IMG/VR virus record: IMGVR_UViG_3300043448_000423
Coordinates: 1 to 64,000 of that record
Source: a virus
Strand: one strand, 5' to 3'
Length of the DNA: 64,000 nt
Below the pieces are notes generated by a model, which saw nothing but the letters and a program-made list of their open reading frames with translations, was not told where the DNA came from and made no database searches. The translations under genes and the position numbers were made by a program. This document shows positions 1 through 64,000 of the stretch, in pieces (position 1 is the first letter of the stretch; the number at the start of each line of letters is the position of its first letter).

Positions 1-2
1 AC

Positions 3-30
3 AATACTTACCTCAACTACTCGGAGTATT
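3..30 (+). promoter_or_regulatory. psbA leader hairpin holding the ribosome binding site
   Basis: Bases 3-8 (AATACT) are the exact reverse complement of 25-30 (AGTATT), so the leader can fold into a 6-bp stem with a 16-base loop. The likely Shine-Dalgarno GGAG (23-26) is partly inside the 3' arm, 8 bases before the psbA ATG. Pairing would hide it. Structured leaders before psbA are known in cyanobacteria and their phages; whether this is one of them is inference, and the leader is cut by the window edge. Confidence 0.4.
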
Positions 31-34
31 TTCA

Positions 35-1117
35 ATGACTGCATCTATCGCACAACGTCGCGGTGGTGAAAACATTTGGGAAAGCTTCTGTGAGTGGGTT
101 ACCTCTACCGACAATCGTTTGTATGTCGGTTGGTTTGGAACTCTGATGATTCCTACCCTGCTTGCAGCAACCATCTGCTTCATCGTCGCTTTTATCGCCG
201 CTCCCCCCGTGGATATTGACGGCATCCGTGAACCTGTCGCTGGTTCTCTAATGTATGGAAACAACATCATCTCTGGTGCTGTTGTTCCCTCAAGCAACGC
301 AATCGGTCTTCACTTCTATCCTATCTGGAATGCAATGTCACTCGATGAGTGGCTATATAATGGTGGTCCTTATCAGCTAGTGGTCTTCCACTTTCTTATC
401 GGTGTCTTTTCTTACATGGGTCGTGAATGGGAACTTTCTTACCGACTGGGTATGCGTCCTTGGATTTGTGTTGCCTACAGCGCACCCGTTGCTGCTGCTA
501 CTGCAGTTTTCCTCGTCTATCCCTTTGGACAAGGTTCCTTCTCTGATGGTATGCCGCTCGGCATTAGTGGAACATTTAACTACATGCTTGTTTTTCAGGC
601 AGAACATAATATCCTCATGCACCCCTTCCACATGCTTGGGGTGGCTGGTGTATTCGGCGGTTCTCTTTTCTCTGCTATGCATGGATCTTTGGTCACAAGT
701 TCCCTCGTTCGTGAAACAACTGAAACCGAATCCCAAAACTATGGATACAAGTTCGGTCAAGAAGAAGAGACATACAACATCGTAGCTGCTCATGGATATT
801 TCGGTCGTCTGATTTTCCAATATGCTAGTTTCAACAATAGTCGCTCTCTTCACTTTTTTCTCGCAGCATGGCCTGTGGTGGGTATTTGGTTCGCTGCTCT
901 TGGCGTTTCTACTATGGCCTTTAATCTGAACGGATTCAACTTCAACCAGTCGCTGCTTGACAACAATGGTCGGGTTATTAACACTTGGGCAGACATCCTC
1001 AACCGTGCTAACCTCGGTTTTGAAGTGATGCATGAGCGTAACGCTCACAACTTCCCTCTTGACCTTGCTGCTGCTGAGTCAACTCCTGTTGCTCTCACTG
1101 CACCTGCAATCGGTTGA
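35..1117 (+). CDS. psbA: Photosystem II D1 protein
   Basis: D1 core subunit of photosystem II in the thylakoid membrane. It binds P680, pheophytin, plastoquinone QB and the oxygen-evolving cluster. The 360 residues match the cyanobacterial family length, with numbering one higher than usual. The QB-side residue normally numbered 130 is Glu here ([10 protein letters not shown]), the high-light type. Tyr-Z lies in LVYPFGQG (Y162), the Mn ligand Asp in SFSDGMPLG (D171), a His ligand in QAEHN (H191), and the C-terminal Mn ligands in [13 protein letters not shown]. The tail [15 protein letters not shown] is the part normally removed by CtpA. The gene is uninterrupted, with no intron or homing endonuclease, and ends in its own terminator. 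Phage D1 is known to replace damaged host D1 during infection. Identity is certain. Confidence 0.99.
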
Positions 1118-1142
1118 TACTTCAGTTAAAATCTGATACACT

Positions 1143-1165
1143 AGGAGGGGCAACCCTCCTTTTTT
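1143..1165 (+). terminator. Rho-independent terminator after psbA
   Basis: A 7-bp perfect stem AGGAGGG/CCCTCCT closed by a GCAA tetraloop is followed at once by a run of five T. It lies 26 bases after the psbA stop, so psbA would be transcribed separately from speD. Confidence 0.9.
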
Positions 1166-1170
1166 ATTGG

Positions 1171-1178
1171 CATAAATA
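1171..1178 (+). promoter_or_regulatory. Possible T4-type late promoter before speD
   Basis: CATAAATA matches the T4 late -10 consensus TATAAATA in 7 of 8 positions. It sits just after the psbA terminator and 25 bases before the speD start. No -35 element is needed for this class. The assignment is by pattern only. Confidence 0.45.
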
Positions 1179-1202
1179 TTCAACGACATTGGAGATACAT
1201 TG

Positions 1203-1553
1203 ATGGTAGATGAAGTGCTTGGTGTGCATCACATTGCTGAGTTATGCGAGTGCAATGCAGACCTTTTAAATGATTCAGCATTCATCAGCACTTCCCTTAG
1301 GAAAGCGGTAGAACATGCTAATGCAACCTTACTAGAAGAAGTCAAGTACGAATTCACGCCACAGGGAATCACTGCTGTTTGCTTGCTATCCGAAAGTCAT
1401 ATTAGTATCCACACTTGGCCTGAGAAAAGATATGCTGCTGTAGATATCTTTACCTGTGGCGACCACACCATGCCAGATAAAGCTTGCGAATACATGGTGC
1501 GGATGCTAGAATGTATGAAACCAAACATTAAAGTGTATAGAAGAGGTATCTGA
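1203..1553 (+). CDS. speD: S-adenosylmethionine decarboxylase proenzyme
   Basis: Bacterial-type SAM decarboxylase of polyamine synthesis, 116 residues. The segment LLSESHISIHTWPE carries the self-cleavage Glu-Ser pair that produces the pyruvoyl cofactor. The conserved Cys follows in DIFTCGDH. These are the hallmarks of the short prokaryotic SpeD class. I chose ATG 1203 (GGAGA at 1191-1195) over a TTG one codon upstream. The stop overlaps the next start (TGATG), so it is coupled to the glutaredoxin gene. speD is a known cyanophage auxiliary gene, probably supplying spermidine for DNA packing or translation. Confidence 0.95.
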   Translation: MVDEVLGVHHIAELCECNADLLNDSAFISTSLRKAVEHANATLLEEVKYEFTPQGITAVCLLSESHISIHTWPEKRYAAVDIFTCGDHTMPDKACEYMVRMLECMKPNIKVYRRGI

Positions 1554-1801
1554 TGGAAATCAAAGCATTTACTTTAACTGGTTGTTCTTCGTGTAAACAT
1601 TTGAAAGAATTATTTTCTAGAGCGGAAGTTTCATATCGAGAATATATTGTTGGTAAAGATCTGGAAGTTATAGAATTTAATAATTTATATCCAGGTATTA
1701 GGTCGTTTCCTTATGTTGTGATTGATGGAGAACCTGTTGGTGGATTGGTGGAGACAGTAAAATTATTCGTTAAAGAGGGACTTGTTAGTAGCAAAAAATG
1801 A
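1553..1801 (+). CDS. Glutaredoxin-like redox protein
   Basis: 82-residue thioredoxin-fold protein with the active-site motif CSSC at residues 11-14, the cis-Pro segment SFPYVV and the GG-containing motif of glutaredoxins (GEPVGGL). It probably supplies electrons to ribonucleotide reductase or repairs disulfides, the role of T4 NrdC. It starts inside the speD stop codon and its own stop overlaps the next ATG (ATGA), so the three genes form one translationally coupled unit. Confidence 0.88.
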   Translation: MEIKAFTLTGCSSCKHLKELFSRAEVSYREYIVGKDLEVIEFNNLYPGIRSFPYVVIDGEPVGGLVETVKLFVKEGLVSSKK

Positions 1802-2148
1802 TAAAGATTGGGCAACTATTAAACATTGTAAATGAATCAATAGATGATGCATTTCTTAATGATAATTATAATTTAAATTTTTATGATTATCTTTGTAATT
1901 ATAATATAAAAAGAAAAGATGTTTTGGAATTTATTAATTCCAATGTGGGAATTTCTTTAGTCAATCAAATAGAAGAATTAGAATGCTATTTAAATGATAC
2001 TAACGAGATTTTTTCGGAAGCATATCAATGGATGGGAAAACAGAAGGCGATTAAATTAAAAAATTATTTTGAAAAAATTATAGAAGATGCTAATCGTTAT
2101 GAACAATTTAAGAGACCAGGAAGGAAACCAAAAACTGCAAATAAATAA
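1798..2148 (+). CDS. Conserved hypothetical cyanophage protein
   Basis: 116 residues, not recognised. The middle is acidic and predicted helical. The C-terminus is strongly basic (RYEQFKRPGRKPKTANK), which could bind nucleic acid. It overlaps the glutaredoxin stop by four bases, so it is coupled to speD and the redox gene. The coding sequence is much more AT-rich than psbA. A late-promoter-like element lies across its stop codon. Confidence 0.75.
   Translation: MIKIGQLLNIVNESIDDAFLNDNYNLNFYDYLCNYNIKRKDVLEFINSNVGISLVNQIEELECYLNDTNEIFSEAYQWMGKQKAIKLKNYFEKIIEDANRYEQFKRPGRKPKTANK
2140..2147 (+). promoter_or_regulatory. Possible T4-type late promoter before the structured RNA
   Basis: AATAAATA matches TATAAATA in 7 of 8 positions and overlaps the stop codon of the upstream gene. 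Transcription from here would begin about a dozen bases before the foldable segment at 2161. Confidence 0.4.
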
Positions 2149-2160
2149 GGGTATAGAATT

Positions 2161-2237
2161 CATGTTGCGTAGGAGGGTTGATAAAGTCAAACCTAAACAT
2201 GGATTAACACTGAGTAAAACATTCAGCCTCCTACGCA
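2161..2237 (+). ncRNA. Candidate structured RNA with a three-way junction
   Basis: The closing stem is 11 perfect base pairs (2166-2176 with 2227-2237, TGCGTAGGAGG/CCTCCTACGCA). Inside it are two hairpins: 2177-2181 with 2187-2192 (one bulged A, 5-base loop) and 2210-2215 with 2221-2226 (one G-U pair, 5-base loop). A 16-base single-stranded linker joins them. Within the linker, 2196-2201 (AACATG) is complementary to 2161-2166 (CATGTT), just 5' of the main stem, so a pseudoknot is possible, competing for one base pair. No terminator T-run follows. It is not a tRNA: there is no T-arm and no anticodon arm. It could be a riboswitch or leader RNA for the genes at 2301 onward, or an independent small RNA. 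Confidence 0.5.
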
Positions 2238-2300
2238 GAACATTTCATTTTAATATGGAGTTCTCCTGGGAGGTTGACAAACCAAACAAGGAGTAGTAAG

Positions 2301-2543
2301 ATGGAGTCAGCAACACCATACATCCTGTTCTTCAGCGGGATAGGTATCATCGGTTCATTCGCTATTGGGTTCATCGCTGGATGGTTCGGCAACGATATCA
2401 TCTATGCATTTTTAAACAAGAACAGGATTCAACCAATGCATCCTGAAATGTTTGACGAGAATGGTCAACTGATTCCTGATGAAATCGTAGCGGTTCGCTT
2501 TGAGAATTCTGAAGATTTTGAGGAGTACGACGACGAGGATTAA
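2301..2543 (+). CDS. Small membrane protein, conserved in cyanophages
   Basis: 80 residues with one strongly hydrophobic segment (about residues 6-32, YILFFSGIGIIGSFAIGFIA) and an acidic C-terminus (EDFEEYDDED). It is probably an inner-membrane protein with a cytoplasmic acidic tail. I chose ATG 2301 because AAGGAG lies 7-8 bases upstream; a start at 2274 would lack a good site. It is directly followed by the RNase H gene and is the first gene after the structured RNA. Function unknown. Confidence 0.75.
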   Translation: MESATPYILFFSGIGIIGSFAIGFIAGWFGNDIIYAFLNKNRIQPMHPEMFDENGQLIPDEIVAVRFENSEDFEEYDDED

Positions 2544-3446
2544 ATGATTCTAATTGATATGAATCAGATTATGATTAGTAATCTGATGATGCAACTGAAG
2601 GGCGATGCTCTTAATGAAAATCTTGTTCGTCATATGGTGCTTACTGCCCTTCGTGCATTTGAAAAACAATACTCTCCTAAGTATGGAGAGATTGTTCTTG
2701 CATATGACAGCAAGCATTACTGGCGAAAAGAGGCATTCCCTTATTACAAACAGAATAGAAAGAAAGACCGAGAGGCATCCGACTTAGATTGGAATGCTAT
2801 CTTTGAGGTCTTGAATAAAATACGCGACGAGATTAAAACTTACTTCCCATACAAAGTGGTTGAAGTATATGGTGCAGAAGCTGATGATGTCATCAGCACT
2901 CTCACTACCTATCAAGCGTATCGCAACATCAAACTTCAGAAAGAAGGTGAGGACGGCGAAGAAGTATTGATTCTCTCAGGTGACAAGGATTTTATTCAGC
3001 TACAGAAGTATCCTTTTGTAAAGCAATACAATCCTATTCTGAAGAAAGAAATTAAACATGCAGACCCTAAAGCATATGCCCGAGAACATATCATTAAAGG
3101 AGATAAGTCAGATGGCATACCTAACTTCTTATCTGATGCTGATACATTTGTGGTAGGTAAGAGACAGAAACCTATAAGTAAGAAAAACTTAGAAAAGTGG
3201 GTTAACCAAGACCCGTCTGTATTCTGTCTAGACCAACAAGCAAGAGAAAATTATGAGCGTAATCGGAAATTAATCGATCTTACCTGCATTCCTGAACATC
3301 TTGCAACCGAAATTGTATCTTGTTACAAGTCACTAAATAGCAACGAAAGGAAAGTTCCGCTTGAATACTTTCAACAGCATCAACTCACTAAGTTGATGGA
3401 GGAATTTGTATTCCGTAATACACAACCACATTTTGAGGTGAAATAA
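2544..3446 (+). CDS. rnh: RNase H (5'-3' flap nuclease, FEN family)
   Basis: 300 residues, the size of T4 RNase H (305). It removes RNA primers and flaps during lagging-strand synthesis. The metal-binding acidic residues are visible in order: D5 (LIDMN), D55 (LAYDSK), YGAEADDV (E112, D114, D115), SGDKDF (D147, D149) and GDKSDGIPNF (residues 186-195), the last marking the helix-hairpin-helix region. In T4 this gene also lies upstream of genes 33 and 32, as here. The start follows the previous stop directly. Confidence 0.93.
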   Translation: MILIDMNQIMISNLMMQLKGDALNENLVRHMVLTALRAFEKQYSPKYGEIVLAYDSKHYWRKEAFPYYKQNRKKDREASDLDWNAIFEVLNKIRDEIKTYFPYKVVEVYGAEADDVISTLTTYQAYRNIKLQKEGEDGEEVLILSGDKDFIQLQKYPFVKQYNPILKKEIKHADPKAYAREHIIKGDKSDGIPNFLSDADTFVVGKRQKPISKKNLEKWVNQDPSVFCLDQQARENYERNRKLIDLTCIPEHLATEIVSCYKSLNSNERKVPLEYFQQHQLTKLMEEFVFRNTQPHFEVK

Positions 3447-3448
3447 AC

Positions 3449-3901
3449 ATGGCAACTGATACTTATAGACCACTCATTTCTGAGATTCTTCGCAAGGTTA
3501 ATAACGCGAAGACAAAAGCAGAGAAGAAAGAACTGCTTGCAAAATATAATACACAGACACTTCGTAGCTTGTTCATCTGGAACTTCGATGAAACTGTTAA
3601 GTCGATGCTTCCTGAAGGTGAAGTTCCTTATACTCCCAACCCAGCACCAGAAGGAACAGACAATACTCTTCTAGAAAATGAAGGCAAGAAACTGTTTTAC
3701 TTTGTTAAAGGTGGCGCTGACCACATCAGTCAGAGCAAAAGAGAGCAACTATTTCTAGCTATGCTAGAGAACCTGCATCCAGATGAGGCAGAAGTTCTAT
3801 GCTTAGTCAAAGATAAGAAACTACAGACAAAATTTACTCGTATTTCGAAACCACTTATTCAAGAAGCATTCCCCAACATTCAATGGGGAGGTCGTAGCTG
3901 A
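3449..3901 (+). CDS. DUF6433-like phage protein
   Basis: 150 residues. The pattern of a short helical N-terminus, LPEGEVPYTPN, a middle KKLFYFVKGG and SKREQLFLAMLENLHPDEAEVL resembles the DUF6433 family of T4-like phages, by memory of the family and not by search. No catalytic motif is visible. The position between rnh and thyX suggests a replication or nucleotide role, but this is only context. The stop overlaps the next ATG. Confidence 0.75.
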   Translation: MATDTYRPLISEILRKVNNAKTKAEKKELLAKYNTQTLRSLFIWNFDETVKSMLPEGEVPYTPNPAPEGTDNTLLENEGKKLFYFVKGGADHISQSKREQLFLAMLENLHPDEAEVLCLVKDKKLQTKFTRISKPLIQEAFPNIQWGGRS

Positions 3902-4155
3902 TGAAGATTCTCCATCAGAACTGTGACCCTTCAGTGGCAGATGATAGAACTCTGCCCTACAATGCTTACCTAGTTACTTATGAGATTGATGGAGCACTTG
4001 CTTATGATTTAGTTATTCCAGATAAACAAGTAGAAATTTTTGACTACTACTGGGATAGATATAGAGAAGGTCTCAAAGGTTGGAAACAGTCCGAAGGAAG
4101 AGTAAACCCAAAACTATGGGGTAGTCAAACAAAAGAATCTAAAAAGAGGAAGTAA
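3901..4155 (+). CDS. Hypothetical phage protein
   Basis: 84 residues, not recognised. The N-terminal half is strand-rich and the C-terminus is basic (GSQTKESKKRK). It is coupled to the upstream gene by a one-base overlap and followed by the next gene after one base. No domain recognised. Confidence 0.65.
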   Translation: MKILHQNCDPSVADDRTLPYNAYLVTYEIDGALAYDLVIPDKQVEIFDYYWDRYREGLKGWKQSEGRVNPKLWGSQTKESKKRK

Positions 4156-4156
4156 A

Positions 4157-4549
4157 ATGTCGATTGTAATTACTGATGTAGGAAAACAAAAAGCATTAGA
4201 ATATTTTGTGGGGAAAGATTCCACCACAGAATCATTAATTTTAAAATTATTTTCTAATGATATAACACCAGATGTAGATGATGTACTAGATTTATACACA
4301 GAAGTTTCTGGAAATGGATATACATCAAAGGGATTGTCTGTTGCTAGTTGGTCTATTGCTGGTGGTTCTGCAGTATACCCTAAACAAACATGGACGTTTA
4401 CAGGATCAGCTGGAAGTATTTACGGTTATTATGTAGTTAATACAACTAGTTCTGATCTTTTATTAGCAGAAAGATTTGCTGATGGTCCGTATACAGTAGC
4501 GGCAAACGGCGACACAGTTAGTGTTACTTTAACTTTAAATTTAATTTGA
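4157..4549 (+). CDS. Possible virion-associated protein
   Basis: 130 residues, predicted almost all beta. The segments VSGNGYTSKGL, YPKQTWTFTGSAGSIYGYYVV and LLLAERFADGPYTV resemble small proteins common in marine phages and thought to be structural. Its codon use is AT-rich like the tail genes and unlike the replication genes on both sides, which suggests separate acquisition. Function unproven. Confidence 0.6.
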   Translation: MSIVITDVGKQKALEYFVGKDSTTESLILKLFSNDITPDVDDVLDLYTEVSGNGYTSKGLSVASWSIAGGSAVYPKQTWTFTGSAGSIYGYYVVNTTSSDLLLAERFADGPYTVAANGDTVSVTLTLNLI

Positions 4550-4550
4550 T

Positions 4551-4751
4551 ATGACTGAAGAAATCATTGACACAACAGCACAAGAGGTGGTAGAATCTCC
4601 AGAGGTAGAGCCACAAACTCCTTTTCTTAATGCTAAGGTTAATCAAGCAGAATTGAGAAAAGTGATTAAACAATATAAGCGTTATCGCAAATCTACCCTT
4701 GCTGAAATTCGTCGTCTCGATGGTGCTCCCCAATATGACAATCCATTCTAA
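4551..4751 (+). CDS. Small hypothetical protein
   Basis: 66 residues: an acidic N-terminal half (IIDTTAQEVVESPEVEP) and a basic helical C-terminal half (LRKVIKQYKRYRKSTLAEIRRL). It resembles in layout the 69-residue protein at 60400, which has an EEVIDVVSEEVVEQEPEQP start and a basic KRTQRKMKQLKQQ helix. The last 17 bases overlap thyX. Function unknown. Confidence 0.6.
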   Translation: MTEEIIDTTAQEVVESPEVEPQTPFLNAKVNQAELRKVIKQYKRYRKSTLAEIRRLDGAPQYDNPF

Positions 4752-5379
4752 AGTTAAACTCATTTCTGTTACACCAGATGCAGAAAAGACAATGGCATAC
4801 GTTGCTAGAGTGTCTAACCCTAGTAATCAAGATAATGAAAACTACGCAGGGCTATTGCGTTATTGCATTAAGCATAATCATTGGTCTGTGTTTGAACAAT
4901 CTCATATGACTCTAGAGATTGAAACCAATCGTGGTATCGCAGCACAGATTCTAAGGCACCGTTCGTTTACATTCCAAGAGTTTTCTCAACGCTATGCTGA
5001 TACGAATCTAATCACTGAGAATATTCCAGTACCAGATCTTCGTAAGCAAGACACCAAGAACCGACAGAACTCTACGGATGATCTTGGAGATTATGTGAAA
5101 CTCAAGTTTCAAGCAGAGATTGCTGAGCACTTTACCGCCGCCAACAACCTCTACAAGCGCCTCCTAGGCGCAGGAGTTGCCAAGGAGTGTGCTCGCTTCG
5201 TGCTGCCCCTGGCAACGCCCACAAGGATCTACATGACGGGCTCGTGCAGGTCATGGTTGCATTACATTGACCTTCGCTCTGCCCATGGCACTCAGAAGGA
5301 ACACATGGTCATCGCTGAGCAGTGTAGAGAAATCTTTAAAGAACAGTTTCCAGCGGTTGCAGAAGCGATGGAATGGTGA
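4735..5379 (+). CDS. thyX: FAD-dependent thymidylate synthase
   Basis: Makes dTMP from dUMP with methylene-tetrahydrofolate and FAD, for phage DNA synthesis. The ThyX signature appears at residues 74-87 as RHRSFTFQEFSQRY. Total length is 214 residues, normal for the family. I chose ATG 4735 (MTIHSKVKL) over an ATG 12 codons upstream because ThyX proteins begin close to this point. Bases about 5140-5300 are distinctly richer in G and C than the rest of the gene. The end of the coding sequence contains a promoter for the next gene. Confidence 0.95.
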   Translation: MTIHSKVKLISVTPDAEKTMAYVARVSNPSNQDNENYAGLLRYCIKHNHWSVFEQSHMTLEIETNRGIAAQILRHRSFTFQEFSQRYADTNLITENIPVPDLRKQDTKNRQNSTDDLGDYVKLKFQAEIAEHFTAANNLYKRLLGAGVAKECARFVLPLATPTRIYMTGSCRSWLHYIDLRSAHGTQKEHMVIAEQCREIFKEQFPAVAEAMEW

Positions 5380-5385
5380 TATAAT
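5357..5385 (+). promoter_or_regulatory. sigma70-type promoter with extended -10
   Basis: TTGCAG (5357-5362), a 17-base spacer and TATAAT (5380-5385) preceded by TG at the extended -10 position. It lies in the 3' end of thyX and would drive the gene at 5407. Transcription would start near 5392. Confidence 0.7.
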
Positions 5386-5406
5386 GGGGTCAACCACGAA
5401 GACCCC

Positions 5407-5970
5407 ATGAATATCTTTTATCTCAGTTACGACCCTCGTACTTGTGCCGCCGAGCATTGTGATAAGCATGTGGTTAAAATGATTGTTGAGTACGCTCAGC
5501 TTCTTTCCACTGCTCATCGTGTGCTCGACGGCACTCCTTATACGCAGAAATCTCCTAAAGGTATCACAGTCAAGCGTTACCGACTAGACAACCCGCGTGA
5601 AGATATACTATACAAAGCATGTCATATCAATCATCCATCTGCCGTATGGGTGCGGCAATCTCGTTCGCATTATCGTTGGTTGTTTGATTTGTTTCAGCAT
5701 TGTTGTGTAGAGTATACACGACGCTATAAAAAATATCACAGTACAGAAAATTTGGTTAGTTACCTCTGGGTTGCTCCATTCAATATCAAAGATGCTGGAT
5801 GGATAGATCCCCCTCCTGCTATGCCCGATAAATATAAAGTGCCTGGAGATTCAATTCAGTCATATCGTAACTATTATATTGGAGATAAAGTTTCGTTTGC
5901 GAAATGGAAATCTCCTGCCACTACCCCATTATGGTTTATTGAAGATGCCAACTTACAAGTTCAAGGATAA
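5407..5970 (+). CDS. Conserved protein, possibly Pyr_excise (T4 endonuclease V-like) family
   Basis: 187 residues. The N-terminus MNIFYLSYDPRTCAAEHCDKHVVKM followed by EYAQLLSTAHRV, with a later NHPSAVWVRQSRSHYRWLFDL, fits a widespread phage family that is sometimes placed near pyrimidine-dimer glycosylases. I cannot confirm the catalytic residues, so the repair role is a guess. The start codon directly follows a 6-bp hairpin (5386-5391 with 5401-5406), and no Shine-Dalgarno is visible. Confidence 0.75.
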   Translation: MNIFYLSYDPRTCAAEHCDKHVVKMIVEYAQLLSTAHRVLDGTPYTQKSPKGITVKRYRLDNPREDILYKACHINHPSAVWVRQSRSHYRWLFDLFQHCCVEYTRRYKKYHSTENLVSYLWVAPFNIKDAGWIDPPPAMPDKYKVPGDSIQSYRNYYIGDKVSFAKWKSPATTPLWFIEDANLQVQG

Positions 5971-6175
5971 TAATACAGGTGAAGAGTTTGAGAAGTGGAT
6001 GTATATGGCAGAGAGAGAACCATATCTTGAAGCTAATCCTCACATCACTCAGATGCCTACCATTCTCCATGCTGTTTCCGAAGTAGGAAACTGGCAAAAT
6101 AAAACTGACAGTGATTGGAAACACGTTATCAATCGCGCAGCAGATACTCCTGGTTCTAATATTAATCGTCTCTAA
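5945..6175 (+). CDS. Small FmdB-like protein without zinc cysteines
   Basis: 76 residues. The start MPTYKFKDNNTGEEFEKWM resembles the N-terminus of FmdB-type zinc ribbons (MPxYEFxCxxCG), but the metal-binding cysteines are absent. The start at 5945 lies inside the previous gene's 3' end; a longer frame from 5879 lacks this recognisable beginning. The role is unknown. Only two bases separate it from phoH. Confidence 0.65.
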   Translation: MPTYKFKDNNTGEEFEKWMYMAEREPYLEANPHITQMPTILHAVSEVGNWQNKTDSDWKHVINRAADTPGSNINRL

Positions 6176-6177
6176 TT

Positions 6178-6936
6178 ATGCCTGTAAGAAATCGTAAGAC
6201 AAAACAAGCTGTTCCAACGGGAATGAGCGTGAAACAAATGAAGCGTAAGAAGCCTCTCAACGAAGAATATTTCGCTAAGGATATCGAACCTCTTACAGAT
6301 TCACAACGTAAGATGTTTGAAGAGTGGGAAAACGATAAGCATCTATTTGCTTATGGTGCCGCTGGAACTGGTAAAACATTCGTAGCACTTTACCTCGCTC
6401 TCAAAGATGTTCTTAACGAGAACACTCCATACGAAAAAGTATATATTGTTCGTTCACTTGTAGCGACACGCGAGATTGGTTTCCTTCCTGGCGACCATGA
6501 AGATAAGTCATCGCTCTACCAGATTCCATATAAGAATATGGTAAAGTATATGTTTGAACTCCCAACAGATGAAGAGTTTGAACTACTCTATGGCAATCTA
6601 AAGAACCAAGGAACGATTAGCTTCTGGTCTACTTCATTTCTTCGTGGCACCACCATGGATAACTGCATCATCATCGTAGATGAAATGCAGAATCTAAACT
6701 TCCATGAACTTGATTCAATCATCACTCGCGTGGGTCAAGATTGTAAGATTATTTTTTCAGGTGACGTTCAGCAGACCGATCTAATTCGTACCAACGAACG
6801 TAATGGTATCCTTGACTTCCAAAAGATTATCAATACAATGGAAGAGTTTGCAACCATTGAATTTGGTGTGCAAGACATCGTTCGTTCTGGTTTAGTTCGC
6901 AGTTATATTATTAGCAAAATTAATTTGGGATTCTAA
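6178..6936 (+). CDS. phoH: PhoH-like P-loop ATPase
   Basis: 252 residues, the usual size of phage PhoH. Walker A is GAAGTGKT (residues 60-67), Walker B is CIIIVDEMQN and a further conserved helicase-like motif is FSGDVQQTDL. PhoH is widespread in marine phages and belongs to the phosphate regulon in some hosts; the biochemical role in phages is not settled. The stop overlaps the start of the nuclease gene (TAATG). Confidence 0.95.
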   Translation: MPVRNRKTKQAVPTGMSVKQMKRKKPLNEEYFAKDIEPLTDSQRKMFEEWENDKHLFAYGAAGTGKTFVALYLALKDVLNENTPYEKVYIVRSLVATREIGFLPGDHEDKSSLYQIPYKNMVKYMFELPTDEEFELLYGNLKNQGTISFWSTSFLRGTTMDNCIIIVDEMQNLNFHELDSIITRVGQDCKIIFSGDVQQTDLIRTNERNGILDFQKIINTMEEFATIEFGVQDIVRSGLVRSYIISKINLGF

Positions 6937-7610
6937 TGTTTATTCATTCTTCGTTATTCACTCCTATTGAACTTGAACCTGTTATGGTAGATGGTCGTAG
7001 GATCTATCCAACACCTTCGGGTGGCAAGTATCCATCTATCACAACTGTTCTCGGAGTGTGTCCGAAGAAGAAAAAGAAACTCAATGAGTGGAAACAGCGT
7101 GTCGGTCATGATAAGGCACAAGCAATCTCAACTCGTGCTGCCACACGCGGCACAAACTTTCACAAGATGGTTGAAGATTTGCTCAATAACTGCTATAATG
7201 AAGGGAACTTCAAAGGGCACCCCCTCCCCCTTATGATGTTTAAAAATGCTGTTCCAACTCTTAATAGAATCACTCAGGTCTATTTACAAGAAGCAGCATT
7301 ATATTCCGACCACTTGGAAGTAGCAGGGCGAGTCGATTGCATCGGTGAGTTTGATGGTATTCCATCCATCATTGACTTCAAAACCTCAAAGGAAGAGAAG
7401 AAAGAAGAATGGATGGAGGATTATTACATTCAAGAAACTGCATATGGTTGTATGTTTTATGAACTATATAATACACGCATCAAACAACTTGTAACTATCG
7501 TTGCCTGTGAAGACGGCAATACACAAGTCGTTATCAAGCAACCTAAAAAAGAATACTTAGACCGACTAATCGAACTACGCTCTCTCTACCAGGAAATCTA
7601 TGGAGGATAA
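6936..7610 (+). CDS. PD-(D/E)XK exonuclease, RecB/MGME1-like
   Basis: 224 residues. The nuclease core is visible as RGTNFHKMVEDLL, then GRVDCIGEFDGIPSIIDFKTSK (active-site D, D and K), then QETAYGCMFYEL. This order is typical of RecB-family and mitochondrial MGME1-type exonucleases. It probably trims single-stranded DNA ends during replication or recombination. It is coupled to phoH upstream and overlaps gene 33 by 11 bases. Confidence 0.85.
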   Translation: MFIHSSLFTPIELEPVMVDGRRIYPTPSGGKYPSITTVLGVCPKKKKKLNEWKQRVGHDKAQAISTRAATRGTNFHKMVEDLLNNCYNEGNFKGHPLPLMMFKNAVPTLNRITQVYLQEAALYSDHLEVAGRVDCIGEFDGIPSIIDFKTSKEEKKEEWMEDYYIQETAYGCMFYELYNTRIKQLVTIVACEDGNTQVVIKQPKKEYLDRLIELRSLYQEIYGG

Positions 7611-7848
7611 TATACTACAGGAAAAATTTATGACAATTGCAAGATTCTCAGCAGAGGTTGAGACACTTGTGAACAGTGATTCGATGAGTTACATTGATGC
7701 TATCATTCATTATTGTGATACCAATGATATTGAGTTGGAAACTGTGCCCAAGTTGATTTCAAAACCATTAAAAGAAAAACTAAGGCATGAAGCTCAACAG
7801 TTGAACTTCATTAAAAAAACATCCCGTGCAAAACTAATGTTAGTATGA
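7600..7848 (+). CDS. 33: Late transcription coactivator gp33
   Basis: 82 residues, similar in size and pattern to cyanophage gp33: MSYIDAIIHYCDTNDIELETVPKLI, then KEKLRHEAQQLNFI and a basic end KKTSRAKLMLV. In T4, gp33 bridges the sliding clamp and RNA polymerase carrying the late sigma factor gp55, and activates late promoters. The position between rnh and gene 32 agrees with T4 gene order. It overlaps both neighbours. Confidence 0.82.
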   Translation: MEDNILQEKFMTIARFSAEVETLVNSDSMSYIDAIIHYCDTNDIELETVPKLISKPLKEKLRHEAQQLNFIKKTSRAKLMLV

Positions 7849-8189
7849 GCGACTTTTTTGATTCAGACATCGTAAGAGAAGAGGCGAAAGAAATGGAGCG
7901 TCTTCAAATGAAAGCGATGGAACTTACACTTTCTGGTCCCATGCGAGGTACTAAGGAAGACCAACTTGAATACATTTCAACGGTGCGAGCACTTGTAGAA
8001 AAACAACAAGTGTTTTACATGCGTCTGAAACTTTCAGATGATGAAAGAGCACAGGACATGGTGACACAAATCGAAGAAGGTGCTAAAATGTTGTATGGAT
8101 GGTGGGAGACAACTGATGTTCTTTCACTCATGCGTAACATGCTAGACAAGCTCGACGAGTTTGAAAAGGAAATCGAGGCAGAGGGTTGA
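7845..8189 (+). CDS. DUF1825-like protein
   Basis: 114 residues beginning MSDFFDSDIVREEAKEM, the recognisable start of the cyanobacterial DUF1825 family. A second shared region is LVEKQQVFYMRLKLSDDERAQDM. All helical, no known enzyme motif. Presence of the family in hosts and phages suggests capture from a cyanobacterium; the function is not known. The gp32 promoter overlaps its last codons. Confidence 0.78.
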   Translation: MSDFFDSDIVREEAKEMERLQMKAMELTLSGPMRGTKEDQLEYISTVRALVEKQQVFYMRLKLSDDERAQDMVTQIEEGAKMLYGWWETTDVLSLMRNMLDKLDEFEKEIEAEG

Positions 8190-8214
8190 CGCCGCCCCCT
8201 GCCCGTGGTATGAT
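8186..8214 (+). promoter_or_regulatory. sigma70-type promoter for gene 32
   Basis: TTGACG (8186-8191), exactly 17 bases, TATGAT (8209-8214). The -35 hexamer starts the loop of a GC-rich inverted repeat: 8177-8181 plus 8183-8185 pair with 8195-8197 plus 8199-8203. It would drive gene 32 at 8270, with a leader of about 48 bases. Confidence 0.8.
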
Positions 8215-8269
8215 GAACAAGTGATGAGGCGTCACACAGACCAAATCTAAAACAATCCGAGGTAATCCT

Positions 8270-9190
8270 ATGTCTTTCGCTGACCTTAAGCGCAAATCTC
8301 AAAACTCCTTTGCTTCTCTGACCAAGGAACTTGAGAAAGCAAACTCTACTTCCACTAGCGATGACCGCTTCTGGAAACCTAGCGTTGACGCCGCTGGTAA
8401 TGGGTATGCTGTTATTCGTTTCCTCCCTGCTCCTGATGGTGAGGAACTGCCCTTCGTGAAACTGTACTCTCACGCATTTCAGGGTGATGGTGGATGGTAT
8501 ATTGAAAACTCTTTGACTACTCTGGGTCAGAAAGACCCTGTGGGTGAAGTGAACCGCCGCCTGTGGAATAGTGGTCGTGATTCTGATAAAGAAACTGCCC
8601 GCAAGCAGAAGCGTAAACTGACCTACTACTCTAACATCTATGTTGTGAGTGACAAGGCAAATCCTGAGAACGAAGGTAAAGTATTCCTGTATAAGTACGG
8701 CAAGAAAATCTTTGACAAGATTACTGCTGCTATGCAACCTGAGTTTGAAGATGAAACTCCCGTGAATCCTTTCGACCTGTGGGAAGGTGCTAACTTCAAA
8801 CTGAAAATTACTAACGTTGCTGGTTACTGGAATTACGATAAGTCCGAGTTCGCTGCTCCTTCTGCACTCGCTGCTGATGATTCTAAACTGGAATCTATCT
8901 GGAAGCAAGCACATTCTCTCCAAGCATTCGTGTCTCCTGATAACTTCAAGAGCTATGAAGAACTTGAAGAGCGTCTGAATCTGGTGCTGGGTATCACTCA
9001 GACGCCTGCCTCTGCTCGTGCTGCTCAGGTGACTCGCGTGATGGATGAGGAAGAGGATGAAGAGTTCTCTGCTCCCGTTCCTGTTGCTCGCCGTGAACCT
9101 GCCCTGCCTAAGGTTGCAGTCGCTGCTGGTGTGGATGAAGATGAAGATGATGCTCTCAGTTACTTCGCTCGCCTTGCTGAAGAGGACTGA
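8270..9190 (+). CDS. 32: Single-stranded DNA-binding protein gp32
   Basis: 306 residues, close to T4 gp32 (301). It coats single-stranded DNA and organises the replisome and recombination. The N-terminal cooperativity segment (MSFADLKRKSQNSF) contains the basic KRKSQ element, the centre holds the DNA-binding domain, and the C-terminus is strongly acidic (DEEEDEEF and DEDEDDALSYFARLAEED), the protein-recruitment tail. Codons are richer in G and C than in the flanking tail genes. It has its own promoter and a strong terminator, fitting high independent expression. Confidence 0.95.
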   Translation: MSFADLKRKSQNSFASLTKELEKANSTSTSDDRFWKPSVDAAGNGYAVIRFLPAPDGEELPFVKLYSHAFQGDGGWYIENSLTTLGQKDPVGEVNRRLWNSGRDSDKETARKQKRKLTYYSNIYVVSDKANPENEGKVFLYKYGKKIFDKITAAMQPEFEDETPVNPFDLWEGANFKLKITNVAGYWNYDKSEFAAPSALAADDSKLESIWKQAHSLQAFVSPDNFKSYEELEERLNLVLGITQTPASARAAQVTRVMDEEEDEEFSAPVPVARREPALPKVAVAAGVDEDEDDALSYFARLAEED

Positions 9191-9216
9191 AACCAAAATC
9201 CATAGTTAAAAACCTT

Positions 9217-9248
9217 TTGGGCGGAAAAAAAATCCGCCCAATTTTTTT
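9217..9248 (+). terminator. Strong terminator after gene 32
   Basis: A 9-bp perfect stem TTGGGCGGA/TCCGCCCAA with an A7 loop, followed by seven T. It separates gene 32 from the convergent gene 53. The opposite strand also has a T-rich run after the same stem, so it may act in both directions. Confidence 0.93.
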
Positions 9249-9259
9249 GTCTAAAAAGA

Positions 9260-9913
9260 TTATATACCTGTTTTCTTTGTATTTCTATTAATGTATGCTG
9301 ATGATTGATCGTATTCAATTTTATTTTCAAATTCAGATACAAATCTATCTATAAATTGGGGCCTTAAAATATAAATTTCTCTACGATCATCATTTAATTT
9401 CTTTTCGTATTCATAGTTTGATATTGAAACTACAATTTGCGAACCATTTTTTGTAAATACTGTACCAGATCCTCTATCATAAAATTTATGAACCAAGGAA
9501 ACATATTCACTGTCAACTACATAACCAGATTTTAAAACAATTTCTCCTAAACTATTTGTTACTTCTATTGTTTCATAGTGATGTAATCCATCTGGATTTG
9601 AATAGTTTTTTGCAACAAAATCATATAAAGATCTTTCGGCAATGGGAAATTCAAATAGAGGATTGATAATATTATTTGTCAAAATAACAATCCAGTCGTA
9701 TTTTGTTGTCCCGTAAAATTTTTCTGAAATAATATCTGGTCTTTCTCCATCAAGTATTGTGTACTTATTAAAGTACACTGCTGATTTGAAAGCAGTATCT
9801 GTTAATTTAAATCGTCTAAAAAAATTATTAACCAATACATATTCCTTAGTTGAAATAGGGAATTTAATTGGTTTTAAATCGTATTCTATGTTGGGGAGTT
9901 TGGAGAAAAACAT
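9260..9913 (-). CDS. 53: Baseplate wedge subunit gp53
   Basis: 217 residues. The motif order PIKFPISTKEYVLVNNFFRRF, VYFNKYTILDGERPDIISEKFYGTTKYDWIVILTNNIINP and the closing region match T4 gp53 (196 residues), which joins baseplate wedges; it also fits the LysM-like fold reported for that family. Last gene of the minus-strand tail cluster, converging on gene 32 with the terminator at 9217-9248 between them. Confidence 0.88.
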   Translation of the reverse strand: MFFSKLPNIEYDLKPIKFPISTKEYVLVNNFFRRFKLTDTAFKSAVYFNKYTILDGERPDIISEKFYGTTKYDWIVILTNNIINPLFEFPIAERSLYDFVAKNYSNPDGLHHYETIEVTNSLGEIVLKSGYVVDSEYVSLVHKFYDRGSGTVFTKNGSQIVVSISNYEYEKKLNDDRREIYILRPQFIDRFVSEFENKIEYDQSSAYINRNTKKTGI

Positions 9914-9915
9914 TT

Positions 9916-10818
9916 TTAGTACCCGTTGTCTACATCTGATTCGTATACTAGTTTTAGTTCTTGAAACTGTAGAGTTAGTTGTGTTGCTACTGGCGAACCA
10001 TCTCTATAGGTTGCCCACGATCCATCGGGAGTGTAATTTATATCAACTCCACCTAAAGCACATGTTTTATATTGTGATACCCACGGGTTATTTACTGCTG
10101 CTGAATTTTTATCTGCGGCTTGTTTAAATACTACACTAAGAATTTTAGGAACTCCTATCAAATTTTTTTCTGTGCCAGTTGCTCCAGAAGGTAAAGCTGC
10201 TTTTTTAAATTGAGTACAAATATTTTTAATCCCTTCGGCTTCATCTTTAGTTCTAGGAACCATTTTAAACGTAAGTGAAAATGTCCTTAGTTGTGGACCC
10301 TGATATAAAACTTCCGTATTTGGATTGAGTATTTGTCCTTTAGTTGACGCTAAAATATCATTGGTTGTCACGCCACCACCAAATCCAGGAATACTATTCA
10401 TTGCTCTTGCTATTAAACTTGAACCAACGTATGGTAACATACCTTGTATTCCAATTCCACCAATTTGATTAGCAATATTTCCCCCCTGAGATTTTATTTG
10501 ATCTCTGCCCATAGACATAATTTGCCCCGCCCCTGCTAAAGCGATGGGAGCTAATGGACCAAATTCTCTTCCTCCCCATGTACCTTGATACGAGGTACTA
10601 ATATCTTCTGGCATGTATAATACAATTGGTTTATATCCTGGTGCTTCTGTTAGATTACTTGTCTGCAAACTTTTATTGTATTGCTCAACATAATCAGTGG
10701 CATTGGATCCACCGCCTTCATATGGTGGTTTGTAATTATAAAAATTAAATTGCACAAAATCTGAATTGTTTGTTTTCAGATCTCCAGGATATTGTAGAAA
10801 ATTTGTAGATGTAGCCAT
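9916..10818 (-). CDS. 48: Baseplate tail-tube cap gp48
   Basis: 300 residues. N-terminal LQYPGDLKTNNSDFVQFNFYNYKPP, a Gly/Ala-rich middle, then EVLYQGPQLRTFSLTFKMVPRTKDEAEGI and a tube-like beta region ending in TLQFQELKLVYESDVD. This is the gp48 pattern of T4-like phages. gp48 sits on the baseplate hub and, with gp54, starts tail-tube growth. In this phage gene 54 lies across the divergent junction at 11979. Two bases separate it from gene 53. Confidence 0.88.
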   Translation of the reverse strand: MATSTNFLQYPGDLKTNNSDFVQFNFYNYKPPYEGGGSNATDYVEQYNKSLQTSNLTEAPGYKPIVLYMPEDISTSYQGTWGGREFGPLAPIALAGAGQIMSMGRDQIKSQGGNIANQIGGIGIQGMLPYVGSSLIARAMNSIPGFGGGVTTNDILASTKGQILNPNTEVLYQGPQLRTFSLTFKMVPRTKDEAEGIKNICTQFKKAALPSGATGTEKNLIGVPKILSVVFKQAADKNSAAVNNPWVSQYKTCALGGVDINYTPDGSWATYRDGSPVATQLTLQFQELKLVYESDVDNGY

Positions 10819-11502
10819 TTATTTTACGTCGGTGATGTCTTCTGGTTTGCCATAACCTTTTATAATTCTTTTCGCTTTTATTCTGTCACTATATTTTTCG
10901 TTAGTTTCTTTCCATACATCAGAGGATTTATAGGGAACTAACACTCCTCCCCTTTCTCGTACAAAATGTTCAACAGGAAGAACAATTGCAGAATCCCATT
11001 CTGCTATAGCAAGATCTAATAAAAATCCATCTATGTGGTCTGTTATATATTTATGGAAACATGAGCGAGGTAAGTCAATTCTGTTGTCTTTTAATTTTTC
11101 TATCGCAATTACTCTTTTTCTTGGCTCAAGGTAATGCAGGTTCGCACCAAAAAAATGATCAGCATTTGCTTTGATAACATATACCAAAGGAAATGTGTCA
11201 TAATATGGCAGGTACTTCATTTTTGCTTTGTATTCGAATAAAAAAAGATGTCCCTGTCTAGCATATCTTCTCAACTTATTTTTGTCTTGCTCATCTTCAA
11301 CATCATTTTTATCTCTACGTTCATCTCTTTGTAAATGATCTGGATTTTGTTTATATTCCAATGCCATTGTCTTGACAGTTTTTCTGTACCATTGCCAAGT
11401 TTGCTCTTCTTCACCTGCTTTTTCTTTTACTCTTTCAAATAAAGTATTATAACCTTTTGTTTTTGCTTTAGATTCTTTTTTGAAACCTTTTCCTGCTGGC
11501 AT
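10819..11502 (-). CDS. Possible DNA end protector (gp2-like) or virion protein
   Basis: 227 residues. A basic N-terminus with charged helices is followed by LFEYKAKMKYLPYYDTFPLVYVIKA and FFGANLHYLEPRKRV, a pattern recurring in a large phage family that I associate with gp2-type DNA end protectors. The T4 gene order 2-4-53 supports this, as gene 4 is next door. The identity rests on memory of the pattern. It directly abuts gene 48. Confidence 0.6.
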   Translation of the reverse strand: MPAGKGFKKESKAKTKGYNTLFERVKEKAGEEEQTWQWYRKTVKTMALEYKQNPDHLQRDERRDKNDVEDEQDKNKLRRYARQGHLFLFEYKAKMKYLPYYDTFPLVYVIKANADHFFGANLHYLEPRKRVIAIEKLKDNRIDLPRSCFHKYITDHIDGFLLDLAIAEWDSAIVLPVEHFVRERGGVLVPYKSSDVWKETNEKYSDRIKAKRIIKGYGKPEDITDVK

Positions 11503-11505
11503 ATG

Positions 11506-11940
11506 TCATACTCCCAAGTGATCTTCGGTGAGAATAAGGAACTGCATCTGTCTATCCTCACACCAGTCACTTGCGGCTTCCCATTTCGCTTGGTTTTTTA
11601 GAAACGTTAGGACTTTATCTTTGTATAATTTAGTTTGCTTCTTTGAGGGAGGTGGAGGGGTTGTCTGTTTCTTTGGTTTAATTTCAATGAGATACTTTTT
11701 GATTTCATTTGATTTAGTACGAACTTTAATGTAGAAGTCCACATAGTAACGATGAACTCTACCATCCAAAGGAGAACGATAGGGTATCACAACTTCCTCA
11801 CTGCCCCATTCAATTACACTTTGATTTTTATCACAGAATATCATAAATTTCTTTTCCCATAACGAACGATAAACGATATTCATAGGGTTGCCCCTATACT
11901 TCGTGGGATTTATGGGGCGATAAAATCCCGAGTATGCCAT
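11506..11940 (-). CDS. 4: Head completion protein gp4
   Basis: 144 residues from the ATG at 11940. The beginning MAYSGFYRPINPTKYRGNP, then NIVYRSLWEKKFMIFCDKNQSVIEWGSEEVVIPYRSPLDGRVHRYYVDFYI and LIEIKPKKQ match T4 gp4 (150 residues). This is an endonuclease-like fold (D...EIK) that finishes filled heads before tail joining. The frame is open eight codons further upstream, but the family starts at this Met. It is first in the minus-strand cluster and has a late promoter on the minus strand upstream. Confidence 0.92.
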   Translation of the reverse strand: MAYSGFYRPINPTKYRGNPMNIVYRSLWEKKFMIFCDKNQSVIEWGSEEVVIPYRSPLDGRVHRYYVDFYIKVRTKSNEIKKYLIEIKPKKQTTPPPPSKKQTKLYKDKVLTFLKNQAKWEAASDWCEDRQMQFLILTEDHLGV

Positions 11941-11943
11941 AAA

Positions 11944-11951
11944 TATAAATA
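11944..11951 (+). promoter_or_regulatory. T4-type late promoter for gene 54
   Basis: Exact TATAAATA, 28 bases before the GTG start of gene 54. It faces a late-promoter motif on the other strand at 11967-11974. Confidence 0.75.
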
Positions 11952-11966
11952 TAAAACTACTCATAG

Positions 11967-11974
11967 GTATTTAG
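11967..11974 (-). promoter_or_regulatory. Late promoter for the gp4-gp53 cluster
   Basis: On the minus strand this reads CTAAATAC, the same octamer that precedes other tail genes at 12731 and 16851. It lies 26 bases upstream of the gene 4 start. It is the only promoter-like signal for the minus-strand cluster. Confidence 0.65.
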
Positions 11975-11978
11975 AAGA

Positions 11979-12734
11979 GTGGGCATTCAAATCAAAGATA
12001 TAACCGCACTAATTTCTAAAGGCGGTGGCGTTTCCATATCAAATGTATACAAAGTTACTTTTCAGCGACCATCAAATAGAAATTCATCTCTCAATACAAA
12101 TGCACTGTGGGAAAGATGGAAAAAGGAATTACCTAATTTCAACGAATCTGATTTAAGTGGTGACAAAGTTGGTAGTAGTTCTGCGTCTTGGATTTCTTTG
12201 ATGGCTGATGAAGTTACATTGCCTGGTATGCAAGCAGCAACAGGGCAGCAGAATGGATTGTATACAGGTAGTGGACAGTATAATTATGCACACACTAGGA
12301 TGTATAATGACCTAACAATTTCTTGGGTGTGTGATGCTAACATGACTCCATTAAAATTTTTAAATTCATGGATGGATAGTATCTTCGTTGAGTATGATGA
12401 GTCCAATAAAGAGATAGTAAAAATTTTACAGAATGACAATTCAAACGTACAAACTAGATCTAGAAATAGATCTGTGCGTTTAAACTATCCAGATGAATAT
12501 ACTTTACAGATTTCTATTTTAAAAGCAGAGAAAAATAGCAAATCTGAAACTGGTAGGCCATCAGTTCGTTATGTAATCGAAGGTGCATACCCATATGCTA
12601 TTGATAGTGTTCCATTGTCGATGGGAGCTTCGCAATTAGTGAAAGTCAGTGCTAATTTTTACTATGAAAAATGGTATAATTATTATATTGATCAGTGGGG
12701 CAAACCAACTTCAACTTATAACGATAACTTCTAA
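11979..12734 (+). CDS. 54: Baseplate tail-tube initiator gp54
   Basis: 251 residues from a GTG start with AGAAG upstream. Features: VYKVTFQRPSNR, LMADEVTLPGMQAATGQ, YNYAHTRMYNDLTISWVCDANMTPLKFLNSWMDSIF and VEGAYP-type end (IEGAYPYAIDSVPLSMG). The tube-protein-like fold fits gp54, which nucleates tail-tube polymerisation on gp48. T4 gp54 is longer (about 320). A gp19-type tube paralogue is the alternative, but the baseplate neighbours favour gp54. Confidence 0.82.
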   Translation: MGIQIKDITALISKGGGVSISNVYKVTFQRPSNRNSSLNTNALWERWKKELPNFNESDLSGDKVGSSSASWISLMADEVTLPGMQAATGQQNGLYTGSGQYNYAHTRMYNDLTISWVCDANMTPLKFLNSWMDSIFVEYDESNKEIVKILQNDNSNVQTRSRNRSVRLNYPDEYTLQISILKAEKNSKSETGRPSVRYVIEGAYPYAIDSVPLSMGASQLVKVSANFYYEKWYNYYIDQWGKPTSTYNDNF

Positions 12735-12738
12735 ATAC
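12731..12738 (+). promoter_or_regulatory. Late promoter CTAAATAC
   Basis: CTAAATAC overlaps the stop codon of gene 54 and lies 25 bases before the chaperone gene. The same octamer stands before the gene at 16878 and, on the minus strand, before gene 4. Confidence 0.65.
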
Positions 12739-12762
12739 TTTTACATATTATAAATTTAAATC

Positions 12763-13479
12763 ATGCCATTACCAAAACCACCCGTGCCAACCTATGAGTT
12801 GACCGTTCCATCTACAAATAAAGTTATTAAATACAGACCATTCTTAGTTAAAGAGGAAAAACTTCTTTTGATTTCTATGGAATCTGAAGATGAAACTATG
12901 ATTAGAAATGCTGTAATTGATATATTAAAAAATTGTATTCTTACTAGGGGTTTTAAAGTAGAACAACTTTCTATGTTTGATGTCGAATATATTTTTCTTA
13001 AAATTAGATCAAAGTCCGTAGGTGAAAGAGTCGAGATGAAATTACTATGTAAAGATGACAATGAAACTAGAGTTACATATGAACTTGATCTAGAAAAAGT
13101 TGAGGTTCAATTTCCCGAAGGTCACGATAAAAAAATTATGCTTAACGAAAACAGTGGTATTGTAATGAAGTATCCTGGGTTTGATCAGTTTATTAAGACA
13201 CAAATTTTACAAAAAAATCCAACTACAGAAGAGGTATTTGATATCGTCATCGATTCCGTTGACAAAATATTTGAAGACGAAGAAGTTTGGGAATCTTCTA
13301 CTACTAGTAGAAAGGAAATTGCTGAATATGTTGAAGGATTAACTACAGCACAGTTTGAGAAGATTCAAAAGTTTTTTGTTACTATGCCAAAACTATCTCA
13401 TACTATTAAAATAAAAAATCCAAACACTGGTGTTGAATCTGAGTACGAAATTGAGGGCTTAGTAAATTTTTTCGGATAA
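12763..13479 (+). CDS. Tail assembly chaperone / gp26-gp51-type baseplate protein
   Basis: 238 residues with the family pattern of T4 base-plate proteins gp26/gp51: PVPTYELTVPSTNKVIKYRPFLVKEEKLLLISMESED, a helical middle and a C-terminal HTIKIKNPNTGVESEYEIEGLVNFF. The last sense codons form TTTTTTC, and an open -1 frame continues for another 58 codons. The layout, a protein with a frameshifted extension directly upstream of the long tail protein, matches tail assembly chaperones such as lambda G/GT. The short form ends GLVNFFG. Confidence 0.82.
   Translation: MPLPKPPVPTYELTVPSTNKVIKYRPFLVKEEKLLLISMESEDETMIRNAVIDILKNCILTRGFKVEQLSMFDVEYIFLKIRSKSVGERVEMKLLCKDDNETRVTYELDLEKVEVQFPEGHDKKIMLNENSGIVMKYPGFDQFIKTQILQKNPTTEEVFDIVIDSVDKIFEDEEVWESSTTSRKEIAEYVEGLTTAQFEKIQKFFVTMPKLSHTIKIKNPNTGVESEYEIEGLVNFFG
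13467..13473 (+). promoter_or_regulatory. Predicted -1 ribosomal frameshift site
   Basis: The heptamer T TTT TTC is in register with the zero frame (AAT TTT TTC GGA TAA) and overlaps a second acceptable heptamer A AAT TTT. The zero-frame stop follows one codon later. No obvious stable pseudoknot is visible just 3'. Confidence 0.7.
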
Positions 13480-13649
13480 GTTTGTTTCATGAAACCCTTG
13501 AGAATCATTATAGATCTAATTTTAATTTGATGTATATACACAAATTTTCTTTATCTGAATTAGAAAATATGATGCCATGGGAAAGGCAAGTATATGTGAT
13601 GATGCTCAATCAACATATAGAAGAACAGAATCAAAAAAATAAGCAATGA
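13473..13649 (+). CDS. -1 frame extension of the tail chaperone (frameshift product)
   Basis: 58 codons in the -1 frame after the slippery site, giving a fusion of about 295 residues. The translation runs through ISLFHETLENHYRSNFN and SLSELENMMPWERQVYVMML, ending EEQNQKNKQ. The segment LENMMPWERQVYV recalls the small protein found after gp26-type genes in many T4-like phages. The same frame has an internal ATG at 13530, so a separate 39-residue protein is the alternative. Coding-like sequence upstream of that ATG favours the frameshift. The stop overlaps the next ATG. Confidence 0.7.
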   Translation, partial: RISLFHETLENHYRSNFNLMYIHKFSLSELENMMPWERQVYVMMLNQHIEEQNQKNKQ

Positions 13650-16600
13650 GCAATCTACCACAACCACCAGAAGGAATATTAGATCCTCAGATACCTTGGA
13701 GTAGGATTAATCCTAACTCTAGGTTGTGGGTAACATTAAAGGCTCGTCTTACTGGGAGACCTACTGATGGAGAGCATTATTCTTCGTATGTAAACATATC
13801 AGAAGCAGATGCAGATAGATTAATTGCAAATCTAAAGAAGGATCCTCGCGGGTATCCTTCTTTAGATCAGGCTGGCGGGAATCCCGTTCAGTGGATGGAG
13901 AATCAACGTTTATATCAGGAATGGTTGGTAGAAGCGTATCTTGAGAATCCATTCCGCGAAGAAACAAATAAGAAGATTGAAGATGCTGCAATAGAATCTA
14001 GATTAAACGAGATACAGGAACAGAAAAAAAATAAACAAGCACCACCACCAGAACAAAAAGAAGATCAGCAAGAAGAATTAGATCAAAGTCAGGAAGCGTT
14101 AGAAGAAAAGATTGATGACTTAACTGAGGACATTGATTCTCTCGATGAACCATCGCAGCAACAATCTTCTGATTCGCCAGAGCAAAAACAAGAAACAGAA
14201 AAACAAGAAGAACAAGTTGACTCAAATAAAGATCTTGAAAAAATAAAAGGATCTTTAGATGAAATAAAAGGATCTCTTAAAATACAAGCAGCAGATTTAG
14301 AAGTTATTAATAATAATAATTCTAGTTCTATTGCTTCACTTGAGAGTTTAAAACAATTATTTCAATCACATACAGATATTCTTCGTAGACAAGCAGAGCA
14401 AGCTAAACTACAAGCAGAAGAACAAGCAACTGAAGCAACAAATGATGTTTCTGGCAATCAAGAAGGTACTGATTTAACCGCAGATAATAAAGCAGAAGGT
14501 GTAATACAGGGTGTAGATGGTGAAGTTTTAACTATTAAAACTACAGAGGGACAATTTCAGCAAGGACAAACAATCACTCAAGGAGGTGGTGGCGGTGGAC
14601 TTTTTGATATGCTTAAAGGAATTGCTGGTAAATTCTTAGGTGGTAAGGGCGGCGCTGGTGCTGGGGGTGGTGGTTCTCCTCTTAAATTATCTTCAGGTGG
14701 GTATTCAACATCTCCATCAAAACTTGCCGATGGCGGAACACTAGCGCCAGGAATATACGATAGACCAACTAGAGGAAATCTAGGTCTCAATCAAATGGCC
14801 ATTCCTTTGAATAGGAATGTTGGGAAACCATTCAAGAAACGAGATGATAATAAACGGCTCAGAAAATTTGATCAACCATTAGTTGATGTTATGTCGCAAC
14901 CATTGAAAGCAATAGGTCTTTCTGTTCTTGCAATTGCTGGAAATTTTATTAGAGCTTTAGGTCCATTAGGAGGATTCTTTTTACCATATGCTAAAGGATT
15001 GGTGAAAGGATTTGCGGTAGTTCTTGGTGTTCCTGTTGGATTGGTCATGACATTATTAGGTGGTCCAGCATATGCAGCATCGGAACAGCAAGATAGACAG
15101 GTAAATATTTTTGCTAAGATATGGGATGGATTGATTAATAGATTTGGATTTGATATTTTTGGGGGTGGTGATGATAAAAAGAAAAAGAAAAAGAAAGAGG
15201 GAAGTACTCCTTCAACCGCAACTGGTCAATGGGGTCCACTACTAGATGTTATTGCTTCTGGAGAAGGCAATTATGATTCAGTAAATCCAGGATTAAAACG
15301 TCCAGAAATTTTAGATAAAACTATCAGTGAACTAGTTGCTTGGCAGTATCAATCCAAAGCAAAAGACGGTGGTACTGCTGCATCTGGCAGATATCAAATC
15401 TTGCATCCTGAAACGTATGCACAAAATGCTGGGTTATCAATGGATGAAAAGTTTACTCCAGAAAACCAAGACAAAATGGCAGCTGCTTATATTGAAAAGA
15501 AAAGAGGTGGTAAAGATTGGTTGGCAGGAAAGATAAGTGACGAAGATTTTGGTAAAGAGCTAGCAAAAGAATGGGCTGCTCTAGAGTATCCTGGAAAAGG
15601 CGGTGGTTTTTATGATGGTGATGGTAGAAACAAAGCAAAGGTTTCTTTTGAAAAAGTAAAAGGAGCTTTGGAAAAAGTTAAAGCAGAAGAAGGAGTACAA
15701 ATTAAAGTCAAAGAAGATGCTCCTATGGGCAAGTTTATGGGATGGCAAATTCTTGACGGTCCTCCATCTGGATATAAGGTCAGTGATAATTTAACAATGC
15801 ATGGCAAAGAAGCATATCTACAACATGAAAATGGATTTAGTATTCTTCCAATAGAAAATAACGAATATAGTTTATCAAAAAATCCTGGAGATACATTAAA
15901 CAGGTGGAAAGAAATACTCGGACCCTCTGCGAAAGTAACTGATACTAAATCTGAGTTTGCGGACGGCGGTAGCAAAGTTTTTGATCCCAAAAAATATCAA
16001 GAGGGTACAGAAAGTTCAAAATATATTACGGTGGGTCAAGGAGATAAAGCAAAATCTTATTCTCTAATGTATACAAGAGAGGGAGCAAGTGGTACTTATA
16101 TTATTAAAGCAATAAGTAAAAAAGTATCGGGCAATTTATTTTCTGGAGATAATTTGACATCTGTTAAATTAGATAGTGCGGAAGGACAATCTGTTTTAAA
16201 ATCAACCAACGTCTTGAATTATTTTAAAAGCAGAACGGCAAGATCATTGCAATTGAAATTAAAAGCAGATCCAGATGCTTCTATTTTTTATGGTTACAAT
16301 CAGGCATTTCAGACAACAAAAAATGCTTGGATACAAAAAGGATTAAGTCAACAAGATGCTGAAAAATATGCTGCAGCTGCAGCAAGAGAGTTTGCTGTGA
16401 CCAGAAAAACAGGATCGTTTTTACCAGGATCTAAAAATGGTCTGGATCCATCGCTGAAAGATGTTGAGGTTGCTTCTGGAGATACATCTTCATCTAATTC
16501 TTCATCGGAATCTTCTGGGGAAGAAGATCCATTCACTGCGTTACAAAAAGCTATCAGTGGTATCATGGTTGGTGCTGGTATCTATGCATTGCAACCAAAA

Positions 16601-16849
16601 TCTAAAACAGAATATGATAGTTTAAAAACAGAATTAGAATCCACTTTTAATATAACGACGCCAACTGCAGTTCCTTCTAGTAACCCAAAAAATGAACCAG
16701 CAGCACAACAAACTACAACACCACAAGTTTCCCCCGTGCCTGCTCCCGCTCCCGCTCCACCAGCATCTTCTGGATCGGTGGCAGTAGTTGGATCTACTAG
16801 AACATTTCATCAGGAATTGGATAATATGACTGCACTATACTTTGCCTAA
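13646..16849 (+). CDS. Large tail protein with lysozyme-like domain
   Basis: 1067 residues. Order: N-terminal domain; acidic Gln/Glu-rich coiled-coil region (about 125-270); Gly-rich stretch (about 310-350); hydrophobic helices near 430-480 (LGPLGGFFLPYAKGLVKGFAVVLGVPVGLVMTLL); a lambda-endolysin-like muramidase domain from about 530 (VIASGEGNYDSVNPG with the likely catalytic Glu, AASGRYQI, FTPENQDKMAAAYI); beta domains; Ser- and Pro-rich tail. It probably acts as a tape-measure or hub protein that opens peptidoglycan during infection. A 20-residue motif near the end is shared with the next gene. It starts inside the chaperone stop. Confidence 0.8.
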   Translation: MSNLPQPPEGILDPQIPWSRINPNSRLWVTLKARLTGRPTDGEHYSSYVNISEADADRLIANLKKDPRGYPSLDQAGGNPVQWMENQRLYQEWLVEAYLENPFREETNKKIEDAAIESRLNEIQEQKKNKQAPPPEQKEDQQEELDQSQEALEEKIDDLTEDIDSLDEPSQQQSSDSPEQKQETEKQEEQVDSNKDLEKIKGSLDEIKGSLKIQAADLEVINNNNSSSIASLESLKQLFQSHTDILRRQAEQAKLQAEEQATEATNDVSGNQEGTDLTADNKAEGVIQGVDGEVLTIKTTEGQFQQGQTITQGGGGGGLFDMLKGIAGKFLGGKGGAGAGGGGSPLKLSSGGYSTSPSKLADGGTLAPGIYDRPTRGNLGLNQMAIPLNRNVGKPFKKRDDNKRLRKFDQPLVDVMSQPLKAIGLSVLAIAGNFIRALGPLGGFFLPYAKGLVKGFAVVLGVPVGLVMTLLGGPAYAASEQQDRQVNIFAKIWDGLINRFGFDIFGGGDDKKKKKKKEGSTPSTATGQWGPLLDVIASGEGNYDSVNPGLKRPEILDKTISELVAWQYQSKAKDGGTAASGRYQILHPETYAQNAGLSMDEKFTPENQDKMAAAYIEKKRGGKDWLAGKISDEDFGKELAKEWAALEYPGKGGGFYDGDGRNKAKVSFEKVKGALEKVKAEEGVQIKVKEDAPMGKFMGWQILDGPPSGYKVSDNLTMHGKEAYLQHENGFSILPIENNEYSLSKNPGDTLNRWKEILGPSAKVTDTKSEFADGGSKVFDPKKYQEGTESSKYITVGQGDKAKSYSLMYTREGASGTYIIKAISKKVSGNLFSGDNLTSVKLDSAEGQSVLKSTNVLNYFKSRTARSLQLKLKADPDASIFYGYNQAFQTTKNAWIQKGLSQQDAEKYAAAAAREFAVTRKTGSFLPGSKNGLDPSLKDVEVASGDTSSSNSSSESSGEEDPFTALQKAISGIMVGAGIYALQPKSKTEYDSLKTELESTFNITTPTAVPSSNPKNEPAAQQTTTPQVSPVPAPAPAPPASSGSVAVVGSTRTFHQELDNMTALYFA

Positions 16850-16850
16850 A

Positions 16851-16858
16851 CTAAATAC
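16851..16858 (+). promoter_or_regulatory. Late promoter CTAAATAC
   Basis: CTAAATAC lies directly after the upstream stop and 19 bases before the next start. AGAAGGGG between them is the ribosome binding site. Confidence 0.65.
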
Positions 16859-16877
16859 AAAGAAGGGGTTATAACTA

Positions 16878-19800
16878 ATGGCATCAGGAACTACGGGGGC
16901 AACGTCTACTTATTCAGAGGGCAAAGGATTTTCATTTGCTAAGAATATTGCTTCGCGTATAGTAGATGCCGCTGAGGCAGCCAAGAAAGAAAAAAAACAT
17001 CAGCAAAAAATTATTGCAGATGGAGGAACTGTACCAGAAAAAGATAAGAAAAATTTATTTGTTAAAGCATTAAAGCAAGAGTTTATATCTAATCCAGTTA
17101 ATGATTTAAAAAAAAGTTTTAATAAAAAGATAGATAAGGTAGGAAGATTTGTAGGATTATTTGGATCAAAGGGAGAAAAACTACAAGAAAAATTAGGTGG
17201 AAAAAAATTTAAAACAAAAACTGGATTTGATAGATCTAGATATCAATATGCTGAAGATGATTCTGATAATTCTGGTGGAAGTGGAGTTGGTGGTGCTGGT
17301 TTAGTTGGTTCTTTTGGAGAATTGGTATTAGATATCCAACAAATTGCATCGCAAATTTCATCTATTCAAGGATTAATAACGACTCAAATGAATATGTCAC
17401 TTAAAATGAGTGACAGTTTGGAACAAATTAAAAGTATTTTAACTGAACAGATATCTTTACAACAAGAACAATTAAATGATGACGAGATGGCAGCAAGAGA
17501 AACCGCATTAGAGTCATCTCAGCAAACATCAGGATCTTCAAAAGCAACATCGACATTTAATGATCCTGCTATGGCAGGATTAGATATTTTGGCAATGTTT
17601 GGACAGTTGAGTAATTTATTTAATATAATTAAGTCATTGCCATCTATGTTTATGGGGTTATTGAAAGGTATTGTATCAAAAATTCCTGGTGGTAAATTTT
17701 TAATACAAAAATTTGGTGGTGGTGCTGCTAAAAAAGTTACTGGCGAAGCAGCAGAAGCAGGAGCAAAAGGATTGCTAGGAAAAATGTTGCGTCCTATATT
17801 CAAACGCATACCTATCATTGGTGGTCTTATAGATTTTGCAGTGAGCTTGGCCTTAGGAGAACCTGTAGGTAGAGCAGCAGCAAAGGCAGCTGGAGCGATG
17901 CTAGGAGGCGCTTTAGGGGGTCTTGTTGGTTCTATCTTGCCAGGACCAGGAACTTTTGTTGGTGGTCTTCTCGGGGGTATAGCAGGCGACTGGGTGGGTG
18001 GTGGATTGTATGATGCCATCTCTGGAGCATTTGGTGGAGACAAAGAAAAGAAAATGGCTCAGGGTGGAGGGGTGATGGTAGCAGATGCTGGACCAGAATT
18101 AGTGACAGGATTGCATTCCGCTGATGCAAAGAAAAAGTTAGGAGGAATGAATAATAAAGGTATCGATGCAGTACAAGATACATATTATTCTGCTCTTGCT
18201 GGTAGTACATTGGCAATTACTAAAGATTTTGTTGAAGGATTAGGTCCAGTTGGATCAGCAGTTGCTCCTGTTATTCAAGATGAAGTTAGTAAATTAGGTA
18301 GAGATTTTGATCTTCCTGCTACTACAACTAAAGTTAGTGTTGGTGGTATGGGATTGAGAGGAGACCCACAAGCAGCGAAGAAAGGACAAAATTTCTTACA
18401 AGAATTAGTTAAAGGAACTCTAGAAAAATTAACAGGCAAGAAAGATAAAGACAAGAAAAAAACTTCTTCTGGATCTACGTCTTCTGGGGATAGTTCATCA
18501 CCATCACCATCACCATCACCTTCTCCAAATACCCCAACTGGTGGTGGCAAATCTGATTTAACTTTTGGAGATAGTATTGCTTCTGGACTTGTAGGAAGGC
18601 AAGGTGCTAATCAACAGACAGTAATGGATGCCAGTGGAGTTAGCAAGGTTGGAGCTAGTCCAGCAGATGTACTGGGACAGTTGCAATCATTTGATAAAAG
18701 TAAGTTGAAAGGTAAAGTAGTTAGATTATCCAGTGGTATTACTAACAATCCATCTGATTTAAATAGCGTCGAAGAACAAATAAAATATCTCATCAGTGTA
18801 GGTGCTAAGGTTCAGTTGGTTGGAGTCACTAACACACCACCAAAGGCAGGTGCATATAAACATCTCGAAAAACCTTTGACTGGAATGAATGATAAATTAT
18901 CTGCGCTTGCTTCTAAGTATAAAGACAAGGGAGTATCATTCTTGGGTGGGTTTACGCCAGGGTCAGATGGTATTCATCCTTCAAACGCATCCGAATTGAA
19001 TACTAAATTCAATGTTGATGTGTTGCCTGGTGGTCAGGTTGGCGCTGCAGCAGGATACTCTGGTTCTATTCGATACTTTAGTAGTAATGATGGGAGAGTA
19101 AATAAACCACTGGTGGCGGGACAAACGTATTCATTTAATGATACAAAATGGCACCATGGCGCTCCTGTTGGACAAGGAAAAAATGCGAAGAGAACCTACG
19201 GATGGCCAAGAGATTATACGGTATTAACTGGTCCAGATTTATCTGCTCCTAACGCACCAATTCCAACACCATTAGATGGAACTATTGTAGAGAAGAACCC
19301 ATCTCCAGGTGGAGGATATGGTAATCACGTTGTTATTGATACCTCAATTGGTAAGATGTTGTTTGCTCACTTCAGTAAGTTTGGAAATATAAAACAGGGA
19401 GAGAAAGTTAGTGCTGGTACTATTCTTGGTGTGCAAGGTAACACGCCAGGAGGAATGGCAGACCACTTACATATTGATGCTCCAGAAGCGGGACACGAAG
19501 CGTTCATTAATTTTATAACATCTGGAAAAGCAGTTCATGGTGGAACATCAAGTGGCGAAGATGAAGAAGGCACTGAAACTGATGGCGAACCAGAAGTAGA
19601 TCCTTTCACTGCAATAGAAAAAGCAGTTAGTGGCATTCTCACTGGCGCTGCCATGATGAGTCCAGATGCAAAATTTAATACAAAAGAAGATGCCGATAAG
19701 GCACAAAAAGAATTTGAGGAAGTATTTAAAATACAACCAGCAACAACATCAGGTGCAAATCCAACAGCGACTGCCAATAAACCTAGCACAACTCCTACAT

Positions 19801-19991
19801 CATCCCAACCAGCAGCAGGAGGAGGTATGAATGGAGGGAGATCTTCTACTCCACCCACACCACCACAGAGAACATCAGTCACTAGTATTCCAACTGGTAT
19901 GCCAACATCTCCATCAGAAGGTTTAGCAGCTCCTTCGCGGGCAGGTGATGGTGTTACTGCTGATGTACTTAGACCTAAATGGGGGGTTTGA
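16878..19991 (+). CDS. Tape-measure-like tail protein with SGNH and M23 domains
   Basis: 1037 residues. N-terminal basic helical region; coiled-coil segment (about 150-205); hydrophobic Gly/Ala-rich region (about 245-385, IPIIGGLIDFAVSLAL, GGALGGLVGSILPGPG) typical of tape measures; Ser-Pro repeat linker. Then an SGNH/GDSL hydrolase-like domain (LTFGDSIASGL, a central SSGITNNP, closing GIHPSN), and an M23 LytM-like domain (VVIDTSIGKMLFAHFSKFG, MADHLHIDAP with the HxH ligand). The first M23 zinc pair HxxxD is not obvious. It ends in a Pro/Thr-rich tail. A virion peptidoglycan hydrolase that also measures the tail or forms the hub is the likely role. Confidence 0.8.
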   Translation: MASGTTGATSTYSEGKGFSFAKNIASRIVDAAEAAKKEKKHQQKIIADGGTVPEKDKKNLFVKALKQEFISNPVNDLKKSFNKKIDKVGRFVGLFGSKGEKLQEKLGGKKFKTKTGFDRSRYQYAEDDSDNSGGSGVGGAGLVGSFGELVLDIQQIASQISSIQGLITTQMNMSLKMSDSLEQIKSILTEQISLQQEQLNDDEMAARETALESSQQTSGSSKATSTFNDPAMAGLDILAMFGQLSNLFNIIKSLPSMFMGLLKGIVSKIPGGKFLIQKFGGGAAKKVTGEAAEAGAKGLLGKMLRPIFKRIPIIGGLIDFAVSLALGEPVGRAAAKAAGAMLGGALGGLVGSILPGPGTFVGGLLGGIAGDWVGGGLYDAISGAFGGDKEKKMAQGGGVMVADAGPELVTGLHSADAKKKLGGMNNKGIDAVQDTYYSALAGSTLAITKDFVEGLGPVGSAVAPVIQDEVSKLGRDFDLPATTTKVSVGGMGLRGDPQAAKKGQNFLQELVKGTLEKLTGKKDKDKKKTSSGSTSSGDSSSPSPSPSPSPNTPTGGGKSDLTFGDSIASGLVGRQGANQQTVMDASGVSKVGASPADVLGQLQSFDKSKLKGKVVRLSSGITNNPSDLNSVEEQIKYLISVGAKVQLVGVTNTPPKAGAYKHLEKPLTGMNDKLSALASKYKDKGVSFLGGFTPGSDGIHPSNASELNTKFNVDVLPGGQVGAAAGYSGSIRYFSSNDGRVNKPLVAGQTYSFNDTKWHHGAPVGQGKNAKRTYGWPRDYTVLTGPDLSAPNAPIPTPLDGTIVEKNPSPGGGYGNHVVIDTSIGKMLFAHFSKFGNIKQGEKVSAGTILGVQGNTPGGMADHLHIDAPEAGHEAFINFITSGKAVHGGTSSGEDEEGTETDGEPEVDPFTAIEKAVSGILTGAAMMSPDAKFNTKEDADKAQKEFEEVFKIQPATTSGANPTATANKPSTTPTSSQPAAGGGMNGGRSSTPPTPPQRTSVTSIPTGMPTSPSEGLAAPSRAGDGVTADVLRPKWGV
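18495..18520 (+). repeat. Hexanucleotide tandem repeat coding a Ser-Pro linker
   Basis: A period-6 repeat (unit TCACCA) of about 4.3 copies inside the tail lysin gene. It encodes alternating Ser-Pro residues that join the tape-measure part to the SGNH domain. Such tracts can change copy number by slippage without breaking the frame. Confidence 0.9.
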
Positions 19992-19993
19992 AC

Positions 19994-21451
19994 ATGACTT
20001 CTAATAAAAATGCAGCAAGACCAGATGTTTTTGAAATAGATACTGATATTTTACTAACAGATTTTTCTGGAAAAGAATATTATTTAACTGGAACTAAAGC
20101 TAACGTTCAAGTTATGTCTTTGATTCTTTACGAATCTTTAGAAACTCCATACTTACTTGGTAATTTAACTGTTACTGATAGTGGAGTCAACTTAATTGGA
20201 ACGGTTCCTATTAGTGGAATGGAAAAGATTACTTTTAGTATTAAAACACCATACTTCTCTGAAAATAAGTATAGTTATACTATGTATGTTTCTGCGGTTA
20301 GAAACAGGGTAGGTTCTGGTAGAGTTCAAACTTATACTTTAGATTTAATTTCATACGAAGGATTGCAAAATGAAGGATTGAGAATAGGAAAAATGTATGC
20401 TGATTATGGTAATAAAATTGTTGAAGATATTATGAAAACTTATTTTAAAACAAATAAAAAAGTGGACACAGAACCATGCAAATATCAGATGAAATTTATT
20501 CCTAGAGGACAAAGACCTTTTGAATTAATTTATTCTATGCTGCATAAATGTATCTCATCAAACTTTTCTTCCAATACTGATACGGGATCGAAAAGTAATA
20601 TATTATCTACAGGAACAAAATCAGAGGGACAAACTGATGTAAATCCACAGGAAACTATATCAGGAAGTGCTGGATATTTTTTCTGGGAAACTTATGATGG
20701 ATTCCAATTTAAATCTATAGATAAATTATGTGCATCCGAGTATGTATCTGGATCAAGTGGCACGAAAGTAAAAGATACATTTGTTTCTAGGTTGGGAAAG
20801 ATTGATGGTAATCAGGATCCAGGTAGAAATATTTTGGAATATCAATACACAAATGAAATTGATGTGATTAAAAAAATGAGGTATGGGACTTATAGTTCTA
20901 TGATGGTATTTTTTAATCCATCAACAGGACAGTATGAAGAATATATATTTAATATAGATGAATCATATAATTCAATGATTCATTTAGGAAAAGATGAAAA
21001 GATACCAGATGGTCCAAAGAGTTTGTCGAAGTATCCTACAAGGATTATGACACAAATTATGGATCACGAAACATTTTATAATGGAACTGATATTGCTTCA
21101 CCAGACCCAAAAGATAATGATCAATCTGGATCTCAGTTTCCAGATTATAAAAAATATTATACGTCACAATCTATTGCTAGAAAATTATTATTAAATAATC
21201 AAGAGTTGCATGTGACTATTTGCGGCAACTTAACTCTACGAGCAGGTGATAAAGTTAATATTTTGCTACCTAATTATTCAACTGAAAGTGATAGAGAAAC
21301 ACAGCAATATGATAAGCAACACAGTGGAACATATTTGATTAAAGATATATCATATGAATTTTATTTACAAAAAAATCAACAGTCAAATATAACTGTGACA
21401 AATATGACATTAGTTCGTGATTCTTTTGGGGCATTTACTTTACAAGTATAG
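19994..21451 (+). CDS. Baseplate hub protein, gp27-like
   Basis: 485 residues, all-beta layout: DVFEIDTDILLTDFSGKEYYLTG, VQVMSLILYESLETPYLLGNLTV, FSIKTPYFSENKYSYTMYV, a middle FIPRGQRPFELIYSMLHKCISSNF and a C-terminal HVTICGNLTLRAGDKVNILLPNY. The size and the position next to a gp5-like gene suggest the gp27 hub ring that supports the spike. I chose ATG 19994, 7 bases after a GGGGGG Shine-Dalgarno, over the ATG at 19979 that overlaps the previous gene. Confidence 0.7.
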   Translation: MTSNKNAARPDVFEIDTDILLTDFSGKEYYLTGTKANVQVMSLILYESLETPYLLGNLTVTDSGVNLIGTVPISGMEKITFSIKTPYFSENKYSYTMYVSAVRNRVGSGRVQTYTLDLISYEGLQNEGLRIGKMYADYGNKIVEDIMKTYFKTNKKVDTEPCKYQMKFIPRGQRPFELIYSMLHKCISSNFSSNTDTGSKSNILSTGTKSEGQTDVNPQETISGSAGYFFWETYDGFQFKSIDKLCASEYVSGSSGTKVKDTFVSRLGKIDGNQDPGRNILEYQYTNEIDVIKKMRYGTYSSMMVFFNPSTGQYEEYIFNIDESYNSMIHLGKDEKIPDGPKSLSKYPTRIMTQIMDHETFYNGTDIASPDPKDNDQSGSQFPDYKKYYTSQSIARKLLLNNQELHVTICGNLTLRAGDKVNILLPNYSTESDRETQQYDKQHSGTYLIKDISYEFYLQKNQQSNITVTNMTLVRDSFGAFTLQV

Positions 21452-21464
21452 GAGAAAAAAATAA

Positions 21465-21677
21465 ATGGAAAACATTCAGAAACACATAGAACATGATAGA
21501 AAAATTGTTGGAGATCCTTTAGCATCTTCGCAATCAAGAAGACATGCAGAAGAAGAATTAGAATCATTAGAAAGATATCATGCAAGACATCCAGAAGATG
21601 AACATGATCCAACTCCATTTGAATTATATTGTGATGACAATCCAGACGCAATAGAGTGTAGAGTGTTTGACGTATGA
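21465..21677 (+). CDS. CP12-like protein
   Basis: 70 residues. The C-terminal segment PFELYCDDNPDAIECRVFDV closely follows the CP12 ending (FCxENPxAxECRxYxD) with its disulfide Cys pair. The preceding EEELESLERYHARHP corresponds in place to the CP12 core motif, although the Trp is absent. N-terminal Cys are absent, as in some CP12 forms. CP12 clamps GAPDH and phosphoribulokinase and shuts off the Calvin cycle, and phage copies are known to favour the pentose phosphate pathway. Its place between two baseplate genes, with a 4-base overlap to the next, is odd. Fold assignment is good; activity is inference. Confidence 0.75.
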   Translation: MENIQKHIEHDRKIVGDPLASSQSRRHAEEELESLERYHARHPEDEHDPTPFELYCDDNPDAIECRVFDV

Positions 21678-24508
21678 TACAAGAATTTCTGGGATCAACT
21701 AACTTTGTAGGTAGAGATGGTTTTTACTGGTGGATTGGGCAAGTAGAAACGGAGAAAGGAGAACAGCAAAAAGGAGATGATCGATACAAAGTTAGAATAG
21801 TAGGACAGCATTTGAAAGATTGCAATGCAGTTGCATATGATGATTTGCCATGGGCAATTGTCATGATGCCGCCTACTGCTCCCAGAAGAGAAGGTGGTGG
21901 AGATTACACCAGCGTAAAATACAAAGCTGGCGATTGGGTTATTGGATTTTTTCTAGATGGTAGAGAGGGTCAGCAACCAGTTATCATTGGATCAATTGGT
22001 CAACAATATAAAGCTTCTACTACCCATGTTGGTAAAGATAAACCAGCAGAAAAGTGTTTAGCTTTTACTACATTCTTAGAAAGAGATATTAATCCGAGTA
22101 CTGCTGTCCCCGCTACAGAACAAGATAAATTAAAACAAGGTGGTCTCACAGGAGCTGGTGCAAGCACTGGCACAGATCAAACCAAACAACCAGATTTAAA
22201 TGGACCAGTAAACAATAAAAATGAAACAGCGTCTGCTGCGCTTTTAGCAACTAGATGTTGTAATAGTGAAACCAATCCAGGTGGTCAATATTTTTGTGTT
22301 GAGGTATCAGATGCTAAATGTGATACCACAGACAATGATCAATCTAGATTTGAAAAAGTTTTGTCTGAACTATTTGCTAATATACAATCTAGTGATGGTC
22401 AGATAGGAACTCAGATTGTTAGTCAATATACTGGAAAGTTATATGATTATGTTGGTATTGCAAATGAATATGTAGGGAAACTAGCAAAATTAGGCAACTC
22501 TTTAGTTGCCAGAGTCAAGGGAGAAATATTTGCACTGATCAAACAAGGCGCAAAAGAGATATTAAATTTTTTATTGACCGAAGAAGTTATAGATACTGAA
22601 GCAACAGAAGCGGCAAAAAAAGCAGCTACTGCATCTGGTAAAGATCCAAAAGAAGTTCAACCAGTAAAGAAAAGAGTAGGAAGATTAAGAGGAATTACTG
22701 CGTGGATTAATGATCAATTAAAAAATGTTAATTGTGTCATGGAAGATCTCGATCAAAGATTGAGAGAATTTTTAGAGGATCTTATTTTTGGTGCTCTGGA
22801 AACAGTATTTAATTCAGCAAGATGCTTTGTTAGTCAATTGGTCAATGATATTTTTAATCAGATTGCTGCTTTCTTGGAAGATGCATTAAATAGTATTCTT
22901 GGACCTCTACAATCATTACTTGCTGTTATTGCAAGTCCTTTTGATATTCTAGGTACTGCTATTGCACAGTTATTTGATATTTTAGGAATTACTTGTGGTG
23001 GACCAACTCAATCTTGTGCATCTAAAGAACAAACTTCTAATTGTACTGGTCCATGTGGTGATAGTAGCGATAATCAAAATTTCTTAGATGAATTAATTAA
23101 TGCAATAGAAGATGGCAATCTCGATACCAGTGATGGTAATTGTGATACTTCTTCTGTACCAGATATTAAGGATACCGTTGTTGATCTTGTGGGAGGTACG
23201 CCGAATGAAGATAAGTTTTCTGATGAAACAGATGATGGCGCAACTACTTCTCCTGTTGGTGATACCGAAGATACAATTACAGATCCAACTCTAGATCCAG
23301 ATACTTATACTTCTCCAAGTGTAAATGATTATCCACCTACCACTACATTATTACCTGATGATAATCCAACAAATATAACTCCAGATAATATAACACCATC
23401 TACTAACGCTCCATCAGTATTAAATAAATCAACAGTGGCATTTATTTCTCTTGCTGGTGGGTTGGCAGCAGATACTGTTGGAAATTTGAAATTAAGATTC
23501 ACTGACTTTTCTTCTGCTCCTGCAACATCTTTTATTAGTGCAAATAAAAAATTTAATATATCTAATGATATTAAACTTCTGTTATCATCTACTTCGGAAG
23601 TATCTTTTGTTTCTAATTTAGTAGATGAAGATGCTATTACATATTCTCTAACGGTAAGTAAAACTATTGTTAATGAAGGAGAAACAATTGTATTTACATT
23701 GGTAGCTAACGGTGGTGTTGTTCAAGATTATACTAAATTTAACTATGCATTGTTTGGAACTAACATAACTGTTTCTGATTTCCAGAATAATTCTACATCA
23801 GGTACGATGACTATGATCGGTAACATAGCAAAAACTAGTATCACTATTGCTGATGATGGGTTAGAAGAACCTGTAGAAACTGTCACATTTAACATAAAAG
23901 ATATAGGAAAGACAGTAGCATTTACTATCGCATCGTCAACTAAAACTAATCAACAAACTACACCAACTAAAACATTCAAAACTCCAAAGATAGGTACACC
24001 TGAAGTATGTGACGATGGCAGAATCATGGAGGTTCCTATAATAAGTAAAGGAGATCCTTACTTATCACCACCATTAGTTCTCATAACTGGAACTGGATTT
24101 GGCGCGTCTGCAAAGGCAATTTTAGATGAGAATGGGTATCTAAGTAAAATTATGATCACTAGATCGGGTGTAGGATATAAACCATTTAGATCGAGAAAAA
24201 ACTGTACGATTGGGCAGATAGTAATAGCGTCACAAGGTAATGGATATTATAAAGAGCCCACTGTATTTGTAAATGGTAAATCAAATGTCGCAAGAGCTAT
24301 AATTGATACACAAGGAAGAGTAACAAAAATAGAAGTCATAGATAAGACCCAAATTTTTGGTTGTACTCCAATTGTAGAAGTGTTTGGCGGAAACGGACTG
24401 GGGGCAAGAGCTATTCCAGTTATGGAATGTCGTGATGATATTCTTTACTCAGAATTCCAGAAAGAGATTGCTCCATCTGGTACAGATAAAGTTATTGATT
24501 GTCCATAG
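21674..24508 (+). CDS. Baseplate hub/spike protein, gp5-like OB-fold with Calx-beta domain
   Basis: 944 residues. The N-terminal OB-fold matches gp5-type spikes (GFYWWIGQVETE, KVRIVGQH, LPWAIVMMPPTAP, YKAGDWVIGFFLDGREGQQPVIIGSIG). The T4-type lysozyme domain is absent. A long helical and hydrophobic middle (about 225-440) has several Cys. A Calx-beta-like domain follows (YSLTVSKTIVNEGETIVFTL, ITIADDGLEEPVETVTFNI). The C-terminus holds repeats of the type GYxxPPxVxxxGxGxGAxAxAxLDxxGxLxxIxI. It probably forms the central hub. The missing lysozyme activity may be supplied by the enzymes at 13646 and 16878. Confidence 0.78.
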   Translation: MIQEFLGSTNFVGRDGFYWWIGQVETEKGEQQKGDDRYKVRIVGQHLKDCNAVAYDDLPWAIVMMPPTAPRREGGGDYTSVKYKAGDWVIGFFLDGREGQQPVIIGSIGQQYKASTTHVGKDKPAEKCLAFTTFLERDINPSTAVPATEQDKLKQGGLTGAGASTGTDQTKQPDLNGPVNNKNETASAALLATRCCNSETNPGGQYFCVEVSDAKCDTTDNDQSRFEKVLSELFANIQSSDGQIGTQIVSQYTGKLYDYVGIANEYVGKLAKLGNSLVARVKGEIFALIKQGAKEILNFLLTEEVIDTEATEAAKKAATASGKDPKEVQPVKKRVGRLRGITAWINDQLKNVNCVMEDLDQRLREFLEDLIFGALETVFNSARCFVSQLVNDIFNQIAAFLEDALNSILGPLQSLLAVIASPFDILGTAIAQLFDILGITCGGPTQSCASKEQTSNCTGPCGDSSDNQNFLDELINAIEDGNLDTSDGNCDTSSVPDIKDTVVDLVGGTPNEDKFSDETDDGATTSPVGDTEDTITDPTLDPDTYTSPSVNDYPPTTTLLPDDNPTNITPDNITPSTNAPSVLNKSTVAFISLAGGLAADTVGNLKLRFTDFSSAPATSFISANKKFNISNDIKLLLSSTSEVSFVSNLVDEDAITYSLTVSKTIVNEGETIVFTLVANGGVVQDYTKFNYALFGTNITVSDFQNNSTSGTMTMIGNIAKTSITIADDGLEEPVETVTFNIKDIGKTVAFTIASSTKTNQQTTPTKTFKTPKIGTPEVCDDGRIMEVPIISKGDPYLSPPLVLITGTGFGASAKAILDENGYLSKIMITRSGVGYKPFRSRKNCTIGQIVIASQGNGYYKEPTVFVNGKSNVARAIIDTQGRVTKIEVIDKTQIFGCTPIVEVFGGNGLGARAIPVMECRDDILYSEFQKEIAPSGTDKVIDCP

Positions 24509-24520
24509 GAGGTATAGATT

Positions 24521-25894
24521 GTGGCATCAACACAGAATAGTTATTTAAATGCAGCTGCTGCTTATGATAGCGAAAAACCAGATCCGAAATACTTTGCTCA
24601 ATCTTCAGTAAATTCTGCGACATTAGGATCAGAAGTTGGACAAATCAATGGAGATAGTACTGGATTTACAGCAACAGAAACTTTAGAGGATAAACAAAAG
24701 CAATCGACTGATGGTGGTTGTGGTACATCTTTCACAACTGCTACAGATCCAGCAAAAATAAACGTAAAACAATCCTTAGGTGGACATGTAACGAAAGTTG
24801 AAACAGTAAACAGTGATGGAGATCCTCTTATCAAAATTATGACTAGTGATGGTAAGTCAGTCACGTTTGATGAAGATGGTAGTGTCATATTTACTACTGC
24901 TAAAAGAAATAATGATCCCCTTAGTGGTAGGTTTGATGTGCGTTCTCAGGGAAGTACTAGATTGAAAGTAGGTGAATCATTATTGATAGAAGTTGAAAAT
25001 AAAAATAATGTTGTTGCTTCAAAAGATGGCAGTACTAAGTCGTCCAAAGCATTTTCTTTAGTTGTTTATGGTAACGTAGATATTACAGCACATGATGGAG
25101 AAATAAATGCTAAAGCTAAAAATATAACATTAAATGCAACTAATGAATTAACTTTACAAGCGGGATCTAAAATTAGTTTATTGTCTGGCAAAGGAAAAGG
25201 ACAATCAAATTCTACCACGACTTCATCAAATACACAATCATCAAGTCAGGTTGAGTATGGTGGATTGATAGAGTTTAAAGGAGGAGATATAAACATTGAT
25301 GGATTAACAGTGAGACAAAATTCGTCGGTTGATTATAAAATAGTCAGTCACGAAGGAGCAACGTTATCATCAGAAAAACTTGCTAATTATGGATTCCAGT
25401 CCCCAGGTTCGTTTACTTTAGATATTTCTGGTGATTTTGCAGAACTAATTGGTGGTCTAAAAAGAACAGAAATATACGCTAAATCAGATGCAGCTTCTAC
25501 AATTTTACCAGGGCAAACAGATGGGTGGTACACAAGTGTTGCCGCAGTAAAAGGTGATGCATTTGTAGTTGAAGCTGCTTCGGGTGGTGTCTATATGCAT
25601 ACCACTAAGGGAGATATGATAGTCCAAACAGATTCTGGTTCAGTTTTGATGGATTCTACAACAGCTGGTGGATTTTCTGCTTTAGATAAAGCCAATCCAG
25701 CAGGGAATTCTAAACCTCTCTCTCCAGGAGTATATTTACGAGGATACAATAAAAGTGTCTATATTGGAACTTCGCAAGGAGATATTTGTATCGGCATAGG
25801 TTCTGCCCAACAAGCAAGCACTGTTACCAATGGAATAAAAATTACTGCAGCAAAATTAGAAATAAAAAATTCTACAGGAATTTATTTAAATTAA
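24521..25894 (+). CDS. Spike needle-like structural protein
   Basis: 457 residues from a GTG start preceded by a strong AGGAGGT. After GGHVTKVETVNSDGDPLIKIMTSDGKSVTFDEDGSV it shows short repeating strands (VDITAHDGEINAKAKNITLNATNELTLQAGSKISLLSG and later GGVYMHTTKGDMIVQTDSGSVLMDS). These are typical of the triple-stranded beta-helix of gp5 C-terminal or VgrG needles. It probably trimerises as the membrane-puncturing tip. Last gene of the baseplate operon. Confidence 0.7.
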   Translation: MASTQNSYLNAAAAYDSEKPDPKYFAQSSVNSATLGSEVGQINGDSTGFTATETLEDKQKQSTDGGCGTSFTTATDPAKINVKQSLGGHVTKVETVNSDGDPLIKIMTSDGKSVTFDEDGSVIFTTAKRNNDPLSGRFDVRSQGSTRLKVGESLLIEVENKNNVVASKDGSTKSSKAFSLVVYGNVDITAHDGEINAKAKNITLNATNELTLQAGSKISLLSGKGKGQSNSTTTSSNTQSSSQVEYGGLIEFKGGDINIDGLTVRQNSSVDYKIVSHEGATLSSEKLANYGFQSPGSFTLDISGDFAELIGGLKRTEIYAKSDAASTILPGQTDGWYTSVAAVKGDAFVVEAASGGVYMHTTKGDMIVQTDSGSVLMDSTTAGGFSALDKANPAGNSKPLSPGVYLRGYNKSVYIGTSQGDICIGIGSAQQASTVTNGIKITAAKLEIKNSTGIYLN

Positions 25895-25974
25895 TAGAGA
25901 TTTCAAAATTGACCTTTAATTACCAAAAAGGTCGAAAAAAAATTCGGGGTAATTTTTGCTTAAAAAAGTCGAGC

Positions 25975-26003
25975 TTGACATGACCCCTAAATACCGCTAT
26001 ACT
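25975..26003 (+). promoter_or_regulatory. sigma70-type promoter before the tRNA cluster
   Basis: Perfect TTGACA (25975-25980), 17-base spacer, TATACT (25998-26003). The spacer contains the late-promoter octamer CTAAATAC at 25987-25994, so two promoter classes overlap here. It would drive the small gene at 26034 and the Met and Lys tRNAs. Confidence 0.82.
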
Positions 26004-26033
26004 AGCAATGTGGCGCTTTGAGGTCTGGGTCTT

Positions 26034-26222
26034 ATGAATCTTCAAAATCCTTCTGAATCAGCTCTTGACAAAATCACGGTTGACCTTTATAATAAGAAGG
26101 TAATCATCAGAGGAGAACATGGAACGACTCTTACCTTTCGATGTGCTACAATCAACGAGTTGGTTGAACTAAAGGAAAAATGTGGTAAACTATTGAAGAC
26201 AGACAACTTCATTTATCGTTGA
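26034..26222 (+). CDS. Small hypothetical protein
   Basis: 62 residues, not recognised. Layout: KITVDLYNKKVIIRGEHGTTLTFRCATINELVELKEKCGKLL, strands then a helix. It lies just after a strong promoter and its stop codon touches the tRNA-Met gene, so it is co-transcribed with the tRNAs. Confidence 0.6.
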   Translation: MNLQNPSESALDKITVDLYNKKVIIRGEHGTTLTFRCATINELVELKEKCGKLLKTDNFIYR

Positions 26223-26295
26223 GCTCCTTTAGCAATCTGGTGAATGCACCGAACTCATAATTCGGCTAAGGTGGGTTCGATCCCCTCAAGGAGCA
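26223..26295 (+). tRNA. tRNA-Met (CAT)
   Basis: 73 bases. Acceptor stem GCTCCTT/AAGGAGC is perfect, anticodon stem CCGAA/TTCGG closes the loop CTCATAA (anticodon CAT), and the T-loop is TTCGATC. The T-stem has one mismatch. A CAT anticodon could also be a lysidine-modified Ile tRNA; sequence alone does not decide. Confidence 0.88.
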
Positions 26296-26298
26296 TTT

Positions 26299-26370
26299 GG
26301 GTCATTAACTCAGCGGTAGAGTATTCGGCTTTTAACCGATTAGCCGTTGGTTCAAATCCAACATGACCCA
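26299..26370 (+). tRNA. tRNA-Lys (TTT)
   Basis: 72 bases. Acceptor GGGTCAT/ATGACCC, T-arm GTTGG-TTCAAAT-CCAAC, anticodon loop CTTTTAA (anticodon TTT). Only three bases separate it from tRNA-Met. Confidence 0.92.
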
Positions 26371-26371
26371 C

Positions 26372-26400
26372 TTGACAATCTGAGCACTTGCTGCTATGAT
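26372..26400 (+). promoter_or_regulatory. sigma70-type promoter before tRNA-Leu
   Basis: Perfect TTGACA (26372-26377), 17 bases, TATGAT (26395-26400). An inverted repeat GACAATC (26374-26380) / GATTGTC (26398-26404) links the two hexamers and could be an operator. Confidence 0.8.
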
Positions 26401-26414
26401 TGTCTCATGTCCAA

Positions 26415-26497
26415 GGGAGCGTGGCGTAATCGGTAGCCGCATCGGACTTAAAATCCGCTGGTCTTAGACCGTGGGGGTTCGAGTCCCCCCGCTCCTA
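26415..26497 (+). tRNA. tRNA-Leu (TAA)
   Basis: 83 bases with a long variable arm (CTGGTCTTAGACCGT region), typical of Leu. Acceptor GGGAGCG/CGCTCCT with one G-U pair. Anticodon loop CTTAAAA (anticodon TAA). T-arm GGGGG-TTCGAGT-CCCCC. Confidence 0.93.
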
Positions 26498-26498
26498 T

Positions 26499-26525
26499 TT
26501 CCCACTAAATATAATGTAGTGGGAA
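26499..26525 (+). other. Hairpin enclosing a late-promoter-like motif
   Basis: 9-bp perfect stem TTCCCACTA/TAGTGGGAA with a 9-base loop. CTAAATAT (26505-26512) spans the stem-loop border. There is no T-run, so it is not a standard terminator. It ends four bases before the ATG at 26530. Confidence 0.5.
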
Positions 26526-26529
26526 TGTT

Positions 26530-26796
26530 ATGAAATACACATTATCACAAGCATATGTCTTTTATATGGGACAGGTTGTGCGTATGTATTTCATACAAGG
26601 TCTTCCTTATACATTTGATGAACTTCCTCAAATTATACAAGACCACCCATCAGTTCAAACAGAAGCCCTTCATCATAAAGATTATGATGATGAAGAGTTA
26701 TATAAATATTCTAACTATCTTATTATGGAGGAAATGCATCCTTTAATGTTTGATATTCAAATAGAAAACCCCGATTTACTTCCGAAAGATGATTGA
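26530..26796 (+). CDS. Hypothetical protein upstream of cpeT
   Basis: 88 residues, not recognised. Aromatic-rich N-terminus (YTLSQAYVFYMGQVVRMYFIQGLPYTFDELP) and an acidic rest. It overlaps cpeT by eight bases, suggesting linked expression and perhaps a linked job, though nothing in the sequence shows one. Confidence 0.65.
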   Translation: MKYTLSQAYVFYMGQVVRMYFIQGLPYTFDELPQIIQDHPSVQTEALHHKDYDDEELYKYSNYLIMEEMHPLMFDIQIENPDLLPKDD

Positions 26797-27295
26797 TAAA
26801 TTCTGTAATTGGTTTGAAGGAGAATACAATAATCAACGCCAGGCATTTGAAAATCCTACGCGATTTGCCATGATTGAAATTTTTCATGAAAAAATTGGTG
26901 AATTGTCATTTTCCATCACTCAACAATATATGGTAGATAAAGTGCCATATAGAAAAGCAATTATTGAAGTAATTCAATTAGATGAACTTAATTTAATTCT
27001 TAAAAATTATCGTGAGGACTTGACGCCTCTCCCAGGATGTGATATAATGGTATCATATTCACCAGAAAATGATGAATTTGTTGGTGGTATTCAGGGTACA
27101 GAATGTATAGTTCCATGGTCACAAAATGGTCAAATCATTCAAACATATCTTTCTACACAATTTATTCTTTCTGAATTAAGTTATAAAGTTCAAGATAAAG
27201 GATACGATAATCAAGGAAATAGAGTTTGGGGTTCTGAACATGGATTTTTTAATTTTATAAAACAATCTTCCAATCAATTTAAATTGCCTCAGTAG
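26789..27295 (+). CDS. cpeT: Phycobiliprotein lyase, CpeT/CpcT family
   Basis: 168 residues. Family landmarks: FCNWFEGEYNNQRQAFENPTRF at the N-terminus, LPGCDIMVSYSPENDEFVGGIQGTEC in the middle and GYDNQGNRVWGSEHGFFNF near the end. CpeT/CpcT enzymes attach phycoerythrobilin or phycocyanobilin to phycobiliprotein beta subunits; phage versions bind bilin and may keep antennae working during infection. This fits a phycoerythrin-containing host such as marine Synechococcus. The last ten bases lie inside tRNA-Thr. Confidence 0.92.
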   Translation: MIDKFCNWFEGEYNNQRQAFENPTRFAMIEIFHEKIGELSFSITQQYMVDKVPYRKAIIEVIQLDELNLILKNYREDLTPLPGCDIMVSYSPENDEFVGGIQGTECIVPWSQNGQIIQTYLSTQFILSELSYKVQDKGYDNQGNRVWGSEHGFFNFIKQSSNQFKLPQ

Positions 27296-27357
27296 CACAG
27301 TGGTAGTGCAGCCGCCTTGTAAGCGGCAGGTCGTTGGTTCAAATCCGATCTGGGGCT
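27286..27357 (+). tRNA. tRNA-Thr (TGT)
   Basis: 72 bases. Acceptor GCCTCAG/CTGGGGC with one wobble, anticodon stem CCGC/GCGG and loop CTTGTAA (anticodon TGT). The T-stem has wobble pairs. The base after the acceptor stem is T. Its first ten bases are the last codons and stop of cpeT. Confidence 0.9.
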
Positions 27358-27381
27358 CTCCGTGTGAAGGAAGTCAAATAT

Positions 27382-27407
27382 ACCTGAGGATCCCCTCAGG
27401 TTTTTTT
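27382..27407 (+). terminator. Terminator after tRNA-Thr
   Basis: 8-bp perfect stem ACCTGAGG/CCTCAGGT with the four-base loop ATCC, followed by T7 (counting the base that closes the stem). It ends the tRNA/cpeT unit. Confidence 0.93.
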
Positions 27408-27408
27408 G

Positions 27409-27416
27409 TATAAATA
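27409..27416 (+). promoter_or_regulatory. T4-type late promoter for the giant virion gene
   Basis: Exact TATAAATA one base after the terminator T-run and 39 bases before the ATG at 27456. It should drive the giant gene and the fibre genes that follow. Confidence 0.8.
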
Positions 27417-27455
27417 ACTCAGAAGAAATCACCATAATTACGGGTTACTGAGAAG

Positions 27456-30400
27456 ATGCCATTAACCAGATTAGATAATCTACTTTCAAGTAAAACTGGT
27501 AAGTACATATATGTCTCTCCTGATGACTTTAACGCTACAGATGCATTAGATAATAGAGGAAACACTCCGTTAAGACCTTTTGTTACAATCCAGAGAGCTT
27601 TCTTGGAAGTAGCTCGTTATTCATATGTTCCTGGCGTCGATAATGATCGTTTTGATCAATTTACGATCATGCTTGCTCCTGGAACACACTATGTTGACAA
27701 TAGGCCAGGTGATTTAGATGTAGCAAATATTCCCGTTTTTAATTTTGATTCTAATACTGGGGAGTGGAACGATTCTTCAATCTTAGATCTATCAAACCCC
27801 AACAACATTCTTTATCGTTTCAATGGTCGTGATGGTGGTGCGACTATTCCTAGAGGAACTTCTCTTGTTGGTACAGACCTTCGTAGAACTCAGGTTCGTG
27901 CTCTCTATATTCCAGATCCTGCCGACAAAGATGTTCCGCGATGTGCATTATTCAATGTAACTGGTGGATGCTATTTTTGGCAATTTACCATTCTTGATTC
28001 ACAAGTAGAAGGTGGACCTCTTAACGGTAAAGTATACAGTCAACCAGGATCAACTCAATCAGCGACACCTCTTTTCTCTCACCACAAAATGACAAACTTT
28101 GTCTTTGCGGACAGAGATGATTTAAGTTTACTTTATAGGAAAATTGCAAAATGCTTTAGTAAGTATCAAACTGCAATTGATGATGTTTATGCTAAAGAAG
28201 TAACGGCAAACAACGGTAGAGTATCTGATACTTGGGATGCTAGCACATCAAAGACATATGCTCAAAACGATACTGTAGTATTTGGTGGAAATGCATATCA
28301 AGCTGTAATTGCTCACACTTCATCTTCCGACAAGAGACCTGATAAAAACAAAACATATTGGAAGATTCTCACCACAACTTCAAGAGAATTTGATTACGCT
28401 GTTCAAGAGAATAGAATTGTTGGTCCTCTTGCGGATACAATTCAAATTGATGATATTACAATTAGCGAATATAACACAGAAACATTAAATGTTAAAGTAA
28501 GAACTAAAATTAATCATAATTTATTCCCAACACAATATGTTGTTGTTGCAAATACTGGTTTCAGTAATTTACTACACGGTTCTTTTGAAGTAGTAAGCAT
28601 TAGTGAAACAAATCCAAAAGAATTTACATATAGAACTAAGGCAACACTTGCTCAGGTCAGTTTTGCCAATAACGAAACTCAAATTCCACCAGATGCGAAT
28701 GCCAGCATTCAAGCAGAAGTTGACTCTGTAGAATCAGCATCACCATACGTCTTCAACGTTTCGATTCGTTCAACTTGGGGTATTTGTGGTATCTGGGCTG
28801 ATGGTCGCAAGGCGACTGGTTTCAAATCGATGGTTATCGCCCAGTATACGGGTGTTTCGCTACAGAAAGACGACCGTGCGTTTATTCGCTACGATGAATT
28901 TACCAACACTTGGAATGAAGCTCCTCTAACTGATGCATTTGCTACCACTCCTTATCACATCAAGGGAGATGCATATTGGAAGGATGACTGGAGAAACTTC
29001 CACGTTCGTGCTTCGGACGACTCTTTCATTCAGAACGTTTCTATCTTCGCTGTAGGTTTTGCTGACCACTTCCTGCTTGAGTCAGGTGGTGACATGTCTA
29101 TCACCAACTCAAACTCGAACTTTGGTAACACTTCGATGCACTCGAAGGGATTTAAAGGGTTTGCGTTCAACCAAGACAAGGGTGGATACATCACTGATAT
29201 TATTCCACCACAGTCATTTTCTAGCACACCAACTACAACTAAAGTTTCCTATTATCCATTTGATGTTCAATTAACTAGAGGAAGTCAAGATACTGGTGGA
29301 TCTTGGTTGTCTCAACCAAAATTATATTTGACAGGTGATAAAGCAAATAATTACTTAGACAGACCAGCTGTAAGTATTAATGGATACAGATTAGGTGCTA
29401 GAACCTATATTAATTCAAGTAAAGCAGAAAAAATTTATACTAAAATTAGTGCCGATACTGCAGCGGGAGAAACCCAACCAACTGTCAAGGAAGCTTTCTT
29501 GTATCCACAAGGATTTAAAAAATGGACTGCAACTTTAACAACTTTAAGTCCAGGTAATTTAGGAGTTGGTAATTTTGATAATAACCCAGCAACAAATGAA
29601 ACAGCAGATAAAGCATTTTATAATAGATGTCAAGATGCTGCAAATTTAATTGATGCTAATAAAACTTTTATTCAAGCAGAAACTTTTGGTTATATTATTG
29701 AAAAATATCCATATTTACAGGATAGACCATATGTAAATCCAAATATTACTGCAGAAACTGGAAGATATAGAGATGGTAGTAATTTAATTAAAGCTAACCG
29801 TGCTGAGATTGTTGATTATGCATTTACTCAAATGCAAACAGCATTCCCCACATTTACTGTTCCTGGTAATGATAACGATAAGTGTAAGCGCGACATTGGA
29901 TATATTGTAGATGCTATTGCTCAAGATTTATATGATGGTGGTAACGAAAATATTATTAACGCCACAAAATCATATTTTGGTGCATATGCTAGTATTTCTT
30001 CAGTATCTAGAACAAATAATGTAGCTACAATTACTACATCAACTCCACATAATTTAGCTGTAGGAGCAGTAGTTGCAATCAATTGTAGTATTGACGCTTT
30101 TGATGATCCATCTGCAACAGTATTATCAGTTCCATCTACTACAACCTTTACCTATACTAACGTTGGAACTAATTTATCTAATACTGCTACTGGTACGGTA
30201 AGCACAGAATCTGGATCTCCAATTTCCAATGGATTGGTGGGCGAAGAAACACAATCAATCTTTGCTTTTAATAGAGTTAAAGATTGGGCAAAGAAAGCAA
30301 TTTCTAACCAGTTAACATATAAATCTCTTCTTAATGTTACTTCAATTACTGCTAGTGGAACAACTGTAACGGTAACTGTAAATTCATCAAATCCACATGG

Positions 30401-33400
30401 ATTGAAAGTTGGCGATGAAGTTACTATTGGTGGAGCAACTCAAACAGGATATAATGGTAAGTGGAAGGTTTTAGCATCTGGTCTAACAACTACTGTTTTC
30501 AGAGTAACTGTAAATACAACTCCAGCAGCATCCCCAGCAACTGGTGCTTATTATGTTTCAAATATTACTATTGATCCAGAAAATGCACTAGAAGAAGCTG
30601 GTCGTTACAAAGATGCTAGCAACTTAGTCACTGCAAACCGCCAAGAAATTATTGATAGAGCGTTTGCTGAGGTTTCACTGCAGTATGACGAATCGGCGTG
30701 GGGTACTAATTGGGTAGTACCTGGAGATTCAACTACAGATGACAACAACCGTTATAGAGATGCATATCGCCTGATTCAAAGGAATCGTCAGGAAGTTATT
30801 GATAGAGCATTTGGTGAGATTGCTGTTCAATATACTGAAGCATCTTGGGGAACTAACTGGGTTGTTCCTGGTGATTCTGTAACTACTACTCTTTCTCGTT
30901 ATCTAGATGCATATCGTCTCATTCAAAGAAACAGAAACATCATTGTTGAGACAGCTTATGCAACAGTAGTTGCCAATCCACCATCACCAGCACCAACAAA
31001 TCTTCTTTCTAAGTGTAAGAGAGATATTGGATATTTTGTTGATGCTGTTTCTCTTGATATTTTACTTGGTGGTGGAAACGTATACACTCGTAAGTTTACT
31101 CAATCATACTTCTCCAACAACACCACATTACTAACCAATGGTCTTGCTGGTGAAGTAACTCAATCTAACACAGCATTCAACAAAGCTCGTGATGCGATGA
31201 AGTCAGCAATCAAGAATCTACTCGGTTCTTTTGCTGGTGTTGTTACATCATCTCCAGCTGGTGGAACATGGATTGATGGAAGTTCAGGCACAAAAACTGT
31301 CTATACTGATGGCACTATCACTACTGATAGTACACCTGGAACTCAGGGAGTTTGCACCAACGTTCAAGATGCAATTGATACTTTAACATCAGTCGTTACT
31401 ACTGCTCTAACTAACGTTAATCTCGGCACTCTTCCTGCCGAATCGAACGGTATCACAGAAGGAGCTGGCGAACTCAAGTGTATGCGTGATATTGGTTACT
31501 TTATCGATGCTGTGTCTCTTGATATTGCTCAAGCTGGTGGAAACAGATATTCACGCAAATTCATTCAGCAGTATTTCACAAATAGCACCACTCTTCTAAC
31601 AAATGGTCTTGCTGGAGAAACATCACAGTCAGTGATTGCCTTCAATATGGCAAGAGACATGATGAAGAAGGCGTTGACTAATCAGTTGTATGTCAAGGAT
31701 CTAACTTTATCTGCTGGTCCTGCAACTTATGGTGGCGGTGGTGGAAACATTACGGTTGATCAATCAGGTAATGCTGCATCTTGTGCTGATGTACAATCTA
31801 CCGTAGATACTCTAACTGCAGTTATAACATCTCCACTAACTGCTGGAAATCTCACCTCTCTTCCTGCAGAAACAGTTGGCACAGTTCCAGCTGGAGAAAC
31901 TAAGTGTAAGCGTGATCTTGGTTACATTGTAGATTCCATCGCTCAGGATCTCTTCTGGGGTGGTAACGAGTTTACGATTGATGCGGTCAAAGAATATTTC
32001 ACTAACACAACTACATTATTAACCAACGGTTTAACTGGAGAATTAACACAATCTGTTGTTGCATTTAATGCTGCAAAAGAGATGGTCAAGAAAGCAGTAT
32101 CCAACCAACTATATTCTAAGAATTTAACACTGTCATATGGTCCTGCTAATTATGGTGGAACTGGTGGCAATGTAACTTATAATCAATCTGGTAACTCTGC
32201 TACATGTACTGATGTACAAGCAACAGTTGATACTTTATTTGGTATCGTTACTTCAACACTCAATGCTGGAAGTTTGTCGAGTTTACCACAGCTTTCAAAT
32301 GGTCAGTGGGATTGCGCTAACGTAAGAGCAACTATTGATACTTTAACTGCTATTATTACTACAACATTAAAAGAAGGATCATTAGCTAATCTTCCAGCGG
32401 TTTCTCCTGGATTGTGGTCTCAGGTAAATGAATACAGCAAATGTAAGAGAGATATTGGTTATATTGTTGAAGCGATTACTTCTGATTTACGCCTGGGTGG
32501 AAACGAAGCTACAGTAAATGCTGCTGAGGCATATTATACTGGAACAGGCAATTTTACTGTTACTGGTACTTTATCAACTTCGGGTATAATTACTGGTATT
32601 TCTAGCACAGCTGGATTACTTGCAGGAATGTCGGTAACTAAAACTTCAGGTGCTGGTGCCTTCGGTGATAATGCTGTAATTCAATCTGTTGATAGTTCAT
32701 CACAAATTACCGTTGCTATTTCTTCTGGTAGTTTTACTGCTGGTTCTATAACATTTACTGCAAACCAACTTGATTATATTGAAAACGAGAGAGTAGAAAC
32801 TCTTGATGCATATGATTATGTTAAACAACTTATGATTTCTTCTATGAGAAATCATAATACTTATATTCCAACTGCTAATGTATCATTTAGTACTTCTTCT
32901 TCTATTGTCACATTGACTGGCGGCAGAACTACTGCTGGTTTGGTAGTTGGTATGAAGGTTCAAAGTGTTACTACAATTCCTAGTGATACTGGTAGCAACT
33001 CAACAACAAATTATAATGATTCTCTCGAAGAAATTGTAGATGGTAGAGTTGTTCCAAAAGCATCAAACGTAAGTACAAGAATTTCCACTGGAACTTATAT
33101 CAAGAATATTATTAGTTCAACTCAATTTGAGTTGGGTGAAAAAGGAAGTAAGTTAAATATTGGACTAAGCAAGAAACCATCTTCTAATACTACTGCAAAT
33201 CTTTTCTTCTCAATGGAAGAAGGAACATGGTCAACTGCAGTTGAACCATCAGTAGATAATACTGTTATTCAAGTATACAATGAGTATACAAATACAAACG
33301 GAGAATGTGCTAATATTAAGAGCGCACTTGACACATATTTTACATCTATCAATACAATTATTAATAATGGTATAGGTCAAGTAACTAGAATTCCATCTAC

Positions 33401-36400
33401 TATTAACACAGGTACTTTTGCTCAAAGAGCAACTTTATTTACTCTGAAAGATATTGGATCTCCAACAGATCCTCACTTCTTACAAACAGGAACCCCAGTA
33501 AGATTGGTTCCTAGAGCAAAAGAAGGAGTTTCTGTTGATAAGCGTTTAATTCGTCTTCCAAAAGGATTTGATACAAATACAGTTTATTATATTATTGCTC
33601 CTGGTAGGATAACAGATCCATATGATTATTCTACTACCACATCATTTAATGCTACATCTGGATCTCTACAGAATTTAATGCTAGCAACAAGTATCGAAAA
33701 TGCTGCAGCAGGTATTTTTGTTTATTCTCCAGAAACAGAAGCAGTTGATCCTGACGTAGAAATTGATGTTTATCAATATCTTTTAGATTTAAAATATGAT
33801 TTAAGTAAGTATGAAACTACTGTCAAAGCAAGTAATTTAGAAATATTAACTACAACAGAACCACATATTTTTGACGTTCCAACAACTTCTGATACATTAA
33901 CTGATACACAAAGATTTACTTCTGTATTCTTTAAACCCATTGGTAGTGGTGGTCTTCCATCTATTTCTGGTGGAACTACTTTAAATCCAAATAAAGAATA
34001 TTATGTTAGATATGTAAGTAAATATGAATTTAAAGTTTATGATACTTTAAATGCAGCTATTAACAATCCAGGTTCGCCTTTAGTATTTACTTCTGGATTT
34101 ACACAAAAGTTTTATGTTCTCTCCAATAAGAGAAGATCTCCATTGAGATATGATCCAGCAGCTACTACAGCAAATACAAGTGATGGTACTTGGTATCTTC
34201 AAACTGATACAAGTAAAACTAATAGTATTTTAACTAGAATCAGATCAAATGATTTTGAGACAAAAGATAAAACACCAGATAGCTGGTTTGAAAGATTGTC
34301 TGACGATAGATCTAAAGAAGATAGAGTATATAGATTACGTTATGTAATTCCTAAGTACCTTAAATCTGTTCGTGATCCTCTTCGTGGATTTGTAATTAAA
34401 TCTAGAACAGATTCCACAAGAAAATTACAACCTCAAAAGATACTTTTAAAACCAACTGCTAGCGGAAATTCTTTTGCCCAATTTAGTATTCCAAATACTA
34501 CTGCTGCCGCTCCTGGATTGACATCTGGTAAAGAATATCTTGGTCTAGATGTTAATTCGCAAGGTCCAAACTTTATCTCTGCTTATGATCCATATAATCC
34601 AGAATTACAGGATCCTACACAACCAACCACTTCTTCTCCAAGATTTAGAGTAAGAAAAACTACAAGTGCAAAAGTTACATTTTATGTACAATCTTCGAGA
34701 AAAAGAACAGTTAATAATAAAGATTATCTAGAGTTAACAGTATTTGATATTGGAATTGAGGAGCAAGGATATAAACAAAAAATCTTTACCAGTGTAGAAA
34801 TTACTCCACCTCAAGGTGGCGATGGAATATTTGTTTCAAATACATCTAATTTACCATCGAATGATACTTCAACAGATATTACATGGTCTGGCGCTACTGA
34901 AGGTAGTGCAAGAGTACATGCATATTACGAATATGAAGGCAAGCATTATTTAATTTTGAAAGATGTAAATACAATTACATCTACTTTAGAGTATAGTCCT
35001 TTCCAAGTAACTACCTTTACACAAGGATTAGTATCTGCCAAATTACTAACTGAGCCAGATTTTGGTAGATCATCTAGAGATAGATACTTATATGTAACTG
35101 AAGGAGCAAATGTATATACAATGACTCCAGGTGATACATTGACAGATGATACTGGAGTTTCTTATACTATTGCAGAGGTTGAAGATGTACAGGATTTTGA
35201 CAAAACATTTTACATTTATGATGTTAATACTATTCGCAGAAGAATTTATGGTCAGCAAGATGGTATTTACTATCTAACTTGCATTAGAGGAGATATTAGT
35301 CCATATCCAACTGGATCTGGAGTTGGAGAAAACTTCAAGAATTTCAAATTTAGTCAACCAATTTCAAAATTATATCCAGAGTTTTATAAAAATGATCCAG
35401 AGTGGTATAAACAAATAGATTCTACATTGACGGATCCTCCAGAAACTATTTCTGCTGCTGACAATTATATACATGGTTTAGTTACAGTTAATGATTCTAA
35501 AGGATCTACTACTAAAGAAGCAATCCTTGATTTTATCTCTGATCCAGGATCTAAACAGTACTATTTTAGTGGAAATGTTGTAAAAGATAGTAAAATAATT
35601 AATGTTGATATAGCTGCACAAGAAGGAACCGCTTCCGCTGGTTCTGAAGGAAGAAAGATTCCTATTTCTGGTAATTCTTTATATCCAACGGAAGGGAGAT
35701 TGTATGTAGAACTTCGTAGACCATCTATTGCTCGTTCTGGTAACCACACGTTTGAATATCTTGGTTTTGGTCCTGGTAACTACTCAACTGGTTTCCCACT
35801 TCGTCAAGAAGTTGTTCTATCTGATATTCAAGATTTCTATGCTCAGGCAAAGAGAGAAAATGCTGGTATTGTATTCTATACTGGATTAAACTCCAATGGT
35901 GATTTGTATATTGGTAACAGAAAGATTAATGCTATTACAGGGGAGGAAACGTATTTAGAATCTGCTGCTCTAGTAACTAGTGCTGACGAAGGAGATACGA
36001 TAGGAAATTTTGTAACAACTTTTGATGGTCCAGTTACATTTAATGATAAGGTTTCATTCCTTGCTCCTATTTCGAAGAGTCCTATGGTATCCCAAGCTCC
36101 ATGGCAATGGGATGTACCAGCTCAAGATCCAGCAAGTCCTACACTTGCATTGTCACCACCTTCTATTGAAATTCTATCTAACACTGCAACTGGTGATGAT
36201 AGCAGTTTAACCAGTAATACTAAAACTGGTAAAACTACAGGATCTATTACTTTAACAGGAAATAGAATATCATCGGCAATTTACAATTTTAATAATAGAG
36301 GTATACAGACCTATAGCATAAGAACTGCGGTAGAGCAGTGGACTCCAAATCAATTAAATCCATATGGAAATTCATCACAAAGTCAAGTAATTAACTTTGG

Positions 36401-39400
36401 ATCAAGATTCCCATTAATATCTGGAGATATTTTATTCAAAGGAGAACAGGTAGGATTCTCTGGATCTTTGGGATGGATTTATGCAAGTAATTTTGTAACA
36501 ATTTCTCACACATCACTTTCTGACAAATTAAGTACATTAATTGGATATGGATCTGGTTCTGGAAATAACAAAATAAGATTAAATTGGGCAGTTAATCCAC
36601 AAACTAGCGTAGCGTATACTAATGCTGAAATTGGTATTACATCTTCTGAATATCAAGTTAGGATTGCTGGATCATTTAGTTCAACTCAAGCATCTTTAGG
36701 ACAAAAAGTTTTAGGAACTTGGCCTATAATTAGCAGTAGTTTTGTTGCAAGTAATTCATATATTGATTTACAGATAACAGATACTGTTAGTGTTGGAACA
36801 TATATTATAACTTATGCTCAAGAACCAAATATTAGTATTTCTTTCTCAAATAATCAATGGAAAGAAGTCGGTGTTCTGGGTGCGGAAGTAATTAGAACGG
36901 AAACAGATAGTATTGGTAATTATAAATTAGGAATCAATACAGTTGCTAGATCTGCTACATCTGCATATCTGACTGCGTTTGTTGATCCTGCTACCACAAA
37001 TCCGAGAGCAAATCTTGACGTGGTAGGTGACGCATTTATTAGCGGAAAATCACAACCATCTGGATCATCTTTTGAAACTTCTACAACAAAAACAGAAACT
37101 GGATTAATCAATGCTTTCTTAGTTGGTGGATTTAGTTCTGCGCCATCAAGATTTGCAACTCTAAGAGTAGATACATTAAATAATCGTGTTGGTATTAACA
37201 CAACCAAACAACTTTCTATTTCACAGGTTGCTCGTTCTAGCAACGTTGCTACTATAACGACCTCAACTGCTCATGGATTAGTTGCTGGTAATCAAGTTAC
37301 AATTGATATAACTGGAACTACCTATGCATCGTTTGATGCTACTGCTGCTACAATTCTTGCAAGTCCAGCACCTACAACTACTTCGTTTAGTTATAGTAAT
37401 ACTGGAAGCACTGTGAGTGTTACGGCATTACCTAACGGAACAACTGGTACAGTAATTAAACCATCAAATGATTTAGATAGAACACTTGTTGTTGATGGAA
37501 CTTCTAGATTTACTGATAATGTAAGATTTGAAAAAGATATTGAAATTAATGGTGGTGATATTGAAACAACATTAACTACTCAAAATTTCAATTTCTTAAA
37601 TCAGAGTACATATACTGGAAGTGTTACAGAATCTAGTGGCGTTTATACAACAACTGGTGTAAACATTGCAAATTATGCTGCTTCAATTAATATTGGTACT
37701 AGTAGAACTGATGATCAGTTTATTAATATTGCAAATTCTTCTGATCATGTAAATATCAGAATTGCCAATAATGTTTCAACAGGCACTTCTGCGACATCTA
37801 ATATTTCTAAAGTTAATATTGGTGGAGCATATGGAAATAACGAAACTAACAGTTATGTTTCTTTGGATTCTAAATCAACTAGAATTGCTGGTGATGTAAC
37901 TATTGGTTATCAGAAAGGATTGACTGAAGCATTAACAATTGCTAGCACAGCTGGCACAGTTAATTTCTTTAACACCATCACATCAACTATGAATTTTGGT
38001 GGGGGTGTTTCTACTCTTACAATGGGTGGACAAGGTGGACAAACTAGAATTAAGAATGCTCTTACTGTTGATGCTTCGTTGACAGTAAAATCAAATATTA
38101 CTTTAGTTGGTGGTTTATTATCGCTTAATTTCTCTGCAAACAGAGGAGCACTTGGGTCAACGGCAACTGCACATACAGGAACAGCAACAGGTACACCAGC
38201 ATCAAATACAGTTGATATTATTACAATTGTTAGCACTGATTCTGGGTATACTAATCAAGTTGATACTGCTACTTCTGGTGTATGGGGTTCGTCTGCTACT
38301 GATGCATCGTATCAGCAATCATTTAATACTGGAGCTACTGCGGAACCAATTACTTTACCTGCTTTAACTGGAAATTTCTATTACTTACCTCTGAAATATG
38401 CTCCTACTGGAAACAGAGCTCTTGCAATTGGAGATTATTTGTTAATTGATAGTACTCCAGGAGCAAATAGATGGCCAGAAATTGTAAGAATTTCTTCTTT
38501 ACCACAAAATGCTTCTACTTATAGTTCTGCAACTGGTCCATACTGGGTTGCAGTTGAAAGATTATCAATTGGTACATTTTTACCAAAACCAAGTAATGGA
38601 CATTTAGATGATACTACTATTTACAGAGTAAATATTCAATTTGATGCTACTTGGTTAACTAATAGTCCAACATCTTCTTCAACATCTTTCTCTCTTGCTG
38701 AAATTGGTGGAAGTATTAATAATGGAGATTATATAATTGTTGATAGAAATGATTCTGGAACTTCTGGCGAAGCAGTTAAAATTACTGGAACAACACAATC
38801 AACTCCTAAAAAATTAACAGTCAATAATGGTGCTGCTACACCTCTGACAGTTTTTGAAGTTGATTCGACAAATGGAAATACTATTATTGGCAATCCGAAT
38901 TTAACTACTGCCAATGGTAGTGTGACAATGTATGGAGGATTGACACTTGTAGGTGGAACTCCATCTGGAGGAACATGTGAAGTATTGAAAATTACTGATG
39001 GAGTTAATACTACTTTATCGGTAAACACTTGCACAGGTGATACTGTAATAGGAAATGCTATTGGTGAGATTACTGCTAATAGAGCAGAATTTGGAACAAC
39101 TGCCGCCGCTCATAGTGCTGGCGCAACTGCCACAGTTATATTAACTTCTCCTGCTACAGATAATGCTGTTGGTTCTACGTTATTGAGTCAGGCAATTACT
39201 TCTACAACTGCAACTACAATTTACGTTAATGATATAACTGGTTTTAAATATGATGCAGAAACTGGTGGAAATATTTACATTCTAGTAAGTCAGGAATCTG
39301 GCGGTGAATTTATGAGAATTACTGCAACTCCAGTTAAAACTGGAACGGCAGATAACTCTGGATATCTCATTGTTGCTAGAGGACAGTTATCGACTACTGC

Positions 39401-40493
39401 TAAAACTCATAGTGCAAATGCGGCTGTTAAAGAAATGTATCTCCGCGAGGAGACAACAACTATTATTGATGCAATTAATGGAACAGCAACAAGTGGTTTA
39501 ATAACTATTAAATTAACGAATTCAGATTTAGTTCCTAAGTATCTAGATAGACAACATTATGTTTTAATTGATAGTGAGTGGTTTATTGTTAATAGTAGCA
39601 CAGTAAATGCTCTTAATATTAAATTAGTTAAAACAAATTATGAAAGAGGGGATTTAACTGTTCATGATGATGTAACGGTTAAGGGTGGAAATTTTGATAT
39701 TAAGGGCACTGAAGGATTAATTTCATTGTTCCGTGTAGAAAATAATGATGAACACCATTATGAGCCAGGTAGGGTTGGGATTTTTGCTGATACAAAAATA
39801 AGTGGAAACTTACGTCTATATCCAGCGTTGTGTGTTGAAGATCCAGCTGCTACACAACTCAATTCTCCAAACCCATTTGAAAATACTACTGATCCAGTTT
39901 TCTCTATTGATTCAGTATATGGTGATACATCTGTTGGTAGATTATTAACTGTAAAGGGCATCTCCTCTACATCTCCATCTGCTGCTCAGGCAATATTCGA
40001 CGTACAAAAACTCGGTGTAAATGGTGCAAATAACTTTACAATAAGACAAGATGGTTCTATTGATAGTTTTGGTCAAACTGGATTCTATACTAAAACTGGT
40101 GGAAGAAAGTGGCAATTTGTAAATACTTCAGGAACTAATCTACAATCTAACGTAAATTATGCAGTTGCAGTTGTTTCTGGCACAGGAACATTTATTTTAA
40201 ATCTACCTTCCACTCCGAATACAGGAGATATGATAAGATTTGTTGAAGTTGCTGGTGCATTATCATATAATAATACTTTGGTAATTAGAGCTCCAATTGT
40301 AAATGGAAACCCAGTTCCTATTCAAGGAGACACTATTGGAACTACATTAGGTGGATTGACAACACCATATGCAAGTGGAGAATTAGTTGTTCAAACAAGA
40401 AATGCTGGATTTGGATTGCTATATATTGGACCAACAGATGGAACTAATTTTATCCCATCTGCTTATCAAGGTTGGTGGTTAGTGGAGGTTTGA
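27456..40493 (+). CDS. Giant virion protein (4345 residues), tail-fibre-like
   Basis: A single open frame of 4345 codons. The first 600 residues have a beta-helix-like start (YIYVSPDDFNATDALDNRG, FTIMLAPGTHYVDN). Residues about 805-1690 hold five copies of a Cys-headed helical module (CKRDIGYIVDAI..DL, LLTNGL.GE..QS..AFN.A) alternating with a second module (C.DVQ..VDTL...). Further back are HGL-type beta modules near 855 and 3260 and a compact C-terminal domain ending WWLVEV. Large repeat proteins of this kind occur in cyanophage virions. It is probably a long fibre or a baseplate-attached adhesin. A GC-richer patch at 28740-29215 marks a mosaic domain. The downstream collar proteins follow after one base. 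Confidence 0.85.
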   Translation: MPLTRLDNLLSSKTGKYIYVSPDDFNATDALDNRGNTPLRPFVTIQRAFLEVARYSYVPGVDNDRFDQFTIMLAPGTHYVDNRPGDLDVANIPVFNFDSNTGEWNDSSILDLSNPNNILYRFNGRDGGATIPRGTSLVGTDLRRTQVRALYIPDPADKDVPRCALFNVTGGCYFWQFTILDSQVEGGPLNGKVYSQPGSTQSATPLFSHHKMTNFVFADRDDLSLLYRKIAKCFSKYQTAIDDVYAKEVTANNGRVSDTWDASTSKTYAQNDTVVFGGNAYQAVIAHTSSSDKRPDKNKTYWKILTTTSREFDYAVQENRIVGPLADTIQIDDITISEYNTETLNVKVRTKINHNLFPTQYVVVANTGFSNLLHGSFEVVSISETNPKEFTYRTKATLAQVSFANNETQIPPDANASIQAEVDSVESASPYVFNVSIRSTWGICGIWADGRKATGFKSMVIAQYTGVSLQKDDRAFIRYDEFTNTWNEAPLTDAFATTPYHIKGDAYWKDDWRNFHVRASDDSFIQNVSIFAVGFADHFLLESGGDMSITNSNSNFGNTSMHSKGFKGFAFNQDKGGYITDIIPPQSFSSTPTTTKVSYYPFDVQLTRGSQDTGGSWLSQPKLYLTGDKANNYLDRPAVSINGYRLGARTYINSSKAEKIYTKISADTAAGETQPTVKEAFLYPQGFKKWTATLTTLSPGNLGVGNFDNNPATNETADKAFYNRCQDAANLIDANKTFIQAETFGYIIEKYPYLQDRPYVNPNITAETGRYRDGSNLIKANRAEIVDYAFTQMQTAFPTFTVPGNDNDKCKRDIGYIVDAIAQDLYDGGNENIINATKSYFGAYASISSVSRTNNVATITTSTPHNLAVGAVVAINCSIDAFDDPSATVLSVPSTTTFTYTNVGTNLSNTATGTVSTESGSPISNGLVGEETQSIFAFNRVKDWAKKAISNQLTYKSLLNVTSITASGTTVTVTVNSSNPHGLKVGDEVTIGGATQTGYNGKWKVLASGLTTTVFRVTVNTTPAASPATGAYYVSNITIDPENALEEAGRYKDASNLVTANRQEIIDRAFAEVSLQYDESAWGTNWVVPGDSTTDDNNRYRDAYRLIQRNRQEVIDRAFGEIAVQYTEASWGTNWVVPGDSVTTTLSRYLDAYRLIQRNRNIIVETAYATVVANPPSPAPTNLLSKCKRDIGYFVDAVSLDILLGGGNVYTRKFTQSYFSNNTTLLTNGLAGEVTQSNTAFNKARDAMKSAIKNLLGSFAGVVTSSPAGGTWIDGSSGTKTVYTDGTITTDSTPGTQGVCTNVQDAIDTLTSVVTTALTNVNLGTLPAESNGITEGAGELKCMRDIGYFIDAVSLDIAQAGGNRYSRKFIQQYFTNSTTLLTNGLAGETSQSVIAFNMARDMMKKALTNQLYVKDLTLSAGPATYGGGGGNITVDQSGNAASCADVQSTVDTLTAVITSPLTAGNLTSLPAETVGTVPAGETKCKRDLGYIVDSIAQDLFWGGNEFTIDAVKEYFTNTTTLLTNGLTGELTQSVVAFNAAKEMVKKAVSNQLYSKNLTLSYGPANYGGTGGNVTYNQSGNSATCTDVQATVDTLFGIVTSTLNAGSLSSLPQLSNGQWDCANVRATIDTLTAIITTTLKEGSLANLPAVSPGLWSQVNEYSKCKRDIGYIVEAITSDLRLGGNEATVNAAEAYYTGTGNFTVTGTLSTSGIITGISSTAGLLAGMSVTKTSGAGAFGDNAVIQSVDSSSQITVAISSGSFTAGSITFTANQLDYIENERVETLDAYDYVKQLMISSMRNHNTYIPTANVSFSTSSSIVTLTGGRTTAGLVVGMKVQSVTTIPSDTGSNSTTNYNDSLEEIVDGRVVPKASNVSTRISTGTYIKNIISSTQFELGEKGSKLNIGLSKKPSSNTTANLFFSMEEGTWSTAVEPSVDNTVIQVYNEYTNTNGECANIKSALDTYFTSINTIINNGIGQVTRIPSTINTGTFAQRATLFTLKDIGSPTDPHFLQTGTPVRLVPRAKEGVSVDKRLIRLPKGFDTNTVYYIIAPGRITDPYDYSTTTSFNATSGSLQNLMLATSIENAAAGIFVYSPETEAVDPDVEIDVYQYLLDLKYDLSKYETTVKASNLEILTTTEPHIFDVPTTSDTLTDTQRFTSVFFKPIGSGGLPSISGGTTLNPNKEYYVRYVSKYEFKVYDTLNAAINNPGSPLVFTSGFTQKFYVLSNKRRSPLRYDPAATTANTSDGTWYLQTDTSKTNSILTRIRSNDFETKDKTPDSWFERLSDDRSKEDRVYRLRYVIPKYLKSVRDPLRGFVIKSRTDSTRKLQPQKILLKPTASGNSFAQFSIPNTTAAAPGLTSGKEYLGLDVNSQGPNFISAYDPYNPELQDPTQPTTSSPRFRVRKTTSAKVTFYVQSSRKRTVNNKDYLELTVFDIGIEEQGYKQKIFTSVEITPPQGGDGIFVSNTSNLPSNDTSTDITWSGATEGSARVHAYYEYEGKHYLILKDVNTITSTLEYSPFQVTTFTQGLVSAKLLTEPDFGRSSRDRYLYVTEGANVYTMTPGDTLTDDTGVSYTIAEVEDVQDFDKTFYIYDVNTIRRRIYGQQDGIYYLTCIRGDISPYPTGSGVGENFKNFKFSQPISKLYPEFYKNDPEWYKQIDSTLTDPPETISAADNYIHGLVTVNDSKGSTTKEAILDFISDPGSKQYYFSGNVVKDSKIINVDIAAQEGTASAGSEGRKIPISGNSLYPTEGRLYVELRRPSIARSGNHTFEYLGFGPGNYSTGFPLRQEVVLSDIQDFYAQAKRENAGIVFYTGLNSNGDLYIGNRKINAITGEETYLESAALVTSADEGDTIGNFVTTFDGPVTFNDKVSFLAPISKSPMVSQAPWQWDVPAQDPASPTLALSPPSIEILSNTATGDDSSLTSNTKTGKTTGSITLTGNRISSAIYNFNNRGIQTYSIRTAVEQWTPNQLNPYGNSSQSQVINFGSRFPLISGDILFKGEQVGFSGSLGWIYASNFVTISHTSLSDKLSTLIGYGSGSGNNKIRLNWAVNPQTSVAYTNAEIGITSSEYQVRIAGSFSSTQASLGQKVLGTWPIISSSFVASNSYIDLQITDTVSVGTYIITYAQEPNISISFSNNQWKEVGVLGAEVIRTETDSIGNYKLGINTVARSATSAYLTAFVDPATTNPRANLDVVGDAFISGKSQPSGSSFETSTTKTETGLINAFLVGGFSSAPSRFATLRVDTLNNRVGINTTKQLSISQVARSSNVATITTSTAHGLVAGNQVTIDITGTTYASFDATAATILASPAPTTTSFSYSNTGSTVSVTALPNGTTGTVIKPSNDLDRTLVVDGTSRFTDNVRFEKDIEINGGDIETTLTTQNFNFLNQSTYTGSVTESSGVYTTTGVNIANYAASINIGTSRTDDQFINIANSSDHVNIRIANNVSTGTSATSNISKVNIGGAYGNNETNSYVSLDSKSTRIAGDVTIGYQKGLTEALTIASTAGTVNFFNTITSTMNFGGGVSTLTMGGQGGQTRIKNALTVDASLTVKSNITLVGGLLSLNFSANRGALGSTATAHTGTATGTPASNTVDIITIVSTDSGYTNQVDTATSGVWGSSATDASYQQSFNTGATAEPITLPALTGNFYYLPLKYAPTGNRALAIGDYLLIDSTPGANRWPEIVRISSLPQNASTYSSATGPYWVAVERLSIGTFLPKPSNGHLDDTTIYRVNIQFDATWLTNSPTSSSTSFSLAEIGGSINNGDYIIVDRNDSGTSGEAVKITGTTQSTPKKLTVNNGAATPLTVFEVDSTNGNTIIGNPNLTTANGSVTMYGGLTLVGGTPSGGTCEVLKITDGVNTTLSVNTCTGDTVIGNAIGEITANRAEFGTTAAAHSAGATATVILTSPATDNAVGSTLLSQAITSTTATTIYVNDITGFKYDAETGGNIYILVSQESGGEFMRITATPVKTGTADNSGYLIVARGQLSTTAKTHSANAAVKEMYLREETTTIIDAINGTATSGLITIKLTNSDLVPKYLDRQHYVLIDSEWFIVNSSTVNALNIKLVKTNYERGDLTVHDDVTVKGGNFDIKGTEGLISLFRVENNDEHHYEPGRVGIFADTKISGNLRLYPALCVEDPAATQLNSPNPFENTTDPVFSIDSVYGDTSVGRLLTVKGISSTSPSAAQAIFDVQKLGVNGANNFTIRQDGSIDSFGQTGFYTKTGGRKWQFVNTSGTNLQSNVNYAVAVVSGTGTFILNLPSTPNTGDMIRFVEVAGALSYNNTLVIRAPIVNGNPVPIQGDTIGTTLGGLTTPYASGELVVQTRNAGFGLLYIGPTDGTNFIPSAYQGWWLVEV
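29877..32490 (+). repeat. Internal protein-level repeats of the giant gene
   Basis: Five copies of K-C-(K/M)-R-D-(I/L)-G-Y begin near 29880, 31011, 31475, 31902 and 32440. Between them a second unit C-(A/T)-(D/N)-V-(Q/R)-x-(T/A)-(V/I)-D-T-L recurs near 31353, 31780, 32203 and 32315, with a diverged copy near 33304. The copies are similar in protein but not identical in DNA, so the duplications are old. Confidence 0.85.
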
Positions 40494-40494
40494 T

Positions 40495-41757
40495 ATGGTA
40501 TCATATAATAGAGTAAAAACTTTAAAAAATATGCCAATAGGCACTATAATGCCTTGGACTGGCAATTCTTCTTTTGGTAACTTTGAAGCTAATGTGCCAC
40601 ATGGTTGGGTAATATGTGACGGCAAAACGTGGCTAGCAAAACAACTGCCGCTACTTGCATCTGTGATTGGTAATACTTATGGACCAACTTCTGATGGCAT
40701 AAAAAATAATTATCCAAATTATAATGATGATGATATATTTCAGGTTCCAAATCTGACTAACAGAGCACTTATAGATCATGAAAATTCTTATTTAAATGAA
40801 ACACAATATCAGTATGGACAAAGTGATGCACAAACTGTAGTTGGTGCTTTGATTAATGGAGACGGAACTTCGATTACACCTCCAACAATATATTCTGGTG
40901 ATGGCGATTTGCAATTTACTATGCAAAATAGTAATACTCTTGCTGGTGTTATTAATGGGTTTACTTTGAATCCTCCTACATGGTCTAAAACTTATTACAT
41001 ATTAGGAAGAAAACTGGGATTAAAACATACTCCTGCTCATACTCATAAAGGTAAGTATAGTTCTGCGATACCAGATGGAAAATATGCAGAAGCTTTCCAA
41101 GCTCCTAGTGTTGATATTGAAGGTGGTAAATGGACTAGTGCAAACTTAAAGGGAGTTGGATCGGATAATCCAGATGCATGGGCAGGTGGATATGGAAAGG
41201 TGACATATTATGACGCAAATACTCAGGTTCTTACTGATAGCAAAAAAGATTTTTATGGTAATTATAATACGGGTGCATCTATAATTGCTGGAGTTAAAGC
41301 TAATCAAACATTATCATATGAAACAATACCTCCAGTTGGAGTTCAAAGAAGCATCGAACAATCTGCTCCACAAACACCTACTTTTAACGATACTTACAAT
41401 TATGGGCATCAAATGAAAGCTGTGTATGGGACTGCAGCAGGAGGATCTGGTGTTTTTCCACCGCCAAATACTTTTTTTGGTAGAAGAAATTATTTAAATA
41501 ATGATAAAACCACTACATATCCCACAACTCTTTCTCATTCGGCAGAAGATCCTACTTCTAGTGCTTGGACTGCTCACAATCATTTTACATTTGATTTGAC
41601 CATGAATATTGGTAGTTTAAGACCTCCAACTAATATTTCTGTATCAAATATGCAAACTTATAATGTACAACCTATTGATATACCATCTGCGGTTAATATA
41701 TTGGCGGATGTTTCTACAGCATCACAAACAATTATAACTATTATAAGAGCGTTTTAA
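40495..41757 (+). CDS. Tail fibre protein with tail-collar domain (1)
   Basis: 420 residues. N-terminal phage tail-collar domain: PIGTIMPWTG, VPHGWVICDGKTW, LPLLASVIGNTYG, FQVPNLTNRALIDH. A His-rich segment HTPAHTHKGKY follows, and HNHFTFDLTMNIGSL near the end, as in short-fibre type proteins that bind metal in the shaft. Trimer-forming, host-contacting role is likely. It starts one base after the giant gene, so the two are co-translated. Confidence 0.8.
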   Translation: MVSYNRVKTLKNMPIGTIMPWTGNSSFGNFEANVPHGWVICDGKTWLAKQLPLLASVIGNTYGPTSDGIKNNYPNYNDDDIFQVPNLTNRALIDHENSYLNETQYQYGQSDAQTVVGALINGDGTSITPPTIYSGDGDLQFTMQNSNTLAGVINGFTLNPPTWSKTYYILGRKLGLKHTPAHTHKGKYSSAIPDGKYAEAFQAPSVDIEGGKWTSANLKGVGSDNPDAWAGGYGKVTYYDANTQVLTDSKKDFYGNYNTGASIIAGVKANQTLSYETIPPVGVQRSIEQSAPQTPTFNDTYNYGHQMKAVYGTAAGGSGVFPPPNTFFGRRNYLNNDKTTTYPTTLSHSAEDPTSSAWTAHNHFTFDLTMNIGSLRPPTNISVSNMQTYNVQPIDIPSAVNILADVSTASQTIITIIRAF

Positions 41758-41758
41758 G

Positions 41759-43078
41759 ATGCCAGTTTTTTACCAAAAAGAAAAATCTAAATTTGGCACA
41801 ACATCTGGAACAATTATAGCATTTCCAGTTGATTTAATTTCTACAGATCCAAATGATGCGGATAACGTCGCTAAATTACCAGCTGGTTATTTGCGATGTG
41901 ATGGTTCTGTTCAATCAGCAATAATTTATCCAACACTCGCAGAAGTTTTGGGAACTGGTGATGCTTCTGTATTTCGTCAACCAGATAAAACATTAAATGC
42001 AAATCAATTTCAATTACCAGATTTAAGATCAAAGTATTTAAAAGCAACTGCTACTTCTAACCAAGGTCTTATTAATAATCACACAACTGTAAATGCATCT
42101 GGACAAACAGTTTCTAAAGCAGGAATTGGAGTTTCTATTACTACCAATGTCGGCAATTCTGCTACTGTATCATTTCAGGGTTTATTTAGAATTCCACCTC
42201 AAACAGCAAATTTATTAGGAAATCTTAGTTTTACAAAACCAAAATACACAGAAGAAGAAGTAGTTGACATTAAGAGTATGGCACCTCATGTGCATTATAC
42301 TAATACTAGTAGATGTAGAATTAAACCTAAAAATTTAAATAATATATATTTAGAGGATAATTATTATGTCAATGCTACTACTATAGGAGTTAATAATTGG
42401 TTTGATGCCACTGGTCAACCATCTGAGGGTGGTTATTTAGAAGCTCAACCAGCTTGTAATTTTTATTTAATAGGTCAGGATTCAAATGCGGGTAATTTGT
42501 TACCTACTTTGAATGGATGCAGTATTGAATACTGGGAAGTTTGTTATTCTGGATGTTCAGGAATGATTCAAAATTGTTTAGTTCCTAATAATAAAACATA
42601 TACTTTTGAAAGTGAAGCTCAAGCAGAGCAAACATGTTTAGGATTTATTAAAACAAATTTTACTATTGGTATTGGCGGTTCTATAAGTGGCAGTAGTTCT
42701 GATGGATATAATTCTACTAATAATAATGTCGGATCTGATGATATACCTCAGAGTGGCGATAATGGTTATTCTCACACGGCAAAATTGAATAATGTTTTGC
42801 CATTTGATCCATCTGCAGACACAGATATTGAAGCGGCTATTACTGTATCGAACGTAGTACAAATAACAGATGACTATAATTATGAAGATGATCCTACCCT
42901 GCACAAACATACTATAAATTATACTGTTGATCCAACATCATATACAATGACGACAGGAGAACTTTTTATTCCCACGGATGGATTGAAAGCTACTATTAGT
43001 ATTAGTCCAGAAAATACAGTTGCGTTGGATGATATGGTTCCTCCTTTTACAATAGTAGAATATCTAATTAAAATATAA
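41759..43078 (+). CDS. Tail fibre protein with tail-collar domain (2)
   Basis: 439 residues. The collar domain is recognisable as SGTIIAFPVDL, LPAGYLRCDGSVQ, YPTLAEVLGTG, FQLPDLRSKYLKA. Metal-type HxH segments appear as APHVHYTNTSRC and DPTLHKHTINY. A Cys-rich insertion lies between (CNFYLIG, CSIEYWEVCYSGCSGMIQNC). It is probably part of the same fibre complex as its neighbours. Confidence 0.78.
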   Translation: MPVFYQKEKSKFGTTSGTIIAFPVDLISTDPNDADNVAKLPAGYLRCDGSVQSAIIYPTLAEVLGTGDASVFRQPDKTLNANQFQLPDLRSKYLKATATSNQGLINNHTTVNASGQTVSKAGIGVSITTNVGNSATVSFQGLFRIPPQTANLLGNLSFTKPKYTEEEVVDIKSMAPHVHYTNTSRCRIKPKNLNNIYLEDNYYVNATTIGVNNWFDATGQPSEGGYLEAQPACNFYLIGQDSNAGNLLPTLNGCSIEYWEVCYSGCSGMIQNCLVPNNKTYTFESEAQAEQTCLGFIKTNFTIGIGGSISGSSSDGYNSTNNNVGSDDIPQSGDNGYSHTAKLNNVLPFDPSADTDIEAAITVSNVVQITDDYNYEDDPTLHKHTINYTVDPTSYTMTTGELFIPTDGLKATISISPENTVALDDMVPPFTIVEYLIKI

Positions 43079-43080
43079 AA

Positions 43081-46000
43081 ATGGCAAGAAACGTAAGATC
43101 AAATTATTTAACAGATAAAGTTTCTAGATCTTCTACAGCTCCTATAGGAAGTATTGTTCCTGTATTTGATGCTAGTGGAACTAATATTGCTGATACGGGA
43201 GTCATAGATTCTTATTCTTCTCCTTTATCATCTGGATCTGGATATAATACTACGGGATCTAATAATAATCCTTATGGTTTATTCATGCTTCCTAAATCAT
43301 ATGCAGTAAACAGCACGGGAAGTTCGGGATCGACATCGACAAACGGGATTAATACCACAAATAATACTTTTTATGTTGCCAATCATGGATTATCTAATGG
43401 TGATAAACTAATAGTTAAAAGTAACACTCAAGGAACGATTTGTGTTGTTGGCACATATTCTTTAATATATGGAAGAACATTTTATGCTGCTTCTGTGACT
43501 ACTAACACTTTTAAATTGTCGTTAACATATGCCCAAGCGACTGCAGCTACCCCAACTACTCAAACTATAGATACACTTGGAACTAGTGGAACTATAACTT
43601 TTGTTGGTAGTATTGGATATGGTGCTACTGTTTTTGCAATTGCAAATGCGTCAAATCAAATTAGTGGAATTACGATTAAAAATCCAGGATATGGATATGC
43701 TGTTGATGATGTTTTGTATGTTCAGCAACCTGGAAGCGGAAATAATGCAAAATTTAGAGTTGTAACTGTTTTGAACTTAAATTCAGTTAGTGATCAATAT
43801 GAAGGTTGGTTATATTGCGATGGATCTACATATAATGCAAATGATTATCCATTATTATTTAAAATAATAGGAACACAATATGGAGGAACTGCTGGAAATT
43901 CTCAACAATTAAGTGCTTTTGGTAGTATGACTGGAACTTTTAAAGTTCCAGATTATAAGACAAGAACTCTTGTTGGAACTGGTGCTGTTGCTGGGGGATC
44001 TACTCCAATATATGGAAATGTCATATCTGCGGTGGGCAATAGTGGTGGAAAATGGTATTTTTCTAAAACTAGTCAGGAAAGTAAATTTTCCATTGGAAAT
44101 GTAGTCATAACTGGATATAGTAATATTACCGATATTGCAACTGCTACTTTAAGTGGATCTCAAAAATTGAGAGTTGGACCTTTATCGGAAAAATTATTGA
44201 CTGGAATTCCAGAACATAATCATGACGTATTGTGTAGTGAATCTAATGAAGTAGGTGTTCGTCAAGGCAATACATTGGCTAATGATTATTATTGTGCTAG
44301 TTATAAAACTTCAAGTACAGGAATACAATACTTCTTTCCGCCAGATTCTGCTTCTATTACACATACTCATGGATTTGTTGATTATGTTTCCACCGATCCA
44401 ACTACCTCTACTTATGGAGAATTTATTGGTCCTGGAGAAAAAAATGAAATTACCGTTACTGCATCAAATATATCTTCAAATCAAATTACTTCCAGTTCCC
44501 ATGGATTGGTTACTGGCAATCGCATAGTAGTTAAAGAAAATACACAATCTACGAAAGCAACTACTCAAATAACGGGGCAATCAGCGGTTGCTATAGAAAC
44601 AGATTTATTTTATTATGTTATAAAAATAAATGATAATACTTTTAAATTAGCTAGTACTAAAAACGAAGCGGCTTCTAATACAGCATTAACTTTAACATCT
44701 GGTACTGGTGGAAATATTGTTTTTTATACTTCGTATAAAGCTGCTGGACAATTACCACAAACTCCAGTTACTACAATATCTACTCCTTCTCCGTTGGTAT
44801 ATGATTTTGATAATAATTCAGTTGTTGGTGGAAAAACAATAATTACTCAGGGGCAGACAACATATACTTATGAAATAAAGTATAATTCTGCTACTCAGGG
44901 AGCAGGAACGTTTAACATTGCTGCTCCAACAGTTAGTGGAACTGAAATAGAAGTTAGATTGCAGGGTGATAACGGGACTGGGGCATCAACTAATAGTGAT
45001 GGAACAAATGGAAGTTCTGCTTCTTTTACTATATCTGGTACTACATGGACCGCTGGTGGAGGGGGCAAGGGATTTAAACCATCATCCGCTACTTCTACCA
45101 CTGGTGGCGCTGGTGGATCTGCTGGCGCGACAACAACACCAGCATCAGCACCTACTGGAGGGACATATACTGGAACGCCATCATATGTTTCTGGAAATGC
45201 TGGTGGTGCTGGGGGTGGATATATAGGATCTAGTGCTCCTCAAGGAGGTCAAGGAGGTCAAGATCCTCAAGGATTTACTGGAAATGGTGGTGATGGATCC
45301 AGTAGTTATATTTCAAATGTCGTTTCTTTTTCTTCGTCATATACTAGTTCAACTAGTTTGGGGTCTACTAGTACTACCTATACTATCCCTGGTACTGGAT
45401 ATCCTTTAACCAGCTTAACTATTAATGTAAGAGGAGGTGGTGGTGGTAATGGTGCTGGTGGTGGCGGTGGTATTGGTAATGGTGGAAAACGTGTTATTGC
45501 TACAGCAAAAGTTGGTACTGGTGGATTAAACACTGGAAATGTTTTGGTAATATATGTTGGTGGCGGTGGTGGGTCTGGCAGTGGACTTACTGGAGGTTCT
45601 GCTTCACAAACAGGATTCTCTAGGGGTGGTAATGGTGGTAATGGTAATGGTGGATTAGGTGGCGGTGCTGGTGGATCATCCAGTGCAGTTGGATTACAAT
45701 CTCCTGCAACAACTTTAGTTGGAGCTGGCGGCGGTGGCGGCGGCGGTGGACAGGGTGATGGTGTTGCTGATAGTTATCAAACTGGTCAACTAAATGGTAC
45801 GGATGATGCTCAAGGATTATCATCGGTTTTTGCTGGAACTGGAGCAAATGGTGCTGGTGCATCATGTACTTCTGCAGGCGGCGGCGGCGGTGGTGGTGGT
45901 GTAGGAACTACCTCTGGATCTGGCGGAGGCGGAGGCGGAACTGTAGTTCATAATGGTGATGGATATGGAGGAAGCAGAGGTCAATCTGCATATGATACCG

Positions 46001-46983
46001 ATTATATACAATCAGTTACGAATTCTGGTGGACAAAATAGTAGTGGTGGAACAGGATCTGTTGATATAAGCGGTAGTTATGATGCTTCTTATTATGGTGC
46101 AGCTGGCGGCGGCGGCGGTTCTGGATCTTATGTATTTTTCCGTCTCACTGGCATATTAGCTGGGTCTTCAGTTACAGTTGGTTCGGGTGCATATGCAATG
46201 GTTAGATATGGTACTCCAAGTACAACAACAGGAACTAGCACTTCAGTTACAGTTGGATTGATTGATAGTTCTAGTGATGGAGTCGATTATGTTTCTTCTG
46301 GAACTGGTAGTGGTTCTACTGGTGGTTTCACGAGTCCAGATTCTCAATTGTACCTGAGATTTAGTGGTAATGGAACTGCTGGAGTAAGATTTGCAAATAC
46401 TATAGAATTAAATGGTCAAAATATAAACAATATGGTTGTTAGAGCAATAGTTGGAAATAATAGTAATGGAGGGGAAATACCAGAAGAACCATTGAGTATA
46501 TATTATAGTGTCGATAATGGCACGTCTTGGACTGTTGCTGGGCAATTAATTCCTGCTTACACTACAGCAACAGAAGTCAATGCTGCTGGAGCAAACGTTT
46601 GGAAAGATTATACTTTTAATTTTCTCCCTGAAATGCAAGATCCTGATGTATTGTTAAGTTTTAGACAGAATCATAGTGGAGGTGACAGCACATCAACTAA
46701 TGATAATTTTGGCATAGAAAAAGTAACATTTAATTATAATCAAGTTGAAACTACTACATATGTTACGCAAGCAGGAAAACTTCCAATGAATATCGATTTT
46801 ATTGATGAAGATATACCACCATCTGGAAATCCTATATCTTCTGCTGGTGTTGAAATTAATGATGGTACATTTAAAATGTCATCCTCTGTTCCTCTTAGCA
46901 TAACTTCGGATTTAGTTCCTAAGATTGACATTCCTTTGATAACGAGGTATCATAGAGTTAAATACATGATAAAAGCATTTTGA
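43081..46983 (+). CDS. Glycine-rich tail fibre/adhesin with collar domain (3)
   Basis: 1300 residues. N-terminal collar parts (APIGSIVPVFDASG, then EGWLYCDGSTYNANDYPLLFKIIGTQYGG and FKVPDYKTRTLVGTG). Two HGL beta modules (NHGLSNGDKLIVKSN, SHGLVTGNRIVVKEN). A 400-residue region has many poly-Gly blocks (GGGGGNGAGGGGG type, about 660-1015). The last 200 residues form another beta domain, ending in the same type of basic hydrophobic close (VKYMIKAF) as the other fibres (IIRAF, VEYLIKI). Poly-Gly helices of this kind form host-binding tips in gp38-type adhesins of T-even phages; transfer of that role is inference. Confidence 0.8.
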   Translation: MARNVRSNYLTDKVSRSSTAPIGSIVPVFDASGTNIADTGVIDSYSSPLSSGSGYNTTGSNNNPYGLFMLPKSYAVNSTGSSGSTSTNGINTTNNTFYVANHGLSNGDKLIVKSNTQGTICVVGTYSLIYGRTFYAASVTTNTFKLSLTYAQATAATPTTQTIDTLGTSGTITFVGSIGYGATVFAIANASNQISGITIKNPGYGYAVDDVLYVQQPGSGNNAKFRVVTVLNLNSVSDQYEGWLYCDGSTYNANDYPLLFKIIGTQYGGTAGNSQQLSAFGSMTGTFKVPDYKTRTLVGTGAVAGGSTPIYGNVISAVGNSGGKWYFSKTSQESKFSIGNVVITGYSNITDIATATLSGSQKLRVGPLSEKLLTGIPEHNHDVLCSESNEVGVRQGNTLANDYYCASYKTSSTGIQYFFPPDSASITHTHGFVDYVSTDPTTSTYGEFIGPGEKNEITVTASNISSNQITSSSHGLVTGNRIVVKENTQSTKATTQITGQSAVAIETDLFYYVIKINDNTFKLASTKNEAASNTALTLTSGTGGNIVFYTSYKAAGQLPQTPVTTISTPSPLVYDFDNNSVVGGKTIITQGQTTYTYEIKYNSATQGAGTFNIAAPTVSGTEIEVRLQGDNGTGASTNSDGTNGSSASFTISGTTWTAGGGGKGFKPSSATSTTGGAGGSAGATTTPASAPTGGTYTGTPSYVSGNAGGAGGGYIGSSAPQGGQGGQDPQGFTGNGGDGSSSYISNVVSFSSSYTSSTSLGSTSTTYTIPGTGYPLTSLTINVRGGGGGNGAGGGGGIGNGGKRVIATAKVGTGGLNTGNVLVIYVGGGGGSGSGLTGGSASQTGFSRGGNGGNGNGGLGGGAGGSSSAVGLQSPATTLVGAGGGGGGGGQGDGVADSYQTGQLNGTDDAQGLSSVFAGTGANGAGASCTSAGGGGGGGGVGTTSGSGGGGGGTVVHNGDGYGGSRGQSAYDTDYIQSVTNSGGQNSSGGTGSVDISGSYDASYYGAAGGGGGSGSYVFFRLTGILAGSSVTVGSGAYAMVRYGTPSTTTGTSTSVTVGLIDSSSDGVDYVSSGTGSGSTGGFTSPDSQLYLRFSGNGTAGVRFANTIELNGQNINNMVVRAIVGNNSNGGEIPEEPLSIYYSVDNGTSWTVAGQLIPAYTTATEVNAAGANVWKDYTFNFLPEMQDPDVLLSFRQNHSGGDSTSTNDNFGIEKVTFNYNQVETTTYVTQAGKLPMNIDFIDEDIPPSGNPISSAGVEINDGTFKMSSSVPLSITSDLVPKIDIPLITRYHRVKYMIKAF

Positions 46984-46986
46984 GTT

Positions 46987-47601
46987 ATGAGTGTAGAACC
47001 TATAGTTGATCCTTTTTCCATTCCTTGTGAGTTTAATGATTTTATAGGTATATGGAAAAATTTTGTAAGTCCTATTTTGTGTGATAAAATTATAGAAGTT
47101 TTTGATGCTGGGTTGGATAATAGTAGCATTATGTATGGAGAAGGGCATCATCAATTTGAAAACAGAACTGGAAAATTGGGAAGAAATGATTTATCGATGT
47201 TGCTCAATCATGTTGATCATGAACTAACAAATCATATCAATCAATACTTACATACTTGTTTTTTACGATATGTTGATGAATACAATCAATTATCCATTGT
47301 AAATTTAATGTCAACAAATGTAAAAATACAAAAAACTAGTCCCAATGGTGGTTATCACACTTGGCATTACGAAAATTCTGGATATCATGTTTCCGATAGA
47401 GAACTTACTTGGATGATATACCTTAATGATATGCCCGAAGGAGAAGCAGAAACAGAATTTATGTATCAAAAATTAAGAATATCTCCATCTAAAGGAACAC
47501 TATTAATATGGCCAGCTGGAATGACTCATGTTCATCGAGGGTTAACGGTTTATTCGCAAGATAAATACATTGCGACAGGATGGTTCAACAAATTACCATA
47601 A
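46987..47601 (+). CDS. 2-oxoglutarate/Fe(II) oxygenase-like protein
   Basis: 204 residues, double-stranded beta-helix pattern. Probable Fe ligands: HTWHYE (H127, E129) and THVHRG (H181 or H183), with a basic residue ten to twelve positions later (K193). The strand ELTWMIYLNDM and the SKGTLLIWPAGMTHVHRG turn fit the family. It lies directly after the fibre genes, so it may hydroxylate virion or host surface proteins. Substrate unknown. Confidence 0.72.
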   Translation: MSVEPIVDPFSIPCEFNDFIGIWKNFVSPILCDKIIEVFDAGLDNSSIMYGEGHHQFENRTGKLGRNDLSMLLNHVDHELTNHINQYLHTCFLRYVDEYNQLSIVNLMSTNVKIQKTSPNGGYHTWHYENSGYHVSDRELTWMIYLNDMPEGEAETEFMYQKLRISPSKGTLLIWPAGMTHVHRGLTVYSQDKYIATGWFNKLP

Positions 47602-47605
47602 AAAT

Positions 47606-48427
47606 ATGGATACTATAGTTTTACAAGTCAATGCTTTGCAAAGACAAATTAAATATGGAAGTGAAATTAAGATTATTGATGATCAATTTTGGGTAGATTA
47701 TATTTATCCAAAATTGTATCCTTTTTGGGACTCAGAAAATGATCGATTGACGGCTTTTTCTTTGTATGAAAATGGATATTGTTATATTGAAAGAAAAAAA
47801 TATGTGAAAAATTTCCAAACAAACGAATTTGTTTGGAAAACGTATGAATGGACAGAAGTAACTAAAGAAGATATTGATAATTTTGTTGAAACAATAAAAT
47901 CTTGTTTATTTGCTTATATAGATTTTAAACAAGAAGATATTAAAGAAGAAATTTATAGAAGATATGGTAAAAATACATCTGTTTCCTGGGTAGGAATAAA
48001 ATGTATTAGAAATTTTTTATTGTCAGAATCTGATTGGCCTTTCATTGAAGATTCAGATTGTTCTGCTGAGGATAAAGAATTGTGGAAATTGTATCGTACA
48101 AAATTGAGAAATATTCCACAAGAGCAACAGGATCTTTTACCAAATCAAGTTTTATTTCCTATAGATCCATTATCATACAAAAATGAATTTTTATTAAAGA
48201 ATGAAGGAGTGGAATATTTGTCAACGATTGAACAATTTGTGACAATAGATAAGGCGTATTATTCCCAAATTCAACAACTAGTTGTTGATTATCTTTCTGC
48301 TAGACATTTAGTAAGATTGAATAAATTTAATCCAATACCTGTGTCTGAGCAGTTAACATCTGATGCCCCAGAGGATGCTTTGGATCAGATGATTCAGGCA
48401 GTTGAGGATGGTACATATATAGGATAA
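47606..48427 (+). CDS. Tail fibre assembly chaperone-like protein
   Basis: 273 residues. The C-terminal half carries RNFLLSESDWPFIEDSD, KELWKLYRTKLRNIPQEQQDLLPNQVLFPIDPLSY, the pattern of phage tail assembly chaperone (APC-type) proteins. The N-terminal half is aromatic-rich and unassigned. It lies between two oxygenase-like genes downstream of the fibres, which suits a fibre-folding helper. I chose ATG 47606, five bases after the previous stop. Confidence 0.7.
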   Translation: MDTIVLQVNALQRQIKYGSEIKIIDDQFWVDYIYPKLYPFWDSENDRLTAFSLYENGYCYIERKKYVKNFQTNEFVWKTYEWTEVTKEDIDNFVETIKSCLFAYIDFKQEDIKEEIYRRYGKNTSVSWVGIKCIRNFLLSESDWPFIEDSDCSAEDKELWKLYRTKLRNIPQEQQDLLPNQVLFPIDPLSYKNEFLLKNEGVEYLSTIEQFVTIDKAYYSQIQQLVVDYLSARHLVRLNKFNPIPVSEQLTSDAPEDALDQMIQAVEDGTYIG

Positions 48428-48442
48428 AATCGTGTTAATATT

Positions 48443-48778
48443 ATGGATAATTCAGAAATTTCTGTTGTTACACTAACAACTGGTCAGAGAATAATCACAT
48501 ACTTGCAAAATATTGTAAACAAAGAAAATAATATTGAAAAAAATATTTGTTATTTGTTTAATTACCCAATGGAACTTCATTTAGGTGAACAATCTGATGG
48601 TGAATTTGAATTGAATATGAGAAGATGGAATCCTTATACTCCAGAAATTTCATTTAGAATTCCATATTCTTTTGTTGCAAATATTTGCTATCCATTTGAT
48701 AGTGTTAAAAAAACATATTTGGAAGCAGTACAACAGTTTACAAATCTTGGTAATGAAGAATATAAGGAGATGATTTAA
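48443..48778 (+). CDS. Conserved hypothetical T4-like phage protein
   Basis: 111 residues. The pattern VVTLTTGQRIITYLQNI, ICYLFNYPMELHLG, RRWNPYTPEISFRIPYSFVANICYP recurs in T4-like phages and looks like a small beta barrel (Sm-like). The function is not known. It sits one base from the next oxygenase gene. Confidence 0.72.
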   Translation: MDNSEISVVTLTTGQRIITYLQNIVNKENNIEKNICYLFNYPMELHLGEQSDGEFELNMRRWNPYTPEISFRIPYSFVANICYPFDSVKKTYLEAVQQFTNLGNEEYKEMI

Positions 48779-48779
48779 A

Positions 48780-49454
48780 ATGTTTTTTGAATATGAATTG
48801 TTGAATATACATCGAATTAGGCAATTGATGGGATACTTTGAAACTGCTGAGTGGATTAGAAGTCAATCTGGTCCCAAATCTTTTACTCGTCGCGGAAATA
48901 TGCACACAAAAGTAAAAGAATGTTGGACATTGGAAGATATCCATCAAAGAGAAGATGTTCAATTAATAAGCAGAAAAGTATTTGAAGACATCAATAGTAC
49001 TGATATTAGAGCAGATTTATTAATAGATGATGCTAATCCTCCCACGTTTTTAAAATATGATATGGGTGACTATTATGACTGGCATGTTGATAGTTATATC
49101 ATGAATGGAATCAGAGCAGATTATTCCGTTACTATTTTTTTAAATGATAATTATGAAGGTGGTGAGTTGGTTTTAGATCTAGGCACTGAAAAAATAGAAA
49201 AAAAATGTAAACCAGGGACAGCTTTTATTTACCCAACAAACTTTGCTCATAAAATAAATCCTGTAACTTCTGGATCTAGATATGTTATAGTTCTTTGGAT
49301 GTCTTCCTTGGTTAGAGATATTACGGTAAGACAATCAGCAATAGAACTTACATCATTTATAAAAAAATATGAAAATGAATTGACTTACTCTCAAAAAATG
49401 GAAATAGAAAAAACTAGAACGACTTTAATAAGAAATTTTGGAGATTTTGTATGA
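48780..49454 (+). CDS. PKHD-type 2-oxoglutarate/Fe(II) hydroxylase
   Basis: 224 residues. Complete active-site set for the PiuC/PKHD group: H102 and D104 (YYDWHVDSY), distal H157 (FAHKINPV) and R167 for 2-oxoglutarate binding (SGSRYVIVLW). Also present are TIFLNDNYEGGELVLDLG and CKPGTAFIYPTNFAHKI. Such hydroxylases are common in cyanophages, usually near tail genes; the substrate is unknown. The next gene overlaps its stop by four bases. Confidence 0.88.
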   Translation: MFFEYELLNIHRIRQLMGYFETAEWIRSQSGPKSFTRRGNMHTKVKECWTLEDIHQREDVQLISRKVFEDINSTDIRADLLIDDANPPTFLKYDMGDYYDWHVDSYIMNGIRADYSVTIFLNDNYEGGELVLDLGTEKIEKKCKPGTAFIYPTNFAHKINPVTSGSRYVIVLWMSSLVRDITVRQSAIELTSFIKKYENELTYSQKMEIEKTRTTLIRNFGDFV

Positions 49455-49963
49455 GTGATTTGTCTAATTTGAAATTTTTTGATAGTTATTTTGATGAGCA
49501 AATAGTTGATGATGCATTAAAATATCTTAGTAAACCAAGATGGAGATTTGGATATTTTGACTCAGATGAAAAACCACATAAAAAGTATTGGGTATCACCA
49601 TTAAGTGAATTTGATATTTTTAATAAGCATATTTATGAAATGGTTGTCAGAAATTTACCTAACAAATACCAGCTCTTGGAAGTTTATGCTGCTGGACATA
49701 CTTATGGAATGAATGGATCACTGAGTACAGTAGATGACCCAAATATTCATTTAGCAATGATATTTTTAAACAAACAGTGGGATATTGAATGGGGTGGAAA
49801 AACAATTTTAGTACAAGAAGATGGTAAATATGAAGCAATTTTCCCCAAACCAGGATCTATGATAGTTTTTCCTTCAGATTTGTATTTTTATACGGAAGAT
49901 ATTTGTAGAGAATTTTATGGATTGAAAATAACTTTAATATATAAATTAAGAAAAATAGGATAG
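49451..49963 (+). CDS. Oxygenase-fold protein with lost iron ligands
   Basis: 170 residues with the frame of a 2OG-Fe(II) oxygenase: EVYAAGHTYGMNGSLSTVDDP, LAMIFLNKQWDIEWGGKTILVQEDGKYEAIFPKPGSMIVFPSDLYFYTED and LKITLIYKL. Where active members read GSxHxD, this one reads GSLSTVDD, and the distal His position reads LYFYTED. The iron site therefore appears absent. It may be a structural partner of the hydroxylase to which it is coupled. Confidence 0.7.
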   Translation: MSDLSNLKFFDSYFDEQIVDDALKYLSKPRWRFGYFDSDEKPHKKYWVSPLSEFDIFNKHIYEMVVRNLPNKYQLLEVYAAGHTYGMNGSLSTVDDPNIHLAMIFLNKQWDIEWGGKTILVQEDGKYEAIFPKPGSMIVFPSDLYFYTEDICREFYGLKITLIYKLRKIG

Positions 49964-49967
49964 TTAC

Positions 49968-50339
49968 ATGGAAATTAAACATTTGAATGATTTAATTGAG
50001 TATTATGTTAAAACTAAAAGTACTGCTCTAGTATTTTTTAGAAATCAATCTCTAGAACGTTGCTCAGACGTAAATTTAATTAATGAAGTTTGGTCTTATT
50101 ATAAAGAACACCTTTCAGACAATGCATATTATGCAATTACACACTCGGAATATAATTATATTGAATTTATGAATGCTGATTCTGCAATTGAATTTGTTGA
50201 AGATAATTTTCCAAGAAGAGACCAAGTTCCTAGTTTACTACATTGGTTTCATTGTTCAGTGTATGATTCTAATGGTGTTATGGTATATGAAAATGAGCAA
50301 ATTCGTCCTGGGTTAAATATTTCTGAAGAGGGGGCTTGA
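49968..50339 (+). CDS. Hypothetical protein
   Basis: 123 residues, not recognised. Alternating strands and helices: LIEYYVKTKSTALVFFRNQSLERC, YAITHSEYNYIEFMNADSAIEFVEDNF, LLHWFHCSVYDSNGVMVYENEQIRPGLN. It is the last gene of the late fibre block; its stop codon overlaps the next promoter. Confidence 0.6.
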   Translation: MEIKHLNDLIEYYVKTKSTALVFFRNQSLERCSDVNLINEVWSYYKEHLSDNAYYAITHSEYNYIEFMNADSAIEFVEDNFPRRDQVPSLLHWFHCSVYDSNGVMVYENEQIRPGLNISEEGA

Positions 50340-50365
50340 CAGGGGGTTGACGCCTGTGCTACAGT
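50336..50365 (+). promoter_or_regulatory. sigma70-type promoter opening the small-gene array
   Basis: Perfect TTGACA (50336-50341) overlapping the previous stop, 18-base spacer, TACAGT (50360-50365). A second TTGACG at 50347 lies in the loop of a short ACAGG/CCTGT hairpin but has no -10 at the right distance. Confidence 0.7.
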
Positions 50366-50389
50366 AGCAGAGCACTGAACAGGACACCC

Positions 50390-50623
50390 ATGAAAGGTAT
50401 CATCGATTACGGTGACGACGGCGTAGTTCCGATGATTGACTCGGATGACGTTGAAACCGTTGTTGAAAACATTCTTGAATATGTAGAAGCACGGTTCGAA
50501 ATCCTTGATAAGATGGGTGACCGTGACCGTGACATCTTTGCTCTTGTTGAAGAGTTTCATGAATGGGGTGCTGCTGAACAAGGCGACGAAGTTTCCTATT
50601 TTGTCTGCCCAACTTTTGAATAA
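50390..50623 (+). CDS. Small acidic hypothetical protein
   Basis: 77 residues, strongly acidic, helical (DDVETVVENILEYVEARFEILDKMGDRDRDIFALVEEFHEWGAAEQGDEV). First gene after the promoter at 50336 and richer in G and C than the fibre genes. Not recognised. Confidence 0.65.
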   Translation: MKGIIDYGDDGVVPMIDSDDVETVVENILEYVEARFEILDKMGDRDRDIFALVEEFHEWGAAEQGDEVSYFVCPTFE

Positions 50624-50652
50624 TCCTACATAATAACACACTCAACAGGACA

Positions 50653-50778
50653 ATGACTACGCCCAACTGGCAACATCACTCTAAAAAAGAGCAGAAACGT
50701 ACACTGAAACCACAGGCAATGCGTCAAGCAAAAGCTCGTAAGCAGGCGCTCAAGCGTCAACTGGAGGTAATCAAATGA
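50653..50778 (+). CDS. Tiny basic protein
   Basis: 41 residues, with 13 Lys or Arg (KKEQKRTLKPQAMRQAKARKQALKRQ). Probably one long basic helix that could bind nucleic acid. AGGA lies upstream of the ATG, and its stop overlaps the next ATG (AATGA). No homologue recognised. Confidence 0.6.
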   Translation: MTTPNWQHHSKKEQKRTLKPQAMRQAKARKQALKRQLEVIK

Positions 50779-50960
50779 CCCACTATGACAAACTGATTGA
50801 TTCTATCGTTGATGAAATCTATTATGTGTGGACTGAAGTTTCCAGTTGGAATGAAGACGACCAAGAAACTGCAAAAGAAGCAGCACATCGTATTCTTCAG
50901 CATGTAGAAGAGTTTCAAACCGTTCGCACTAAAATTTCACAATGGAGAGCAACTGACTGA
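50775..50960 (+). CDS. Small hypothetical protein
   Basis: 61 residues, helical, acidic N-terminal half (YDKLIDSIVDEIYYVWTEVSSWNEDD). GGAGGT stands upstream of its ATG. Overlaps both neighbours by a few bases. Not recognised. Confidence 0.6.
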   Translation: MTHYDKLIDSIVDEIYYVWTEVSSWNEDDQETAKEAAHRILQHVEEFQTVRTKISQWRATD

Positions 50961-51166
50961 TGGCATTATCTAAACAAGTAGAAGAATCGCTTGACGAAGC
51001 ACAAGCAGCACTGCGTAATGCACTTGCATTTGCAGCACGAAATGAGCGTCCTGTAGTGAATCAGGGTATCGCAGAATTGATGTGTGATATTGAAAAACTG
51101 AAATCTGTGGACAAACTGTTTGACACTCTTGACTCTTGGAAAGATGAATCTTCTAAAAATCAATAA
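50960..51166 (+). CDS. Small helical hypothetical protein
   Basis: 68 residues, predicted entirely helical (VEESLDEAQAALRNALAFAARNE, IAELMCDIEKLKSVDKLFDTL). Coupled to the previous gene by TGATG. Function unknown. Confidence 0.6.
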   Translation: MALSKQVEESLDEAQAALRNALAFAARNERPVVNQGIAELMCDIEKLKSVDKLFDTLDSWKDESSKNQ

Positions 51167-51371
51167 GACAGCACTATACCAACCACCAGTTAAAACAACT
51201 CCTCAGAATGTCAGGGAGGCAAATGAGGGGTTGTTTAACTGCACAATGACACTTCCTGCTGCTGCAGCTCACTGTGGTATGACACAAAAAGAAATGAAAC
51301 TCACATTCTTTGAGTATCTAAAATATCATCCACCCACATATGTAAGCGAACCACAACACAACCGTGATTGA
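51144..51371 (+). CDS. Small protein with a helix-turn-helix-like segment
   Basis: 75 residues. NKTALYQPPVKTTPQNVREANEGLFNCTMTLPAAAAHCGMTQKEMKLTFFEYLKYHPP includes AAAAHCGMTQKEMKLTF, which has the spacing of a helix-turn-helix. This could bind DNA, but no partner or operator is evident. I chose ATG 51144, which overlaps the previous gene, over an ATG eight codons upstream. Confidence 0.6.
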   Translation: MNLLKINKTALYQPPVKTTPQNVREANEGLFNCTMTLPAAAAHCGMTQKEMKLTFFEYLKYHPPTYVSEPQHNRD

Positions 51372-51666
51372 TTATGGTAACGAGCGTCTCAATCAAATAT
51401 ATAGAGACACATGGCCTAATCTGGGGTGGGCAAGAATGGATAGAATCAAAGCAGGAGACACGGTAAAGTATCTCGGATGCACTATAGAGCAGGTAAGATG
51501 GGGGTCTAACGATGACCCAAACGGGATTCTAATAGTAGGTGACAAATACTATGTTGAGCATGTGCATGTTCACTCTCAACATACTAAAATAGAACTCAGA
51601 GGAGTCAAAGGTAAATTTAATTCAGTATGTTTTGAGGTGACACATGACACACGAAGAAATGCTTGA
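51364..51666 (+). CDS. Hypothetical protein with SH3-like beta barrel pattern
   Basis: 100 residues from a GTG; an ATG at 51436 (MDRIKAGDTVKYLG) is an alternative start. The strands IKAGDTVKYLG, GILIVGDKYYVEHVHVHS, TKIELRGVKGKFNSVCFEV look like a small barrel. It overlaps the next gene by 23 bases. Function unknown. Confidence 0.5.
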   Translation: MIDYGNERLNQIYRDTWPNLGWARMDRIKAGDTVKYLGCTIEQVRWGSNDDPNGILIVGDKYYVEHVHVHSQHTKIELRGVKGKFNSVCFEVTHDTRRNA

Positions 51667-52141
51667 AGAAGCAGCACGAAGAGAAGCAGCACTTAAAGCA
51701 GTAGATAAACTCTACGAAGAAAATGGTGATGCTCTGAAACAACTTGCAGAGATTGAAAAACAAGAAAGAGAGGTAATCAACATTGCTAAAGAAGCAATTG
51801 AAGAATATAAACCAGCACTAGAAGAGCTTGCTAAAACTGAGCGACCATTCTATCGCTTCTTTGCTATTGAATACTTTGCCACTGGTGAGGGTATGTCTTT
51901 CTGGTTGAAAATATGCCGTAACTATGCTATACATGATGGTAAAGATTATGACCTAGAGCGATTCGTTAAGTTTATTGGTGTGGGCGCAGAGCACTACATT
52001 CATGGTCTTACAATGCCCACACAAGAAGAGTTTATGACTCAGTATGCTAATCTGATTCCTGCATATATTGTGAAGATGATTGAGCGTAGAGACCAACCAG
52101 CATTAGATTGGGAAACCCACTTTTACTTTAACTACTCATGA
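51644..52141 (+). CDS. Hypothetical helical protein
   Basis: 165 residues. N-terminal charged coiled-coil (about 1-65), then TERPFYRFFAIEYFATGEGMSFWLKICRNYAIHDGKDYDLERFVKFIGVGAEHYIHGL and PALDWETHFYFNYS. No known motif. Coupled at both ends by overlaps. Confidence 0.65.
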   Translation: MTHEEMLEEAARREAALKAVDKLYEENGDALKQLAEIEKQEREVINIAKEAIEEYKPALEELAKTERPFYRFFAIEYFATGEGMSFWLKICRNYAIHDGKDYDLERFVKFIGVGAEHYIHGLTMPTQEEFMTQYANLIPAYIVKMIERRDQPALDWETHFYFNYS

Positions 52142-52320
52142 TTGACAAGGAATTACTTAACTCATTACAAGGAACGATGGCAACAATTGATCCAATGTCA
52201 ATTAAACGAGAATCTATTACAGAGTATCGTTTGGATATGCTTGAAGATCAACTTCAACGAGTGAGTGACAAACTGGATTTGCTGATCACACAACTCAAAA
52301 TTGAATTCTACAAGAAATGA
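52138..52320 (+). CDS. Small coiled-coil protein
   Basis: 60 residues; LDMLEDQLQRVSDKLDLLITQLKIEF has a heptad of leucine-like residues and should form a short coiled coil. Starts in the previous stop (ATGA) and overlaps the next gene by four bases. Not recognised. Confidence 0.55.
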   Translation: MIDKELLNSLQGTMATIDPMSIKRESITEYRLDMLEDQLQRVSDKLDLLITQLKIEFYKK

Positions 52321-52499
52321 ACGACGAAAAGAACCCTGATGAGATTGTCGTCAGGGATATTGATATGATACACTTTGAGATGATGGATGATGGATTCCTC
52401 TGGTGTGGAATCTATCACAAGGATGGTCAGATTGACCATTTCAACATCACTGCAAAAGGAAAGAAACTCTCTACTTTATGGATGCCCAACTGCGGATGA
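52317..52499 (+). CDS. Small hypothetical protein
   Basis: 60 residues, beta-like (DIDMIHFEMMDDGFLWCGIYHKDGQIDHFNITAKGKKL). Coupled to the previous gene. Not recognised. Confidence 0.55.
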   Translation: MNDEKNPDEIVVRDIDMIHFEMMDDGFLWCGIYHKDGQIDHFNITAKGKKLSTLWMPNCG

Positions 52500-52503
52500 T
52501 ACT

Positions 52504-52704
52504 ATGAGATTTGAAGAACCAACAAGATTAGAGCTTTTCCTTGACGGATTCCACAACTTCATGTATGCTTGGGATAGTTACAACACACCAGAATTCTGGG
52601 AAGCATTGTGCCATGGATGGTATGATGAATACATCTATCCATACGATGACCCGTTTCTTATTCACATTCCTTCACCTGAGCGTAAACTGAGATTAGCAGA
52701 ATGA
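52504..52704 (+). CDS. Small aromatic-rich protein
   Basis: 66 residues with many aromatic residues (LELFLDGFHNFMYAWDSYNTPEFWEALCHGWYDEYIYPYDDPF). I chose ATG 52504; the longer frame from 52387 would overlap the previous gene entirely. Function unknown. Confidence 0.55.
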   Translation: MRFEEPTRLELFLDGFHNFMYAWDSYNTPEFWEALCHGWYDEYIYPYDDPFLIHIPSPERKLRLAE

Positions 52705-52970
52705 AACTCTTCAACTACTATCACTACGAAGATTACGGGCACGAATGGTATTACCAACTGCTCTCATGGTATCCACATTTTGCACTGTTGGATATGACTA
52801 TTCAATGGGATGAATACCCTGCCACTGAAATATTCCCAATGCTGCTGATTAGTTTCGGTAGTAGGTCACTCACAGGATTCTCATTCCGCTGGAAGTGGTT
52901 TGAGATTCGCTGTGATTTTCTCACATCAGCACCACGAAACTATGGTAGATATGGAGAATCATATCAATGA
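52701..52970 (+). CDS. Small aromatic-rich protein
   Basis: 89 residues. LFNYYHYEDYGHEWYYQLLSWYPHFALL, then PMLLISFGSRSLTGFSFRWKWFEIRCDF. Unusually rich in Trp, Tyr and Phe. Coupled by ATGA to both neighbours. Not recognised. Confidence 0.55.
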   Translation: MKLFNYYHYEDYGHEWYYQLLSWYPHFALLDMTIQWDEYPATEIFPMLLISFGSRSLTGFSFRWKWFEIRCDFLTSAPRNYGRYGESYQ

Positions 52971-53173
52971 CACAACTGATTCCTAAATCATCACCAGAAT
53001 ATTTTGAGCAGAGTTGCTATAAAACATATGACAGGCACAAATACAAAGTATTCTATGCTAGTGGTAGGGTAGAAACATACGAATGGTATGATGAAGTAAT
53101 TGCACGATGGATGCAAACACCAGCAGGGCATTTAACACATGTAGAAGTTATTGACAGGAAAAAAAAGCGATGA
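52967..53173 (+). CDS. Small hypothetical protein
   Basis: 68 residues with a basic end (VEVIDRKKKR). Strand pairs KYKVFYASGRVETYEWYDEVIARWM. Coupled to both neighbours by four-base overlaps. Not recognised. Confidence 0.55.
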   Translation: MTQLIPKSSPEYFEQSCYKTYDRHKYKVFYASGRVETYEWYDEVIARWMQTPAGHLTHVEVIDRKKKR

Positions 53174-53676
53174 GCAATCCACTACTTGACAAATACGAAG
53201 AAATCTACGGCGAAAAGAAAGAAGAGGTAGTAGAAGAAAAAAAGGATTATGGCACCGCCGCCGAATACTTCTCTCCCCTTTATGGAGGTATGGGAAATGA
53301 TATTATTAGTATTAACCCACCTAACACCAATCCAGGATTAACTATCAATGGTGGGCAAGAAATCATGGATAGTGGTGCATTTGTCATTCCTGCTGCCACT
53401 GTAAATAATGGTGCTATCAGTATGGATGGTAGCTATTTCAAACCTGATGCACTGATTAGTAATGGCAAAACTACATCATCTGTAAATAGAACACCAACAT
53501 GTTTTGCTTTTGACGCACCAAAAACACAAATGGAAAAACATTTCCTCAAAGTATTAGAAGATGTTGCTAACAAGAAAGCAGTGTTATCTGCTATCTCAGC
53601 AGATATTGACCAATCATTTACTGGATTTGGTGGGCAAATAAAATATACTATTGAGATTGTCGGCAGGTATCCATGA
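53170..53676 (+). CDS. Hypothetical Gly/Asn-rich protein
   Basis: 168 residues. Acidic-basic N-terminus (KYEEIYGEKKEEVVEEKKDYG), a beta-like middle rich in Asn and Gly (NPPNTNPGLTINGGQEIMDSGAFVIP), and a helical end (MEKHFLKVLEDVANKKAVLSAISADIDQSF). No known domain. The next ATG lies inside its stop region. Confidence 0.6.
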   Translation: MSNPLLDKYEEIYGEKKEEVVEEKKDYGTAAEYFSPLYGGMGNDIISINPPNTNPGLTINGGQEIMDSGAFVIPAATVNNGAISMDGSYFKPDALISNGKTTSSVNRTPTCFAFDAPKTQMEKHFLKVLEDVANKKAVLSAISADIDQSFTGFGGQIKYTIEIVGRYP

Positions 53677-53813
53677 ACCCGTCTGATAAGGATAAGTTAT
53701 ACATCACATTATTTTTAGTAATCCTTTTCCTACTTGACATGTGCGTGGTGGGTGGGGTATTATTACATGGTAAAGCAAACTTCCCTGAACTGCTCAAGCA
53801 TCTAAAACAATGA
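53673..53813 (+). CDS. Single-pass membrane microprotein
   Basis: 46 residues; one hydrophobic helix (LYITLFLVILFLLDMCVVGGVLL) between a polar N-terminus and a short basic tail. Starts by overlap in the previous stop (CCATGA) and shares its own stop with the next ATG. Role unknown. Confidence 0.6.
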   Translation: MNPSDKDKLYITLFLVILFLLDMCVVGGVLLHGKANFPELLKHLKQ

Positions 53814-54046
53814 GAAAGGTCGTTGTAAAACCTAAGAGTAGCAAGGCAAAGAATCGCCTCGCTAACACAATGGAGGGCAACCCCGTTTGTGTTGTGGAGC
53901 AGGATACTGGCGGTGAGTTGTTTCTCGCTGCTGAGAATCGTAAATACTTTTTCTGGGTCAGCACTCGCACTGGTAGCAATCGCTTCGGTGATAAAGCTGA
54001 CGCACACTGGGAAGTTATCACTGAAATCAAGGATGTAATACTATGA
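53810..54046 (+). CDS. Small conserved phage protein
   Basis: 78 residues. Basic N-terminus (MRKVVVKPKSSKAKNRLANTMEGNP), then strands VCVVEQDTGGELFLAAENRKYFFWVS and DAHWEVI. Typical of small cyanophage proteins, but without an assigned function. Coupled both sides. Confidence 0.6.
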   Translation: MRKVVVKPKSSKAKNRLANTMEGNPVCVVEQDTGGELFLAAENRKYFFWVSTRTGSNRFGDKADAHWEVITEIKDVIL

Positions 54047-54222
54047 AACCTAAAACTCGTGTCATCTTAGAGATGGCGATTGAACAAGGTGTGCGTCGTG
54101 GTTGGCATCTTGCACACAAACATGTAGAGAATCCTTTGCCAAGTGCCATTATGGAGCGCATTGACGATGCTGTAATGTCTGAAATCTACGAATACTTTAC
54201 TTTTGAGGAGGAGGACTTTTGA
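54043..54222 (+). CDS. Small hypothetical protein
   Basis: 59 residues, helical (RVILEMAIEQGVRRGWHLAHKHVENP, AIMERIDDAVMSEIYEYFTFEEEDF). Its last codons hold the GGAGGAGG ribosome binding site of the next gene. Confidence 0.58.
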   Translation: MKPKTRVILEMAIEQGVRRGWHLAHKHVENPLPSAIMERIDDAVMSEIYEYFTFEEEDF

Positions 54223-54524
54223 TTATTGCTGGTCTTGTGTGTGGAATCGCTACATTCTATGGAATGGGTGACGGATTTCATGGTAATATGACTGCAAATG
54301 GAGAGAGGTTTAGTGCTTATCGTTGGACTGCTGCTCATCCTTACTTGCCTATGGGAAGTAAGATTAGGGTTACAAACCAAGACAACGGTAAACAAGTAAT
54401 TGTTCGTGTAAATGACCGCGGCCCCTATTCTCATGCAGACCTTGACTTAAGTTATGCTGCATTTGCTCACATTGAATCCACCCGTAAGGGAAATGCTACT
54501 GTATGTTGGAGGGTAATTGGATGA
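54219..54524 (+). CDS. RlpA-like double-psi beta-barrel protein
   Basis: 101 residues. ATFYGMGDGFHGNMTANGERF, TAAHPYLPMGSKIRVTNQDNGKQVIVRVNDRGPYSHADLDLSYAAFAHI covers the RlpA fold, including the DRGP signature and the conserved Asp. RlpA proteins bind or cleave denuded peptidoglycan. I chose the TTG at 54219 because it follows GAGGAGGAGG by a few bases and no ATG fits before the domain. The N-terminus is too short for a clear signal peptide, so cytoplasmic release at lysis or virion use is possible. Confidence 0.82.
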   Translation: MIIAGLVCGIATFYGMGDGFHGNMTANGERFSAYRWTAAHPYLPMGSKIRVTNQDNGKQVIVRVNDRGPYSHADLDLSYAAFAHIESTRKGNATVCWRVIG

Positions 54525-54892
54525 ACAAACTTATCTTTGCTGCTGCTATTCTTCTTTCTGCACCTGCATTTGCAGCACCAGAACAAACCTATCGCCCCTT
54601 TGTATACGAAACTCCTTGTGCTTTAGAAGCAAAGAATGAGTTTGAAATGGATACATGTAAGGTAGTCGAAACCCGTGAAAAGGGTGGTGCCCTTCGCACT
54701 CGCAATATCTATTCTAATCGGTTTGCTTTGACTATTAAATCTCGCTTTGATAAAGAGAAGGGATTTGTGACATGGGATAGTCACAATAAGTTTGAATATA
54801 AGTTTGAGTATAAAGTTGGCGGTGTTGATGGTCTTGGTGCATATACTTATGTAATGCCTGGTTTTCTTCTTCAAAATGTTTCCTGGGATTGA
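54521..54892 (+). CDS. Secreted protein with signal peptide
   Basis: 123 residues. MNKLIFAAAILLSAPAFAAPE is a clear Sec signal with an AFA cleavage site. The mature part is mostly beta (FEYKFEYKVGGVDGLGAYTYVMPGF) with two Cys (ETPCALE, MDTCKVV) that could form a disulfide. The ATG lies in the stop of the RlpA-like gene, suggesting both act in the cell envelope. No homologue recognised. Confidence 0.7.
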   Translation: MNKLIFAAAILLSAPAFAAPEQTYRPFVYETPCALEAKNEFEMDTCKVVETREKGGALRTRNIYSNRFALTIKSRFDKEKGFVTWDSHNKFEYKFEYKVGGVDGLGAYTYVMPGFLLQNVSWD

Positions 54893-54894
54893 TT

Positions 54895-55107
54895 ATGACT
54901 TACGACGAACTCTACGAGCACATTGTTGCCTATGTTGCTCTGCCCCACACAACTATCACCGAGCATGACAAACGACGTGCTTGTCTGATTCTTGGTGCTG
55001 TGATGGAGTTTAACCTTGATTGTCTTGATGAAGGTGTAGATCCACGCACACTTGATATGACTGGTTTTGTGAATGAGAAACTTGATGAACTGGAGGCAGT
55101 AAAATGA
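54895..55107 (+). CDS. Small acidic hypothetical protein
   Basis: 70 residues, helical (YDELYEHIVAYVALPHTTITEHDKRRACLILGAVMEFNLDCLDEG). Overlaps the next ATG. Not recognised. Confidence 0.55.
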   Translation: MTYDELYEHIVAYVALPHTTITEHDKRRACLILGAVMEFNLDCLDEGVDPRTLDMTGFVNEKLDELEAVK

Positions 55108-55403
55108 GCGGCGGACACTTTGGAGATTGTGGTTACGATTACCACAAGGTATCGCAGTTTGCTGATGAGTTGGAAGTAGAGATTGAGAATAATGGTAAAG
55201 CAAAAGATGGTAGTGGATATTATGGTGAGAAATGGTATCCTAACCATGACCCTGATGTGATTGATGTGTTGCGAGAGCAGATTCCCAAACTGCGTAAGAT
55301 GGCAACGATTATGAGAGACATTGATTATCTCTACAGTGGTGACATTGGTGATGATGGTTTCCTGCTGCGTATGAAAGAAACGGAGGCTAAGTATGATTTC
55401 TGA
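55104..55403 (+). CDS. Conserved hypothetical protein
   Basis: 99 residues. The start MSGGHFGDCGYDYHKVSQFADELEVEIENN and the later WYPNHDPDVIDVLREQIPKLRKMATIMRDIDYLYSGDIGDDGFL recur in phages. The function is unknown. It overlaps the next gene by 11 bases. Confidence 0.65.
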   Translation: MSGGHFGDCGYDYHKVSQFADELEVEIENNGKAKDGSGYYGEKWYPNHDPDVIDVLREQIPKLRKMATIMRDIDYLYSGDIGDDGFLLRMKETEAKYDF

Positions 55404-55578
55404 TATGAAAGAAAAAGCAGACAAAGTGTTTTCTCATTATTATTATGACCCACAACACGACCCTAACCTACATCTTGCTGCTACTCTCCGTGAGGTGATT
55501 AACCAACTACAGGTTTCTCCTGGTGTTATTATGTGTGCTGACCTTCTATCGTTGTGTGAGGAGATTGAAAACCTATGA
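55393..55578 (+). CDS. Small hypothetical protein
   Basis: 61 residues, helical (LHLAATLREVINQLQVSPGVIMCADLLSLCEEIENL). Coupled to both neighbours. Not recognised. Confidence 0.55.
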   Translation: MISDMKEKADKVFSHYYYDPQHDPNLHLAATLREVINQLQVSPGVIMCADLLSLCEEIENL

Positions 55579-55793
55579 AATTTGATGGATTTGATTGGGT
55601 ATTTTTGACTATCCCTATTTTTATAATCGTTGCTGCTGCTGTTCTTACCTATGGTGATCAACAACAACGAGTATTATTCCAACAAACATACAATAAAAAC
55701 TTGGAGTGTCGTCAAGCACTCAAAGACCAAACAGTGGGAAGAGTGAATGAGATTTGTGGTGATGTTCCTGCTATTGGGGCTTTTGTAAAATGA
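55575..55793 (+). CDS. Small membrane protein
   Basis: 72 residues. One N-terminal membrane helix (VFLTIPIFIIVAAAVLTYG) followed by a soluble part with two Cys (NLECRQALKDQ, NEICGDVP) that may face the periplasm. Coupled to the next gene by ATGA. Confidence 0.6.
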   Translation: MKFDGFDWVFLTIPIFIIVAAAVLTYGDQQQRVLFQQTYNKNLECRQALKDQTVGRVNEICGDVPAIGAFVK

Positions 55794-55969
55794 ATAAAGT
55801 AAAGTTTGTTTATGTGACTCGCACGATTGACCCTAAGACACGCATTCATTACTTGGATGCGATTGATGAAAACGGGCAGCATTGGATGGCAGAAATGTCA
55901 CACAAAGAAGAGCCTTGGTTGTGCTTTACTGATGTTTGGAAAAAAGATGTGCAGGTGCCTTATGACTGA
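55790..55969 (+). CDS. Small hypothetical protein
   Basis: 59 residues. Beta pattern KFVYVTRTIDPKTRIHYLDAIDENGQHWMAEMSH, ending WLCFTDVWKKDVQVP. Overlaps the next gene by eight bases. Not recognised. Confidence 0.55.
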   Translation: MNKVKFVYVTRTIDPKTRIHYLDAIDENGQHWMAEMSHKEEPWLCFTDVWKKDVQVPYD

Positions 55970-56129
55970 ATCACTGTGGCATGTAATGAGAGACAAACTT
56001 GGTTTCTCTGTTGATATGAGTTATGAGATTGTAGATGCTGTTGAGGAATGGTTACCGAAAGAGCATGACACAAACTCCTACAAATGGAATGAATGTCTCA
56101 AAATGATACGAGGTAAGTTGTATGACTAA
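55962..56129 (+). CDS. Small hypothetical protein
   Basis: 55 residues, helical (LWHVMRDKLGFSVDMSYEIVDAVEEWLPKE). ATG 55962 lies inside the previous gene's end; upstream codons in this frame look non-coding. Function unknown. Confidence 0.55.
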   Translation: MTESLWHVMRDKLGFSVDMSYEIVDAVEEWLPKEHDTNSYKWNECLKMIRGKLYD

Positions 56130-56292
56130 AGAGCAGATTGAGCAACTGAGAGCACTGATTCAGTGTGAGATTGACTATGCCATGCAAGAAGAAAGTGGTT
56201 ATCGTTTCTCATACGAAACTAAAGAGTTTAATGATGGAGCATGGGAAACCTTTATAGATAGTTTCAACAAACTTAGGATGACAACGACATGA
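56122..56292 (+). CDS. Small hypothetical protein
   Basis: 56 residues, helical and acidic (IEQLRALIQCEIDYAMQEESGYRFSYETKEFNDGAWETF). Overlaps both neighbours. Not recognised. Confidence 0.55.
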   Translation: MTKEQIEQLRALIQCEIDYAMQEESGYRFSYETKEFNDGAWETFIDSFNKLRMTTT

Positions 56293-56564
56293 CCGAGATT
56301 CACTTATTCGTGCAGGAAGGTTGTAGACCTTGCATGTATGCCGAAACACAACTGAAGAAGGTTGATGGTTGGGAGAATGTTGTAACTATCACTAATGCCA
56401 AAGAGAATGGCGTGTGGTCTGAGTTTGCTATGCAATGTGGTGTTGAAGCTACACCAACGCTTGTGGCGTTGACTGATGGCAACATTGTTGCTAAAATAGC
56501 AGGGTCGCAAGAAATGACAACTGATTTCTGGAGGGCTACGGTAGAGAAACATGGGAATGTTTGA
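56289..56564 (+). CDS. Thioredoxin-like protein (CRPC motif)
   Basis: 91 residues. EIHLFVQEGCRPCMYAETQLKK shows a thioredoxin-fold active site with CRPC, and VEATPTLVALTDGNIVAKIAG contains the cis-Pro loop. It is shorter than full thioredoxin and differs from the CSSC protein at 1553, so the phage carries two redox proteins. Likely substrate: ribonucleotide reductase or a phage or host disulfide. Confidence 0.78.
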   Translation: MTEIHLFVQEGCRPCMYAETQLKKVDGWENVVTITNAKENGVWSEFAMQCGVEATPTLVALTDGNIVAKIAGSQEMTTDFWRATVEKHGNV

Positions 56565-56946
56565 TTACTTTCGCTCATCGTATGATTTGGGTGAGCAGTT
56601 TACAAATGTAGTGTGCCAAACTAAAGATATCGAAGAAGGTATTGGTGGCACAATGACTGACTATTGGTTAGACCCCAATGGTCTATTGTGGTATCCGAGC
56701 TATGTTGGTTGCCACACCTTTGAAGTATATGAAGAAGGGCATCCTAAGTATGACCCTAACATCAAATGGGGCAATCACGAATGGATTCCAACTGGCGTAC
56801 ATGGTAAGTATCAACCACACTTGTTGACAAAGTATATTGAAATCCATCCCGAAGGATGGGGAGGATTGTGGGAAGATTGGCCACGCTTGCGTATTCACTT
56901 CAAATATGGTAAACTACAAGATTATGAGGATGTGACAGGACGATGA
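56551..56946 (+). CDS. Conserved phage protein (MGMFDYF type)
   Basis: 131 residues. The start MGMFDYFRSSYDLGEQFTN and the central MTDYWLDPNGLLWYPSYVGCHTFEVYEEG resemble a common phage family of unknown function. Start could be the ATG two codons later. It overlaps the thioredoxin gene by 14 bases and the next gene by four. Confidence 0.65.
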   Translation: MGMFDYFRSSYDLGEQFTNVVCQTKDIEEGIGGTMTDYWLDPNGLLWYPSYVGCHTFEVYEEGHPKYDPNIKWGNHEWIPTGVHGKYQPHLLTKYIEIHPEGWGGLWEDWPRLRIHFKYGKLQDYEDVTGR

Positions 56947-57260
56947 GCACAACAACTTTCACTTACAAAAACGACGAACTGGTGTGTATGGGTGAACGCT
57001 ACCCATCCAAGACACTGACAATCTCAACAAAGTGCGACGACCTTGACGCACATGAGTTGCTTGACATTTTTAAATCTTTCATGTTAGGATGTGGTTATGC
57101 CGAAAAAAGTTTCTATGACGCCTGCTACGAAGCCTGCCAAGAACACCCGCGCTACCGTAAAAGCGGAAACGGACACCAACTGGGCACAACTGGGATCGAC
57201 TCAGAAAAAATCTGGCAAGGAGGATACCAAGACCCCCACAAATATCCAACAGGGATGTAG
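56943..57260 (+). CDS. Hypothetical protein, 3' part overlapped by the next gene
   Basis: 105 residues. TTFTYKNDELVCMGERYPSKTLTISTKCDDLDAHELLDIFKSFMLGCGYAEKSFYDACYEAC looks coding throughout. The last 55 codons are also read in another frame by the gene starting at 57097. No domain recognised. Confidence 0.6.
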   Translation: MSTTTFTYKNDELVCMGERYPSKTLTISTKCDDLDAHELLDIFKSFMLGCGYAEKSFYDACYEACQEHPRYRKSGNGHQLGTTGIDSEKIWQGGYQDPHKYPTGM

Positions 57261-57492
57261 TATTAAACTTAGCAATGACCCTGATAAGTTTCCTCACACT
57301 GGATTTCCTATTCGCCTAGAATACAAAGATGGTAACGACAAGAAAACTTGTTGGTTTCAATGCTATGACCACTACATCAAACATATCACACGATACAAAA
57401 TAACTGAGTATGAAGCAACAACGAATGATGTGGCGCTGGTGGGCGAAAGCACTGGGGCAAAAAGCAAGCAACAAAGACCACGAAGCAGATAA
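57097..57492 (+). CDS. Hypothetical protein overlapping its neighbour
   Basis: 131 residues. The start ATG 57097 follows AGGA by seven bases. The first 50 residues are Lys/Thr-rich and low in complexity (KKVSMTPATKPAKNTRATVKAETD). The remainder is compact: CSIKLSNDPDKFPHTGFPIRLEYKDGNDKKTCWFQCYDHYIKHITRYKI. Two Cys sit in the beta part. Overlaps the previous gene by 164 bases and the next by 83. Confidence 0.6.
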   Translation: MPKKVSMTPATKPAKNTRATVKAETDTNWAQLGSTQKKSGKEDTKTPTNIQQGCSIKLSNDPDKFPHTGFPIRLEYKDGNDKKTCWFQCYDHYIKHITRYKITEYEATTNDVALVGESTGAKSKQQRPRSR

Positions 57493-57736
57493 GGTTGCTA
57501 TCATTCGCACCCTTATCTTTACTACATATCTTGTTACTAACTGTTTTATTGTAGCAGGTGTGATTCGACACTGGAATGACGAACAAATCATTAACATTGA
57601 AATCTATGAAAATCCAACTTATTCAGAAGTCCTACACACAAAAGGATGGAACAATCTGGGAATGGGAAGAGACACCAGAATTGAGGGCATATATCACTCA
57701 GCAACAGTCAAAAATCGCAATGGTGAATTTGAATGA
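57410..57736 (+). CDS. Membrane protein, uncertain 3' part
   Basis: 108 residues. A basic start (MMWRWWAKALGQKASNKDHEADK) is followed by one membrane helix (IIRTLIFTTYLVTNCFIVAGVI) and RHWND. The rest, from about residue 60, overlaps a better-looking gene in another frame at 57606, so the protein may once have ended earlier and lost its stop. Function unknown. Confidence 0.55.
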   Translation: MKQQRMMWRWWAKALGQKASNKDHEADKVAIIRTLIFTTYLVTNCFIVAGVIRHWNDEQIINIEIYENPTYSEVLHTKGWNNLGMGRDTRIEGIYHSATVKNRNGEFE

Positions 57737-57758
57737 ACCTCCCAAACGAGCATCCTGA
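57606..57758 (+). CDS. Small hypothetical protein
   Basis: 50 residues; QKSYTQKDGTIWEWEETPELRAYITQQQSKIA reads like a genuine small phage protein. It overlaps the frame at 57410 by 131 bases and the next gene by 26. Confidence is limited by the overlaps. Confidence 0.45.
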   Translation: MKIQLIQKSYTQKDGTIWEWEETPELRAYITQQQSKIAMVNLNEPPKRAS

Positions 57759-57969
57759 AATCGCAGAACATGAATGGATTGATGATACATTCCGCATTGA
57801 AGAAACTCGCTGGAAAACTTGGAAAAGTTTTCACAAAGATGGGAGAACACTCATCACCTCATTACAGCGAGACACTTGTATTAATGCAACCAGATTTTAC
57901 CTTAAAGGATGCCAAGAAGGCTGGACTGCTACCACAACATACGAGGGAACAGTAGGTGGAAAACTCTAA
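57733..57969 (+). CDS. Conserved cyanophage hypothetical protein
   Basis: 78 residues. EHEWIDDTFRIEETRWKTWKSFHKDGRTLITSLQRDTCINATRFYLKGCQEGWTATTTYEGTVGGKL looks like a well-defined small domain. Function unknown. Overlaps genes on both sides. Confidence 0.65.
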   Translation: MNLPNEHPEIAEHEWIDDTFRIEETRWKTWKSFHKDGRTLITSLQRDTCINATRFYLKGCQEGWTATTTYEGTVGGKL

Positions 57970-58123
57970 AGAATACCCATACCATGTGCTAGATGAAACT
58001 ACGCCATGGTATGAATTTTTGATGTATTGTGAGATATGTCATCAGTTGAATGTTCCTGGGCAACCATCGATTGGTAGATATCACGCATATCGTAGATATC
58101 TCAAATACATGGGAATTATATAA
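57956..58123 (+). CDS. Small hypothetical protein
   Basis: 55 residues if begun at GTG 57956, which overlaps the previous gene; the start is uncertain. TPWYEFLMYCEICHQLNVPGQPSIGRYHAYRRYLKYMGII is the clearly coding part, with a possible single CxxC (CEIC). Not recognised. Confidence 0.5.
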   Translation: MENSKEYPYHVLDETTPWYEFLMYCEICHQLNVPGQPSIGRYHAYRRYLKYMGII

Positions 58124-58140
58124 TTGTAACTTTTTGTTAC

Positions 58141-58206
58141 ATGAAAAAAAAGAGAATATTAAGAAATCCCCATTTGTGTGGATTTGCTGATAAATTACTA
58201 TGGTAA
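58141..58206 (+). CDS. Possible 21-residue peptide
   Basis: An ATG frame MKKKRILRNPHLCGFADKLLW in the gap between two genes. It is too short for any judgement beyond an open frame; no clear Shine-Dalgarno is visible. It may be non-coding. Confidence 0.2.
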   Translation: MKKKRILRNPHLCGFADKLLW

Positions 58207-58221
58207 TCGCCAAAGAACTCC

Positions 58222-58386
58222 ATGACCGACCAAGAATGGCAACAACTAGTAGAAATGAGAGAGTGTATCATGACAAGTAATGGTATGCAAGCATTTGATG
58301 CTGAATATATGGATTCTTTCGCTCAGTTATTGGCTAAATCTTTACAGGGTAAAGGCAATGGAGTAGTTTCTGATGGAAATGAATGA
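58222..58386 (+). CDS. Small hypothetical protein
   Basis: 54 residues, helical (DQEWQQLVEMRECIMTSNGMQAFDAEYMDSFAQLLAKSLQGKG). Overlaps the next gene by 14 bases. Not recognised. Confidence 0.55.
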   Translation: MTDQEWQQLVEMRECIMTSNGMQAFDAEYMDSFAQLLAKSLQGKGNGVVSDGNE

Positions 58387-58552
58387 ACGATTAACATACC
58401 TTGAGAATCGTGTCAAGATACTTGAGGAAGAAAATGTAGAGACAACCAACGCATTGTATGAACTGGAGAATCGTCTTCAGGCACAGATCGATGCGTTGAT
58501 TAACTATACTATGATGAATAGATATTGGGAGGAACCTAATGACGTATACTGA
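58373..58552 (+). CDS. Small coiled-coil protein
   Basis: 59 residues; LTYLENRVKILEEENVETTNALYELENRLQAQIDALI is a clear heptad coiled coil. Its stop overlaps the next gene. Possible dimerising scaffold; function unknown. Confidence 0.58.
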   Translation: MEMNERLTYLENRVKILEEENVETTNALYELENRLQAQIDALINYTMMNRYWEEPNDVY

Positions 58553-58727
58553 AGATTCTCTTAGAGTTAGTGAAAATGATGATGGCACACTTGCTATTGA
58601 ATGGGATCCAAACGACCCCAAATATGCAATTTTTAATAGTATGACACAAGATGAATTGCAAGATTATATTACCAAAGCATTAGAACAATTCATCGCAGAA
58701 CATGAATCAAACTATTCAGGATCTTAA
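58539..58727 (+). CDS. Small acidic hypothetical protein
   Basis: 62 residues, acidic (TEDSLRVSENDDGTLAIEWDPNDPKYAIFNSMTQDELQDYI). GGAGG lies upstream of its ATG. Function unknown. Confidence 0.58.
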   Translation: MTYTEDSLRVSENDDGTLAIEWDPNDPKYAIFNSMTQDELQDYITKALEQFIAEHESNYSGS

Positions 58728-58731
58728 ATAC

Positions 58732-59031
58732 ATGGCACAATACAGTGATGAAGTTCTTATGAAAATGGAATACGATGCCATGAAGAAAGAGCGTGATTCT
58801 TGGCGTCGTAACTTTGAAGAACTCAAAATTAAATACGAAGAACTTCAAAATCTATTTGTAGAGACAGATGATGAACTCAATGAGTATCGTGATAAATTTG
58901 TCAATGAAGCTATTCAGCATGAGTATTTGAAGAACGATTATGAATATCTTCAGCAGGATATGTTGGAAGTTAAGTCACGCTTATCGGTCGTTGAGGCATT
59001 CATGAGAAACACTAATGGGTGGAGTGCTTGA
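58732..59031 (+). CDS. Coiled-coil protein
   Basis: 99 residues from ATG 58732. An extended charged coiled coil (MEYDAMKKERDSWRRNFEELKIKYEELQNLFVETDDELNEYRDKF) makes up nearly the whole protein. An in-frame ATG ten codons upstream is possible. Its stop codon is part of the -35 box of the next promoter. Confidence 0.65.
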   Translation: MAQYSDEVLMKMEYDAMKKERDSWRRNFEELKIKYEELQNLFVETDDELNEYRDKFVNEAIQHEYLKNDYEYLQQDMLEVKSRLSVVEAFMRNTNGWSA

Positions 59032-59056
59032 CACGCCACCTGTTTCCATGTATATT
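59028..59056 (+). promoter_or_regulatory. sigma70-type promoter with hairpin around the -35
   Basis: Perfect TTGACA (59028-59033), 17 bases, TATATT (59051-59056). Arms 59018-59026 and 59032-59040 form an 8-bp stem with one mismatch around the -35, followed by TGTTT. The segment from the -10 onward is repeated at 59673. Confidence 0.82.
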
Positions 59057-59070
59057 ACATAGGTAATCGA
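59051..59070 (+). repeat. Promoter/start-site repeat, copy 1
   Basis: TATATTACATAGGTAATCGA occurs here and at 59673-59692. It includes the -10 and an inverted repeat ATTAC-ATAG-GTAAT over the expected transcription start, like an operator. Confidence 0.85.
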
Positions 59071-59081
59071 CGGAACGCCAA

Positions 59082-59471
59082 GTGACTGCCACCTTCGCTG
59101 ACTTTCAAGCAGAGCAAGATGCTCGCAACACTCTGTATCTGAATGTTGTAAAGTATGGTATGATGCTGTGTGATGCTCTCCAGCAGGATTTCCAGAAGCG
59201 TAACTATGCTTATCGTGCTGGTCTTCCTCACTCTAACTATTCTTACGAACTGGATTCTTCGGGTCGTAAGTATCACAAAATCTTTATGTGCATCAATGGC
59301 AAGCGTGATAGCATTCATGCTTTTATTGACAAGAAAACTGGTGAACTCTACAAACCTGCTAGTTTGAAAGCACCTGCCAAAGGTGTTCGTTATGATCTGC
59401 GCCTGATCAAAGATCGTGAATGGTTGTTTGAAAATGCCGATTGGGCTGGTTCTTATCTGTACGCTCGCTGA
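59082..59471 (+). CDS. Conserved hypothetical protein
   Basis: 129 residues from GTG 59082. TFADFQAEQDARNTLYLNVVKYGMMLCDALQQDFQKRNYAYRAG, SGRKYHKIFMCINGKRDSIHAFIDKKTGELYKPASLKAPAKGVRYDLR. The second half resembles small proteins of unknown function in which phage residues sit on a beta sheet. First gene behind a strong early promoter, so it should be well expressed soon after infection. Codons are host-like and GC-rich. Confidence 0.68.
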   Translation: MTATFADFQAEQDARNTLYLNVVKYGMMLCDALQQDFQKRNYAYRAGLPHSNYSYELDSSGRKYHKIFMCINGKRDSIHAFIDKKTGELYKPASLKAPAKGVRYDLRLIKDREWLFENADWAGSYLYAR

Positions 59472-59478
59472 TTAAATC

Positions 59479-59619
59479 ATGACATACGTTGTTAAACTCT
59501 ACGTTGGTGGTAAAGTGTTTGAAGAAGAAGTGCAGGCAACCAATTCACAAGATGCTCGGCAAACTGCACTTGCTCGCAATCCAAAAGCAAAGGTAGTGGG
59601 AGTTAATGTGAGGTTCTGA
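59479..59619 (+). CDS. Small hypothetical protein
   Basis: 46 residues, strand-helix-strand (YVVKLYVGGKVFEEEVQATNSQDARQTALARNPKAKVVGVNVRF), like a mini alpha/beta sheet protein. Lies between the two copies of the promoter repeat, seven bases after the previous gene. Confidence 0.6.
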   Translation: MTYVVKLYVGGKVFEEEVQATNSQDARQTALARNPKAKVVGVNVRF

Positions 59620-59649
59620 ATCGATAAGCAACGCTGATCGATCAACCCC

Positions 59650-59678
59650 TTGACTCCAGCGCCCAAATCCAGTATATT
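59650..59678 (+). promoter_or_regulatory. sigma70-type promoter with repeat element
   Basis: TTGACT (59650-59655), 17 bases, TATATT (59673-59678). The 13-base element GATAAGCAACGCT starts exactly 27 bases upstream of the -35 (59623-59635) and recurs with the same spacing at the promoter at 62155. The -10 begins copy 2 of the 20-base repeat (59673-59692). Confidence 0.8.
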
Positions 59679-59692
59679 ACATAGGTAATCGA
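59673..59692 (+). repeat. Promoter/start-site repeat, copy 2
   Basis: Identical over 20 bases to 59051-59070, including the inverted repeat ATTAC/GTAAT. Confidence 0.85.
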
Positions 59693-59703
59693 GAGACGCC
59701 CCG

Positions 59704-59922
59704 ATGGTCTTCCACTACGTCACCAACTGGAAAGAAGGCACTGTTCGTCAAATGTTCATTCAGCAAGTGACTCCTGAATGGCAAGAATGTGACCACAAAT
59801 ACGTTGCTGTTGCTCTCAATCCTGACAACAACACCAGCATGGTGATGTCTAAACCTCGCAGTCACTATGATACTCTTCAGTGGGTTCGTAAGTTCTGTGG
59901 TTCTTTCTCTCTGCTCTACTGA
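59704..59922 (+). CDS. Small hypothetical protein
   Basis: 72 residues, beta-rich (FHYVTNWKEGTVRQMFIQQVTPEWQECDHKYVAVALNPDNNTSMVM). First gene after the repeated promoter; its stop overlaps the microprotein ATG. Not recognised. Confidence 0.62.
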   Translation: MVFHYVTNWKEGTVRQMFIQQVTPEWQECDHKYVAVALNPDNNTSMVMSKPRSHYDTLQWVRKFCGSFSLLY

Positions 59923-60008
59923 TGGATGTAGTTAATCTTTCTGTTCTCGCCACCTTCATTCTTTTAGTTGGTGGCATCGTATTCTTTTTCAAAGCAATTT
60001 ACCGCTGA
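59922..60008 (+). CDS. 28-residue single-helix membrane protein
   Basis: MDVVNLSVLATFILLVGGIV followed by FFFKAIYR. One membrane helix with a short basic end. It has the size and look of small photosystem or cytochrome b6f subunits such as PetN (which begins MDIVSLxW), but the match is weak. Translation is coupled to the previous gene (TGATGG). Confidence 0.5.
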   Translation: MDVVNLSVLATFILLVGGIVFFFKAIYR

Positions 60009-60013
60009 ACATC

Positions 60014-60406
60014 ATGGCAACTCGCTCTCGCATTGGCATTCAACTCGCTGACGAATCTGTACTGTCAGTGTATCATCATTGGGATGGTTATCCCGAATGG
60101 TTGGGACGTATTCTGAAGACGCATTACAACACCAAAGATAAAGTTGCTGAACTGATTGATGGTGGTGACATGAGCACTTGCTGGAACGATAATAACAAAC
60201 CTGAATATTATACTGATCGTGGCGAAGAGTTTATTCCTCCTCGCCTTGATGAAAACAAATACGATTATCTTGGTAACAACAACTCTGGCGAAGAGTATGC
60301 TTACCTGTTTGTAAATGGTGACTGGGTGTGCTATAATCTTCATCTGTTTGAAGAGAACACTATGCCCACTATTGCTGAAATCCCTACTGGAGCACTCGCA
60401 TGTTGA
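60014..60406 (+). CDS. Conserved phage protein
   Basis: 130 residues. MATRSRIGIQLADESVLSVYHHWDGYPEWLGRILKTHYNTKDKVAELIDGGDMSTCW is a recurrent phage domain of unknown function. The end is acidic. Overlaps the next gene by seven bases. Confidence 0.72.
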   Translation: MATRSRIGIQLADESVLSVYHHWDGYPEWLGRILKTHYNTKDKVAELIDGGDMSTCWNDNNKPEYYTDRGEEFIPPRLDENKYDYLGNNNSGEEYAYLFVNGDWVCYNLHLFEENTMPTIAEIPTGALAC

Positions 60407-60609
60407 ATGAAGAAGTAATTGATGTAGTATCCGAAGAAGTTGTTGAACAGGAACCTGAACAACCAACTCTTCAAACTTATCTCGATGAGTATCGTGAATA
60501 TAAACGTACTCAACGCAAGATGAAACAACTTAAGCAACAGATTCAAAACAACATCAAATCCCAACGTGGATTTGGTTATACCTACAAGGAGATTTCTTAT
60601 GACTCGTAA
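60400..60609 (+). CDS. Small hypothetical protein
   Basis: 69 residues with an acidic start (NEEVIDVVSEEVVEQEPEQP) and a basic helix (YREYKRTQRKMKQLKQQIQNNIKSQ). Its layout is like the protein at 4551. Possible interaction adaptor; function unknown. Overlaps the next ATG by 11 bases. Confidence 0.6.
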   Translation: MLNEEVIDVVSEEVVEQEPEQPTLQTYLDEYREYKRTQRKMKQLKQQIQNNIKSQRGFGYTYKEISYDS

Positions 60610-61006
60610 TTCTGGTTTTATTGACCCCACTGGTGTATTTGTTGTGCTTAGTGTGGGTGCATTTGCTGCAATTCTGTTTATTGGTGGACCACAATATAAT
60701 GTGTGGCAACAATCTCTTGCTGGTAAAGCAGAACTGCAAAAGGCAGAATATACTCGTCAGGTAGCAGTGTTGGAAGCACAAGCAAAGAAAGATTCTGCAT
60801 CACAGCTTGCTGATGCTGAAATCATCCGCGCTCAAGGTGTTGCCAAAGCAAATCAAATCATCGGTGATTCGCTGAAAGATAACCGTGAGTATCTTCAGTA
60901 TCTGTATATCACTGGTCTGGAAGAAGGATCAAACAAAGGTAACGTGACCATCTACGTTCCTACTGAAGGTGGAATGCCTGTTCCCACACTTTCGATGAAT
61001 AAGTGA
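60599..61006 (+). CDS. SPFH/prohibitin-like membrane protein
   Basis: 135 residues from ATG 60599. N-terminal membrane helix (about 8-28, GVFVVLSVGAFAAILFIGG), then a charged helix, then ADAEIIRAQGVAKANQIIGDSLKDNREYLQYLYITGL and a proline-containing end VTIYVPTEGGMPVPTL. The helical part is that of prohibitin/band 7 proteins, without the full SPFH domain. Such proteins scaffold membrane patches or regulate membrane proteases. A role in modifying the host membrane is possible. Confidence 0.75.
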   Translation: MTRNSGFIDPTGVFVVLSVGAFAAILFIGGPQYNVWQQSLAGKAELQKAEYTRQVAVLEAQAKKDSASQLADAEIIRAQGVAKANQIIGDSLKDNREYLQYLYITGLEEGSNKGNVTIYVPTEGGMPVPTLSMNK

Positions 61007-61015
61007 TACATGGGG

Positions 61016-61044
61016 TTGCCAGATCCCCTCAAAACTGGTATAAT
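61016..61044 (+). promoter_or_regulatory. sigma70-type promoter before the ParB-like gene
   Basis: TTGCCA (61016-61021), 17 bases, perfect TATAAT (61039-61044). GGGG (61012-61015) and CCCC (61025-61028) flank the -35 so that it lies in a hairpin loop. Confidence 0.85.
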
Positions 61045-61068
61045 AACTTCATTCAATCTATTTGACAC

Positions 61069-62121
61069 ATGACGACAACTTTTGAAATTCAAGACATTGA
61101 AGACGCTCTGCAATATGTTTGTCAATACTTTGATGAAAAGCTGATGGATCCCGAGAACTGGACTTTTCCAGTTACTGACAAAGGCATTCCTGGTGTTGAG
61201 ATTATCAAGAAAGAATACGGACTTTGGAAAAACGTTGTAAAACAAAATAACATCGGACGCTATCTTGGCACGGACCAAAAGAAAGTGACCTTGATTAAGG
61301 AAGATATTGAACAGAATGGTATTGATTGTACTCAACCACCTGCTTATGTCGATATTGATACTGGTGACGTTGTTACTGGTGGACACCGTTATGATGCCTG
61401 TTCATATCTCGGAATTCCTGGTTATATGTTTGTCTTTGTTCGTTGCGAAAACGAATGGGCTCGTAAACGTTTTGCCAAAGCACTGAACAACGAGCGTGTG
61501 TTTCACGCAACTCTCAACAACGAAGATGAAGTGATTGAGCACATCAAATTTGGTGTTGCTGCTGGTGAAATTATCTGCCAACAACAAATTGAAGATGAAA
61601 TTCGTTTGATTGCTAACAACTCTCTCAGTAAAACTGTGCAGGGTCGTTTGGTGAAGGAAATGATTAGTTTTATTCACAACAGTGGCAATACTACTGTGAA
61701 ACTGGAACGTTTCACTGCACATAACGAAAAAACATATGAGGAGTTCGTTGAGCGTTCTACTGACCCATATGTGAAGAACGTACTTCACAATCCTGATGTG
61801 CGTAACTATTACATCAACATGGATAACTGGGGTTCTCGTACTAATCCTCTGATTACTGAAGCAGCAAAAACTCCTCTCGATTCTTGGATGAATATTCAAG
61901 CATCTGTTGCTCTCCCCTCTCGTATTGAATCTCTTGATGTGAAGCGTGAGAAAGTGCATAGTGTAGCACTTGCTAATCTTGAATCTGCACTTGATAAAGT
62001 GTTTATTTACAAGGTAACGAATGGATGCTATCCATGGAAGCATTCTAAGTGTCAACATGCTTTTCTTGCACAAGATCACCACCAAGAAGAAGTGCAAGCA
62101 GGACAATTTATCACCCTGTAA
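61069..62121 (+). CDS. ParB/sulfiredoxin-fold protein
   Basis: 350 residues. PAYVDIDTGDVVTGGHRYDACSYLGIPGYMFVFV carries the ParB-type GGHR motif (103-110) following a strand pair, as in ParB-like nucleases and ParB CTPases. The rest is a long helical region without a recognised domain, ending ALDKVFIYKVTNGCYPWKHSKCQHAFLAQ. It might bind or cut nucleic acid, or regulate expression. It has its own promoter and is followed by a helicase with its own promoter. Confidence 0.78.
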   Translation: MTTTFEIQDIEDALQYVCQYFDEKLMDPENWTFPVTDKGIPGVEIIKKEYGLWKNVVKQNNIGRYLGTDQKKVTLIKEDIEQNGIDCTQPPAYVDIDTGDVVTGGHRYDACSYLGIPGYMFVFVRCENEWARKRFAKALNNERVFHATLNNEDEVIEHIKFGVAAGEIICQQQIEDEIRLIANNSLSKTVQGRLVKEMISFIHNSGNTTVKLERFTAHNEKTYEEFVERSTDPYVKNVLHNPDVRNYYINMDNWGSRTNPLITEAAKTPLDSWMNIQASVALPSRIESLDVKREKVHSVALANLESALDKVFIYKVTNGCYPWKHSKCQHAFLAQDHHQEEVQAGQFITL

Positions 62122-62144
62122 TGATTTGATAAGCAACGCTAATG

Positions 62145-62173
62145 GGCAGGGGTCTTGACGGCTCCTGCCTTTT
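62145..62173 (+). terminator. Terminator-like hairpin containing the next -35 box
   Basis: GGCAGGGG (62145-62152) pairs with CTCCTGCC (62162-62169, one G-T pair); the nine-base loop contains TTGACG. TTTT follows (62170-62173). It would end the ParB-like transcript while providing the promoter for the helicase. Confidence 0.6.
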
Positions 62174-62183
62174 CCTGTATATT
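62155..62183 (+). promoter_or_regulatory. sigma70-type promoter for the helicase
   Basis: TTGACG (62155-62160), 17 bases, TATATT (62178-62183). GATAAGCAACGCT starts 27 bases upstream (62128-62140), as at 59623. Confidence 0.8.
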
Positions 62184-62206
62184 ATATCTGTTGAAACGAA
62201 CTGGTT

Positions 62207-63463
62207 ATGACTCTTCGCCTTCGCTCTCACCAACCTCGCACCATTGCTGCCATGCAGAGCGCCTGCAAGGGCATCGTAATTCAACCTACGGGTGCTGGCA
62301 AGACACTGGAGCAAATTCTGCACTTGCAGGGTCTTCTGGATGCCTCTGAGCGTGGTCTGACTGCTGTTATCGTTGCCCCTCGTATTCTGCTCGCTGAGCA
62401 ACTGTGCTCTGAGTATCTTGAGGTGATTGATACCAAGAACGTTCACATTCTGCACGTTCACAGTGGTGAAACTCATCACTTTAGCAGCACCAAATCTGAT
62501 ACGATTGCACTGTATAATAATACTGCTCGTGCTGCTGGTGAGTCCTGCTTGATCTTCACCACCTATCATTCTCTGCACCGTATTGTAGAGGCAGGTATTG
62601 ACATTGATGTTGCTTACTTCGATGAAGCACACAATGCTACCAGCAAGCAATTCTTTCCTAAAACTGCACTGGTATCTGAAATGGCAGACAACTGCTATTT
62701 CTTCACTGCAACTCCTCGTCATTCCAAGAATCCTAAGGGTCGTGGCATGAATAACAAACTGGTGTTTGGTGATGTGATTGAGATCACTCCTGCACAGGAA
62801 CTGATTGAATCGGGCAGCATCATTCCTCCTTCGATTGTTATTCACGAACAGCCCGCAGTTGCTCGCACCAAAGCAAATGCTGCTGACTGCGATGCTAACA
62901 CTGTGCTGGAGATTGTAGACAATCTTGATGCTGAATCTGGTCAGAAAGTGCTGGTAGCAGCACCTAGCAGCAAAATCATTTGGAATATGGTTGCTGCTAC
63001 TTCTATGCTGCAGGAACTGTCTGAGCGTGGATATGATGTGATGCACATCACTGCTAAGCACGGTGCATATGTCAACAAGCAGAAAGTGAACCGTGAGGTA
63101 TTCTTTGACACGCTGACTGCGTGGGGCAAGGATCCCAATCGTAAGTTTGTGGTGTTTCACTATAGCATTCTCAGCGAGGGTATCAATGTGCCTGGTCTGA
63201 CGCATTGTGTGCTGCTGCGTAACCTCAACATCGTAGAGATGGCACAAACCATTGGTCGTGTAATCCGCATGAATGTGGATGATGCGCGTGATATTGCGGA
63301 AGGCAAACTCACTGCTGGTGATCTGGGTAACTATCGCAAACCGTTTGGTTTCGTGACTGTGCCTATCTACGGCAACTATGGTGCTCAAATTCAGAAGCGT
63401 CTGCAGAATGTTGTTGATGCTATCTTCGTCAAAGGTGTGCCGCCGACCTCTATTATTGCATGA
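62207..63463 (+). CDS. SF2 DEAD/DEAH-box helicase, UvsW-like
   Basis: 418 residues. Motif I PTGAGKT (27-33), motif Ia region VAPRILLAEQL, motif II DEAH (139-142), motif III TATP and motif VI IGRVIRM are in order. The N-terminus LRSHQPRTIAAM is the Q-region of RecG/UvsW-type proteins. It could unwind branched DNA or displace RNA. It is shorter than T4 UvsW (503) and lacks a recognised accessory domain. Codons are GC-rich and host-like. It stands directly after the ParB-like gene. Confidence 0.88.
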   Translation: MTLRLRSHQPRTIAAMQSACKGIVIQPTGAGKTLEQILHLQGLLDASERGLTAVIVAPRILLAEQLCSEYLEVIDTKNVHILHVHSGETHHFSSTKSDTIALYNNTARAAGESCLIFTTYHSLHRIVEAGIDIDVAYFDEAHNATSKQFFPKTALVSEMADNCYFFTATPRHSKNPKGRGMNNKLVFGDVIEITPAQELIESGSIIPPSIVIHEQPAVARTKANAADCDANTVLEIVDNLDAESGQKVLVAAPSSKIIWNMVAATSMLQELSERGYDVMHITAKHGAYVNKQKVNREVFFDTLTAWGKDPNRKFVVFHYSILSEGINVPGLTHCVLLRNLNIVEMAQTIGRVIRMNVDDARDIAEGKLTAGDLGNYRKPFGFVTVPIYGNYGAQIQKRLQNVVDAIFVKGVPPTSIIA

Positions 63464-63470
63464 GTGTCAA

Positions 63471-63498
63471 GGGGGCAGCAGCATGACCTGTTGCCCCC
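63471..63498 (+). other. Strong hairpin after the helicase gene
   Basis: 11-bp stem GGGGGCAGCAG/CTGTTGCCCCC (one G-T pair) with loop CATGAC, seven bases after the stop. No T-run follows, so it may protect mRNA or work with other factors as a terminator. Confidence 0.75.
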
Positions 63499-63546
63499 TC
63501 CTCGCAGCCAAATCATCGAAAAATACCAAAGTATAAAACAACGCCT

Positions 63547-63723
63547 ATGATTACCAAAGATGGATATGCAGCAGTGCCCTGGTATGGCACGAAATACGTT
63601 ATACTTTACAATGGAGAGCAAATCGCGGATGCTGACACGGCAGAGGACGCCGTGGCCTACATACGAAATCAACAAAAAATCACGAAAACCAATGGCAAGG
63701 GGCGCTTGCGTTTTGACGCCTGA
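63547..63723 (+). CDS. Small hypothetical protein
   Basis: 58 residues with a basic end (TKTNGKGRLRFDA). TKYVILYNGEQIADADTAEDAVAYI is a strand-helix unit. No homologue recognised. Confidence 0.58.
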   Translation: MITKDGYAAVPWYGTKYVILYNGEQIADADTAEDAVAYIRNQQKITKTNGKGRLRFDA

Positions 63724-63734
63724 TGCCCTACAAT
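63706..63734 (+). promoter_or_regulatory. sigma70-type promoter for the zinc-ribbon gene
   Basis: TTGCGT (63706-63711), 17 bases, TACAAT (63729-63734). GGCG (63701-63704) and CGCC (63717-63720) flank the -35 as an inverted repeat. Confidence 0.6.
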
Positions 63735-63757
63735 ATCCAAGCAAGCGACGCCACCCC

Positions 63758-64000
63758 ATGACTGCCAGCAATTTCACCTGCTCCTGCTGCAACACTATCA
63801 AACCAGACAATGAGTTTATTCTTTCTAAGTTTGGTTTTCCGTTGATTTCTGTTTGCAACACATGTTCAGATGAGCATTTCATTGAGAAGGTAGATTGCAC
63901 TTGTTCAGTATGTAAGAGGAAGCTGCCATCAGAGTATTTTCAACACTATCGCACACGTTTCAAAAAGAATGGTATGCGGTTGCGTGTAAATACAAATTGT
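63758..64000 (+). CDS. Zinc-ribbon protein, truncated by the window end
   Basis: 81 codons are visible and the frame is open at the edge. Cys-rich: CSCC, CNTC and CTCSVC followed by a further Cys. Two zinc ribbons seem likely, with a basic helix between (YFQHYRTRFKKNGMRLRV). Zinc ribbons of this kind occur with HNH-type nucleases and in transcription factors, but no catalytic part is visible here. Confidence 0.65.
   Translation, partial: MTASNFTCSCCNTIKPDNEFILSKFGFPLISVCNTCSDEHFIEKVDCTCSVCKRKLPSEYFQHYRTRFKKNGMRLRVNTNC

Follow-up and report, generated by a model that had tools for sequence, protein, structure and literature searches.

A Candidate Structured Late Leader Nested Within a Small Conserved Gene of T4-Like Cyanophages

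Introduction

Stem-loops at the 5′ terminus stabilise bacterial mRNAs, as in the ompA type of Escherichia coli. The cyanophage element described here would share with that type a structure close to the 5′ end (predicted in our case), but the ompA type is one tight hairpin, whereas the main arms of the present fold lie about 50-60 nt apart.

The nearest comparator that we found is the leader of the T4 lysozyme gene e, in which late promoters are embedded in a structured RNA region (reviewed in PMC3014915). The likeness is in the arrangement: late promoters sit within a structured region before a gene, and early and late transcripts differ in their 5′ part. In gene e, however, a transcript that starts late lacks one strand of the structure, and translation is thereby freed. 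At the cyanophage locus both the ATAAATA (2141-2147) and the expected start (about 2153) lie 5′ of the two arms, so that late RNA would retain the fold and, on this predicted start, would lose no strand in the manner of gene e. The cyanophage region differs further in being a conserved gene itself. Cyanophages also possess conserved structured RNAs in the likely 5′ leaders of their genes, namely manA, wcaG and PhotoRC-II (PMC2864571), which differ from the present element in sequence and structure and were not described within coding sequence; no match to any of the three was found in our window or in the relatives scanned. Finally, phage S-PM2 has CfrI, an RNA of about 225 nt that is antisense both to psbA and to the gene for a homing endonuclease (PMC2984593). 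It resembles our candidate element in being a cyanophage regulatory RNA near psbA, but CfrI is antisense, whereas the present element is sense and lies about 1 kb beyond psbA.

The window, by which we mean the whole stretch of DNA analysed, comprises 64 kb of a 70,070-base IMG/VR virus record, and the genes found in it (psbA, speD, glutaredoxin, rnh) are those of a T4-like cyanophage. We argue that the interval 2161-2237 belongs to a small gene within which both a late promoter and a folded RNA are probably encoded, such that a late start would yield a folded leader of the next gene, phrog_275. By its anatomy the element would work like a structured leader, and it matched none of the named RNA families. 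Our search of the literature found no account of an internal promoter or a folded RNA for this gene family (PHROG 4685/T4-GC 868).

The Small Gene Under the Interval

A sequence-only reading of this DNA had presented the interval as an unassigned RNA in a gene-free gap upstream of a membrane protein gene and rnh. The gap proved illusory, since the interval lies inside a conserved ORF of 65 amino acids (MNNLRDQEGNQKLQINKGIEFMLRRRV...; 2099-2296, + strand) that overlaps the end of orf116 (1798-2148); the element is thus overprinted on a protein-coding gene and is not intergenic. The PHROG 4685 profile matches this ORF with an E value of 2.2e-18 over profile positions 2-52 of 54, and both this match and the gene order (nrdC side, ORF, phrog_275) place it in PHROG 4685, equivalent to T4-GC 868. 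By blastn the interval gave chance-level matches only among phages; tblastn with the ORF found 67 phage records. Each of the 172 unique relatives keeps this frame uninterrupted, and neither of the two remaining sense frames is ever consistently open. The DNA that precedes 80 relatives of the small membrane protein gene also aligns with codon-sized gaps that keep the frame. We accordingly rejected the idea that a further overlapping ORF imposes the codon constraint described below. Counterparts are annotated as genes in S-PM2 (as T4-GC 868), Syn1 and SynMITS9220M01. The interval is almost certainly part of a small conserved cyanophage gene that had been overlooked, and a stretch that the eye takes for a gene-free gap can turn out to be a small gene that was missed, with a real RNA signal in it all the same.

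The encoded protein is small and rich in arginine and lysine, with a helix and a beta-hairpin predicted in a low-confidence model; no PDB relative was found by sequence. An in-frame ATG at 2162-2164 (+ strand; MLRRRV...) may serve as the start of a shortened late product. It is present in 84/84 sequences from lineages of one type (INK) versus 0/88 from those of the other (INR). Annotation of the gene is inconsistent: it is unannotated though present in Sf-CH11 and ACG-2014e (L292, L296), and is annotated from this internal ATG in Sf-FR1, S-MbCM7, S-WAM2 and one ACG-2014j record.

The Probable Nested Late Promoter

The late-promoter-like sequence that had been noticed just 5′ of the interval is indeed there, as AATAAATA at 2140-2147. 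Its core, ATAAATA (2141-2147, + strand), lies within the ORF and agrees with the cyanophage consensus NATAAATA, which is the late promoter of S-PM2 (PMC2984593). A TATAAATA-like sequence, as in T4-type late promoters, thus stands upstream of the expected transcript, whose start is predicted by analogy with T4 at about 2153. The motif [A/C]TAAATA is found in every one of the 84 INK-type sequences. Its isoleucine codon is ATA in 81/81, the remaining three sequences reading CTA (Leu), and genome-wide in Syn1 ATA makes up 6.7% of isoleucine codons. Among 38 clusters with less than 80% amino-acid identity, synonymous conservation is likewise high at ATA AAT.

The INR lineages serve as a natural experiment, since their promoter is displaced by 21 bases and the constraint on codons has followed it. 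In 85 of the 88 INR-type sequences CTAAATA is found 21 nt upstream, on Leu-Asn codons; one of the remainder has the promoter 24 nt upstream, and two (L074, L078) have TATAAATA. In this type the isoleucine codon is unconstrained (ATC 30, ATT 30, ATA 26). Across the window ATAAATA is depleted, with 11 sites against 25.5 expected, which is consistent with its being a signal. We therefore regard it as very likely, judging from these codon patterns, that a late promoter is embedded in the PHROG 4685 ORF. Several other + strand ATAAATA sites of the window stand shortly 5′ of gene starts, at 1172 (speD), 11945 (gene start 11979) and 27410 (27456).

The Main Stem

The most prominent feature of the interval is the perfect closing stem that the sequence-only reading described, in which 2166-2176 (arm A, TGCGTAGGAGG, + strand, with the conserved core AGGAGG(G) at 2171-2177) pairs with 2227-2237 (arm B, CCTCCTACGCA, + strand, with the core (C)CCTCCT) over 11 bp without mismatch. 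The stem is present in the minimum-energy fold of 2141-2300, whose energy of -41.1 kcal/mol gives a z of -3.2 against dinucleotide shuffles, and it ranks among the top few in a scan of all window pairs.

The leading rival to an RNA role is that this is a plain coding gene whose stem is a by-product of purine-rich arginine codons facing pyrimidine-rich leucine and serine codons. The ORF is real, codons for RRR are by nature complementary to those for SLL, and most stem pairs are invariant in the window's own clade: among 26 close relatives 99.3% of pairs are kept and 7/11 never vary, so that support for the stem comes from more distant relatives. Against this account, the arms exceed synonymous nulls in which the protein is held exactly. 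Of the synonymous-codon shuffles of the window sequence, 1-3% attained its fold energy and 0.3-0.7% its best helix. When one arm was fixed and the other redrawn with synonymous codons from Syn1 usage, arm A beat the null at p<0.05 in 27/31 clusters and arm B in 13/31. Codon permutation put the mean z of fold energy at -1.98 across 31 INK clusters and at -1.73 across 7 INR clusters, compared with -0.64 across 114 control ORF stretches. Synonymous conservation in the 38 clusters is uneven, being high at AGG AGG in arm A and peaking at the CTC leucine codon of arm B (observed/expected 3.1); AGG accounts for only 4-6% of arginine codons in Syn1 and the window, yet is near-invariant in arm A.

The arms also co-vary, a further point against the by-product account. 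Pairing is better between two arms of one genome than between arms exchanged among genomes (p 2e-4, or 8e-4 when each 70% cluster contributes a single sequence), a signal that comes from one subclade because the arms hardly vary in the other, marine, subclade; co-variation is absent within the INR clusters and within the invariant marine subclade. When pairs were counted on an alignment that had been made without regard to the fold, 92.6% were paired against 59-73% for slid controls, with a covariation score matched by 1/500 shuffles. RNAalifold gave no consensus stem on the INKG alignment, owing to register shifts between clades. In a held-out test, 13 sequences of cultured phages that had played no part in the discovery all carried ATAAATA and the in-frame ATG, with a mean z of -2.03 and a combined fold-energy p of 1e-9, although P values of this kind presume more independence than related phages have and should be read as strong, not literal. 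One clade of cultured phages, LRGA (S-CAM4, ACG-2014e, S-RSM4), has a weak A:B stem. Conserved pairing with co-variation, as expected of a leader RNA, is therefore found for the main stem, with support that is uneven among clades; homologous intervals do not lack compensatory changes here, as the arms co-vary across lineages. On these comparisons, the stem has very probably been selected beyond the demands of protein coding, and a by-product without RNA role is unlikely.

A second rival, which we consider improbable, holds that AGGAGG acts as a ribosome-pausing element, an internal Shine-Dalgarno sequence or a GGAG-type nuclease target, with pairing secondary. GGAGG is retained in 152/172 unique relatives, even with other amino acids (ACA GGA GGA in L074) and where pairing is weak, and T4 RegB does cut GGAG, coding sequences included; structure, however, inhibits RegB (PMC3014915). 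This account also leaves the conserved CTC codon of arm B and the co-variation unexplained. Its Shine-Dalgarno version was rejected, with a start codon 4-12 nt downstream in 0/38 clusters.

The Predicted Late Leader and Its Possible Role

Selection on both promoter and stem fits best with a late leader, and the INR lineages again bear on the matter. There, a second and different short hairpin starts about 10 nt 3′ of the shifted promoter (ACCCAC-loop-GTGGGT, with variants such as CCCCGA/TCGGGG and CCTC/GAGG). It uses the glycine codon GGG, which elsewhere in these genes occurs 1 time in 97, and 34/54 distinct versions beat the synonymous null. Both promoter positions thus have structure near the predicted new 5′ end, and this is our main reason to prefer a late-leader role.

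In Syn1, ATAAATA precedes the start codon by 35-47 nt at gp8, gp13, gp18, gp20 and gp22, compared with 159 nt to the next gene's start at the PHROG 4685 locus, where the first base of ATAAATA is Syn1 position 185129 and from which a long leader would result. The 110 nt that follow ATAAATA at this locus are the most structured of 45 such sites in Syn1 (z -3.96 against a mean of -0.51), and structure is therefore a property of this site and not of late leaders generally. Downstream of the interval in the window come AAGGAG (2288-2293, + strand), the likely ribosome-binding site of the next gene; phrog_275 (2301-2543, + strand), a small membrane protein gene of 80 amino acids whose best hit lies in a neighbourhood of T4-GC 312 type; and rnh (2544-3446, + strand), a 5′-3′ exonuclease of the T4 RNase H type. 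In S-CAM4, Sf-CH1b and S-MbCM7 (L290, L294, L295) a gene other than rnh follows phrog_275. The constant downstream partner of the leader is therefore phrog_275, not rnh.

We propose that transcripts from the nrdC side would give the full-length PHROG 4685 protein, and that the late-transcription machinery of the phage, of the gp55/gp33 type, would begin RNA synthesis inside the gene, at about 2153, once infection is well advanced. The late transcript would begin with the fold, as a 5′ leader of about 150 nt for phrog_275 (then rnh, in this virus). That late transcripts provide phrog_275 with a folded 5′ leader seems to us a reasonably likely outcome of this arrangement. The most likely role for a structure near the new 5′ end would be to slow 5′-end-dependent decay, to set translation of the late message, or both; we put forward this specific effect on late-mRNA stability or translation more tentatively than the leader itself.

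Should the late start and fold be confirmed, a protein, a late promoter and an RNA structure would be packed in about 100 bases across T4-like cyanophages, adding a structured late leader to phages with little-known post-transcriptional control. The same short stretch appears to serve two ends: it encodes a protein, and its unusual codons keep a promoter and an RNA fold.

Other Pairings and Less Likely Functions

The remaining parts of the fold first drawn for this interval fared less well than its closing stem. CATGTT at 2161-2166 is complementary to AACATG at 2196-2201, as the proposed pseudoknot demands, but the pairing is not conserved, and no two-sided change in either the pseudoknot or hairpin 1 was found among the 26 close relatives. 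Hairpin 2 is 85% paired, its outer pair being broken in 13/26 of these relatives. With no convincing compensation in this set, the pseudoknot and the two inner hairpins were rejected; the three-way junction as drawn is not conserved. An inner hairpin of many relatives, P3, co-varies, yet not beyond synonymous shuffles, and was likewise set aside.

Arm B has a further potential partner in segment C (GGAGGTTGA, 2270-2278, + strand), which can pair with TCAGCCTCC at 2223-2231 in place of arm A. The B:C pairing is possible in many relatives and co-varies overall and in one subclade; it shows no co-variation in the marine subclade and does not clearly exceed the synonymous null, so it stands as a weak possibility. 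It enters a third rival, a translational operator by which the basic protein would bind its own message in autoregulation, or ribosome passage would toggle A:B against B:C, to control phrog_275. A small Arg/Lys-rich protein of predicted helix and beta-hairpin would suit the first version and the dual partners of B the second, but the protein model and the B:C signal have the shortcomings already given, and we consider an operator doubtful. We see a similarly slim chance for a two-state switch in the coding sequence, in which B (CCTCC) would pair with A or C, ribosome passage or the internal late start would set the helix and hence phrog_275 output, and lineages with the internal promoter would also make the shortened MLRR... 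protein.

A stand-alone small RNA or metabolite riboswitch is very improbable: the region is structured and has a promoter just upstream, but there is no terminator before the next gene, no Rfam match, and a sequence constrained as protein that leaves no unconstrained aptamer-like core. The terminator scan found none between 1160 and 2672, with terminator-like sites only at 1143-1160 and 2672-2690, and the small RNA with its own role that had been suggested is therefore unlikely. Rfam at both gathering and loose thresholds returned nothing relevant in or near the interval, glutamine riboswitches included, nor was a tRNA found there, in agreement with the sequence-only reading. That reading had also offered "a riboswitch or leader RNA"; the conserved fold and the upstream late promoter favour the leader, while nothing points to ligand binding, and on present evidence the element is not a riboswitch. 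A glutamine-II riboswitch (RF01704) does occur in one relative (L148, 1809-1865), about 1 kb beyond its PHROG 4685 gene.

Two further pairings were noticed in passing. In L049, L052 and their relatives, the 3′ end of the ORF carries AGAGAGTTT (RREF codons), complementary to AAACTCTCT just before the ribosome site of the next gene, a possible further stem. The site at 1143-1160 of the window, after psbA, is a terminator-like hairpin, AGGAGGGGCAACCCTCCT, followed by a T run; its arms share the AGGAGGG/CCCTCCT core of the main stem, which may be coincidence.
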